This document shows positions 1 to 37,311 of a stretch of 37,311 nucleotides of DNA, piece after piece (within the stretch, counting starts at the first letter, position 1; every line of letters begins with the position of its first letter). The position numbers and the translations under genes are program-made. Where the stretch lies: contig JAGCFP010000022.1 in assembly GCA_017650045.1 (NCBI GenBank), positions 1-37,311 on the forward strand, given 5' to 3'. The notes beneath the pieces are model-generated. The model had not been told where the DNA came from. It did not search any database and was given only the letters and a program-made list of their open reading frames with translations. This DNA comes from Bacteroidaceae bacterium. Its GTDB lineage: Bacteria > Bacteroidota > Bacteroidia > Bacteroidales > Bacteroidaceae.

Positions 1-1
1 T

Positions 2-256
2 ATCATCCCTCGTGAGATTGGGGATGAGTGGATGCTGATTCCCACAGGTACCTTTGCCCAGAACTTCAATGGCATGATTTCACAGAATGAGTTCAGTCAC
101 TTTGTGTGGCATCAGTTTGCGGAGCCTCGCGCCATCGCTGAAGTTATGCAGGCTGTTCATGCGGAATATGAGGATGCTACGCATGTCATGGATGTGGAGG
201 TGCATCGTCTCATAGAAGACTATGTCAATATGGGTTTACTTTTAGAGAAGAAATAA
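2..256 (+). CDS. PqqD-family protein (RiPP recognition element-like), 5' end cut by window
   Basis: The frame is open from the first bases of the window, so the true start lies to the left; 84 residues are visible. The visible part has PqqD traits: an early basic segment (IPREIGDEW), a hydrophobic turn with a Thr-Gly, an F-N-G-M stretch where PqqD has L-N-x-x-G, an amphipathic helix of the AIAEVMQAVHAEYE type, and a C-terminal DVEVHRLIEDYVNMGLLLEK segment typical of the family end. PqqD-type domains bind leader peptides of ribosomally made, modified peptides and present them to the modifying enzyme. The next two small genes share a leader-like N-terminus and lie immediately downstream on the same strand, 32 bases from this stop to the first ATG, so it is probably co-transcribed with them. 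The rest of the system, if any, lies left of the window. The family call is from reading motifs, with no alignment. Confidence 0.72.
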   Translation: MIPREIGDEWMLIPTGTFAQNFNGMISQNEFSHFVWHQFAEPRAIAEVMQAVHAEYEDATHVMDVEVHRLIEDYVNMGLLLEKK

Positions 257-288
257 ATTAAAATAATAACAACTAAAAAACATTGATT

Positions 289-765
289 ATGGAAACAATG
301 AAGAAAGAATGGGGAAAACCATTAACTGGTGTTCAGGAGTTTGCACCACAGGAGTTTATTGCAGCATGTGATAATACTGGAGCTACGCAAACTTATTATT
401 TCATGTGTGATGGTGGAATATCAAATCAGCATTATGACGTTATTTTAGATACCAATAAGAATCATACAAATGATGGTTATTGGGTAAGGAACTGGAATGG
501 TAGTTATACATTGAATCCTGGTGGAGATGAACTTCTTACTTATTCTACTTTGTATTATCATCCATGTGGCACAACCCATGTGGTGACAGTACCTTATGGT
601 ACAAGTGTAGAAGCCATATTCCCTTATGGTTGGATTCAAACAAAGAACTCTCATAGTAATACTAATTGGACACCTGTAAGAATATGGCGTGGTGATGATG
701 GCAATAATATTCACTGTACAACAAATTTAAGATCCGAAGATTTTATTCCTCATAATCCATCATAA
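289..765 (+). CDS. Putative leader-bearing precursor / secreted small protein A
   Basis: A 158-residue protein of unrecognised family. ATG 289 is preferred to the upstream TTG at 283; ATG 298 is also possible and would start exactly at MKK as in the second paralogue. The first 20 residues after that Met read MKKEWG-x-P-x3-VQEFAPQEF and are followed by an AAC, a leader-like block nearly shared with the gene at 1069. There is no hydrophobic Sec signal. The body is rich in Asn, Gly, Thr, Tyr and Trp, has four Cys (one at the leader/body junction) and carries a D-x-N-K-N...N-D-G segment resembling a calcium-loop pattern. A YxxHPCGTTH motif lies in the second half. It sits 32 bases after the PqqD-like gene. 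It could be a RiPP precursor with an unusually long core, or a protein exported by a dedicated machine that recognises the N-terminal block. No function is claimed. Confidence 0.7.
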   Translation: METMKKEWGKPLTGVQEFAPQEFIAACDNTGATQTYYFMCDGGISNQHYDVILDTNKNHTNDGYWVRNWNGSYTLNPGGDELLTYSTLYYHPCGTTHVVTVPYGTSVEAIFPYGWIQTKNSHSNTNWTPVRIWRGDDGNNIHCTTNLRSEDFIPHNPS

Positions 766-1068
766 GTGTTCTGTCAAATTTCTAACCTGACGTGGAAGGA
801 CAAAAGGTTTTAGAACAATGCAGAGCAGATAAGATAATTCTAAACCCCTACACCTTTTGCCTATAACAAATAGGTAATCAGTAGGGTGTTTGGTAAAAAG
901 AGTATGTCCGTTTCTCGGGATAGACACTTTAATGCTCACAATGCCCAAAGCGCTGAGTAAAAATGCCCATAGTTACGAGCATAAATGCTCACAATGATGA
1001 ACATTGTTTTCCTCATTGTAAAGAAACCATATATTAGGTAATTGATAAAAGGAGAAATAGCAATTAGA
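766..1068 (+). other. Gene-free spacer between the two precursor genes, with hairpins and a 13-nt direct repeat
   Basis: No convincing coding sequence is seen here. The spacer holds a hairpin at 842-891 (AAAC-CCCTAC pairing with GTAGGGTGTTT) that encloses a smaller perfect stem CCTAT/ATAGG at 860-874. AATGCTCACAATG occurs twice, at 931-943 and 984-996, 53 bases apart. No TAnnTTTG promoter is evident, so the downstream gene may depend on readthrough from the upstream one. A Shine-Dalgarno-like AAAGGAG lies about 20 bases before ATG 1069. Confidence 0.5.
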
Positions 1069-1461
1069 ATGAAAAAGAGTTGGGGCCAACCAATTATACA
1101 AGTACAGCTGTTTGCTCCGCAGGAGTATTGTGTTAATTGTAGTCCTGTGGCAAATGAGTCAAGTTGGCAAAATCTTATCAATAGAGCTGAAAGCGATTAT
1201 TATTATATAGATTTTAACAAGAATAATAGATATGATAATGGAGAAAGATTTTTAAAAACAAGTGGCGCTTCTGCTGATGGTGTGATGAATAAAGAGGCTT
1301 ATAGTAGTGTGACAGTCTATACACGAATCAATAGTAGGACGGGGCAATATTCAACTGAAAATTATATTAGGTGGGTTCTTATTGTTCCAATCCCTGTCCA
1401 ATCATACTTTTCCCTTAATACGGTTAAAGTTGTTAATGGCATAGCAAAGAATATTTCTTGA
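1069..1461 (+). CDS. Putative leader-bearing precursor / secreted small protein B
   Basis: A 130-residue paralogue of the gene at 289. ATG 1069 is chosen because it aligns the N-terminal MKKSWGQP with MKKEWGKP of the first gene; the TTG at 1042 has no such support. The leader block (MKK-x-WG-x-P-x3-VQ-x-FAPQE-[YF]) is conserved and again ends in Cys residues (CVNC). The body keeps the acidic-Asn segment (DFNKN...DNG) and is otherwise strongly diverged: Tyr- and Asn-rich, with a late hydrophobic strand WVLIVPIPV. No signal peptide or membrane helix is seen. Strong conservation of the N-terminus against a variable body is what is expected when a shared partner, such as the PqqD-like protein, recognises the leader. 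Family and product are unknown to me. Confidence 0.68.
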   Translation: MKKSWGQPIIQVQLFAPQEYCVNCSPVANESSWQNLINRAESDYYYIDFNKNNRYDNGERFLKTSGASADGVMNKEAYSSVTVYTRINSRTGQYSTENYIRWVLIVPIPVQSYFSLNTVKVVNGIAKNIS

Positions 1462-1502
1462 AAATACAACATACATCACAATTAGATGTTATTAATGCGT
1501 TT

Positions 1503-1532
1503 GCAAGCGGCTGCTGTGAAGCCCCCGCTTGC
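1503..1532 (+). terminator. Hairpin downstream of precursor gene B
   Basis: GCAAGCGG (1503-1510) pairs perfectly with CCGCTTGC (1525-1532) around a 14-base loop and is followed by TTATATAAAG. The run of T is weak, so this may be a processing or stability element rather than a strong intrinsic terminator. Confidence 0.4.
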
Positions 1533-1622
1533 TTATATAAAGAATCAAAAGCGAGGGAGCATTAATGCCCCAAAGCTTGAAGACATATATTGACTGAAGT
1601 TTGCGAGATTCAAAGTCAAGTG

Positions 1623-1665
1623 TGAAGCACTGCACGGAGAGCGCTCTGGCAGTGCTTCATTATTT
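1623..1665. terminator. Strong hairpin between the precursor locus and the toxin-antitoxin pair
   Basis: TGAAGCACTGC (1623-1633) pairs with GCAGTGCTTCA (1649-1659), an 11-bp stem, with a short palindrome AGAGCGCTCT in the loop and TTATTTTCTCTT after it. It lies between convergent genes, the plus-strand precursor gene and the minus-strand toxin, so it probably serves both directions. Confidence 0.65.
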
Positions 1666-1676
1666 TCTCTTCAACT

Positions 1677-2039
1677 TTATTCTATCTCAATGTCGAACAT
1701 GCTCAAAATGACTTTATTCATTATCTTGTCAAAAGGAGCAGACTTCACAAAATTGTTAAACGACTGAATAACTTCCTCTGTCCGATAGTAAGATACAATA
1801 TGTGTAACAAAATAAGATTGTTTGGGTAAAGGCTTACTTAACCACTCATTTTTAATTCTGATAGTGAAATCAGGATTGATGTTTTTCGATGAAATGAGGA
1901 CAGCATAAAACATTCCATCCTCTGCTAATTGTAGCTTTTCAGTAGAAAGCACTAACGCCATGTGAGGTTTTATACTCCCATCAGGTAACTGATAGGGCAC
2001 TTCTACTATCTCACGTTGAGATACATATTTTACAGCCAT
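1677..2039 (-). CDS. PemK/MazF-like toxin (probable type II toxin-antitoxin)
   Basis: A 120-residue protein with the size and rhythm of PemK-like growth inhibitors, which are mRNA-cleaving endoribonucleases or close relatives. After a short N-terminal strand it has a region (PHMALVLSTEK) resembling the family's PvvVlS core strand, then a FYAVLISSKN segment and a SYFVTHIVSYYRTEEV stretch like the conserved late strand-helix. It is the second gene of a pair: its start overlaps the last 10 bases of the upstream small gene (2030-2039), an arrangement typical of antitoxin-toxin operons with coupled translation. The sequence is divergent, so the activity is inferred from size, partner and overlap more than from a clear active-site motif. 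It could instead be an uncharacterised partner of that small protein. Confidence 0.55.
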   Translation of the reverse strand: MAVKYVSQREIVEVPYQLPDGSIKPHMALVLSTEKLQLAEDGMFYAVLISSKNINPDFTIRIKNEWLSKPLPKQSYFVTHIVSYYRTEEVIQSFNNFVKSAPFDKIMNKVILSMFDIEIE

Positions 2040-2344
2040 TTTTCTATAGATTTAATAGTTTTGCCAGTGTTTGAATCTATAACAGTCTTCCATGATGGTT
2101 CTTCCTCTGGGATGGAAGGCATAGGTTTATTTGCAAAGCGTTCTTGCAATTCTTCATCTGTAGGCATATTCCTATACCTTTTAACTTTTGCAATTCTTTT
2201 GGTGTGTTCAGTTGCTTCTTCCTCTTTTACAGAATCAGTAAGTTTGTTGGCCAGAAGGAGTTTTGCCGTCTTGCTCAGTGTGCGTAGTTTTTCCCAGTAA
2301 GCATCTACAACACTGATTTCTGAATTTTGTATTGTGATATCCAT
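2030..2344 (-). CDS. Putative antitoxin partner of the PemK-like protein
   Basis: A 104-residue, highly charged, mostly helical protein with no membrane segment. It begins with a strand (MDITIQNSEISVVDAYW) followed by a KLRTLSKTAKLLLANKL helix, a pattern I associate with small antitoxin-like proteins of Bacteroidetes, then a Lys/Glu-rich linker and a Pro-rich tail. The tail (PEEEPSWKTVIDSNTG) could be the segment that wraps the toxin. It is encoded first and overlaps the toxin gene by 10 bases. A canonical promoter stands immediately upstream. Function is assigned from context only. Confidence 0.5.
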   Translation of the reverse strand: MDITIQNSEISVVDAYWEKLRTLSKTAKLLLANKLTDSVKEEEATEHTKRIAKVKRYRNMPTDEELQERFANKPMPSIPEEEPSWKTVIDSNTGKTIKSIEKWL

Positions 2345-2369
2345 AATACCTATTGTTTATAATTTGAGA

Positions 2370-2400
2370 CAAAGGTAAAGAGTTTTTTTACCAATGCAAA
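2370..2400 (-). promoter_or_regulatory. Bacteroidetes-type promoter of the toxin-antitoxin pair
   Basis: Reading the minus strand, TTTG (2400-2397), exactly 19 bases, then TACCTTTG (2377-2370) match the -33/-7 consensus TTTG-N19-TAnnTTTG. The start codon of the antitoxin is about 25 bases downstream. Confidence 0.75.
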
Positions 2401-2436
2401 GAATAACTTAAAAACTTTTTTCTTGCCCTTGCTTTT

Positions 2437-3357
2437 TCATGTTTCCAACAAGGTTATTGCCTTCGCTACTTTCTCCTCCATAGGCAAGGTGGCATCTATC
2501 CAATGGATGGTGAAGCCACGACGCTCCATGCCTCTGAACCAGGTCATCTGGCGTTTAGCAAACTGGTGGATGGCGATCTCTAATTGGCTGAACATTTCCT
2601 CATAACTGAGCTTTCCAATAACATGCAAGGTGAGGTACTTGTATTCCAAACCATAATAGATAAGGTCGTCTGCAGGAATACCACTATCGAGTAAGCGACG
2701 AATCTCATCGAGCATGCCTTCTTCCAAGCGTTGTTTAAGGCGACGCGTAATCTTTTCACGACGTAATTCACGACTGATATCTGTCCCAATGATAAGGCTG
2801 TGAAGCTCAGGAAAAGAGCGCACTTCAGGAGGGGTCTGTAAGTAATATTCCTCTATCTCGATGGCACGAATAGCACGTTTGGCAGTGTCCACATCCGTTG
2901 TATTATGCAGTTTCTTGTAACCTTTCAGGATTTCCGTCAGTTCCTCTAAGCTCTTGCCCTCTAAAGATGCCCTAAGTGCGGGATTTTGTGGCACATCCAA
3001 CAGTCGATAACCTCCAAGGATAGCCTCCAGGTATAATCCTGTGCCTCCACACATGATGGGCAACTTCTCTCTAGAACGGATGTCCTCATACACGCGAAGG
3101 AAATCACGCTGATACTCGAAGACATTGTACTTATAGCCAGGATCGCAGATGTCGATGAGATGGTAGGGGATAGGGCGCCCTTGCACCACATAATCCACCA
3201 AGTCCTTCCCCGTTCCAAGATCCATGCCTCTATACACCTGACGAGAGTCTGCACTGATGATCTCCGCATCGAGTGCAGCTGCCAAGTGCGCAGCAAAGGG
3301 TGTCTTCCCAGAGGCTGTGGGACCAAGAATAGCTATAAGGTCGTACTTCTCTTTCAT
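2437..3357 (-). CDS. miaA: tRNA dimethylallyltransferase MiaA
   Basis: MiaA transfers the dimethylallyl group of DMAPP to N6 of A37 in tRNAs reading U-starting codons, the first step toward ms2i6A. ATG 3357 is chosen over a longer reading frame start 48 bases upstream because it puts the P-loop GPTASGKT at residues 12-19, as usual, giving 306 residues, the normal family size. The segment DSRQVYRGMDLGTGK is the family signature around the catalytic Asp and tRNA/DMAPP site. CGGTGLY and the C-terminal FAKRQMTWFR block are also typical. It stands alone, divergent from the sRNA/GH2 region and with its 3' end about 90 bases from the promoter of the toxin-antitoxin pair. This is a confident housekeeping call. 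Confidence 0.96.
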   Translation of the reverse strand: MKEKYDLIAILGPTASGKTPFAAHLAAALDAEIISADSRQVYRGMDLGTGKDLVDYVVQGRPIPYHLIDICDPGYKYNVFEYQRDFLRVYEDIRSREKLPIMCGGTGLYLEAILGGYRLLDVPQNPALRASLEGKSLEELTEILKGYKKLHNTTDVDTAKRAIRAIEIEEYYLQTPPEVRSFPELHSLIIGTDISRELRREKITRRLKQRLEEGMLDEIRRLLDSGIPADDLIYYGLEYKYLTLHVIGKLSYEEMFSQLEIAIHQFAKRQMTWFRGMERRGFTIHWIDATLPMEEKVAKAITLLET

Positions 3358-3461
3358 GGCTGCGAATTTACAACTTTTCTGTTCAAAAAACGCGAATTTT
3401 AGCAAAAATCCCTATAATGGTATTAAAGAATGTTATAAAACATGCTTTTTTATTTGGATAA

Positions 3462-3492
3462 TTTGCACATTATTTAAAAGTCCGTACCTTTG
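3462..3492 (+). promoter_or_regulatory. Promoter of the small RNA
   Basis: TTTG (3462-3465), 19 bases, TACCTTTG (3485-3492): a perfect match to the Bacteroidetes consensus. It would start transcription near 3497. Confidence 0.75.
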
Positions 3493-3497
3493 TAACG

Positions 3498-3559
3498 TGT
3501 TTTTCATAGTATTAGATTTAAGGTTAACAAGGTTGGGATACAGCGGTATCCCTTTTTTT
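3498..3559 (+). ncRNA. Candidate ~60-nt intergenic small RNA ending in an intrinsic terminator
   Basis: The interval starts a few bases after a perfect promoter and ends with an intrinsic terminator: GGGATAC (3535-3541), loop AGCG, GTATCCC (3546-3552), then seven T (3553-3559). There is no open reading frame of useful length. Between promoter and terminator lies TTTAAGGTTAACAAGGTTGG, which could be an exposed single-stranded or weakly structured region. The GH2 gene has its own separate promoter just downstream (3571-3601), so this is not simply a leader of that gene. Boundaries are estimated from the promoter geometry. I do not know whether it matches a named RNA family. Confidence 0.7.
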
Positions 3560-3570
3560 ATGTCCTTTCG

Positions 3571-3601
3571 TTTGTGAATCCTTCAAAATGCACTATCTTT
3601 G
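3571..3601 (+). promoter_or_regulatory. Promoter of the GH2-GH30-GH106-DUF805 operon
   Basis: TTTG (3571-3574), 19 bases, TATCTTTG (3594-3601) match the consensus exactly. The start codon of the GH2 gene is 28 bases further on, leaving a short 5' leader of about 23 bases. Confidence 0.78.
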
Positions 3602-3629
3602 CTTCATTAAAACGTAAAATTTTATTCCT

Positions 3630-6600
3630 ATGAATCGCCATTTTATGCTATTGTGGCTCGTGGCTCTTTGCTTGCCAATCAGTGTGCAGGCTCAGTTGCA
3701 GCGTGGCTATATGGGTCATATATATGACTATCTGGAGAATACTGATGTGTTTGAAGCAGGACAAGAGGAGGGGCATGCTTTCTGGATTCCAGAGAAGAAC
3801 CTCTCGCTCAATGGCAACTGGAAATTCTACTTTGCCAATACGCCTGAAGAAATTCCACAGGTGTTCTTCCTCCCCAATTACAATGTGAAGCGTTGGAGCA
3901 ATATCGAGGTGCCTTCCAACTGGGAGATGCAAGGTTTTGGCGATGCGATGTTCCGTAACACCACCACTCCTTTTAGGGCCAATCCTCCCTATGTGCCACG
4001 CGACTATAATCCCACAGGCGCCTATCGCACCACTTTTCGTGTACCTGCCAATTGGAGCGGAGAGCAGGTATTCCTGCGCTTTGAAAAAGTAGCATCAGCC
4101 AGCTTCGTATGGCTCAATGGTCAGGAGGTGGGATACAATGAGGGTGGACAGGAACCCGCTGAATATAACATCACCAAATACTTGAAGCAAGGCGAGAATA
4201 CCTTGGCAGTATTGGTAACCAAGTATAGCGATGGTTATTATATGGAGCAACAAGATTATTGGCGATTGGCGGGTATCTTCGATGATGTGTGGCTCTTTGC
4301 CACACCCAGTACCCGATTGTTCGATTGGCAGGTCATCACTGATCTGGACGACCAATATCGCGATGCTACCTTGAAGGTGAATGCATGGGTGAAGACTTAT
4401 GATGGCGCTTCTTCTGACGGTCTGCAAGTAAAGATGCAGCTGATGGATGCAGCAGGACGTGAAGTAACCACCCTGCAAGACAATGTGAGAAACGGGGCAG
4501 TTCAAGTGGAACGACTAATCAGCAACCCGCTGAAATGGACATCGGAGACGCCTAATCTCTATACCTTGAACATGCAGCTTACTGATGTTGAAGGCAAGGT
4601 GATAGACCAAGCTGTGCAGCAGATAGGATTCAAGGAAACCAAGATTGCTGATGGGGTGTTCTATCTGAATGGTGTTCCACTGAAGGTGAATGCACAAAAC
4701 AGCCACATGCAGCATCCAGAGTGGGGACACATGATGAAAGAAGAGGTGATAAGGCAGGACATGGAGATTCTGAAGCAGTTCAACTTCAATGCTGTGCGCA
4801 CCAGTCACTATCCTCCTGTGAACAGATACCTGCAACTGGCTAATGAGTATGGCCTCTTCATCATCGATGAGACGGGTGATGAAGCCCATGCCTCTGAGCG
4901 TATCTCGCGCGACTCGACTTACATGAAGATGTATCAGGAACGCGTTCGTCGCATGGTGCTGCGCGATCGCAACTATCCTTGTATCCTGTTTTGGAGTGCT
5001 GGTAATGAGAGTGGTGAGGGCGACATGATAAGTGAGGTGATCAAGGAAGGTCGTCGCTATGACTCTACACGCTACTGGATGTATGGTGGTAACGCCTATT
5101 CACACCCAGCTGAAGACATCATTGGTCCGCGTTATCCTACTCCTGAGGAGCTCGACCTTCAAGTTGGCTTACGAGGCGATGGTGACAATCGTCCCTCGTT
5201 TATGGATGAATACCTTTCTGTGGCAGGTAATGGTGGAGGAGCCTTGGACGACTTTTGGCGTGTGATCTATGCCCAGCCTCGAAGCATGGGAGGTGCTATC
5301 TGGGACTTTGTGAGTCCAGGACTTACACAGACAGCACGTCAATTGAAAGATAGCTCGCCTTATGGCACCATGGCTCACCTTATGGGAAATGCCCAATTAG
5401 TGAAACTTGGAAAGAAAAACCCAGATACCGTGCTCGATTTGAATGGTCACGACCAGTGGGTAGAGGTCTATCGCAGTGAAAATGTTGAGATTACTTCCGA
5501 CAAGCTTACCATCAGTATGCGTGTCTTTCCTCGTGCATTGATCAGTGACTGCGGATCATTTATTACCAAAGGCAGCAACCAGTTGGGTATCCAGCAAAAC
5601 GGCAAAGAAGACATCTATTTTTATATCTATACAGACAAGCTCTACAAAGCAGAAGGCAAATTGCCTGCTGATTGGGAAGGCCATTGGCATGATATGCTGG
5701 CTGTCTATGATGGTGCTAAGATGACCCTAAGCATCGATGGTACAGTGATAGCTACCCAAGAAGCCAGTGGAAAGATACACAACTATCCTTTCCCATTGAA
5801 CATCGGACGAAACGCTCAAACCCATGGTCAAGAAACCAAGGTGCATATCTGCGATGCGCAGATAGATAAAGTGGCTCTCTTCACTGAAGCACTGGAGGCA
5901 GCAGAACTGACCCCAGAGAAGGCTGTGCTGTGGCTCGATTTCGAGGAAGAGACCAAGGGTGACACTTACTTCAGCTATGGTATCGGAGCCCGTACGTATG
6001 GGAGCATCTGGCCCAATCGTACTCCTCAACCCGAGATGTGGCAGATGAAAAAGAGTGCACAGCCCCTTAGTTTCACGCTGCTCAGTGCTGAAGATGGAAC
6101 GGTGGAGGTGTGGAATCGAAATCACTTCGTGAATGCTTCCATTTATGATACCCGTTGGGAGATTCAAGCAGATGGCGAGACAGTGGCTTCAGGTACGTTG
6201 GCCCTCGATGTGGCTCCGCTTAGTAAGAAAGTGGTGAAGGTGCCTTATGCCAAACCTTCCATTCAGGCAGGTAAGGAATATCGCTTGTTGCTAAGCACCA
6301 CGCTGAAGCAAGACGAGGTTTGGGCTAAGAAAGGGCATGAAGTGGCTTGGGAGCAGTTGGATCTGCCTTGGAGCCAACCTGCTATGGAAGAAAGAGCTGT
6401 CAGTGGTGCTTCTTTCCAACAGACGGAAGAGGGCGTGACAGTAAGTGGCAATGGCTTTAGCTATACCTTCAATAAAGACGGACAATTAGTTTCTATGGTG
6501 ATGGGCGACAAGGAACTGCTTCGCTCTCCGCTAAAACTCAATGTTTGGCGTGCACCATTGGCCAATGAGCAAGATTCGTGGAACGCCTTCCGTTCTCGTG

Positions 6601-7346
6601 GGGCTTCATGGGACAACAACATCGGATTGATGCTTGCCAATGAGTATTATTCCGCAGGACTCGATCAGGTGAGCTACGTGCCCCTTAGCATGGAAGTGCG
6701 CCAGGTTGATGGAAAGGTGTATGTGAGTGTACGCAACTTCAGTAAGATAGGAGGCGATGCCATAGAGCGTCATGATACCTATGTGTTTGGAGCCATCTAT
6801 AAAGGTTTTGAGGAACGTTATGACTATCAGATCGATGGGGCTGGCACTATCACCTTGAAGCATCAGGTAACCCCTGAAGGCACCATGCCTGCATGGCTTC
6901 CACGCATTGGCCTGACCGTTACCCTTGACGAGGGCTTGCAACAAGTTGGGTATTATGGTCGTGGCCCAGAAGAAAACTATCCAGACAGGAAGTCGGGCTA
7001 TAAGGTAGGCGTTTACCAAACCACCGTTGATGACATGTACGAGCCTTATCTGATACCACAAGACCACGGACTACGTACTGACAACAGATGGCTGAATCTT
7101 ACAGATGCTGAGGGTAGGGGATTGCATATCCAGATGAACGAGTTGTTCAACTTCAGCGCCTCTCCTTATAGCACAGAGAACCTGACAAGGGCAACTTATC
7201 AGTATCAGCTACGTAAACAGGGAGCTGTAACGCTGAACTTAGATTATGCTACTTCTGGTGTGGGATGCACAGCTCGTGGCATCTTCGCTCCCTACAGGGT
7301 TTATCCGCAGGCTTATGAAAGAATACTAACGATTCAAATCAGATAA
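3630..7346 (+). CDS. Secreted GH2 beta-galactosidase with an inserted LamG-like domain
   Basis: Predicted exo-glycosidase, most likely a beta-galactosidase, of 1238 residues. A Sec signal (LLWLVALCLPISVQA) ends near residue 22. The order follows LacZ: sugar-binding domain (VPSNWEMQGFG; PTGAYRTTFRVP), Ig-like domain, then the barrel with TSHYPPVNRYLQLANEYGLFI-type strand, acid/base Glu460 in GNESGEG and probable nucleophile Glu527 in MDEYLS. Trp558-Asp559 (GGAIWDF) mark the next strand. Here about 200 residues resembling a LamG/concanavalin fold are inserted (roughly 565-775) before the barrel resumes at FSYGIG (781) and NRTPQPE. The C-terminal beta-sandwich carries the family motif YYGRGPEENYPDR. 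It is the first gene of a four-gene operon, 2 bases before the GH30 gene. Exact substrate is uncertain. Confidence 0.9.
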   Translation: MNRHFMLLWLVALCLPISVQAQLQRGYMGHIYDYLENTDVFEAGQEEGHAFWIPEKNLSLNGNWKFYFANTPEEIPQVFFLPNYNVKRWSNIEVPSNWEMQGFGDAMFRNTTTPFRANPPYVPRDYNPTGAYRTTFRVPANWSGEQVFLRFEKVASASFVWLNGQEVGYNEGGQEPAEYNITKYLKQGENTLAVLVTKYSDGYYMEQQDYWRLAGIFDDVWLFATPSTRLFDWQVITDLDDQYRDATLKVNAWVKTYDGASSDGLQVKMQLMDAAGREVTTLQDNVRNGAVQVERLISNPLKWTSETPNLYTLNMQLTDVEGKVIDQAVQQIGFKETKIADGVFYLNGVPLKVNAQNSHMQHPEWGHMMKEEVIRQDMEILKQFNFNAVRTSHYPPVNRYLQLANEYGLFIIDETGDEAHASERISRDSTYMKMYQERVRRMVLRDRNYPCILFWSAGNESGEGDMISEVIKEGRRYDSTRYWMYGGNAYSHPAEDIIGPRYPTPEELDLQVGLRGDGDNRPSFMDEYLSVAGNGGGALDDFWRVIYAQPRSMGGAIWDFVSPGLTQTARQLKDSSPYGTMAHLMGNAQLVKLGKKNPDTVLDLNGHDQWVEVYRSENVEITSDKLTISMRVFPRALISDCGSFITKGSNQLGIQQNGKEDIYFYIYTDKLYKAEGKLPADWEGHWHDMLAVYDGAKMTLSIDGTVIATQEASGKIHNYPFPLNIGRNAQTHGQETKVHICDAQIDKVALFTEALEAAELTPEKAVLWLDFEEETKGDTYFSYGIGARTYGSIWPNRTPQPEMWQMKKSAQPLSFTLLSAEDGTVEVWNRNHFVNASIYDTRWEIQADGETVASGTLALDVAPLSKKVVKVPYAKPSIQAGKEYRLLLSTTLKQDEVWAKKGHEVAWEQLDLPWSQPAMEERAVSGASFQQTEEGVTVSGNGFSYTFNKDGQLVSMVMGDKELLRSPLKLNVWRAPLANEQDSWNAFRSRGASWDNNIGLMLANEYYSAGLDQVSYVPLSMEVRQVDGKVYVSVRNFSKIGGDAIERHDTYVFGAIYKGFEERYDYQIDGAGTITLKHQVTPEGTMPAWLPRIGLTVTLDEGLQQVGYYGRGPEENYPDRKSGYKVGVYQTTVDDMYEPYLIPQDHGLRTDNRWLNLTDAEGRGLHIQMNELFNFSASPYSTENLTRATYQYQLRKQGAVTLNLDYATSGVGCTARGIFAPYRVYPQAYERILTIQIR

Positions 7347-7348
7347 AT

Positions 7349-8803
7349 ATGAAGATCCTTAAATTTTATTCGTTGGCAGCCCTGCTGTTCGCATTTGCTG
7401 CTTGTCAGGAAGAAACCCGTTATGTGGAAATCGTGTCTTCCACCATGGATAAGCCTTGGCAAACAGTGCTCGACATGGAAATACCTATGTTCGATATGGA
7501 TCTGACTGTTGGCGTAGGTGACTCTACGTTGGTGATAGATCCACTGGCTTTCCAGCAAACTATCGAGGGCTTTGGCGCATGCTTCAACGAACTGGGATGG
7601 ACCTCCCTCAGTATGTTGAGCCAACAGGACAGGGACAGCATCTTCCGCGAACTTTATGCACCTGGGGTGGGACTCAACTTCACCATGAACCGTATGCCAC
7701 TGGGTGCCAACGACTTCTCTTTAGATTACTATTCCTACGATGATGTGGATGGCGACTTCGATTTGGAGCATTTCTCCATCGCTCACGATGAGGCTACCCT
7801 GATTCCCTTTATCCGTGAGGCTAAGGCGCAGTATCCTGCATTGCGTATCTGGGCTTCCCCTTGGTGCCCACCTGCTTGGATGAAGACCAACAAGCATTAT
7901 GCCAACATGTCCACAGAAGTGCTGCGTGGTAGGTTTAATGCAGAAAACGGATTGGCACTCGACAAGCAGATACGTGAGGGCGAGGATGCCTTTACACAAG
8001 ATCCTAAGTATCTGGAGACCTATGCCCGCTACTTTGGAAAATTCATCGATGCCTACAAGGAGAAGGGCATAGACATCTATATGGTGATGCCACAGAATGA
8101 GCCTAACTCTGCACAGTGGTATCCTGCCTGCACGTGGACGCCACAGGGACTGAACAACTTCCTGAAATATCTGGGTCCAGAGATGGAGAAGCGAGGCGTG
8201 GATGTTTATTTAGGTACGATGGAGCGGGCAGATGCCTCGCTTTGGGAGGCGATACTTTCTAATGAGGAGTCTGCCAAGTATATCAAGGGTATGGGCTTCC
8301 AATGGGCAGGAAAGAACGCTATGCCAGCCTTGCATCAGAAATACCCACAACTGCCTATGTATCAGAGTGAACAGGAATGTGGCAATGGGCGCAATGACCT
8401 TGCAGGGGCTTCCCACTCATGGGATTTGATGAAGTATTACCTCAATCAAGGCACCACGGCTTATTTCTATTGGAACATCTCACTGCTCGAAGGGGGCGTG
8501 AGCCATTGGGGCTGGCGACAGAACTCTCTGGTGACTGTCAATGAATCAGAGAAGTCCTTCAAGTTCACGCCTGAGTATTATGTCATGAAGCACGTGAGCC
8601 ACTATGTATTGCCAGGAGCCAAAGTCCTGAAGTTGGGTGGCGACTGCAAGAACGCTTTGGCCTTCCTGAATACAGATGGCAGTTTGGTGGTGGTGCTTGG
8701 CAATCAGACAGATAATGCCTTGACATTGAACTTACAGTTTGGTGAACATACGTATGAGGTGCAATTGGCTGCACAGTCGCTCTCTACCATGATTATTAGA
8801 TAA
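7349..8803 (+). CDS. GH30 family glycosidase, lipoprotein
   Basis: A 484-residue enzyme of the glucosylceramidase-like GH30 family (beta-glucosidase, beta-1,6-glucanase, beta-xylanase or beta-1,6-galactanase are the activities known there). The N-terminus is a lipoprotein signal with Cys19 after FAA. The family's opening motif QTIEGFGACFNE is present, followed by RMPLGANDFS and ASPWCPPAWMKTN. Glu251 in MPQNEP is the expected acid/base and Glu341 in YQSEQE the expected nucleophile; a small beta-sandwich closes the protein. It is 2 bases downstream of GH2 and its stop overlaps the next start by one base (TAATG), so the three enzymes are translationally linked. Subfamily cannot be fixed by eye. 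The surface-lipoprotein signal suggests action at the cell surface or outer-membrane inner leaflet. Confidence 0.9.
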   Translation: MKILKFYSLAALLFAFAACQEETRYVEIVSSTMDKPWQTVLDMEIPMFDMDLTVGVGDSTLVIDPLAFQQTIEGFGACFNELGWTSLSMLSQQDRDSIFRELYAPGVGLNFTMNRMPLGANDFSLDYYSYDDVDGDFDLEHFSIAHDEATLIPFIREAKAQYPALRIWASPWCPPAWMKTNKHYANMSTEVLRGRFNAENGLALDKQIREGEDAFTQDPKYLETYARYFGKFIDAYKEKGIDIYMVMPQNEPNSAQWYPACTWTPQGLNNFLKYLGPEMEKRGVDVYLGTMERADASLWEAILSNEESAKYIKGMGFQWAGKNAMPALHQKYPQLPMYQSEQECGNGRNDLAGASHSWDLMKYYLNQGTTAYFYWNISLLEGGVSHWGWRQNSLVTVNESEKSFKFTPEYYVMKHVSHYVLPGAKVLKLGGDCKNALAFLNTDGSLVVVLGNQTDNALTLNLQFGEHTYEVQLAAQSLSTMIIR

Positions 8804-11478
8804 TGAAGAAGTTTTTTTTGATATTGTTTAGCCTGATGGCATTAAGTGCTCAGGCGCAGAGATGGCCAGCGTCTTCTATCCAGACACATGCAGGATCCCG
8901 TTGGTGGTGGATGGGCAGTGCTGTGGAAGAAACGGAACTCAGTGAACTGATGAAGGAGTATTCCAGTCATGGCATCCGCACGCTGGAAATCACGCCTATC
9001 TATGGGGTGAAAGGCAATGAGGCGAAGAATGTGGATTTCCTTTCTCCTCGCTGGATGGAAATTCTCAAGCATGTGGAGGAATTGGGTATCCGTAATCGCA
9101 TGCAGATAGACATGAACACAGGCACAGGATGGCCCTTTGGTGGTCCGCAGGTACCACTGACGGAGGCTGCCTGCAGGGTGATGTATCGTGTGGATACCAT
9201 TCAGGTGGAGCATGTGAGCAGGCTCATGCAACTGATGAACAGGATCCCAGAAACCAAGTTGGACTTGGCACCTACAGAAAATCTGAAGACAGCTTCTTCG
9301 ACAGAAGAAGATGGAAGGAATGTGTGGAGAACAGCCAGGGTGCATAAGGTGATGGCCTACAGGCTCGACATGGAGGCTGCCCCTGTGGATCTGACGGACT
9401 TTGTAAAGGATAATGTGCTGTCATGGAAATCGAAGGATAGTGAAAGTCAATGGCAAATCTTTACGGTTTATGCTGCCCGTACCCAACAGTTGGTGAAAAG
9501 AGCGGCTCCTGGTGGAGAAGGATGGGCAATCGACCATTTCGATGCGCAGGCAGTGAAACATTATCTGGAGCGATTTGAAAAGGCTTTTGCTGATAACAAG
9601 GTGCCTTATCCTGATACCTTCTTCAACGACAGTTACGAGGTGTATGGGGCAGATTGGACACCTGCCATCTTCGAGGAGTTCTTCAAGCGTAGGGGCTATA
9701 AGTTGGAAGAACACTTGCCAGAACTATTGCTGAATCTGGGAGAGAATCCTACGCAGGTGTTGATCGATTATCGAGAAACGCTGAGCGACATGCTCTTGGA
9801 TAATTTCACTAAGCAATGGACTGCCTGGGCGCACAGTCATAACGTGAAGACACGCAATCAGGCGCATGGCTCGCCTGCCAATCTAATCGACCATTATGCA
9901 GCTGTGGATATCCCAGAGGTGGAAGGCTTTGGCTTGTCCGACTTTGGTATCAAGGGACTGCGTACAGATGCTGATAAGGTTCGTCCTAATTACAGCGACC
10001 TCTCCATGCTGAAGTATGCCTCTTCTGCTGCCCATATCACAGGAAAGCCTTTGACCAGTTGTGAGTCGTTCACCTGGCTCACAGAGCATTTCCGCACCTC
10101 GCTCTCACAGTTGAAGCCTGACGTGGATTTGATATTTTGTGCAGGTGTGAACCGTGTGTATTTCCACGGCACAGCCTATTCTCCAATGAATGAGCCCTGG
10201 CCAGGATGGAAGTTCTATGCGTCGATAGATATGTCGCCTACCAACAGCATCTGGCGCGATGCTGCCAATTTCACGGATTATGTGAACAACTGTCAGCGTT
10301 TCCTGCAATGGGGTGAGCCCGACAATGATTTCTTGGTTTACCTGCCTGTTCGCGACATGTGGGCCAAGCGTACGTCCGACTTACTGATGATGTTTGAAAT
10401 CAGCAACATGGACAAGAATGCTCCAGAGTTTATCCGTGATGTGTTGCTGATAGATTCCTTAGGATATGACTGTGACTATATCAGCGACAGCTATCTGTTG
10501 GGTACTACCTATCAAAATGGGAAACTGAAGACAGCTGCAGGGGTGAGTTACAAGGCTCTGATTATTCCAGGAGAAGTACGGATGACCACTGCCCTGAAAG
10601 CGCATCTGGATAGTTTGAAGGCCCAAGGAGCGCCTATCTTATATCGCATTGATAAAGCAGAAATGAACAGATTGGCGAAGTCAGAAGAGCTGAAAACGGT
10701 ATGTGGACTTCACATGATTCGTCGAAGCAATCCTACGGGGTATCACTACTTCATCTCCAATCTGACCCCCAACGATGTGGACCAATTTGTGAGCTTAGGT
10801 GTGGACTTTCAGGATGCCATGCTCTTCAACCCGTTGAACGACAGTGAGCGTTATTCTGTGGAGAAGCGTGAGGGCAAGGTACAGATTCGCCTGCGTTCAG
10901 GAGAGTCCATCATCCTGCAAACCTTCAATACACCTGTGCCCGATGCAGGTAGACAGCCCGTATTGGATTATTCAGTCACGAAGGATCTCACTGCCAGTGC
11001 CTGGACCCTCAGCTTTGAGGAGAGTGCCCCAGCAGTAAAGCAGACGTTTAAGTTGCCTAAGGTGCAAACCTGGGAGACGCTCAATGATGATTCTGTGAAG
11101 GTGACCATGGGAACGGGTGTCTATACCTGTCGCTTCACGCTCACGAGAAGAGAAGTCGCCAATCAGTGGGCCATCGATCTGGGAGATGTGCGTGAAAGTG
11201 CACGGGTATTCATTAATGGCAGATACATAGGTACTGTGTGGTCTGTGCCTTATGTCCTGAAACTCAGGAATCTGAAGGTTGGAAACAATGACTTGCGCAT
11301 TGAAGTCACCAATCTCCCTGCCAATCGTATCCATGATCTGGATAAGAGAGGGGTTCCTTGGCGTAAGTTTGAGGACATCAATGTGGTGGACATTCATTAT
11401 GAGCACACCACCTATGAGAACTGGGAACCTATGCCAAGCGGACTGAACAGTACGGTGAAACTGGTAAAATTGAATTAA
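8803..11478 (+). CDS. GH106-like alpha-L-rhamnosidase
   Basis: An 891-residue secreted protein with a Sec signal (MKKFFLILFSLMALSAQA, cleaved near residue 19). The N-terminal catalytic barrel has the GH106 flavour: SRWWWMG, LEITPIYG, NTGTGWPFGGPQVP, FFNDSYEVYGADWTP and SHGIRTLEI segments. Near the C-terminus is a galactose-binding-like beta-sandwich (LGDVRESARVFINGRYIGTVWS). GH106 enzymes remove alpha-L-rhamnose from pectin (RG-I/RG-II) and from rhamnose-capped arabinogalactans. It starts on the last base of the GH30 stop codon. Together with GH2 and GH30 it suggests stepwise removal of a rhamnose cap, galactose and a beta-linked backbone or side chain. Catalytic Glu residues cannot be assigned with confidence by reading alone. 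Confidence 0.85.
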   Translation: MKKFFLILFSLMALSAQAQRWPASSIQTHAGSRWWWMGSAVEETELSELMKEYSSHGIRTLEITPIYGVKGNEAKNVDFLSPRWMEILKHVEELGIRNRMQIDMNTGTGWPFGGPQVPLTEAACRVMYRVDTIQVEHVSRLMQLMNRIPETKLDLAPTENLKTASSTEEDGRNVWRTARVHKVMAYRLDMEAAPVDLTDFVKDNVLSWKSKDSESQWQIFTVYAARTQQLVKRAAPGGEGWAIDHFDAQAVKHYLERFEKAFADNKVPYPDTFFNDSYEVYGADWTPAIFEEFFKRRGYKLEEHLPELLLNLGENPTQVLIDYRETLSDMLLDNFTKQWTAWAHSHNVKTRNQAHGSPANLIDHYAAVDIPEVEGFGLSDFGIKGLRTDADKVRPNYSDLSMLKYASSAAHITGKPLTSCESFTWLTEHFRTSLSQLKPDVDLIFCAGVNRVYFHGTAYSPMNEPWPGWKFYASIDMSPTNSIWRDAANFTDYVNNCQRFLQWGEPDNDFLVYLPVRDMWAKRTSDLLMMFEISNMDKNAPEFIRDVLLIDSLGYDCDYISDSYLLGTTYQNGKLKTAAGVSYKALIIPGEVRMTTALKAHLDSLKAQGAPILYRIDKAEMNRLAKSEELKTVCGLHMIRRSNPTGYHYFISNLTPNDVDQFVSLGVDFQDAMLFNPLNDSERYSVEKREGKVQIRLRSGESIILQTFNTPVPDAGRQPVLDYSVTKDLTASAWTLSFEESAPAVKQTFKLPKVQTWETLNDDSVKVTMGTGVYTCRFTLTRREVANQWAIDLGDVRESARVFINGRYIGTVWSVPYVLKLRNLKVGNNDLRIEVTNLPANRIHDLDKRGVPWRKFEDINVVDIHYEHTTYENWEPMPSGLNSTVKLVKLN

Positions 11479-11492
11479 ATAAGAATTGTATT

Positions 11493-11969
11493 ATGGAAGA
11501 GAGACTAACTAAGCCTACGCTCGATATTGGCGAGGCATTGTTACAGGCCTGTAATAAGGTGATAGAGTTCAATGGGCGTTCTCGTCGCTCTGAGTATTGG
11601 TGGACACGCTTTGTGGTGTTTATCATCAATGTCGCTGCTACCCCGTTTGTGGGATGGATCTTCAGTGTGGCCATGATTCCGCTGACATTCCGTCGTCTCC
11701 ACGATTCTGGACATAGTGGCTGGTGGTGGGGCTTTGGCTTCCTCTACAAGTGGTTTGCCTTGGCTTATGTGATATTTGACATTATCTATTGGGCTGTGAC
11801 TACCAACACAGACGATGGGTTATCCATCCTGCTACATCTGACGAAGTACGGATTGCTGTTCATTATCTACGTGATTTATCAGCTCATCCTGATCGTGATA
11901 CTTTGTGCAGACAGTGAGCCCAGAACCAACAGGTATGGCGAATCTCCAAAGTATGTGACGAGGGATTAA
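11493..11969 (+). CDS. DUF805 inner-membrane protein
   Basis: A 158-residue membrane protein with the DUF805 signature: FNGRSRRSEYWW near residue 30, then a helix, RRLHDSGHSGWWW, two or three more hydrophobic helices, and an N-x-YG (NRYGESP) near the end. The biochemical role of the family is unknown. It follows the GH106 gene by 14 bases and ends the operon, an unusual companion for glycosidases. It could have been fused to this transcription unit without a functional link. Confidence 0.88.
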   Translation: MEERLTKPTLDIGEALLQACNKVIEFNGRSRRSEYWWTRFVVFIINVAATPFVGWIFSVAMIPLTFRRLHDSGHSGWWWGFGFLYKWFALAYVIFDIIYWAVTTNTDDGLSILLHLTKYGLLFIIYVIYQLILIVILCADSEPRTNRYGESPKYVTRD

Positions 11970-12293
11970 AAGAGAAAAGAAGGATCAATCGAGAGGGGCT
12001 TGGTGCTTTACCCCAAATAAAAAAATAACGACAGAAGTAACTAAATCCAGTATATTAGCGCTAATACGCTTGCCTAGGTTAATGACTGGAGGGAGGGGGA
12101 TAATATCAGATATTCGCATATCCTTGCCAAGTTCCAATGATCGATCCTTCCTAATTGTTAGGCAAAGATATGTATTAAATTTGATTTAAACAAAACAAAA
12201 CTTGTCTGAAATTGATTTTTAACAAAAAAATAATAAAAAAAGAGGGGCAGTCTAATAAAACTGCCTCTCTTATTTTTGAAATGTAGTGTTTCG
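11970..12293. other. Gene-free stretch between convergent genes
   Basis: Contains no supported reading frame. The features seen are a perfect 14-bp palindrome TATTAGCGCTAATA at 12053-12066, an A/T-rich run, and the bidirectional terminator at 12241-12276 annotated separately. Confidence 0.5.
12241..12276. terminator. Bidirectional intrinsic terminator
   Basis: AGAGGGGCAGT (12241-12251) pairs with ACTGCCTCT (12260-12268), one bulge, followed by CTTATTTTT on the plus strand. On the minus strand the hairpin is followed by a run of seven T, so it serves the minus-strand PHP-lipoprotein gene well and the plus-strand operon less so. Confidence 0.75.
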
Positions 12294-13718
12294 TTATTTC
12301 TTATCTCCAAAGTGGTTGTAATCCACAGGCACACGCTGCGCACGCTTGCTCATGCTTGGGAACCAGATGTCATCTGCAGTGAGTCCACATTCCTTGATGG
12401 CCTGGATGGCATACTCGCAACGGCCAAAGTTGGCATCCACATTGTTGGTACCAAAGGTAAACTTCAAGCCACGAGCCTTGGCCTTCTTAATCACGTTGAA
12501 GCTTGGAATCTTGTAACGCGGACTGATTTCCAGGGCGATGTCGTACTTCTGCAGCACATCCAGCACCTTATCCACGCGCTCGTCAGTCCAATACTGATCA
12601 TAATCATCCATCCATCCCTGCTCTGGGATATAAGTAGCGTTGGCATAGATGTCAGCAGGCTCGTTGGTCAGGATCTTCACAGTCTGATCCACGATCATGT
12701 CCATATACTTCTGCTTGCTGCGACCATCCAGATGCACCTCGTCAGGACGATAGATACGACAGATGCGACCCTTGTCCACCACTGTCATGGCATCTGTAAA
12801 CAGGTAGTCGAACTTGTTCAGCACGTCTTGTGAGAACTGCACGATCCAGCGACGGCCTTCACCCTGCGCACCCATCAGGAATGCCATAGGCTTCACCTCG
12901 TCGTAGTACTCTATAGCCTCTTGGTCATTTGCCAGCATACGGCCTACACCACCTTCGCCCACGTTAGGAGCCACACCATAGTTGATACCATAGTTCATAG
13001 ACATGGCATGTGCCTGCTCTTTGGTCAAGCCACCCTTCAGGTGCACGTGATAGTCGATCACAGGGAAGTTCTCCTGCTGCAGACGGATCACCTGGTCTGT
13101 CGTCTCATCGATGGCAGGCATGGTGTCGTTAGGATTCACCACACCGTCCTGAAGCATGGTCACCGTCAGGTTGCGGAACTTCACATCACCCTTCTTGCCT
13201 ACCAATGCGAAACCACCACGGCCCAGCACCTTGTCCTTATTGGCCTCTGTGCGATAAGGCTGCTCAGGCTCAGTATAGCACACCACGTCAGTGCCATTGA
13301 TCTTGATGGAGATATTCTTCTCACGCACAGCGATGTCGAAGTCGAACCACTGTCCATCCTCACCCAGTGAACGATAGAGATTGCGAACGGTAGAGAGGCT
13401 ACCCGTCTTGCGAGAACCATCGATAGGTCCGTTGTGGAACAGCACTTCATAGCCCTTCTTTCCGTCAGAGTGGAACAGCAGCACAGCTTCAGCACCATTC
13501 TCAGCATAAGCCTGACCAGTCAGGTCAAAGTTACGGTAATCACCCTTAGTCGTCAGGGTCTCACCAGCCTTTACGCTGATTTCTTCCCCCTTCACAGAGC
13601 CGTTCGTGTCAGATTTCCAGCTCTTCAGTGCAGTTGGAACATCATAGCTAGGACCACAAGCTGCAAACAGCAGGGCAGTCGTGATCATCAAAGCAGACTT
13701 TTGAAAGATCTTTTTCAT
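12294..13718 (-). CDS. Lipoprotein fusing a DUF1080-like domain to a PHP-like metal hydrolase
   Basis: A 474-residue lipoprotein with Cys21 after LLFAA. Residues about 30-195 look like the DUF1080/3-keto-disaccharide hydrolase beta-sandwich: WKSDTNGSVKGEEISVKAGETL, then YEVLFHNGPIDGSRKTGSL and GQWFDFDIAVREKNISIKINGTDV, ending RNLTV. From about 217 a second domain starts with VIDYHVHLKGG, where His224 and His226 form the H-x-H metal site of PHP/amidohydrolase barrels; DAMTVVDKG, ALEISPRYKIPS and FTFGTNNVDANFGRC follow and look like later barrel strands. It is divergent from the TonB-receptor-like gene (140 bases between starts). Likely a periplasmic or surface hydrolase for a sugar-derived or cyclic compound; substrate unknown. 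The pairing of domains is unusual to me. Confidence 0.75.
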   Translation of the reverse strand: MKKIFQKSALMITTALLFAACGPSYDVPTALKSWKSDTNGSVKGEEISVKAGETLTTKGDYRNFDLTGQAYAENGAEAVLLFHSDGKKGYEVLFHNGPIDGSRKTGSLSTVRNLYRSLGEDGQWFDFDIAVREKNISIKINGTDVVCYTEPEQPYRTEANKDKVLGRGGFALVGKKGDVKFRNLTVTMLQDGVVNPNDTMPAIDETTDQVIRLQQENFPVIDYHVHLKGGLTKEQAHAMSMNYGINYGVAPNVGEGGVGRMLANDQEAIEYYDEVKPMAFLMGAQGEGRRWIVQFSQDVLNKFDYLFTDAMTVVDKGRICRIYRPDEVHLDGRSKQKYMDMIVDQTVKILTNEPADIYANATYIPEQGWMDDYDQYWTDERVDKVLDVLQKYDIALEISPRYKIPSFNVIKKAKARGLKFTFGTNNVDANFGRCEYAIQAIKECGLTADDIWFPSMSKRAQRVPVDYNHFGDKK

Positions 13719-13858
13719 TGTTTTAATTAAAATGCTATTTGGTTAAATTATATATTTTTGGAAAAAGTGCTCAAAATTACGAATAAAATGGATAGATTGT
13801 TTGAATTTTGAAGAAAAAGTTGTAATTATGCAATCGAATACAACAAAGAACCTAAAAA

Positions 13859-16111
13859 ATGAGAAACACCCTTTCCATATTTCTGCTTTCAGCAGTCCTG
13901 CTTGTGCCAACTACCGCTTTGGCACAGAATGAAGCTAAGACAGATTCTGTGCCTTCTACGCGTGAGGAACGAAACCGTAACGTGATGCTGAACGCATCTA
14001 ACGACAGAGAACCCCGTAAGATCTCCATCGGACTGCCTGCGCAGTTCGCCTCTGATATCTTTGAAGACGGTCTGCCTGTCTCTGAGCTCTATTGGCCCGT
14101 GATGCCCTATACCACATGGCGCAGTGGCCTCAGTCATGCCACCAACTCGCTGATGTCACTCAGTGAGAGTGCCCTTCAGTATGGCAAGTTGGGCTATATC
14201 GTATCCAGCTCCACCCGTCATGCAGGAGAGGAGTTTCAGGGGCTCACCAAGTATTCGTTCAATCACTTTGGAAAGCAGCAGGTGGACATCAACCTCACTG
14301 GTCCGATAGCACAGGGATGGGGCTATACGCTAAGCTCCTACCAGAGCTTCGACCCAGGTAGCAACCATCTGGATGCCATTAACCTCCAAGACCGTATGCA
14401 AGTCTATAAGGTCGGACTGAATAAACGTTGGGCGGAGGATCGTGGCGAGACCAGCCTGCTCTATCAGTATAGCACCTCCACCACGTTCACTGATGGCAAC
14501 GGACCCTTCTACTACAACGGAGCCGATGGCAGCGTGGATAAGTTCGAGGACTTCGTGTTGGGGCGCGACCAGTACCTGCCCAATTACAATACCTTCTTCT
14601 GCATAGACATCAATACCAACAAGTGGATTGAGAAGAACCTGGAGAAGGCCAACAAAGACCATGCGCACCAGCTCACGTATAACCTGCGCTACCAGTGGGA
14701 GAATGGCACAGAGTTCACGTTTGGCAGCAAGCTGAAGGATGCCCAGCAGCTCACAGCCACATACAACATTGCAGGTATCTTCAAGGTGGATGCTGCAGAT
14801 GGCTATACCTATGAGGATGGTACCCCTTACGTGGGTTATGTGCAGAACCGCCATGCCCGCATGCCACGAGGCAAGGAACGCAGTTGGATGACCTCTACCC
14901 AGCTCACAGGCAAGGCAGGCCAGAACCTTCAGCACGCCTGGCGCGTAGGACTCAATGAGTGGTTCTCCTACCAGGACATGTCGTACAATACAGGTCTGAC
15001 GCCCCATGAGGTGAAGGAGAACCCTAAGAAGCTCCTCAACAACGGAGAGCGCATGACTGCCTTCAACTCAGGTGCCGACTACTATCGTGGCCATGAGAAC
15101 AAGTTGGCTCTCTATGCCTCCGACGACTGGACCGTCACCTCCCGCCTTTGGTTGTCTCTTGGCGCTCGTCTGGAGTGGCAGAAGCTGCATGGCAAGGGCG
15201 CCTTTGCCTACCTGCCCGATGGCACCCTCTTCGAGCCCGCCAATATTCGTCAACCAGGCTTCAATCTGGTGGATGGCGTGATCAACAACTTCTCAGGCAA
15301 TTGGCTCAACCCCTCGTTTACGTTCAATGGCCGCTACAGGATCGTGGGTGGCTTAGGTCTGCAGGGCGAGTATGTCTATGTGCACCAACGTCCGAATATG
15401 CAGGACTATGCAGGGTGCAACCTGCCTAATGAGTCAGCTGTTGAGAGCAATATCCTGCGTGGAGGTATCTACTACAATAACAATTGGATTCAGCTCACCT
15501 CACAGGTGTTCCATATCTCACAGACCAACTACAAGCAGCGCTCGCAGTTCACCAATCCGAAGGATCAGCGTGAGACGGTTACCATCGCCATCCTCTATGA
15601 TGTAGGCACCATCGGATGGACCACCGATGCTGTGGTGACACCTTTCAAGGGTTTCAACTTCCATGGCCTGCTCACGCTGCAGAACCCGCAGTACAAGAAG
15701 TTCACCTTCCAGCCCATCTTCAGCGACGGCCCAGGACAGTTCTATGATTTCAACAACAAGAACGTCACTGCCATGTCGAAGATGATCGTGGAGCTCGATC
15801 CATCCTATCAGTTGGACAAATGGCGCTTCTGGCTCAGCTTCCGCTACCAGAGCAAGCAGTACATCAATAAGACCAACACCCTCTATTTCAAGGGCCGTTG
15901 GGAGACCTTCGGAGGTGTGGACTATACCCTGAATAAAAACGTCACGTTCTCCTTCAATGTGGTGAACATCCTGAATCAGAAGGGAGCCAGTGGCAACATT
16001 GGCGCAGCCGACCTTGCCACCGATGTGGAGGCCTACCAGCACCACTACCTCATGGCAGGCAGCTTCATCCGTCCGTTCACCATGGAGCTCAGCGCATCGT
16101 TGAAATTTTAA
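13859..16111 (+). CDS. TonB-dependent-receptor-like outer-membrane barrel
   Basis: A 750-residue protein with a Sec signal (cleaved near ALAQ, residue 23) and a terminal Phe (SASLKF) typical of outer-membrane barrels. Residues 41-80 (NVMLNAS...IGLPAQFASDIFEDGLPVSELYWP) resemble the plug segment of a Bacteroidetes TonB-receptor group that I recognise by its NVMLNA...IGLP...ENGLPV pattern. The rest has alternating aromatic barrel strands (GYTLSSYQSFDPGSN, LSLGARLEWQKLHG, MDKWRFWLSFRYQ). The usual N-terminal carboxypeptidase-like domain and TonB box are not evident, so it may be a short form. The C69 dipeptidase starts 11 bases downstream, suggesting import of a peptide or peptide-like ligand. 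The ligand is inferred from context only. Confidence 0.75.
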   Translation: MRNTLSIFLLSAVLLVPTTALAQNEAKTDSVPSTREERNRNVMLNASNDREPRKISIGLPAQFASDIFEDGLPVSELYWPVMPYTTWRSGLSHATNSLMSLSESALQYGKLGYIVSSSTRHAGEEFQGLTKYSFNHFGKQQVDINLTGPIAQGWGYTLSSYQSFDPGSNHLDAINLQDRMQVYKVGLNKRWAEDRGETSLLYQYSTSTTFTDGNGPFYYNGADGSVDKFEDFVLGRDQYLPNYNTFFCIDINTNKWIEKNLEKANKDHAHQLTYNLRYQWENGTEFTFGSKLKDAQQLTATYNIAGIFKVDAADGYTYEDGTPYVGYVQNRHARMPRGKERSWMTSTQLTGKAGQNLQHAWRVGLNEWFSYQDMSYNTGLTPHEVKENPKKLLNNGERMTAFNSGADYYRGHENKLALYASDDWTVTSRLWLSLGARLEWQKLHGKGAFAYLPDGTLFEPANIRQPGFNLVDGVINNFSGNWLNPSFTFNGRYRIVGGLGLQGEYVYVHQRPNMQDYAGCNLPNESAVESNILRGGIYYNNNWIQLTSQVFHISQTNYKQRSQFTNPKDQRETVTIAILYDVGTIGWTTDAVVTPFKGFNFHGLLTLQNPQYKKFTFQPIFSDGPGQFYDFNNKNVTAMSKMIVELDPSYQLDKWRFWLSFRYQSKQYINKTNTLYFKGRWETFGGVDYTLNKNVTFSFNVVNILNQKGASGNIGAADLATDVEAYQHHYLMAGSFIRPFTMELSASLKF

Positions 16112-16122
16112 AAACAGACTAT

Positions 16123-17772
16123 ATGAAAATGAAGCATTTTATTTTCTCCGCCATGGCGCTCTTAGCGCTGGCGAGCACGCCTTCACAGGCATGCACCAAC
16201 CTCATCGTAGGCAAGGCAGCCTCTGTCGATGGCTCCGTGATCTGTACCTACAACTGCGATGGCTACGGCTTTGCAGGCTCCATGTATCGCACCCCTGGCG
16301 GGCGTCATGAGGCAGGAGAGCAGATCGCTATCCGCGAGTGGGGCAGGGGAGCCATCCGTGGCTACATCCCACAGGTGGAATACACCTACGACGTCATTGG
16401 CTACATCAATGAGAAGCAGGTCAGCATCGTAGAGACCACCTTCGACGGGCGCCTCGAGCTGCAGAACCCCGAAGGCTGGCTCGATTATGATACCATGATC
16501 CACCTCGGCCTTGAGCGTGCTGCCACAGCGCGCGATGCCATCATCATCATGACAGACCTCCTGCAGGAGTATGGCTACAACAGCACGGGTGAGACCATCA
16601 CCGTGTGCGATAAGAACGAGGCGTGGATCCTCGAGATCATGGGCAAGGGCCCAGGCGTGAAGGGTGCCGTGTGGGTGGCAGTCCGCATCCCAGACGATTG
16701 CATCTCTGCCCATGCCAACCTCTCCCGCATCCGTCAGTTCCCCCTCAAGGACCCTAAGAACTGCCTCTACTCCAAGGACGTCATCACCTTCGCCCGTCAG
16801 AAAGGCTACTTCAGTGGTAAGGACGAGGACTTCAGCTTCCGCGATGCCTATTGCCCCATCTCCTTCTCTAAGGTGCGCTATGCCGATGCCCGCGTGTGGA
16901 GCTTCTTCCGTCACCACTACAACCAGGCAGAGATGGACAAGTACCTGCCTTACATTAATGGCGACTATAGCGAGTACGACCACCTGCCCCTCTACATCAA
17001 GCCCGATCATAAGCTTTCCGTGCGCGACATCATGAACGATATGCGCGACCACTACGAAGGCACGCCCCTCGACATGACAGCCGATATGAGCGCAGGCCCT
17101 TGGAGCTCCCCTTATCGCCCCATGCCTATGAACTGGGAGGTAGATGGTAAGCAGTACTTCCGTGAACGTGCCATTGGTACCCCACAGTCAGGTTTCACAC
17201 TCGTCAGCCACCTGCGTGGTTGGCTGCCCGATGATGTAGGTGGGGTGATGTACTTCAACTGCGATGATGCCAACATGATTGCCTACGTGCCCATCTATTG
17301 TGGCATCACAGAGGTGCCTGAGGCATTCCGTCGTGAGAACAACCAGAGCAACGAGTTCAGCGAGCACGGAGCTTTCTGGGTGAACAATGTGGTGGCCAAC
17401 ATGATTTATCCCCGCTACAGCGTCATGATAGGCGACCTTCGTGAAGCCCAGCAGGAGCTTGAAGATTACTATGCTGCTGATCAGGAGCAGGTGCTGAAAG
17501 ACATCGAGGGCCTCACCAAGCGCGATAAAGTGGCCTACCTCACGGCCAAGTCGGCCGACTATACTGCCCGCATGATGCAGCGTTGGGACAAACTCTTCCG
17601 CCTCATAGCCGTGAAGCACAACGACCAGATCATGAAGCCTTCAGAGAACGGTGTCATCGCCCCAGGGCGCTACACCACCCCAGGCTACGACCAGCGCTAT
17701 CGTGAGCAGATCAGCAAGGACACAGGCACCCGCTACGTGATGCCAGAGTCGGGCGATATCAAGTCGCTGTGA
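16123..17772 (+). CDS. C69 family dipeptidase (PepD-like), secreted
   Basis: A 549-residue Ntn-hydrolase-fold dipeptidase of peptidase family C69. The signal peptide ends TPSQA, so cleavage would expose Cys24 (ACTNLIVG) as the N-terminal nucleophile, matching how the family is matured. The family blocks GSVICTYNCDGYGFAG, YTYDVIGYINEKQVSIVETTF and VCDKNEAWILEIMG are clear. It likely acts in the periplasm or at the surface, cutting dipeptides. It follows the TonB-receptor-like gene by 11 bases with no terminator between them, so the two form a bicistronic unit. A terminator stands right after the stop. Confidence 0.92.
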   Translation: MKMKHFIFSAMALLALASTPSQACTNLIVGKAASVDGSVICTYNCDGYGFAGSMYRTPGGRHEAGEQIAIREWGRGAIRGYIPQVEYTYDVIGYINEKQVSIVETTFDGRLELQNPEGWLDYDTMIHLGLERAATARDAIIIMTDLLQEYGYNSTGETITVCDKNEAWILEIMGKGPGVKGAVWVAVRIPDDCISAHANLSRIRQFPLKDPKNCLYSKDVITFARQKGYFSGKDEDFSFRDAYCPISFSKVRYADARVWSFFRHHYNQAEMDKYLPYINGDYSEYDHLPLYIKPDHKLSVRDIMNDMRDHYEGTPLDMTADMSAGPWSSPYRPMPMNWEVDGKQYFRERAIGTPQSGFTLVSHLRGWLPDDVGGVMYFNCDDANMIAYVPIYCGITEVPEAFRRENNQSNEFSEHGAFWVNNVVANMIYPRYSVMIGDLREAQQELEDYYAADQEQVLKDIEGLTKRDKVAYLTAKSADYTARMMQRWDKLFRLIAVKHNDQIMKPSENGVIAPGRYTTPGYDQRYREQISKDTGTRYVMPESGDIKSL

Positions 17773-17787
17773 TGAAATAGAAAAACC

Positions 17788-17825
17788 CCTCTGCGCTGCG
17801 AAAGTGCAGAGGATCTTTTATTTAT
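17788..17825 (+). terminator. Terminator of the receptor-dipeptidase operon
   Basis: CCTCTGC (17788-17794) pairs with GCAGAGG (17806-17812) with an 11-base loop, followed by ATCTTTTATTTAT. It begins 16 bases after the dipeptidase stop. Confidence 0.7.
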
Positions 17826-18299
17826 GTTATTGATATATCCTTAATGTAGCAAAGTAGCAATGTAGCGATGTGACATTTTTGTCCAATGCTTGGTATATGC
17901 CTTTTTTTCAATTCATCAATCACTGTGCCAACGGATGATGATAAGCAAAGCCGTTTTTTGCAAAATCCTCTTTTTCAGAGCCTTGACTACCTGAAGGAGC
18001 CTGATTTGTCACTTTGTCACTTTGCTACTTTGCTACATTAAGGTAGTTCCAATAGTGCAATTCTGAGAAGGAAGATAGGGTATTAAAAATTATATAATAT
18101 TATATATATATAATATTATATAATTTCAGAAGGGGGTACGTGCACAGAAAAATGGAAGATGCTTATTGTAGCAATGTAGCAATGAAACAATGAAGCATTT
18201 TGTGCAAGGGGCACCCTCATTTAACACTTACACTCTGTTTTCTTAACAGATTTTAACGAGCCACAAAGGGCTGTTTTTGGCAGAGAGTTTTTCTTGCCG
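17826..18299. repeat. Gene-free region carrying three 8-bp-period repeat tracts
   Basis: No reading frame is supported. Three tracts of four units of an 8-mer close to TGTAGCAA occur: 17845-17876, 18006-18037 (inverted) and 18167-18198. The first and second form an imperfect 36-bp inverted repeat (17839-17874 with 18008-18043) whose outer 22 bases are identical. A perfect 40-bp palindrome (18087-18126) stands between the second and third tracts. The third tract lies inside a further inverted pair GCACAGAAAAATG (18142-18154) / CATTTTGTGC (18196-18205). Confidence 0.7.
18087..18126. repeat. Perfect 40-bp AT-only palindrome
   Basis: Every base from 18087 to 18126 is A or T and the two 20-base arms are exact reverse complements with no loop. 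It could extrude a cruciform or be a recombination or deletion footprint. Confidence 0.85.
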
Positions 18300-18307
18300 T
18301 ATCTTTG
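18276..18307 (+). promoter_or_regulatory. Promoter of the DUF2284 gene
   Basis: TTTGG (18276-18280) and TATCTTTG (18300-18307) with a 19-20 base spacer match the Bacteroidetes consensus. The gene starts about 185 bases further down, leaving a long leader that can fold. Confidence 0.7.
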
Positions 18308-18311
18308 TATT

Positions 18312-18501
18312 GTCGGAACGGGAACCAGAATTTGCGCGAGCGTGCAGCAGCAAATTTTTCTGAGTGCACCAGCAAAATTTCCTACGCACACGCCCAAAAA
18401 TAGTCAGTTCCCACGCGCGCAATTCCGACGGTCGGACAATGAAATATTGAAACCTAAAAAACTTAACTATGGCAATGATAAGTAAAAGCAGATGGATGTA
18501 A
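18312..18501 (+). promoter_or_regulatory. Structured leader with a short upstream ORF before the DUF2284 gene
   Basis: In the leader, GTCGGAA (18312-18318) can pair with TTCCGAC (18423-18429) and GGGAAC (18320-18325) with GTTCCC (18407-18412), an extended stem enclosing G/C-rich arms. Right before the gene, a ten-codon ORF (18469-18501, MAMISKSRWM) overlaps the DUF2284 start at 18492 in another frame. This arrangement can couple or modulate translation. It is inferred from the sequence only. Confidence 0.4.
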
Positions 18502-19031
18502 CCTACACAATCGAAAAATACCAGGCAGAGGTTGACGCCAAGGCCTATATCGAGGGATTCCGCAGGGCGGACTACTTTATAACGTTCTGTCAGCAATGCA
18601 GGAACTATGGGCATAGGTATGGGTGCCCGCCCTTCGAGGAGGATCCGCTGGCTATGATAGTGGGGTATGACAGGGTGCGACTGCTGGGGGTAAAGATAAC
18701 CCCTAAGGATAAGACGCTGCCACTGGAGGCTGCCAATGACTTGATGGAGCCAGCAATCAGCGAGCTGAACGCAGAACTGCTGGATTTGGAGCAGGCGCTG
18801 GGTGGTCGTGCCTATGGATTTGTGGGCTCATGTCCTTATTGTGGTGGTGCACCTTGTGCCAGGATCGAAGGTAAGCCTTGTAAGCACCCTGATAAGGTAC
18901 GCCCATCGCTGGAGGCTATCGGATTCGACATCGGTAAGACGGCAACGGACCTGTTGGGGCTCGATATCCAATGGAGTAAGGACGGCTTAATACCTGAGTA
19001 CCTCACCCTGATCTGTGGCATCTTCTATTGA
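18492..19031 (+). CDS. DUF2284 metal-binding protein
   Basis: A 179-residue cytoplasmic protein matching DUF2284 by its Cys pattern: CQQCRNYG near residue 34, YGCPPFEED soon after, and GSCPYCGGAPCARIEGKPCKHPDKVRPSLEA around residue 115-145. These cysteines are the expected ligands of a metal or iron-sulfur site. Physiological role unknown. ATG 18492 is supported by the start of the DUF2284-like region and overlaps a short upstream ORF. It has its own promoter and converges on the GH9 gene. Confidence 0.88.
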   Translation: MDVTYTIEKYQAEVDAKAYIEGFRRADYFITFCQQCRNYGHRYGCPPFEEDPLAMIVGYDRVRLLGVKITPKDKTLPLEAANDLMEPAISELNAELLDLEQALGGRAYGFVGSCPYCGGAPCARIEGKPCKHPDKVRPSLEAIGFDIGKTATDLLGLDIQWSKDGLIPEYLTLICGIFY

Positions 19032-19038
19032 CACAAGA

Positions 19039-19069
19039 AAGCCCAGCACATATTATCTGCACTGGGCTT
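19039..19069. terminator. Bidirectional terminator between DUF2284 and GH9 genes
   Basis: AAGCCCAG (19039-19046) pairs with CTGGGCTT (19062-19069). On the minus strand it is followed by TCTTGTG after TT, and on the plus strand by CTCTATG. It sits within 60 bases of both convergent stops. Confidence 0.65.
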
Positions 19070-19089
19070 CTCTATGAAATCTAACTTAC

Positions 19090-21597
19090 TTATTTCGCAA
19101 GTACGTTCTTAAACGCAGAGCCGAAGATGACGTACTGGGTGTTACCACCCACAGTGCCTTCGTTCTGTCCCCAGAGGAATGGCCAGTCGTCATAGTTCTC
19201 GAAGTGATCGGGCTGACGGAAGAGGAGGCCTGGTGCTACATTGCCTGGGATGAAGGAGAAGTCGGCACGGTTGTTGCCATAGAACACAGCCTTGGGACGC
19301 GCAGCACCCACAGCAGCAACCAACGAGTAGTTGTGGTAGGGGTGACAGCCAAAGATGTAGTTGGCAGCACGGTAGAGGTCGTCCTTGCGGATGATGTCTG
19401 GGAAGTAGAGGTAGGCGAAGCAGATGGTGGTGCCAAAGCTGACCACATTGCCACTGCCTGCCCAGTTGCCTAAGCCAATAGGTACACCGTAGGGGTTGTC
19501 CTTATCGAAACTGAGGATGTATTCCTGGTACTTCTGCACGTAGGGGCGCAGGCGCTGCTTATACGCCTCGTCCATGTATGGGATGGCATCGAGGGCTGTC
19601 TGCAGGTTGCCTGTGGCATTCTGCTCCAAGGCGGGCCAGATCTGCTCGATGAAGCTGTCTAAGTAGTGCTTCTCATGGGTGGCAGCATAAAGCTGCAGGT
19701 TGGTAGCCATGCCTCCCATCTGTCCGCGCTGGTTGCTGTTGGCCATAAGCTCTGTGGCTTCCTGCATGAGGCGCTTCGACTGGGTGAGGGCGCGCTGTGC
19801 CAAGTCGTCGTTGTAGCCTTCGAGGGCACGACTGGCAGCTGCAAACATGGTGGCTGCGTTGAAGTCGAGGCGTGGGTTACGGGTAGTGAACGCCCACATG
19901 TCATCAGGGGTGCCGCTGGACTTGCCATCGGCTGAGACCTCGTAAGGCTTTAGACTGCGGTCGTAGTGCAGACCATCTGTGATGGAGACTGCATCACCCA
20001 GGTGGTGGTAGTTGTCGAGCACGGAGTTGGAGAGGGTAGTGGCCATGTGGCCTATCTGCTCTGCCTGTGCCACGAGGTTCAGGGTGCCATGCTCAATGAA
20101 CTGCAGAATATCTGGCACACCATCGGGACGGTGAAGGTCCACATAGCGCTGCTGCTCGCTGACGAAGGTCTCGTCGCGCTGTGAGTGGAAGAGTTCCCAC
20201 GCACGCACCAGGTTCTGCACCACGCCAATGTTGCCTCCCGTCTCAATGTCGAAGTCGCCTGCATCGAAGTAGCCACCCACGTTCAGTCCAGGAATCAGCT
20301 CGTAGGGCTGGTACTTGGTATCGGTGGTCTCACCTTGGCGATGGATGTCGAAATGGTCGCTTGGCGGAGCCTGCAAGTAGCCTTCCTTGAAAGGTTCTCC
20401 GTGCCACACGCGGTAGCCCTCGTTCACGAACATGTGGTTCATGTGGATAGGGATCCAGACATCGGTGGTGGCATCGGTGATCTTGTCGTACACATGCTCA
20501 TCGATGAGGAAGTCGTTGGTCTTGATGTCGCCATACTGGATGTAGTAAACACCAGGCTCGCGCACGGAAGAGAAGTCGAACTTCACATAGTTATACTTGA
20601 AATAGGTGCCCCATGGCTGGATGCTGCCTTGATAGGCCTGCTGCACGCTGCCATCGTTCATGATGCGGAAGAGGGTAGCGGTGGCCTTAGGGGTGTCTTT
20701 CTTGTCGAGCTCTATCACGGCTACCTTGGGCTGAGTGGGCACGTAACCCATCTGTGAGAAGCCTACGTTGGGCTCACGGATCCATCCTGGGATGGCGTGT
20801 GGCTCAACGGTCCATGTGAGCACCTTGCCCGTCTTGCCTGCTGGCAGGATGCTGCGGAGGACGAACCAGCCGTTCTGTGCCAGGACGCGCCCATCAAAGA
20901 GCTGCAGGTCGATCTCTGACGAGGTGACCTTCACCAGTCGCTCTGGGTCGTCTGTAGCCATGAGGATGGTATGTCCCTTCTCCAGTGGAAGCGGGTCGAT
21001 AAAGCGGTCGGTCCCACGATCGTCATAGGTCTTGAAGCCCTTGAACTGACGGGCTTTCTCCTGATTAGGACGGGTGATGGTCTCACTGGCCGTATAGCGT
21101 GGGAAACGGTTCAAGCGGCCGTCCATGAGGAAGGTCTTGTTCCAGTACTGCGATGGCAGGAACTCGAGGTTGAAGCCTGCCTCGCCCACAAGGGCTGCGG
21201 GCACGGGCTTGTCGAGATAGACGCTGATCTCCACCGCATCGCCCTTGCCAGTTACCACCACACGACTGTCGAAATCATAGTCAGCAAAGCGCATGCCAAC
21301 CTCGATGGAGTTGGTGGTAGGATCGACCTTGCGACTAGTCATGGTGGGCACCAGGTCCCACTGCTCGGGGGCGTTGTTCAGACGGACGGCTCCGCCTTGC
21401 GCTGTGCGCACACCATGATGGATGATCTCGATGCCAGAGTTCTTCTCGTCATTGAAGCCTCCGCTGAAAGGATTGCTGAATACCAGCACATTCACGCCTT
21501 GGCGCTCGAAATACTCCAAGTCGTTGAGCTTTAATCCTTGGGCATAGCTAAACGCTGTAATCAGCGTTGCAGCCATAAAAAGCATTGTCTTTTTCAT
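19090..21597 (-). CDS. GH9 endoglucanase-type enzyme with N-terminal Ig-like domain
   Basis: An 835-residue secreted glycosidase. The Sec signal ends SYAQ near residue 20. A long N-terminal part contains a CelD_N-type Ig-like region (VGFSQMGYVPTQPKVAVIE ... PGVYYIQYGD) ahead of the alpha-barrel of GH9. Catalytic marks are clear: YFDAGDF with Asp445 and Asp448, the usual pair in the DAGD motif, and Glu813 in GQNEGTVGG as the acid near the C-terminus. The region HPYHNYSLVAAVGAARP follows the family pattern before it. GH9 enzymes cut beta-1,4-glucans and related polymers. It is the last gene of the six-gene minus-strand operon, 24 bases after the LOG gene. No dockerin or CBM is seen. Confidence 0.9.
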   Translation of the reverse strand: MKKTMLFMAATLITAFSYAQGLKLNDLEYFERQGVNVLVFSNPFSGGFNDEKNSGIEIIHHGVRTAQGGAVRLNNAPEQWDLVPTMTSRKVDPTTNSIEVGMRFADYDFDSRVVVTGKGDAVEISVYLDKPVPAALVGEAGFNLEFLPSQYWNKTFLMDGRLNRFPRYTASETITRPNQEKARQFKGFKTYDDRGTDRFIDPLPLEKGHTILMATDDPERLVKVTSSEIDLQLFDGRVLAQNGWFVLRSILPAGKTGKVLTWTVEPHAIPGWIREPNVGFSQMGYVPTQPKVAVIELDKKDTPKATATLFRIMNDGSVQQAYQGSIQPWGTYFKYNYVKFDFSSVREPGVYYIQYGDIKTNDFLIDEHVYDKITDATTDVWIPIHMNHMFVNEGYRVWHGEPFKEGYLQAPPSDHFDIHRQGETTDTKYQPYELIPGLNVGGYFDAGDFDIETGGNIGVVQNLVRAWELFHSQRDETFVSEQQRYVDLHRPDGVPDILQFIEHGTLNLVAQAEQIGHMATTLSNSVLDNYHHLGDAVSITDGLHYDRSLKPYEVSADGKSSGTPDDMWAFTTRNPRLDFNAATMFAAASRALEGYNDDLAQRALTQSKRLMQEATELMANSNQRGQMGGMATNLQLYAATHEKHYLDSFIEQIWPALEQNATGNLQTALDAIPYMDEAYKQRLRPYVQKYQEYILSFDKDNPYGVPIGLGNWAGSGNVVSFGTTICFAYLYFPDIIRKDDLYRAANYIFGCHPYHNYSLVAAVGAARPKAVFYGNNRADFSFIPGNVAPGLLFRQPDHFENYDDWPFLWGQNEGTVGGNTQYVIFGSAFKNVLAK

Positions 21598-21621
21598 GTT
21601 TTCTGTATTATTGGATAAGTA

Positions 21622-22587
21622 TTATTGATATTGCATGACTTCTTCCCTGAATTCTTTCAGTACCTTGATGACCTGCACGGTATCGTCTGTGACAGTGAGT
21701 CGCAGGTTCTTGAACTTGCCTTTACGCATGAGTCGCTTCAGCAATGGGTAGAATGGCATGATCTTGGTCCAGAACCTGGAGCCCATGAAGACCATCGGAC
21801 TGGAGATGCCATACGACAGGTAATGGTTCTGCACGGCCTCCTGGAAGATTTCCTGCACCGTCCCTGCACTGCCTGGGGCATAGATGATGCCTCCGAAGGC
21901 CAGGGTGAGGATGCTGTCTTCACGCACACTGTTCTCGAAGAACTTGCAGATGTGGGTGGCAAAGGGCGTGGAAGGCTCGTGCCCATAGAGCCACGTGGGG
22001 ATGCCCAGACTCACGTACTGGTGCTGGGGGTACTTCTCAAGGACGTTGAAGGCTGAGGAGAGCCAACCTGCATCGTGGAAGGAGGGGGCTACCTCGAGCA
22101 TGCTCAGGGCATCTTCCATCTCTTCCATGCTACGACCAGCCATCCAGGCACCCAGGTGCGTGGCTTCCATCGCCCCAGGACCACCTCCGCTGAGCATGTA
22201 GAAATCCAACTCCGTGAGTTTCTTGCTGAGCTTGGCGATGGCGTGGAACATGTTTTCTGTGCGCAGCAGCGCATGCCCTCCCATGATGCCTATGCAGCAA
22301 CGAGGGTCGTGATCCTTGAAGAAGTCGCGCAGGGCAGTATGCATGCCATGATCGTGCAGGGTGCGTGCCAAGGATTCATCCACCGTCTTGGCTATCTTGC
22401 CCGTGGAGAGGAAGTGCTGGTAAACCACGCTGTCATAGCACGTGCGCACACTCTCTGCCTCTGAGGGGTTATAGCCCCTGTAGAGGGTGGTGGCTGAGTA
22501 TAGCTCCTTCTGCGAGATGTCGTAGGGCACCCGTTGCAGGTAGGCGATGATACTGTTGATTTCTTCGAAACTGGTAGAGCTGATCAT
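21622..22587 (-). CDS. LOG-family protein (TIGR00730-like nucleotide-modified purine hydrolase fold)
   Basis: A 321-residue Rossmann-like protein. SGGGPGAMEA at residues 133-142 and PGSAGTVQE at 238-246 are the two conserved motifs; the second is a variant of the usual PGGxGTxxE. LOG-type proteins release a base from a nucleoside monophosphate, a reaction known in cytokinin activation in plants; the bacterial role is usually unclear. The protein is longer than the ~190-residue LOG core, with about 95 extra residues before the core. It is 4 bases downstream of the DUF3089 gene and 24 upstream of GH9. Confidence 0.8.
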   Translation of the reverse strand: MISSTSFEEINSIIAYLQRVPYDISQKELYSATTLYRGYNPSEAESVRTCYDSVVYQHFLSTGKIAKTVDESLARTLHDHGMHTALRDFFKDHDPRCCIGIMGGHALLRTENMFHAIAKLSKKLTELDFYMLSGGGPGAMEATHLGAWMAGRSMEEMEDALSMLEVAPSFHDAGWLSSAFNVLEKYPQHQYVSLGIPTWLYGHEPSTPFATHICKFFENSVREDSILTLAFGGIIYAPGSAGTVQEIFQEAVQNHYLSYGISSPMVFMGSRFWTKIMPFYPLLKRLMRKGKFKNLRLTVTDDTVQVIKVLKEFREEVMQYQ

Positions 22588-22591
22588 AGGC

Positions 22592-23560
22592 TTATCTGTT
22601 TAAGAAGGTGGAGGCACGGAGTGCCATGTTTTCACGTAGCTGGTCTCTATACAACCAGATTTCACGAGTGTGGTAGTTGCCCTCCATACCAAAGAGTGGC
22701 AGCAAGTAGTCGGTGGCCGTATAGCCCTCTACAAACAGCAGGTGTGAGGCCTGGTCGAGGTGTACGGTCAGGGTGTCTTTCTGTTGCTGGTCAACGGGCA
22801 GCAGGGGCGAGGGCTCTGTCATGAACGTGACAGGCGTGGCGTCTGTACGCCAGTTGACAGGGTTGATGGCTACGACATTGTTGTCTCCAATACGTGAGAT
22901 GGCATTACGGGCATCGCGCACGGAGTTATAGCAGATGGTGACACCTGTATCGGCTGCTCCTGTGGCAGGGATAATGTGGGGAGAAGCCAGTTGGTCCTTC
23001 GAGATGCTCACCCCAATGGCATAGGCAGCGATCAGACGCTGGAAGGCAGCTTCGTCCATCTCTTGCAGGAGCTGGAGCATGATCATGGCTCCCTGACTGA
23101 AGCCTGCCAGGATGAAGGGGCGTCCTTGATTGTAATGGCTCAGGTAATGCTTGAACGCCCTCCTGACATCGTCTAAGGCGATAGGGTAACGGGCTGCCAT
23201 GAGGCTGTCGCTCCCAAAACTCTGGAGGGAGCATTGGCGATAGTAAGGAGCATAGTAGTTCAAGCGCCCGCTTACCAAGGTATCTACGCCCAGCATTTCG
23301 CTGTAGAGCGGAGCGCGCAGGCTGTCATTATAGGTATCTGCATGGTAATAAGGCACGCCATCCAGGGTATAGTCGCCCGTCTCTGTGGAGATGATGTAAA
23401 ACACGTCTGCCTGACTCTGACGATCGCTGATGTACCATTGGGAAGCATCGTCATAGTTGGGCGCCTGGGGCAGGGCTTCCCGACCACTCTGGGGGCTCTG
23501 GCATTGAGCCAAGAGGCCCAGAAGGCATGCAAGGGTTGCTAAAAGCTTTAGTCTCTTCAT
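22592..23560 (-). CDS. DUF3089 alpha/beta-hydrolase-like lipoprotein
   Basis: A 322-residue lipoprotein. The start at 23560 is chosen over one 24 bases upstream because it gives a proper signal (MKRLKLLATLACLLGLLAQC) with lipobox Cys20. The serine-hydrolase elbow GFSQGA puts the likely nucleophile at Ser155, and the family's opening DVFYIIST and late HLDQASHLLFVEGY blocks are present. Substrate unknown. It ends 4 bases before the LOG gene and starts 125 bases after the DUF697-like gene, with hairpins between. Confidence 0.82.
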   Translation of the reverse strand: MKRLKLLATLACLLGLLAQCQSPQSGREALPQAPNYDDASQWYISDRQSQADVFYIISTETGDYTLDGVPYYHADTYNDSLRAPLYSEMLGVDTLVSGRLNYYAPYYRQCSLQSFGSDSLMAARYPIALDDVRRAFKHYLSHYNQGRPFILAGFSQGAMIMLQLLQEMDEAAFQRLIAAYAIGVSISKDQLASPHIIPATGAADTGVTICYNSVRDARNAISRIGDNNVVAINPVNWRTDATPVTFMTEPSPLLPVDQQQKDTLTVHLDQASHLLFVEGYTATDYLLPLFGMEGNYHTREIWLYRDQLRENMALRASTFLNR

Positions 23561-23591
23561 TATTACAATATTAATATCACTCATTCATATT

Positions 23592-23659
23592 CCTTCCCCT
23601 AAGCCAAGGGAGGGTTAATTTAACCTTATTTATGTTCCCTCCCCTAAGTCAGGGGAGGG
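23592..23659. repeat. Two GC-rich hairpin units in the DUF697-DUF3089 spacer
   Basis: Two related units lie 36 bases apart: CCTTCCCCTAAGCC-AAGGGAGGG starting 23592 (imperfect) and CCCTCCCCT-AAGTC-AGGGGAGGG at 23637-23659, a perfect 9-bp stem. They may damp or end transcription inside the operon, or be copies of a dispersed intergenic repeat. Confidence 0.6.
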
Positions 23660-23685
23660 TTAGGGAGAGGTCTGTCGTACGCCAC

Positions 23686-24906
23686 TTATTTAAAGAAGTG
23701 GAAGAAGCGCCTTTTCTTGGGTTTCTCCTCCTCCACAGGATGCTCTTCTGCAGCGTCTTCCTTTACCTTATATATCTTAGTGAGTAAATCGATGACCTTG
23801 GTCCATGCGCCTGTGCCTACGCGCTGTGGGATCTCTGCCAACAGCACGGGGAACTTCTTCAGCGCAGAGATCATGGCATCCTTACGCACATGGGCTCCCT
23901 TCACGCCTTTCAGCTCCTTGGCGCCTTTCTTGAGGTAGGCGCGTGTGACATAGCCTATGCGCAGGGTCATGATGGTATTGGCAATGCCATCGAGGATAGA
24001 ATCGATGGCGACCCCAGGAATCTTGATGCTCTTCATGATCTTGGTGAAGTCCACATTCCCAATGTTCACATCTGCCAGGTCGAAGGCTGCCAGGTCGAGG
24101 TCGGTGATTTCAATGTCCATACCATCTACAGCAGACACATCCATGTCGGAAACACTATCGGATACCCCATCCATCAGACTGCTATCGATGCCATCTGCCA
24201 CCCCGTCTGCAGTGTCAGCCAACTGGATCTCAATGCCATCAGTATCGATGGCGCCAGAGACGAAGTAGCTGAAGAACGAGGCGATGAGGACACGGGCGTA
24301 TTGTTTCACCAGTTGTGCCTTGGTAGGTCTGAAGCCTGAGGCACGGATAATGTCATCGATCATGCGATAGTTCAGGATCAAGGTCGTCAGCGCATCGAAC
24401 CTGTCGCTCTGTGAGATGGCTGTGACGATGAAGACCTTGGAGCTGTAGTTCATGATGCGACGATCCACGCCCTTCAGACGGATGTCGAGTTCCTGCTGGA
24501 GGAACGCCTTGAGCCCCTCGAGGTCGTCATTAGTCTTCAATAGCTCTAAATCTTTTCGCAGGGCTGCCTGATGCACGCCTCGCTTACTCTCAGGCAGGTA
24601 GTAGCAGTTACTGCAGATACGATTGGCAAAGGAGAACAGGCGTTTCTTGTATGCCTCGTCAGAGGTGCCAGCCTCTTGCTCCTCGATGGTGAGCACAGGA
24701 AACTCAGGCGTGGTGTAGATCCTGTACATGGGATAGAGCACCAGGTAGAGCAACAAGGCAAAGAGGGCGATGTAGAAGAAATACTCCAGATAGGGCACCC
24801 CAATCACTGCGGTGATTTTCTCACCAATGATGATGACATTGCCAAGGATCACGATGATGGTGATGACAACAAACAGGAGGCTGATGAGTATAAGTGTTTT
24901 CTTCAT
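23686..24906 (-). CDS. DUF697-like membrane protein with an acidic insert
   Basis: A 406-residue membrane protein. Hydrophobic helices lie at about residues 3-29 and 40-62; the next 150 residues are soluble and helical. A segment like DUF697/YcjF (DALTTLILNYRMIDDIIRASGFRPTKAQLVKQYA at about 171-204, then IANTIMTLRIGYVTRAYLKKG at 308-327) surrounds an inserted stretch at 221-286. That stretch holds 17 Asp and no Lys or Arg, arranged in short I/V/L-D repeats. The C-terminus is basic (KPKKRRFF). The family assignment rests on the paired helix and GFRPT pattern. It begins 4 bases after the GH31 stop. Function unknown. Confidence 0.6.
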   Translation of the reverse strand: MKKTLILISLLFVVITIIVILGNVIIIGEKITAVIGVPYLEYFFYIALFALLLYLVLYPMYRIYTTPEFPVLTIEEQEAGTSDEAYKKRLFSFANRICSNCYYLPESKRGVHQAALRKDLELLKTNDDLEGLKAFLQQELDIRLKGVDRRIMNYSSKVFIVTAISQSDRFDALTTLILNYRMIDDIIRASGFRPTKAQLVKQYARVLIASFFSYFVSGAIDTDGIEIQLADTADGVADGIDSSLMDGVSDSVSDMDVSAVDGMDIEITDLDLAAFDLADVNIGNVDFTKIMKSIKIPGVAIDSILDGIANTIMTLRIGYVTRAYLKKGAKELKGVKGAHVRKDAMISALKKFPVLLAEIPQRVGTGAWTKVIDLLTKIYKVKEDAAEEHPVEEEKPKKRRFFHFFK

Positions 24907-24910
24907 AGGA

Positions 24911-27202
24911 TCAATACTTCACGTTCTTAACATTCTTCCAATCGATATCCTTGGTGCTCTGTGCCACCTTGGCTGTAGGTATTACGGCTCCCTTACGCAT
25001 CAGTATCACAGCTTCCAACTTATCAGTGGTGATGTCGTGCCACCCAGCCTGATAGGTCTTGCCTGTCTGATAGTCCACCCACGCACCACCTGGCAGATAG
25101 ACCTTACGCGTATAGCGATGCTGGCCTGTGGTGGGGCGAGAGGAGGTATTGTTATAGTTGTGCGCTGGGGTGATGGTTTCCTGTGGGGCATCGAAGATGG
25201 GGGCCACGAGGATATCCTGACCAAAGAGGTACTGGTCTTCCACCATCCACGCCACAGGGTCGTCTGGATACTCGATGAACAGGGCTCTGACCATAGGAAG
25301 GCCTGTCTCTGTGCAGGTTTTGGCTTGGGCTACGATGTAGGGCATCAGGGCGTACTTCATTTCAGCATTGGCACGGTAGTAGTCAGTGAACGACTGGTTG
25401 TAGAGCCAAGGCTCTGTAGGAGGCGCTCCGTGACTACGGGTGTGGGAGGTGAGGAAGCCAAAAGGCAGCCAGCGACGGTACAGGTCTTCAGGGGTGGACT
25501 GTACGAAGCCGCCTATGTCATGGCTCCAGAAGGAGAAGCCTGAGAGGCCAAAGCTGAGGCCTGCATGCAGCGTAGAGAGCATGGCTTCGTTGGTATTGGC
25601 AGCATCGCCTCCCCAATGTAGGGGGTAGCGTTGGGAACCTGCCCAGGCAGAGCGTGCCCAGATCACAGCATCGTCTTTCTGCACGTCCTTGGTGACATCC
25701 CACACGGCCTTGTTGTAGCGCACAGGATAGAGGTTGTGCTCATAGAGTCCACCTCGCCCATTGTGGTAGAACCCATCGTAGGGCGCTCCTTCGCCAAAGT
25801 CCACCTTGATGGCACCCACCCCCATGTCGAGCAGGCTGCGCAGGTGGTCTTGGTACCACTTCACGGCTTCTGGATTGGTAAAATCCAGACAGGCATCCTC
25901 ATAGGGCAGTGAGCCGTCTGCATTACGTACCACGAGGTTCTTCTCTATCAGTTCGTTGTAGAACACATTGTGCTGGGTGAAGTAGGGGAGTTGCCACAGG
26001 CTGATGTGGAACCCATCGTTGAGCAGGTCGTTGATCATCTTCTGCGGATCAGCGAAACGGTCTTCTGCAAACTTATAGTCGCACTGCCAATCTACGCCAA
26101 ACCAACCAGTATCGAGGTGGATGACATCAGCAGGGATGCGATTAGCCCTTAATTGGGCAGCGATGTCATAAGCATCCTTGTCGCTGAGGTAGGTGATGCG
26201 ACTCATCCAGGTGCCAAAGCTCCAAACAGGTGGCATGGGACTCTTACCCACCAAGTCGGTAAAGGAATCGAGTATCTCTGCAGGGTTGCCTATGAAGAAG
26301 AAAAAGTCGATGGCTTCATCGGCCATGAAGAGCTTGGTGGCTCCTATATAAGTGGCGCCAAAGTCGCATGTCACAGGGGCAGAGGTGTGCATGAACACGC
26401 CATAGCCACGATTGGAGAAGTAGAATGGCACGGGCTTGTACATTTCATCTGTCTCAGGACCTTGAGGGTCCGTGACGAAGAGGTTGACTTTCTGTCCCAC
26501 CTTATTCAATCCTGTGGGTGATTCGCCACAACCATAGATGCGCTCGCCAGTCTTGAGGCTGAACACGGGGTTCAGGCTGCGTGAATTGTCTGTGCCACTC
26601 TTCTTGAATCCGAAAGGCAGTAGCTTCACTTGGCTCACCCAGTTGTCATCGTCTGTCCAGGTCTGTGTGAGCACCTTGCCAGTGGCATCCTTCAACACCA
26701 GTCGCCAAGGGTCTTTCTGTATGGTGAGCGAGCCTTGTGTGCTGGTATAGACTATCTCTTGGTCTGTCTCTGTGCAGGTCCACTGGGCATGCGGGTCGTT
26801 GCGGAGAAACTGGGGTGAGAGCATTACTTCCTCTGTTTCTTTGGGGGGTACCAGGGAGGTAAGCATCCTGACTCTGATGGTGCGATCGGAGATAAAGTCC
26901 ACCTTGAAACGGAAGGCAGGATCGTTCTCATAGCCACTGGCAGGGAAATCCTTCATCTGCAGCTTGTCCATCACCACTGTATTGGTGTTGAATGCCTGAC
27001 GAGGCTCCAAGCTGTAGCGTCCCCACTGCACTTTCCCTTCCCCTGTAGAAGGATCGAACTGCGTCAGTTTCTCTGCAAAGAAATAAGTGGCCGTCATGTC
27101 CACATAGCCTCGACTCATGTCTTTCGCCTGATTCATGAGTTGTGCAGAAGCTGTGATGAACGAGGCAGAGGCCAGAGCGATAGTCAATAGTGTTTTTTTC
27201 AT
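24911..27202 (-). CDS. GH31 alpha-xylosidase-type enzyme, secreted
   Basis: A 763-residue GH31 glycosidase. The start at 27202 is preferred to one 90 bases upstream because it gives a clean Sec signal (MKKTLLTIALASASFITASAQ). The barrel signature GAIKVDFGEGAPYDGFYHNG contains the nucleophile Asp468; WARSAWAGSQRYPLHWGGDA contains the acid/base Asp533. The KVDFGE form with a following acid is characteristic of alpha-xylosidases such as YicI rather than alpha-glucosidases. The N-terminal beta-sandwich carries SLNPVFSLKTGERIYGCGE. It probably removes alpha-xylose from xyloglucan fragments, which fits the GH9 downstream. It follows the phosphatase by 32 bases and precedes the DUF697-like gene by 4. 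Confidence 0.9.
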   Translation of the reverse strand: MKKTLLTIALASASFITASAQLMNQAKDMSRGYVDMTATYFFAEKLTQFDPSTGEGKVQWGRYSLEPRQAFNTNTVVMDKLQMKDFPASGYENDPAFRFKVDFISDRTIRVRMLTSLVPPKETEEVMLSPQFLRNDPHAQWTCTETDQEIVYTSTQGSLTIQKDPWRLVLKDATGKVLTQTWTDDDNWVSQVKLLPFGFKKSGTDNSRSLNPVFSLKTGERIYGCGESPTGLNKVGQKVNLFVTDPQGPETDEMYKPVPFYFSNRGYGVFMHTSAPVTCDFGATYIGATKLFMADEAIDFFFFIGNPAEILDSFTDLVGKSPMPPVWSFGTWMSRITYLSDKDAYDIAAQLRANRIPADVIHLDTGWFGVDWQCDYKFAEDRFADPQKMINDLLNDGFHISLWQLPYFTQHNVFYNELIEKNLVVRNADGSLPYEDACLDFTNPEAVKWYQDHLRSLLDMGVGAIKVDFGEGAPYDGFYHNGRGGLYEHNLYPVRYNKAVWDVTKDVQKDDAVIWARSAWAGSQRYPLHWGGDAANTNEAMLSTLHAGLSFGLSGFSFWSHDIGGFVQSTPEDLYRRWLPFGFLTSHTRSHGAPPTEPWLYNQSFTDYYRANAEMKYALMPYIVAQAKTCTETGLPMVRALFIEYPDDPVAWMVEDQYLFGQDILVAPIFDAPQETITPAHNYNNTSSRPTTGQHRYTRKVYLPGGAWVDYQTGKTYQAGWHDITTDKLEAVILMRKGAVIPTAKVAQSTKDIDWKNVKNVKY

Positions 27203-27234
27203 AGTAGTGTTTTTATGTGTACAGATAACATCTT

Positions 27235-28500
27235 TTAGCGTTGGCTCACACTGTTGATGCGGGCGTTGTAGAACTGCTTGAAGTCGGACCATTTGTAGTA
27301 TGGGAAGTTGTCCGTAGGTACAGGCAAGGTGGCTTCAGCCTCGTTCAGCAGGCACTTCACGAGGACATCGTCTGTGCCTTTCTTTCCGCGATAGAATACC
27401 AGTTGGATGTTACTTGCCTTGCAGGTTTCCCAGTTCTGATAGATGTTCTTGACTTCGTAAGGGTCTTCAGGATCGCGATCGGCCCCATTGATACCCATCA
27501 GCACTGTGAGCGGACCAATGCAGGTGTCGTGCCCAAAGCGTAAGTCGGAGATATGGTTGCTGGTGCCATTGATGGCTGCATCGGCCTTGTTCAGGATGTC
27601 TTGCAGGATAGGAATCATCTGGTACTGGCTGACAAATACCCAGGAATAAGAACCTAAGTTGGAGGATTCCCACTGGTTCACGATCTCTTGGTCTGTGATG
27701 ATGTTGCCCATCATGCCCTCATGAGAGATGTTGGGCAGTGAGGTATAGAGGCTGATCAGGTTTCCAGCGATGCGATTCATGTCGCCTGGCAAGCCCTCCG
27801 TACTGGTGAAGACACGTGGGACAATCTTCTCACGCAGGGAGTTGTCGCTTTGGAACTTATCTCGATTGGCTTCGTAGCGAGGAGTGGCTCTGGGATAATT
27901 ATGCTTGATAGGGTTCTGACTGTCAGTAGGTACTACAGCATCGAGGGTGAAGCGGGACGACTGCTCACGGATCTCGATGTTTGGATTGCATTGCACCAGT
28001 TCCTGACAGAAGGCCGACATGCTGAGTACGCAGCGTCCAGACAGGGAAGAAATGGCCCAGACGTAGCCTCCTTTCTTGAAGACCTCAGGGAAACGGTTGA
28101 ACATGTTCCTGGCAATGCCCTGATGCTGCTCCCAACCCAGTTGCGTCAGTTCGCTGACACCCGTTTGCAGCTCTTGCTTGGCAGTCATGAATTTGCCATA
28201 GAAAGCCTCCCCTTCAGAGGTCAGCAAGTGCTTTTCATGGGCAGTGGTCAGTAAGGTATCCAGATCGTTATAGAGTTGGTCGCTCCAGTAATATCGCGAA
28301 CCATGACGGGCGTAGTGACTGATGTAGAATGGCTTGTAGCCTTTTGGAGCCTTGGTCAGTCCTGTGCCTTGAGGCTGGTAAGGATAGTCGTTTCCATAGG
28401 CTTTCTTAGGATCCGCTTTCAGTTGGTCGAACGCAGAACCTTGGGCCCATGCTGTGAGGCTGACAAGCACAAAGAGTAGGGAAGTAAGAATGTTTTTCAT
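27235..28500 (-). CDS. Histidine acid phosphatase, MINPP/phytase-like
   Basis: A 421-residue periplasmic or secreted enzyme of the branch-2 histidine phosphatases. The signal ends TAWAQ at residue 20. The RHG motif ARHGSRYY places the nucleophile at His66, and FGHDTCIGPL gives the proton donor pair His324-Asp325, as in multiple inositol-polyphosphate phosphatases known from Bacteroides and close to phytases. SSLSGRCVLSMSAFCQEL is also family-like. It is the first gene of the minus-strand six-gene operon, with a TATATTTG promoter element 49-56 bases upstream. The likely role is release of phosphate from phytate or similar esters in plant material. Confidence 0.88.
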   Translation of the reverse strand: MKNILTSLLFVLVSLTAWAQGSAFDQLKADPKKAYGNDYPYQPQGTGLTKAPKGYKPFYISHYARHGSRYYWSDQLYNDLDTLLTTAHEKHLLTSEGEAFYGKFMTAKQELQTGVSELTQLGWEQHQGIARNMFNRFPEVFKKGGYVWAISSLSGRCVLSMSAFCQELVQCNPNIEIREQSSRFTLDAVVPTDSQNPIKHNYPRATPRYEANRDKFQSDNSLREKIVPRVFTSTEGLPGDMNRIAGNLISLYTSLPNISHEGMMGNIITDQEIVNQWESSNLGSYSWVFVSQYQMIPILQDILNKADAAINGTSNHISDLRFGHDTCIGPLTVLMGINGADRDPEDPYEVKNIYQNWETCKASNIQLVFYRGKKGTDDVLVKCLLNEAEATLPVPTDNFPYYKWSDFKQFYNARINSVSQR

Positions 28501-28548
28501 AGGTTTATAATTTAATGAGTTAATGACTTCGTATCAATTAGTTTAATG

Positions 28549-28556
28549 CAAATATA
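28549..28556 (-). promoter_or_regulatory. Promoter -7 element of the six-gene operon
   Basis: On the minus strand TATATTTG occupies 28556-28549, with a TTTAGG about 19 bases further upstream as a weak -33 match. Transcription would begin some 45 bases before the phosphatase start. Confidence 0.55.
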
Positions 28557-28628
28557 GTTTTTTTTCTTCTTATTACCTAAATAGATGATAAAAAATGATG
28601 GAGAACAAATAAAAACAAAAACTTTGCG

Positions 28629-28726
28629 TATCTTTGACGAAGTATAAAAGAAAAAAGATGAATAGGAATCCATTCATTTATTTAGGGTTTATCCGCTTAC
28701 ACCCCAATCGTAGGGCAACGTTATGA
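28629..28726 (+). promoter_or_regulatory. Promoter element and coupled upstream ORF of the esterase gene
   Basis: TATCTTTG at 28629-28636 is a -7 element with no clear -33. It is followed by a 22-codon ORF at 28658-28726 beginning MNRNPF and ending RRATL. Its stop overlaps the esterase start (ATGA, 28723-28726), a geometry for translational coupling. Whether the small ORF is translated is unknown. Confidence 0.45.
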
Positions 28727-29328
28727 TTAGGAACAAAAAGATATTATTTCTTCATGGCTTCTTTGCCAGTGGTCAGTGCATTCCTGCCTTGGCATTGAGG
28801 GAATGTTTGGAGGGACGTGTGGAAGTGCTTACACCCGATCTCCCTATTCATCCCAAGCGAGCGCTGGAATTGATAGAGGAAACGATAGAGAAGGAAAAGC
28901 CTGATCTCCTGCTTGGTAACAGCTGTGGAGCGTTCTATGCGCAGATGCTGGCTCCAATGGTGGGCATTCCTGCTTTGCTTGGCAATCCCCATTTCCAAAT
29001 GACAGCGTTCTTGAAGACGCGCGTGGGGGCACACCAGTTTAAGTCACCAAGAAAGGATGGCCACCAGCAGTTTGTCATCGACGATGCCTTGATTGCGGAG
29101 TTTGCTGAGTTGGAAGTCGTGCAGTTTGATTATTGTACTTCCTCTTTCAAAGATCGTATCTGGGGGCTGTTTGGTGAGGGCGATACCTTGGCACATTTTG
29201 AATCGCTCTTCTTGGAGCATTACCACAAGTCGTTCCACTTCCCTGGAGGACATACCCCCACAGCAGAGGAAGTACGCGACTGGTATGTACCATTGGCAGA
29301 GAAAATGTTGAATGACCTATGTCAATAA
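28723..29328 (+). CDS. YqiA/UPF0227-like esterase
   Basis: A 201-residue alpha/beta hydrolase resembling YqiA. The opening LFLHGFFASG is the oxyanion-hole region and GNSCG at 65-69 is the nucleophile elbow with Ser67; HFPGGHTP near the end would hold the catalytic His. YqiA of E. coli hydrolyses short acyl esters. The start overlaps the stop of a 22-codon ORF. It is followed by a DUF3784 gene 18 bases downstream, so the two may be co-transcribed. Confidence 0.8.
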   Translation: MIRNKKILFLHGFFASGQCIPALALRECLEGRVEVLTPDLPIHPKRALELIEETIEKEKPDLLLGNSCGAFYAQMLAPMVGIPALLGNPHFQMTAFLKTRVGAHQFKSPRKDGHQQFVIDDALIAEFAELEVVQFDYCTSSFKDRIWGLFGEGDTLAHFESLFLEHYHKSFHFPGGHTPTAEEVRDWYVPLAEKMLNDLCQ

Positions 29329-29346
29329 TATAATAATGAGATTTGT

Positions 29347-29646
29347 ATGATAGCGAAAATTTTTATTACAGCCCTTTTGGGTATTATGGGTTTAATCATC
29401 CTTTCTGGTAAAGGGGATATGCTCATTGCTGGTTATAATACAGCATCCAAAGAAGAGAAGGAGAAAGTGAATATCAAACGCCTACGACTCTTGATGGGTG
29501 TTTTTCTGATAGTGTTGGCTCTCTTGGCTTTCCTTCTCGTTGAAGAAGGGTCGTTAATGTCCATAATGGGCTTTGGGGCAATTACTCTAATATTGGCTTT
29601 CATTGTCATAGGCCTTGCCAATTCCTCATGGGCAAAGAAACAATAG
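29347..29646 (+). CDS. DUF3784-like small membrane protein
   Basis: A 99-residue protein with three hydrophobic helices (about 3-20, 47-66 and 72-92). The segment GKGDMLIAGYNTASKEEKEK is the DUF3784 signature; family function is unknown. It follows the esterase gene by 18 bases and precedes a strong promoter for the porin gene. Confidence 0.75.
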   Translation: MIAKIFITALLGIMGLIILSGKGDMLIAGYNTASKEEKEKVNIKRLRLLMGVFLIVLALLAFLLVEEGSLMSIMGFGAITLILAFIVIGLANSSWAKKQ

Positions 29647-29686
29647 GTAGAAAAATCAAGAATAGAATAAGTTTTTCGCTGAATAT

Positions 29687-29717
29687 TTTGCAATCTGATA
29701 GAAATAGACTATTTTTG
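29687..29717 (+). promoter_or_regulatory. Promoter of the porin-symporter pair
   Basis: TTTG (29687-29690), 19 bases, TATTTTTG (29710-29717): an exact consensus match. The porin start is 41 bases downstream. Confidence 0.78.
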
Positions 29718-29757
29718 CCGCCATTAAGATTTAAATAGCCTATTTTTAATTGACAAA

Positions 29758-30843
29758 ATGAAAACTAAAAAATGTAGATTGAGATGGCTGGCTGTGGTGG
29801 TAGGACTTGTGGCAAGTCTAAACCTCATGGCGCAGCAACAGCAAGGTGAACCCGACTGGTTGAAGGATTTCACCTCACGCATCACCCTGAATGGCTATGC
29901 CCAGGCAGGATGGAGTTATCAGAATCCCAATGGTAAGTCACAGAACTCATACAACTTGAAGCGTACGCTGCTTTGGGCCAAGGCGAGGATCACTGACAGA
30001 TGGTCGTTCCTGTTCATGCACGACTTTTCCAGCGTGGTGCAGGAGTTCTATACCGATTATCGCGTGTCGAAGGGCAATGAGATGACGGTGCGCTTTGGAC
30101 AGTTCAAGCACTCTTATTCGATGGAGAATCCTCTGTCGCCTACTCAGTTGGAGTTGATCGATGTGTATTCGCAGGCTGTGCTTTATCTGGCCGGCGAAGG
30201 ACCCGATCCGCTGAATGGCGTGAACTATGGTCGTGATTTGGGTCTCGAGGTGTATGGCGATCTGGCCAATGGCGTGATTCATTACGAACTCGCCCTGATG
30301 AGCGGCCAAGGCATCAATCGCAAGGATCTGAACAATCAGAAAGATTTTATCAGCAAGCTCGAGCTTCGTCCTGTGGATGGCCTCCGTGTGGTAGCTTCTG
30401 GCTATCTGGGTAAAGGTCATGCGATAGGTACAGCTGCCTGGAACCCTGATGTACAGGTGGGCGACAATTACACCCGTAATCGCTACAGCGTGGGTGCAGA
30501 GTATAAGACGCAGCCCTATGCAGGCAGTAAATACAAGGAAGCCCGTCCAGCCTCCATCCGCGCAGAGTGGTTGGGAGGTAAAGACGGTGAGGTGGGCTCA
30601 CGTGGCGGATACGTTACTACCACCCTGCCTTTGGTCGATGCCCTCGACATGGTGGCCAGTGCAGAGACCTACGATCGTAATACCAAGGTTGATGGCTGGG
30701 ATCAGACCAATTTCACCGTTGGCCTGCAATATTGGTACTACAAGAAGTGTCGCCTGCAGTTGCAATACACCCGTTGTCTCTTGGGCGATCGTTTAGGAAA
30801 AGATTATGATTGGCTTCAAGCCCAAGTACAAGTAGCATTCTAA
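29758..30843 (+). CDS. OprO/OprP-type porin
   Basis: A 361-residue outer-membrane barrel with a signal peptide cleaved near LMAQ (residue 25) and a terminal Phe. The pattern LNGYAQAGWSYQ, KARITDRWSFLFMHDFS, RFGQFKHSYSMENPLSPTQLELIDVY follows the phosphate-selective porin family as seen in Bacteroidetes, whose actual ligands are varied. It is 4 bases before the SSS symporter gene, so the pair could be an outer- and inner-membrane route for one solute. The solute cannot be told from sequence. Confidence 0.82.
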   Translation: MKTKKCRLRWLAVVVGLVASLNLMAQQQQGEPDWLKDFTSRITLNGYAQAGWSYQNPNGKSQNSYNLKRTLLWAKARITDRWSFLFMHDFSSVVQEFYTDYRVSKGNEMTVRFGQFKHSYSMENPLSPTQLELIDVYSQAVLYLAGEGPDPLNGVNYGRDLGLEVYGDLANGVIHYELALMSGQGINRKDLNNQKDFISKLELRPVDGLRVVASGYLGKGHAIGTAAWNPDVQVGDNYTRNRYSVGAEYKTQPYAGSKYKEARPASIRAEWLGGKDGEVGSRGGYVTTTLPLVDALDMVASAETYDRNTKVDGWDQTNFTVGLQYWYYKKCRLQLQYTRCLLGDRLGKDYDWLQAQVQVAF

Positions 30844-30847
30844 GATT

Positions 30848-32368
30848 ATGATTATAAAAGTATTATTGACAGTTATTTTCCTGGCAGTGATGATTGGGGT
30901 AGGTGTTTATACCCGCAAGCAGGCCAGTAGTGTGGATGGTTTCGTATTAGGCGGACGTGCTGTAGGTCCTTGGCTTACGGCTTTCGCTTTCGGAACGAGT
31001 TATTTCTCTGCAGTAGTCTTCGTGGGCTATGCAGGACAGTTTGGATGGAAATATGGCCTTTCCTCTGCATGGATTGGCATTGGCAATGCTGTGATAGGTT
31101 CGTTGTTGGCGTGGCTGTTGCTTGGTCGTCGCACCAAGTTGATGACACAGCACATCGAGAGTCGCACCATGCCTGATTTCTTTGGCACCCGTTATGCTGA
31201 TCAGGGACTGCGTGTGGCAGCTTCTATCATCGCCTTCGTGTTCCTCATTCCTTATACAGCTGGTGTGTATAAAGGCATCTCCACCCTGTTCGAGATGGGC
31301 TTTGGCATCCCCTACGAATATTGCGTTATCATCATGGCCATCCTCACAGCTGTCTATGTGATTCTGGGAGGCTACAAGGCTACAGCCATGAACGATTTCA
31401 TTCAGGGCATCATCATGCTCTTTGGCATCGTGGCTGTGATCGTGGCTGTGATCGCTGCTCAGGGTGGTCTCACAGAGGCTGTGTCTAAGCTCTCTGTGCT
31501 TCCTGCCGATGGTAGCACTGTGCCGGGTTCTGGAGGCTTTACCTCGCTCTTTGGGCCCGATCCTTGGGGACTCCTTGGCGTGGTGGTGCTCACCTCTCTG
31601 GGCACCATGGGACTTCCGCAGATGGTGGGTAAGTTCTATTCCATCACAGACGAGAGCGCCATCCGTCGTGGTACCATCATCTCCACGATCTTTGCCTTTG
31701 TCGTGGCAGGTGGATGTTATTTCTTAGGTGGATTCGGACGCCTCTACGACCCAGTCGTGGTGGATGGTAAGATCGCCTTCGACTCCATCGTGCCCGCCAT
31801 GCTCGTTACACTGCCCGATGTCCTCATCGCCCTTGTGGTGCTGCTGGTACTCTCTGCCTCCATGTCCACTCTGGCCTCACTGGTACTTACCTCATCCTCT
31901 ACCATGACCCTCGACCTTATCTATCGCGATAAGAAATCCCTTCCTGGTGAGGTGGAAGAAGGTACCATCGACGATATCGTGTCTGAGAAAATCGAGCGTC
32001 GCAAGGTAGTGGTGATGCGTGTGCTCATCATGTTCTTCATCGCCATCTCCTTGCTCATTGCCCTCAATCCGCCAACGTTCATCGCCCAGCTCATGGGCAT
32101 CTCATGGGGCGCTCTGGCAGGTGCCTTCCTGGCACCTTTCATGCTGGGTCTCTATTCACGTAATATCACCCGTGCCTCCGTGTGGGCTTGCTTCATCTGG
32201 GGTGTAGGTCTCACAGTTGTCAATATGCTTCTGGGCAATCCTATCAATCCGATCAACTGTGGTGCCATCGCCATGGTGGGTGGCTTCCCTGTGGTTTGGT
32301 TGGTGAGCCTCTTTACCAAGAAGTTGCCTAAGAACCTGGTAGATACTATTTTCGAGTGCTATAAATAA
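30848..32368 (+). CDS. Sodium/solute symporter (SSS family)
   Basis: A 506-residue inner-membrane transporter with about 13 hydrophobic helices and the SSS marks GGRAVGPWLTAFAFGTSYFSA near residues 36-56, GGYKATAMNDFIQG and LPQMVGKFY. These proteins use the sodium gradient to import sugars, amino acids, nucleosides or carboxylates. There is a charged loop around 365-385. It follows the porin by 4 bases and is followed by the nitroreductase gene after 12 bases. Substrate undetermined. Confidence 0.9.
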   Translation: MIIKVLLTVIFLAVMIGVGVYTRKQASSVDGFVLGGRAVGPWLTAFAFGTSYFSAVVFVGYAGQFGWKYGLSSAWIGIGNAVIGSLLAWLLLGRRTKLMTQHIESRTMPDFFGTRYADQGLRVAASIIAFVFLIPYTAGVYKGISTLFEMGFGIPYEYCVIIMAILTAVYVILGGYKATAMNDFIQGIIMLFGIVAVIVAVIAAQGGLTEAVSKLSVLPADGSTVPGSGGFTSLFGPDPWGLLGVVVLTSLGTMGLPQMVGKFYSITDESAIRRGTIISTIFAFVVAGGCYFLGGFGRLYDPVVVDGKIAFDSIVPAMLVTLPDVLIALVVLLVLSASMSTLASLVLTSSSTMTLDLIYRDKKSLPGEVEEGTIDDIVSEKIERRKVVVMRVLIMFFIAISLLIALNPPTFIAQLMGISWGALAGAFLAPFMLGLYSRNITRASVWACFIWGVGLTVVNMLLGNPINPINCGAIAMVGGFPVVWLVSLFTKKLPKNLVDTIFECYK

Positions 32369-32380
32369 TATTTAAGACGC

Positions 32381-33067
32381 ATGACAATACAGGAAGCTAT
32401 CTTAGCCCGTCACAGTGTGAGGGCATATCAAGAAAAGCCTTTGACTGACGATGTTGTCAAGGTGCTTGAAAATGAGATTTCAGAAATTAACCTTAAAAAT
32501 AAGTTGCACATTCAGCTTATTCTTAACGAGCCCAAGGCTTTTCAAGGAACACTGGCTAAATATGGCATGTTCCGTAATGTCAGCAGTTACTTGGTCATGG
32601 CTGGAAAGAAGGCTGATGACCTTGATGAGCGTGTAGGCTACTATGGGGAGTATCTGGTATTGCTGGCACAGACACTTGGGCTGAACACCTGTTGGGTAGG
32701 ACTCAGCTACTCAAAAGTGCCAGGAACCTATGTGCTTAATGAGGGCGAAAAGATAGCTTGCTATATTGCCATCGGCTATGGGGAGACACAGGGAACAGGC
32801 CACAAGATAAAAACCATTGAGCAAGTCAGCAATGTCAGTGAGCGCACCCCATCATGGTTCAAGAAAGGCGTTGAAGCAGCCTTGCTTGCTCCCACAGCTG
32901 TCAACCAACAAAAATTCTCTTTTGAGTATGTGGGTATGAAGGATGGGCATCATCTAGTACGTGCCAAAAAAGGTTTTTCCATGATCGGGTATACCCAAAT
33001 GGACTTGGGCATCGCTAAGTATCACTTTGAGATAGGTGCAGGCAAAGAGAACTTCGAGTGGGTGTGA
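32381..33067 (+). CDS. Nitroreductase-family flavoprotein
   Basis: A 228-residue FMN enzyme of the nitroreductase fold. The early RHSVRAYQEKP matches the family's FMN-phosphate site, and GLNTCWVGLSYSK lies near the middle. The later SERTPSWFKKGVEAALLAPTAVNQQKF resembles the compact TM1586-like group rather than NfsA/NfsB. Physiological substrate unknown. It starts 12 bases after the symporter and precedes the Nim-like gene. Confidence 0.82.
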   Translation: MTIQEAILARHSVRAYQEKPLTDDVVKVLENEISEINLKNKLHIQLILNEPKAFQGTLAKYGMFRNVSSYLVMAGKKADDLDERVGYYGEYLVLLAQTLGLNTCWVGLSYSKVPGTYVLNEGEKIACYIAIGYGETQGTGHKIKTIEQVSNVSERTPSWFKKGVEAALLAPTAVNQQKFSFEYVGMKDGHHLVRAKKGFSMIGYTQMDLGIAKYHFEIGAGKENFEWV

Positions 33068-33109
33068 AGCGAAAGGTTTTGTTGGGTTAAAGAATAACAG
33101 GATTGGATA

Positions 33110-33607
33110 ATGAGCGATTTCAGGGAAATGAGAAGGAAACGCCAGCAGCTTTCAGAAGCTGACAGCGTTGCTATATTAAAGAAAGCAACCTCTGGTACTT
33201 TGGCTCTGTTGGGTGATAATGGCTACCCTTACGCTGTGCCTATCAGCTATGTCTATGCTGAAGGGAAACTCTATTTCCATAGTGCAATGAGTGGCCATAA
33301 GGTAGATGCCATCAGAAACTGTGACAAAGCCTCATTCTGTGTCATTGATCGGGATAATGTTCAGCCTAAAAAATACACAACCTTTTATCGGAGTGTGATA
33401 GCTTTTGGGAGAATACATATCATTGAGGATGAGGCAGAAAAACTGAAAACAGCCTATATGCTTGGCAACCGCTATAATCCAAATCAAGATGACACTCTTC
33501 AGAAAGAGATCGAGAATGGCTTATCTCGAATGTTAGCCATCCGCTTTGATATCGAACATCTGACAGGAAAAGAAGCGATTGAACTGGTAAGACAGCACGA
33601 AGGGTAA
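33110..33607 (+). CDS. Nim-like pyridoxamine-phosphate-oxidase-fold flavoprotein
   Basis: A 165-residue protein of the Pyridox_ox_2 group that includes the 5-nitroimidazole resistance proteins NimA-NimJ. Marks seen: GTLALLGDNGYPYAVPISYVY, LYFHSAMSGHKVDAIRNC, and TTFYRSVIAFGRIHII. Many chromosomal relatives have no resistance role, so resistance is not claimed. It lies 42 bases after the nitroreductase gene, a combination that would both reduce and protect against nitro compounds or similar flavin substrates. Confidence 0.78.
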   Translation: MSDFREMRRKRQQLSEADSVAILKKATSGTLALLGDNGYPYAVPISYVYAEGKLYFHSAMSGHKVDAIRNCDKASFCVIDRDNVQPKKYTTFYRSVIAFGRIHIIEDEAEKLKTAYMLGNRYNPNQDDTLQKEIENGLSRMLAIRFDIEHLTGKEAIELVRQHEG

Positions 33608-33634
33608 TGAAGTGCTTAGTGAGATGGGGAATGT

Positions 33635-34090
33635 ATGAACGTTAAGCTACAGTTACATAAGAAAGCGTTTAAGGAATTGACTGCGGATGAGCTTTATGAG
33701 CTTCTGAGGGTGCGTAGCGAGGTGTTTGTGTTGGAACAGAACTGTGTCTATCAAGATATGGATGGTGACGACCAAAGAGCCATTCATCTGTGGATGACTG
33801 ATGGAGATAAGATAATCGCCTTGGCTCGTGTATGCCCTGCAGGTACTCACATGAAAGAAATCTCAATTGGCAGAGTCATTACGACTGAACGAGGCAGAGG
33901 CTATGGCAAACAAATCATGCTTCACGCCATTGATGCAGCCATGGATTATTTCGATGCAACGCGCATTGATATTGAGGCTCAGGAATATGCAAGAGGATTC
34001 TATGAAAACGTAGGATTCAAGCAGTCGTCCGACATTTTTATGCTCGATGGTATTCCTCACATTAAAATGACATGGGTAAAAGAAATATAG
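33635..34090 (+). CDS. ElaA-like GNAT acetyltransferase
   Basis: A 151-residue GNAT protein. The start FKELTADELYELLRVRSEVFVLEQNCVYQDMDG is the ElaA hallmark, and the acetyl-CoA loop RGRGYGK is at 86-92. E. coli ElaA substrate is unknown. It begins 27 bases after the Nim-like gene, in a run of small plus-strand genes. Confidence 0.85.
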   Translation: MNVKLQLHKKAFKELTADELYELLRVRSEVFVLEQNCVYQDMDGDDQRAIHLWMTDGDKIIALARVCPAGTHMKEISIGRVITTERGRGYGKQIMLHAIDAAMDYFDATRIDIEAQEYARGFYENVGFKQSSDIFMLDGIPHIKMTWVKEI

Positions 34091-34114
34091 CAAAAAACCA
34101 GTAAATACACGCTT

Positions 34115-34417
34115 ATGATCAAGATGTTTGTTATGCAGACTTGTCCGTATTGCGAATACGTAGAGAAGCAGGTCGAAGGAGATTCTCGTTTTGAGGTCAT
34201 TGACATTGGTAAGCATGTGCACAATCTGAAACAGTTCTTGGATTTGAGGGACAACTGTCCTGCTTTCGATGAAGCGAAGAAGATAGGTGACGTTGGTGTT
34301 CCATGCTATGTGTTGGAGGATGGTACGGTGACCCTCTCGTCGAAAGACGTAGGACTGGAACCTATGCCTGAAGATGGTGTTGGAGCATCGTGCAGCCTTG
34401 ATGGTAGTGGGTGTTGA
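34115..34417 (+). CDS. Glutaredoxin-related protein with Cys-rich tail
   Basis: A 100-residue thioredoxin-fold protein with the dithiol motif CPYC at residues 10-13 and a cis-Pro region GVPCYVLEDG. The C-terminus carries a short GASCSLDGSGC extension with two extra cysteines, not part of the core fold. It would reduce protein disulfides or mixed disulfides in the cytoplasm. It precedes the SDR gene by 13 bases. Confidence 0.85.
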   Translation: MIKMFVMQTCPYCEYVEKQVEGDSRFEVIDIGKHVHNLKQFLDLRDNCPAFDEAKKIGDVGVPCYVLEDGTVTLSSKDVGLEPMPEDGVGASCSLDGSGC

Positions 34418-34430
34418 CAGACGTAATGCT

Positions 34431-35138
34431 ATGGATTATAAGGATAAAGTTGTCGTCGTAACAGGGGGTGCACAGGGCATCGGACGATGCATCGTAGAAG
34501 AGTTCCAGAAGGCTGGAGCTATGGTTTGCGTTATAGATAAGCAAGAGGGCGATCACTTTGTAGGCGACCTTGCTGATAAACGTGTGTTGGAACAGTTTAC
34601 GAAGGAAGTGATAGAAAAACATGGGCATGTGGACTACCTTATCAACAATGCCTTACCTTTGATGAAAGGTATTTCAGAGTGCAGCTATGAGGAGTTTCAA
34701 TATGCCCTGAGCGTGGGCGTGACGGCTCCTTTCTATCTCACTAAACTTTTTGCTCCATATTTCGCTGAAGGAGCAGCCATCGTCAATATCTCATCGTCGC
34801 GCGATCGTATGAGTCAGCCTCAGACAGAGAGTTATACGGCTGCGAAAGGGGGCATTGCTGCACTGACCCATGCGCTGGCTGTAAGTTTGGCTGGAAAGGT
34901 GCGTGTAAACAGCATTTCTCCTGGTTGGATCGACACAGCTTTCACTGTTTTTGAAGGTTCTGATGCTACGCAACAGCCTGCAGGACGTGTAGGCAATCCT
35001 TTGGATATCGCTAACATGGTACTTTATCTCTGCTCCGATAAGGCTGGTTTCATTACGGGTGAGAACATCTGCATTGATGGAGGCATGACCCGTCAGATGA
35101 TCTATCATGGCGACAATGGTTGGATGTTAAATCAATAA
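34431..35138 (+). CDS. Short-chain dehydrogenase/reductase
   Basis: A 235-residue classical SDR. ATG 34431 is used because MDYKDKVVVVTGGAQGIG begins the Rossmann fold with the GGAQGIG cofactor loop at 12-18, while a longer frame from 34374 overlaps the glutaredoxin gene. Catalytic Tyr135-x3-Lys139 (YTAAK) follows SSSRD, and INNA is present. NAD(P)-dependent oxidoreductase, substrate unknown. It ends 2 bases before the next start. Confidence 0.9.
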   Translation: MDYKDKVVVVTGGAQGIGRCIVEEFQKAGAMVCVIDKQEGDHFVGDLADKRVLEQFTKEVIEKHGHVDYLINNALPLMKGISECSYEEFQYALSVGVTAPFYLTKLFAPYFAEGAAIVNISSSRDRMSQPQTESYTAAKGGIAALTHALAVSLAGKVRVNSISPGWIDTAFTVFEGSDATQQPAGRVGNPLDIANMVLYLCSDKAGFITGENICIDGGMTRQMIYHGDNGWMLNQ

Positions 35139-35140
35139 CA

Positions 35141-35572
35141 ATGGAAATTATCAGGGCAACAAAGACTGCAGAACAAGCGGGAGCCTACTATGTCCGCATA
35201 CAGGCTATGGCACGTAAGCATCAGATTCCGCTTCATGTGGAATTTGATGAGCATGACACGCCTGACACCAAGTACATCGTGATGGTTGACGATTTCCTGC
35301 CTATGGCTACCTGTAGGCTTTATGCTATTGATGAAGAGCGTGTGATGCTGGGTCGAATCGTCGTACTCCCTGAGTATCGAGGGCAAGGTATTGGTACACT
35401 GGTTGTAAAAGAAGCTGAGAAGTGGGCCAAAGAGTTGGGTTTCAAGATTGCCGTGTTAGAGAGTCGCGATAACAAGATTCCTTTCTATGAGACGATGGGC
35501 TATGTGGCTGATTACTCACAGAAGATTGTTGGTGAAACCTTCACTTGTTATAAGATGGAGAAGGAACTGTGA
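35141..35572 (+). CDS. GNAT family N-acetyltransferase
   Basis: A 143-residue acetyltransferase with the RGQGIG acetyl-CoA loop at residues 80-85 and the following LVVKEAEKWAKELG helix and NKIPFYETMGY strand. ATG 35141 is chosen over 35120, because it lies just after the SDR stop. It has no recognisable specific substrate. It ends about 80 bases before the promoter of tcdA. Confidence 0.85.
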   Translation: MEIIRATKTAEQAGAYYVRIQAMARKHQIPLHVEFDEHDTPDTKYIVMVDDFLPMATCRLYAIDEERVMLGRIVVLPEYRGQGIGTLVVKEAEKWAKELGFKIAVLESRDNKIPFYETMGYVADYSQKIVGETFTCYKMEKEL

Positions 35573-35653
35573 TGGTCATCAGCAATGACATCCCCAGTCG
35601 CATTCTTGCGGTATTTCACATAATAAATATATGTTATATTCGGAATTATATCG

Positions 35654-35661
35654 TATATTTG
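35654..35661 (+). promoter_or_regulatory. Promoter -7 element of tcdA
   Basis: TATATTTG at 35654-35661, about 20 bases before the start codon; no TTTG is seen at the ideal -33 distance, but an ATGTT stands there. Confidence 0.55.
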
Positions 35662-35680
35662 CACCCGAAAGGAGAGAGAA

Positions 35681-36490
35681 ATGGGTTTAGAACAGGCTAT
35701 TTTCCGTAGGTCGGAACTTCTTTTGGGCAATGAGGCGATGGAGTGCATAGCCCAGAAACGTGTTATCATTTTCGGTGTAGGCGGCGTAGGCTCATGGTGC
35801 GCTGAGAGTCTGATACGTTCTGGCATCAGGCAACTGACCATCGTGGATTCTGACCGCGTCTGCATCACTAACATCAACCGTCAGTTGATGGCAACCACAA
35901 AGACTGTGGGAAAGGTAAAGGTGGAAGCCCTCGAGGAACGCCTGCTCAGCATTAACCCATCTGCAACGATTACAGCCATTCAGCAGATTTTCAATGAAGA
36001 GACAGCGGAAAGCTTCCATCTGGAAAGTTACGACTATATCATTGATGCCATTGATTCATTGAAGGACAAGGCACTTCTTATCTTGATGGCCACCCAGATT
36101 AAGGGGGCAAAGTTCTTCTCCTCCATGGGTGCAGCTCTGAAATTAGACCCCACTCGCATCAAGGTGACAGAGTTCTGGAAGGTGCAGGGCGACCCTCTGG
36201 CACGCGCCTTGCGAAACAAGTTCAAAAAGGAGAAAGCCTTCCCGAAGCACAAGTTCCAATGCGTTTATAGCGATGAACTGCTACAGAACCTTGGGCACAA
36301 TTCCACGTGTGGCACTGAGCAGTGTATGTGTCCGAAAGCAAAGAACGGCCTAGGCGATCCCAATCTGCTAAACCACGAATGGTGCTCGTCCAAGGCCCAG
36401 ATTAACGGAACCTTGGCTCACATCACAGCCATTTTCGGCTTCATGTTGGCGGGTCTGGTGCTTCAGGACGTTGTCGCTTCCTCAAAATGA
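35681..36490 (+). CDS. tcdA: tRNA threonylcarbamoyladenosine dehydratase (TcdA/CsdL-like)
   Basis: A 269-residue ThiF/MoeB/E1-type adenylating enzyme that converts t6A37 of tRNA to the cyclic ct6A form. The nucleotide loop FGVGGVGSW has its glycines at 32, 34, 35 and 37; DSDRVCITNINRQLMA and DAIDSLKDKALL are the family continuations, and the length agrees with the ~270 residues of E. coli TcdA. A late Cys group (STCGTEQCMC) is present. It stands alone behind its own -7 element. Confidence 0.9.
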   Translation: MGLEQAIFRRSELLLGNEAMECIAQKRVIIFGVGGVGSWCAESLIRSGIRQLTIVDSDRVCITNINRQLMATTKTVGKVKVEALEERLLSINPSATITAIQQIFNEETAESFHLESYDYIIDAIDSLKDKALLILMATQIKGAKFFSSMGAALKLDPTRIKVTEFWKVQGDPLARALRNKFKKEKAFPKHKFQCVYSDELLQNLGHNSTCGTEQCMCPKAKNGLGDPNLLNHEWCSSKAQINGTLAHITAIFGFMLAGLVLQDVVASSK

Positions 36491-37227
36491 GAGCCTATTT
36501 ACAGCCTGTTAAATTCCTAAGCTTCTAATAATTAGCTATTTCCCGATGCAAAAGTTACTATCTGCAAATATAAGTAACTGCTAATCAGTCATTCAACATA
36601 ATTTTAGAGATGCGAAAACTATGCCGAGGGACGCCTAGGGGACAGAAAATTGGCAAAAATCTGCAAATGAAGCTGCCGCCCAAAAAAGAAAAAGCAAACA
36701 TCTGAAAATATGGCAAAGCGTTTCTTTGCATATTCACATTCGTTAACATGGATTTTTTCTCATTTTTGCATTCAATTTGAATTGAGTATTTTTTATATTC
36801 AAGCAATGTCTCTCTAAACTAACTTTAGGAACATTTTTCTTTTCAGTTCTTTGCAGATGTTTATAATTGGAGGAAAAAAGGTTATTTTATCAGCGTTTAT
36901 ACTGTAGGGAAATCTTGTCCCTGAAGGACAAGATTAAGATGTTATCTGTCCCTTTTTGTTCCTCGGCACTCTTCATTCTGTCCCACAGAGTCTGTTAATA
37001 ATATTATTTGCCAATATAAAAAGTTTAGTTTAGGTTATGGATATTTAATATGGGATTAAACTAAACTATGTTTTATACTATTAAATCGAGCAATCTGACT
37101 CTCTTTCTTTTGGACGGCAGTTATACCTTTATTTGTAGTTCTTTGCTTACTTTTTGCTTTTAAATTTGGTAAAAATGCGTATTTGAAGATAAATTTGTAT
37201 AAAAAGCGCTAATATTTGAGGGAAATG
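36491..37227. other. Long AT-rich gene-free stretch with hairpins
   Basis: I see no supported coding sequence; a possible short minus-strand frame at 36585-36806 lacks any family signal. Structure present: AGTTACT/AGTAACT inverted pair around 36553-36579; a perfect 10-bp stem AATCTTGTCC/GGACAAGATT at 36911-36935 with a 5-base loop; AGTTTAGTTTA (37022-37032) and TAAACTAAACT (37057-37067) as inverted 11-mers; and two diverged inverted copies of a CTGTCCC...CCTCGGCA block at 36622-36645 and 36946-36968. Confidence 0.55.
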
Positions 37228-37259
37228 TTTGGTTGGACAAAATAAAAAGAGTATTTTTG
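37228..37259 (+). promoter_or_regulatory. Promoter at the right end
   Basis: TTTG (37228-37231), 20 bases, TATTTTTG (37252-37259) match the consensus; the start codon of the next gene follows 37 bases later. Confidence 0.7.
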
Positions 37260-37296
37260 CAATAAATTTAGGCTGGTATTCATAAAATAAACGAAG

Positions 37297-37311
37297 ATGG
37301 CTACAAAAATA
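37297..37311 (+). CDS. Start of a gene cut by the window edge, possibly ribosomal protein bS16
   Basis: ATG at 37297 opens five codons (MATKI) before the sequence ends, behind a good promoter and a ~35-base leader. Bacteroidetes ribosomal protein bS16 commonly begins MATKI, so rpsP is a guess. Five residues cannot prove it. Confidence 0.4.

Follow-up and report, generated by a model that had tools for sequence, protein, structure and literature searches.

The question raised by this stretch of Bacteroidaceae DNA is what purpose is served by two small genes that begin alike, continue quite differently, and lie directly behind a gene for a PqqD-like protein. The window, by which we mean the whole stretch analysed (37,311 nucleotides), is the left end of contig C26 and opens within the 3' part of the PqqD-like gene (2..256, + strand), whose product exceeds the cut-off of the Pfam PqqD family (PF05402; E 2.1e-7, 31.6 bits, cut-off 23.4). 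Both small genes lie directly after this gene and on the same strand, and its PqqD-like nature, proposed from the sequence alone, is in agreement with Pfam. The first, W1 (298..765, +), encodes a precursor of 155 aa with a leader, MKKEWGKPLTGVQEFAPQEFIAAC, that runs to Cys24 (298-369) and a body that extends to 762 and ends in HNPS; the second, W2 (1069..1461, +), encodes 130 aa with leader MKKSWGQPIIQVQLFAPQEYCVNC (1069-1140, again to Cys24) and a body to 1458 that ends in KNIS. The shared motif MKK-x-WG-x-P-x3-VQ-x-FAPQE-[FY]-x3-C is exact as previously read, with Cys24 at the block's end, and the reported lack of a Sec-type hydrophobic segment in both proteins is borne out by Kyte-Doolittle hydropathy, which is not a signal-peptide predictor. 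In the first 45 residues of the 44 leader proteins that we read, the top 15-residue Kyte-Doolittle mean was 1.6, with a median of 0.73. Neither W1 nor W2 had a Pfam match over cut-off or an NCBIfam match up to E 1; a match of W2 to GEVED below the Pfam cut-off (E 0.044) is considered chance. A PDB search with a W1-type profile gave no match, and the AlphaFold models of W1 (pLDDT 33.5) and of the PqqD protein of the related locus L040 (pLDDT 44.6) were too poor for use.

Between W1 and W2 lies a spacer (766..1068, +) with no gene recognised in the ORF list, parts of which (840-1005) recur on contigs C33, C18, C14 and C12. The 3' flank (1473..1673, +), with a terminator-like inverted repeat seen by eye, is common to other cassettes of the genome, with 88.6% identity over 202 bp to that on C15 and 81% over 194 bp to that on C91. 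Next to it, on the opposite strand (1677-2344, -), are two overlapping small genes of 120 and 104 aa with no Pfam family over cut-off, which by eye resemble a toxin-antitoxin pair and likewise adjoin the orthologous locus L039 (10358-11025), and an sRNA of the FopS family (RF04319, 76.4 bits) at 3497-3562 is also present in L039 (12178-12243).

The sequence-only reading had expected the remainder of the cluster just left of position 1. Contig C91 overlaps the left end of the window by exactly 85 bases, and the PqqD frame is open across the join, which places its ATG on C91, some 53 codons (about 158 bp) to the left of the window, and gives a whole protein of 137 aa, with an extension of ~60 residues followed by the PqqD domain, and 96% identity to the L040 protein. 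Further left on C91 there is a second cassette, consisting of a PqqD gene (136 aa) and precursors of 150 and 125 aa that start MEKRIEKWESLRLEAQRFNPQEYCVIC and MNSKKEKFESLRLELQEFTPQEFCVTC; a third is split between contigs C89 and C15, so that the genome holds six precursors in three cassettes of one PqqD and two precursors each. Most of the genes named by eye on C91 beyond its cassette are housekeeping ones (KDO-8-P synthase, ribosomal proteins, seryl-tRNA synthetase). An ABC ATPase/permease pair and a gene resembling M16 peptidases, also named by eye, lie 2.5-7.7 kb left of the cassette on the opposite strand, and we presume them to be unrelated to the cassettes. This leftward extension yielded no recognisable radical SAM, kinase, NTase or ATP-grasp gene, and the idea that an enzyme cluster directly adjoins the window on its left is rejected. 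The PqqD partner and the leader-bearing, protein-sized precursors of the original proposal are supported, and the proposed position of its other genes is not.

Two further features concern extended PqqD genes. Each such gene of this genome and its goat relative is preceded by a conserved terminator-like hairpin followed by CTTTTCTTTTT (hairpins at L009:290-397(-), L009:2985-3089(-), L036:13301-13402(+), L039:7845-7955 and L040:7845-7955), in which the stem varies on both sides (CGTGGGA/TCCCACG, CGCGGGA/TCCTGCG, CGTAGGA/TCCTACG). Its folding z-scores were -3.1, -1.9, -3.2, -0.05 (L039) and -2.1, no Rfam family covers it, and it is a possible attenuator. In addition, an N-terminal pattern K-x(1,2)-[YWF]-x-[KR]-P was present in 27 precursors, in five extended PqqDs and in no other of 423 ORFs from the fetched loci; this leader-like PqqD start was noticed after the fact and is not significant by leader HMM (E 0.25 at best). 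Extended PqqDs with such a start may be competitors of their clients or themselves clients; those of L154, L155, L156 and L158 are without the pattern. The spacer between precursors on C91 (L009:1642-1914) and that on C15 (L037:9300-9572) are common to both cassettes and apparently non-coding.

The shared leader is not a matter of chance, and the original observation is confirmed. An HMM from four leaders of the window genome found six genes there (E 4e-10 to 1e-18), including the four on which it was trained. The leader-only HMM (A6, built from 26 rows) gave full-length matches in 12 of 301 genomes of the family, the window genome included (G000, G330, G344, G358, G370, G380, G391, G409, G423, G507, G534 and G573), and partial matches only in three further genomes; six weaker partial matches with E 6e-4 to 7e-3 (one each in G344, G368 and G555, three in G460) were dropped before the counts. 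A model of the W1 family matched in 8 of the 301 genomes. Across 61 relatives, the first leader model had matched nothing beyond the window genome except for a weak, stop-containing match in G009 (E 0.09), and the extended PqqD matched in four others through its domain alone, at 21-35% identity. An order-wide search with the W1 model, in a sample that held few genomes of the family, found the window genome alone (1/295); tblastn of one precursor against plasmids gave none, and tblastn of the C91 PqqD against phages gave one 21%-identical match only. The 44 leader proteins include three from the goat MAG. Of the 44, 32 served as training leaders (29 from family genomes and 3 from L039/L040), and include W1-type bodies gathered with a full-length two-sequence model (A5) which sees the C-terminus; the remaining 12 are held out and all come from the leader-only search. 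Gene names given here from ORF lists without a Pfam or NCBIfam assignment are by eye.

Behind this constant leader the bodies, of 94-150 residues, differ to an extreme degree. At a blastp threshold of 1e-4 the 44 leader proteins fall into 22 body families (of 17, 4 and 4 members, and 19 singletons), or into 19 at a looser 1e-2; W1 belongs to the family of 17, and at 1e-4 the W2 body matches none of the others. Comparison at the DNA level of the C91 and C15/C89 cassettes, which are near-identical paralogues, locates the change: the 3' part of PqqD is 97.2% identical, the spacer 93.4%, the 3' flank 86.9%, and the upstream and leader segments 89.1 and 91.1%, and the two bodies are 56.8 and 59.9% identical against 59.6 and 59.1% for shuffled sequence. 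In a goat-omasum relative (L039; MAG Bacteroidaceae bacterium RGIG2785), this locus has a PqqD gene at 91.0% and leaders at 88.3 and 79.1% identity, with bodies at 59.7 and 61.0% against 57.8 and 58.7% shuffled. The bodies are therefore no better matched than shuffled sequence in all four comparisons, between a PqqD gene, leaders, spacers and 3' flank that are 79-97% identical. In blastn of C91 against C15 the match stops within the leader (at about codon 18 in gene 1 and at QEF in gene 2) and resumes 9-107 bp past the stop. Body GC is 33-37% in seven of eight (44% in L039a), that of leaders and PqqD 42-50%, and that of 35 ORFs of at least 150 aa 48±5%. The W1 cassette compared with L040 is a milder case, with flanks at 93% and a body at 67% DNA and 54-55% protein identity. 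The simplest reading of this DNA pattern is that bodies have been replaced by recombination behind a constant leader, with very fast divergence of the bodies as the alternative. A conserved N-terminal leader followed by a variable core is also what is seen in RiPP precursors.

The feature that the bodies do share is their last residue. A C-terminal serine is present in 42 of the 44 leader proteins, in all members of 20 of the 22 body families, and in five of the six precursors of the window genome (the exception, C15b, ends VSG), with asparagine at position -3 in 27/44. In the held-out set, found by leader only, 11/12 end in serine, the exception being L151. For comparison, serine comes last in 13 of 286 background ORFs taken from these loci, each at least 100 aa long; the set was derived mechanically and includes some spurious ORFs. 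A conserved C-terminal serine is a trait common to the precursors of kinase-tailored lasso peptides.

The enzymes predicted for such a system are found beside the same leader in relatives, where modifying enzymes, an S24-like peptidase and an ABC exporter adjoin it. The loci are of two classes. In class I (L065, L066, L067, L069, L070, L071, L147, L151 and L152), precursors lie near at least one of a radical SAM gene, a short PqqD, an HprK-like kinase, an S24-like peptidase just under its Pfam cut-off, an NTP_transf_5 protein and an ABC exporter; the radical SAM proteins of these loci (A8) have an invariant CxxxCxxC and C-terminal cysteines. Class II is the window type, with an extended PqqD of 130-140 aa and one or two precursors only (the window, C91, C89/C15, L039, L040, L068, L072, L149, L153, L154, L155, L156 and L158). 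The relatives' PqqD proteins that were scanned also exceed the PF05402 cut-off, and the extended form adjoins the leader in three genera (g1, g26, g198), with a short PqqD at L065 in a fourth (g184). Precursors of the W1 body family themselves adjoin maturases and the kinase in other genomes. Among the held-out leader genes 9/12 have a partner nearby, this being an extended PqqD at six loci and a maturase, kinase or NTase at L147, L151 and L152; in the stretches read around the other three (L148, L150 and L157) neither an extended PqqD nor a maturase, kinase or NTase was recognised, and the precursors of L063 and L064 likewise have no recognised partner within the 16 kb read. The sequence-only reading held that a leader found widely without a partner would speak against it; this was mostly not the case, in that at least one of extended PqqD, kinase, NTase and maturase is present in all 12 leader genomes, although the common occurrence of NTases makes this a weak test. 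One class I locus, L147, has at 3386-4759 an NTP_transf_5 protein with ~124 extra N-terminal residues that are PqqD-like by eye, in which Pfam finds the NTase only.

In the window genome the candidate machinery would act in trans from contig C64, which carries an ABC exporter, an NTP_transf_5 protein (E 1.7e-44), a PqqD (E 5e-16), an HprK-like kinase and an S24-like peptidase, with no leader gene seen in the stretch read. Identity of the C64 kinase to those linked to leaders is just 26-30%, over 112-235 residues. The C64 kinase has the HprK-like His-Lys-Asp-Asp set (H146, P-loop GKSGTGKST, D186-D187), of which the kinases of six relatives retain only the second Asp of the pair; the H, P-loop and D align weakly with HPr kinase 1ko7 (E 0.015). 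The ABC exporters scanned, from C64 and L147, have no peptidase domain. A reverse transcriptase gene (PF00078, E 7.5e-25) lies near the kinase/NTase/ABC locus (L035:3352-4566). No radical SAM maturase of the leader-linked family was found in the window genome at E 1e-30, in an assembly that is 77% complete, and the best identity of the relatives' maturases to its 15 radical SAM loci was 33% over 118-136 aa. A goat-omasum relative, G624, has a maturase whose locus also includes a PqqD, together with a kinase and an NTase akin to their L071 counterparts.

Across genomes, the maturase family accompanies the leader: it is present in 9/12 leader genomes and in G624, and in none of 79 leader-free genomes (every third from G331 to G580, with leader genomes and G460 skipped). 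As the maturase model was built from G330, G358, G380, G507, G534 and G573, the independent figure is only that without the model-supplying genomes, 4/7 against 0/79 (p 1.6e-5). The kinase, counted in leader genomes only, is present in 10/12, and in 4/6 outside its model sources (G000, G358, G380, G507, G534 and G573). The presence of NTP_transf_5 in leader genomes says little because the family occurs in 206 of 301 genomes (11/12 leader genomes against 195/289 others, p 0.11). Besides the window genome, in which no maturase of this family was found, two leader genomes depart from the pattern. G370 (87% complete) has neither kinase nor maturase, and G423 (99% complete) has two class II PqqD and precursor pairs, with Ser-ended precursors, and no kinase (E 1e-5), NTase (1e-8) or maturase (1e-30), which is real counter-evidence to a model that includes these enzymes.

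A conserved tag of about 25 residues, changing bodies that nearly always end in serine and a probable tag-binder suggest a little-known system which tailors and exports whole proteins. On balance we lean towards the window locus being a satellite cassette that belongs to a RiPP-like system for maturing and exporting whole small proteins. The PqqD-like protein would bind W1 and W2 through their conserved leader of 24 residues, as RRE proteins bind leaders in the excerpts available of PMC7470986 and PMC8326336, and would hand both precursors to machinery encoded elsewhere, on C64 in this genome. There, the HprK-like kinase would phosphorylate the conserved C-terminal serine and the NTP_transf_5 protein would attach a sugar (hexose) or nucleotide to it; the S24-like peptidase may cleave the leader near the junction Cys, and the ABC exporter would carry the product out. 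These steps we infer by analogy with the lasso kinases PadeK and ThcoK and with PsmN, and from the gene neighbourhoods of relatives; in the accessible text of PMC9266682, lasso-peptide kinases modify the conserved C-terminal serine and PsmN then adds a hexose. Where it is present (9/12 leader genomes), the radical SAM/SPASM enzyme may modify the body. Exchange of bodies as cassettes between a constant leader and a constant 3' flank would allow one machine to serve many unrelated bodies. A further and tentative possibility, somewhat doubtful at present, is a surface-protein system in which one leader serves any body, and in which the swapped bodies receive a phosphate and a sugar at the C-terminus and are attached to surface polysaccharide or displayed alongside it. 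This destination is considered because four machinery loci in relatives (L065, L069, L147 and L187) hold capsule or exopolysaccharide genes, identified by Pfam as GLF, Polysacc_synt_2, DegT, Bac_transf, Poly_export and NusG; by eye the C64 stretch has no polysaccharide genes.

The closest known parallel is with lasso peptides that have an HprK-like kinase and a PsmN-type NTase (paeninodin, ThcoA and pseudomycoidin), which, in the parts available of PMC9266682 and PMC7533575, also have a discrete PqqD-type binder and likewise a kinase, a nucleotidyltransferase-type protein and a C-terminal serine. In contrast to these, the bodies here have 94-150 residues rather than being short lariat cores, reading of the ORF lists (with no HMM search) brought up neither a lasso cyclase nor a B2 transglutaminase-like protease, and relatives add a radical SAM maturase and an S24-like peptidase. 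A lasso peptide in the strict sense is therefore rejected, given the large bodies and the lack of a cyclase noticed in ORF lists. The radical SAM/SPASM RiPPs with an RRE in trans (PqqD/PqqE of PQQ, and ScmC-F of SynChlorMet) share with the relatives a PqqD and a SPASM enzyme, and the kinases of L067 and C64 match SynChlorMet ScmC weakly, far below NCBIfam family cut-offs; they differ from the present system in its large swapped bodies, its C-terminal serine and the absence of a radical SAM gene from the window cassette. Graspetide and other precursors of Bacteroidetes (pfam14406, TIGR04139, TIGR04149) are described in excerpts of PMC8939145 as fast-evolving, some of them beside SPASM enzymes, but no ATP-grasp gene was noticed in the loci read here, and W1 and W2 are rejected as known precursors of this kind as they have no NCBIfam match. 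Of ten precursors scanned with Pfam, one was over cut-off: that of L063 (L063:6779-7303, -; 174 aa) resembles Ena endospore appendage subunits (PF13157; E 7.1e-5, 23.2 bits against 22), with no credible PDB relative by sequence, whereas W1, W2 and nine other scanned precursors do not match. Hits below cut-off to a lentiviral family (C91b, 0.0033), to M43 peptidase (L063, 0.093) and to GEVED (L157, 0.02) are considered chance. A lipoprotein was also rejected: the junction [VI]AAC, present in 23/44, is lipobox-like, but there is no hydrophobic segment. The open-licence literature gave no account of the leader, of the swapped bodies, or of this enzyme set on protein-sized precursors, and the available portion of a RiPP survey of Bacteroidales (PMC10352776) names PqqD only in a reference. 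We have filed the system as RRE-guided ribosomal tailoring outside any named class.

Other explanations are considered less probable. The cassette could be a stand-alone export or folding system, in which PqqD is a leader-binding secretion chaperone, nothing is modified and the C-terminal serine is a recognition tag. The two pairs of G423, with no kinase, NTase or maturase at the thresholds used, are as this would predict, and so is the fact that the extended PqqD is a distinct form adjoining precursors at six of 12 held-out loci. Against it, W1-family precursors adjoin maturases and a kinase in other genomes, and the discrete RRE proteins described to date, as covered in the available text of PMC7470986, bind the leader and recruit modifying enzymes, and we regard it as unlikely. 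Somewhat less credit still is given to the bodies being antagonistic, bacteriocin-like proteins that are diversified by cassette exchange, with the leader and PqqD serving export. Such a role would suit their extreme diversity behind a conserved leader and the several cassettes of the window genome; however, reading of the ORF lists recognised no immunity gene beside the precursors, and 12 precursors scanned included no Pfam toxin family.

It is also conceivable that these genes are simply a paralogous family with a common N-terminus, unlinked to PqqD, and that both the adjacency and the serine are coincidental. Leader genes do stand alone, in the stretches read, at L063 and L064 and in three of the 12 held-out cases. 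This is nevertheless highly improbable in view of the serine found in all members of 20/22 body families, the PqqD found beside the leader in four genera (extended in three and short in one) and the co-occurrence of the leader with maturases.

If the satellite-cassette reading is true, leader-guided ribosomal tailoring would extend beyond short peptides, with one machine for some 22 body families of 94-150 residues recognised at the leader and at the last residue. The set of kinase, NTase and PqqD, in which the NTase at least is widespread in the family, would gain substrates, and the system would provide a case of natural body swapping that may be of use in engineering.
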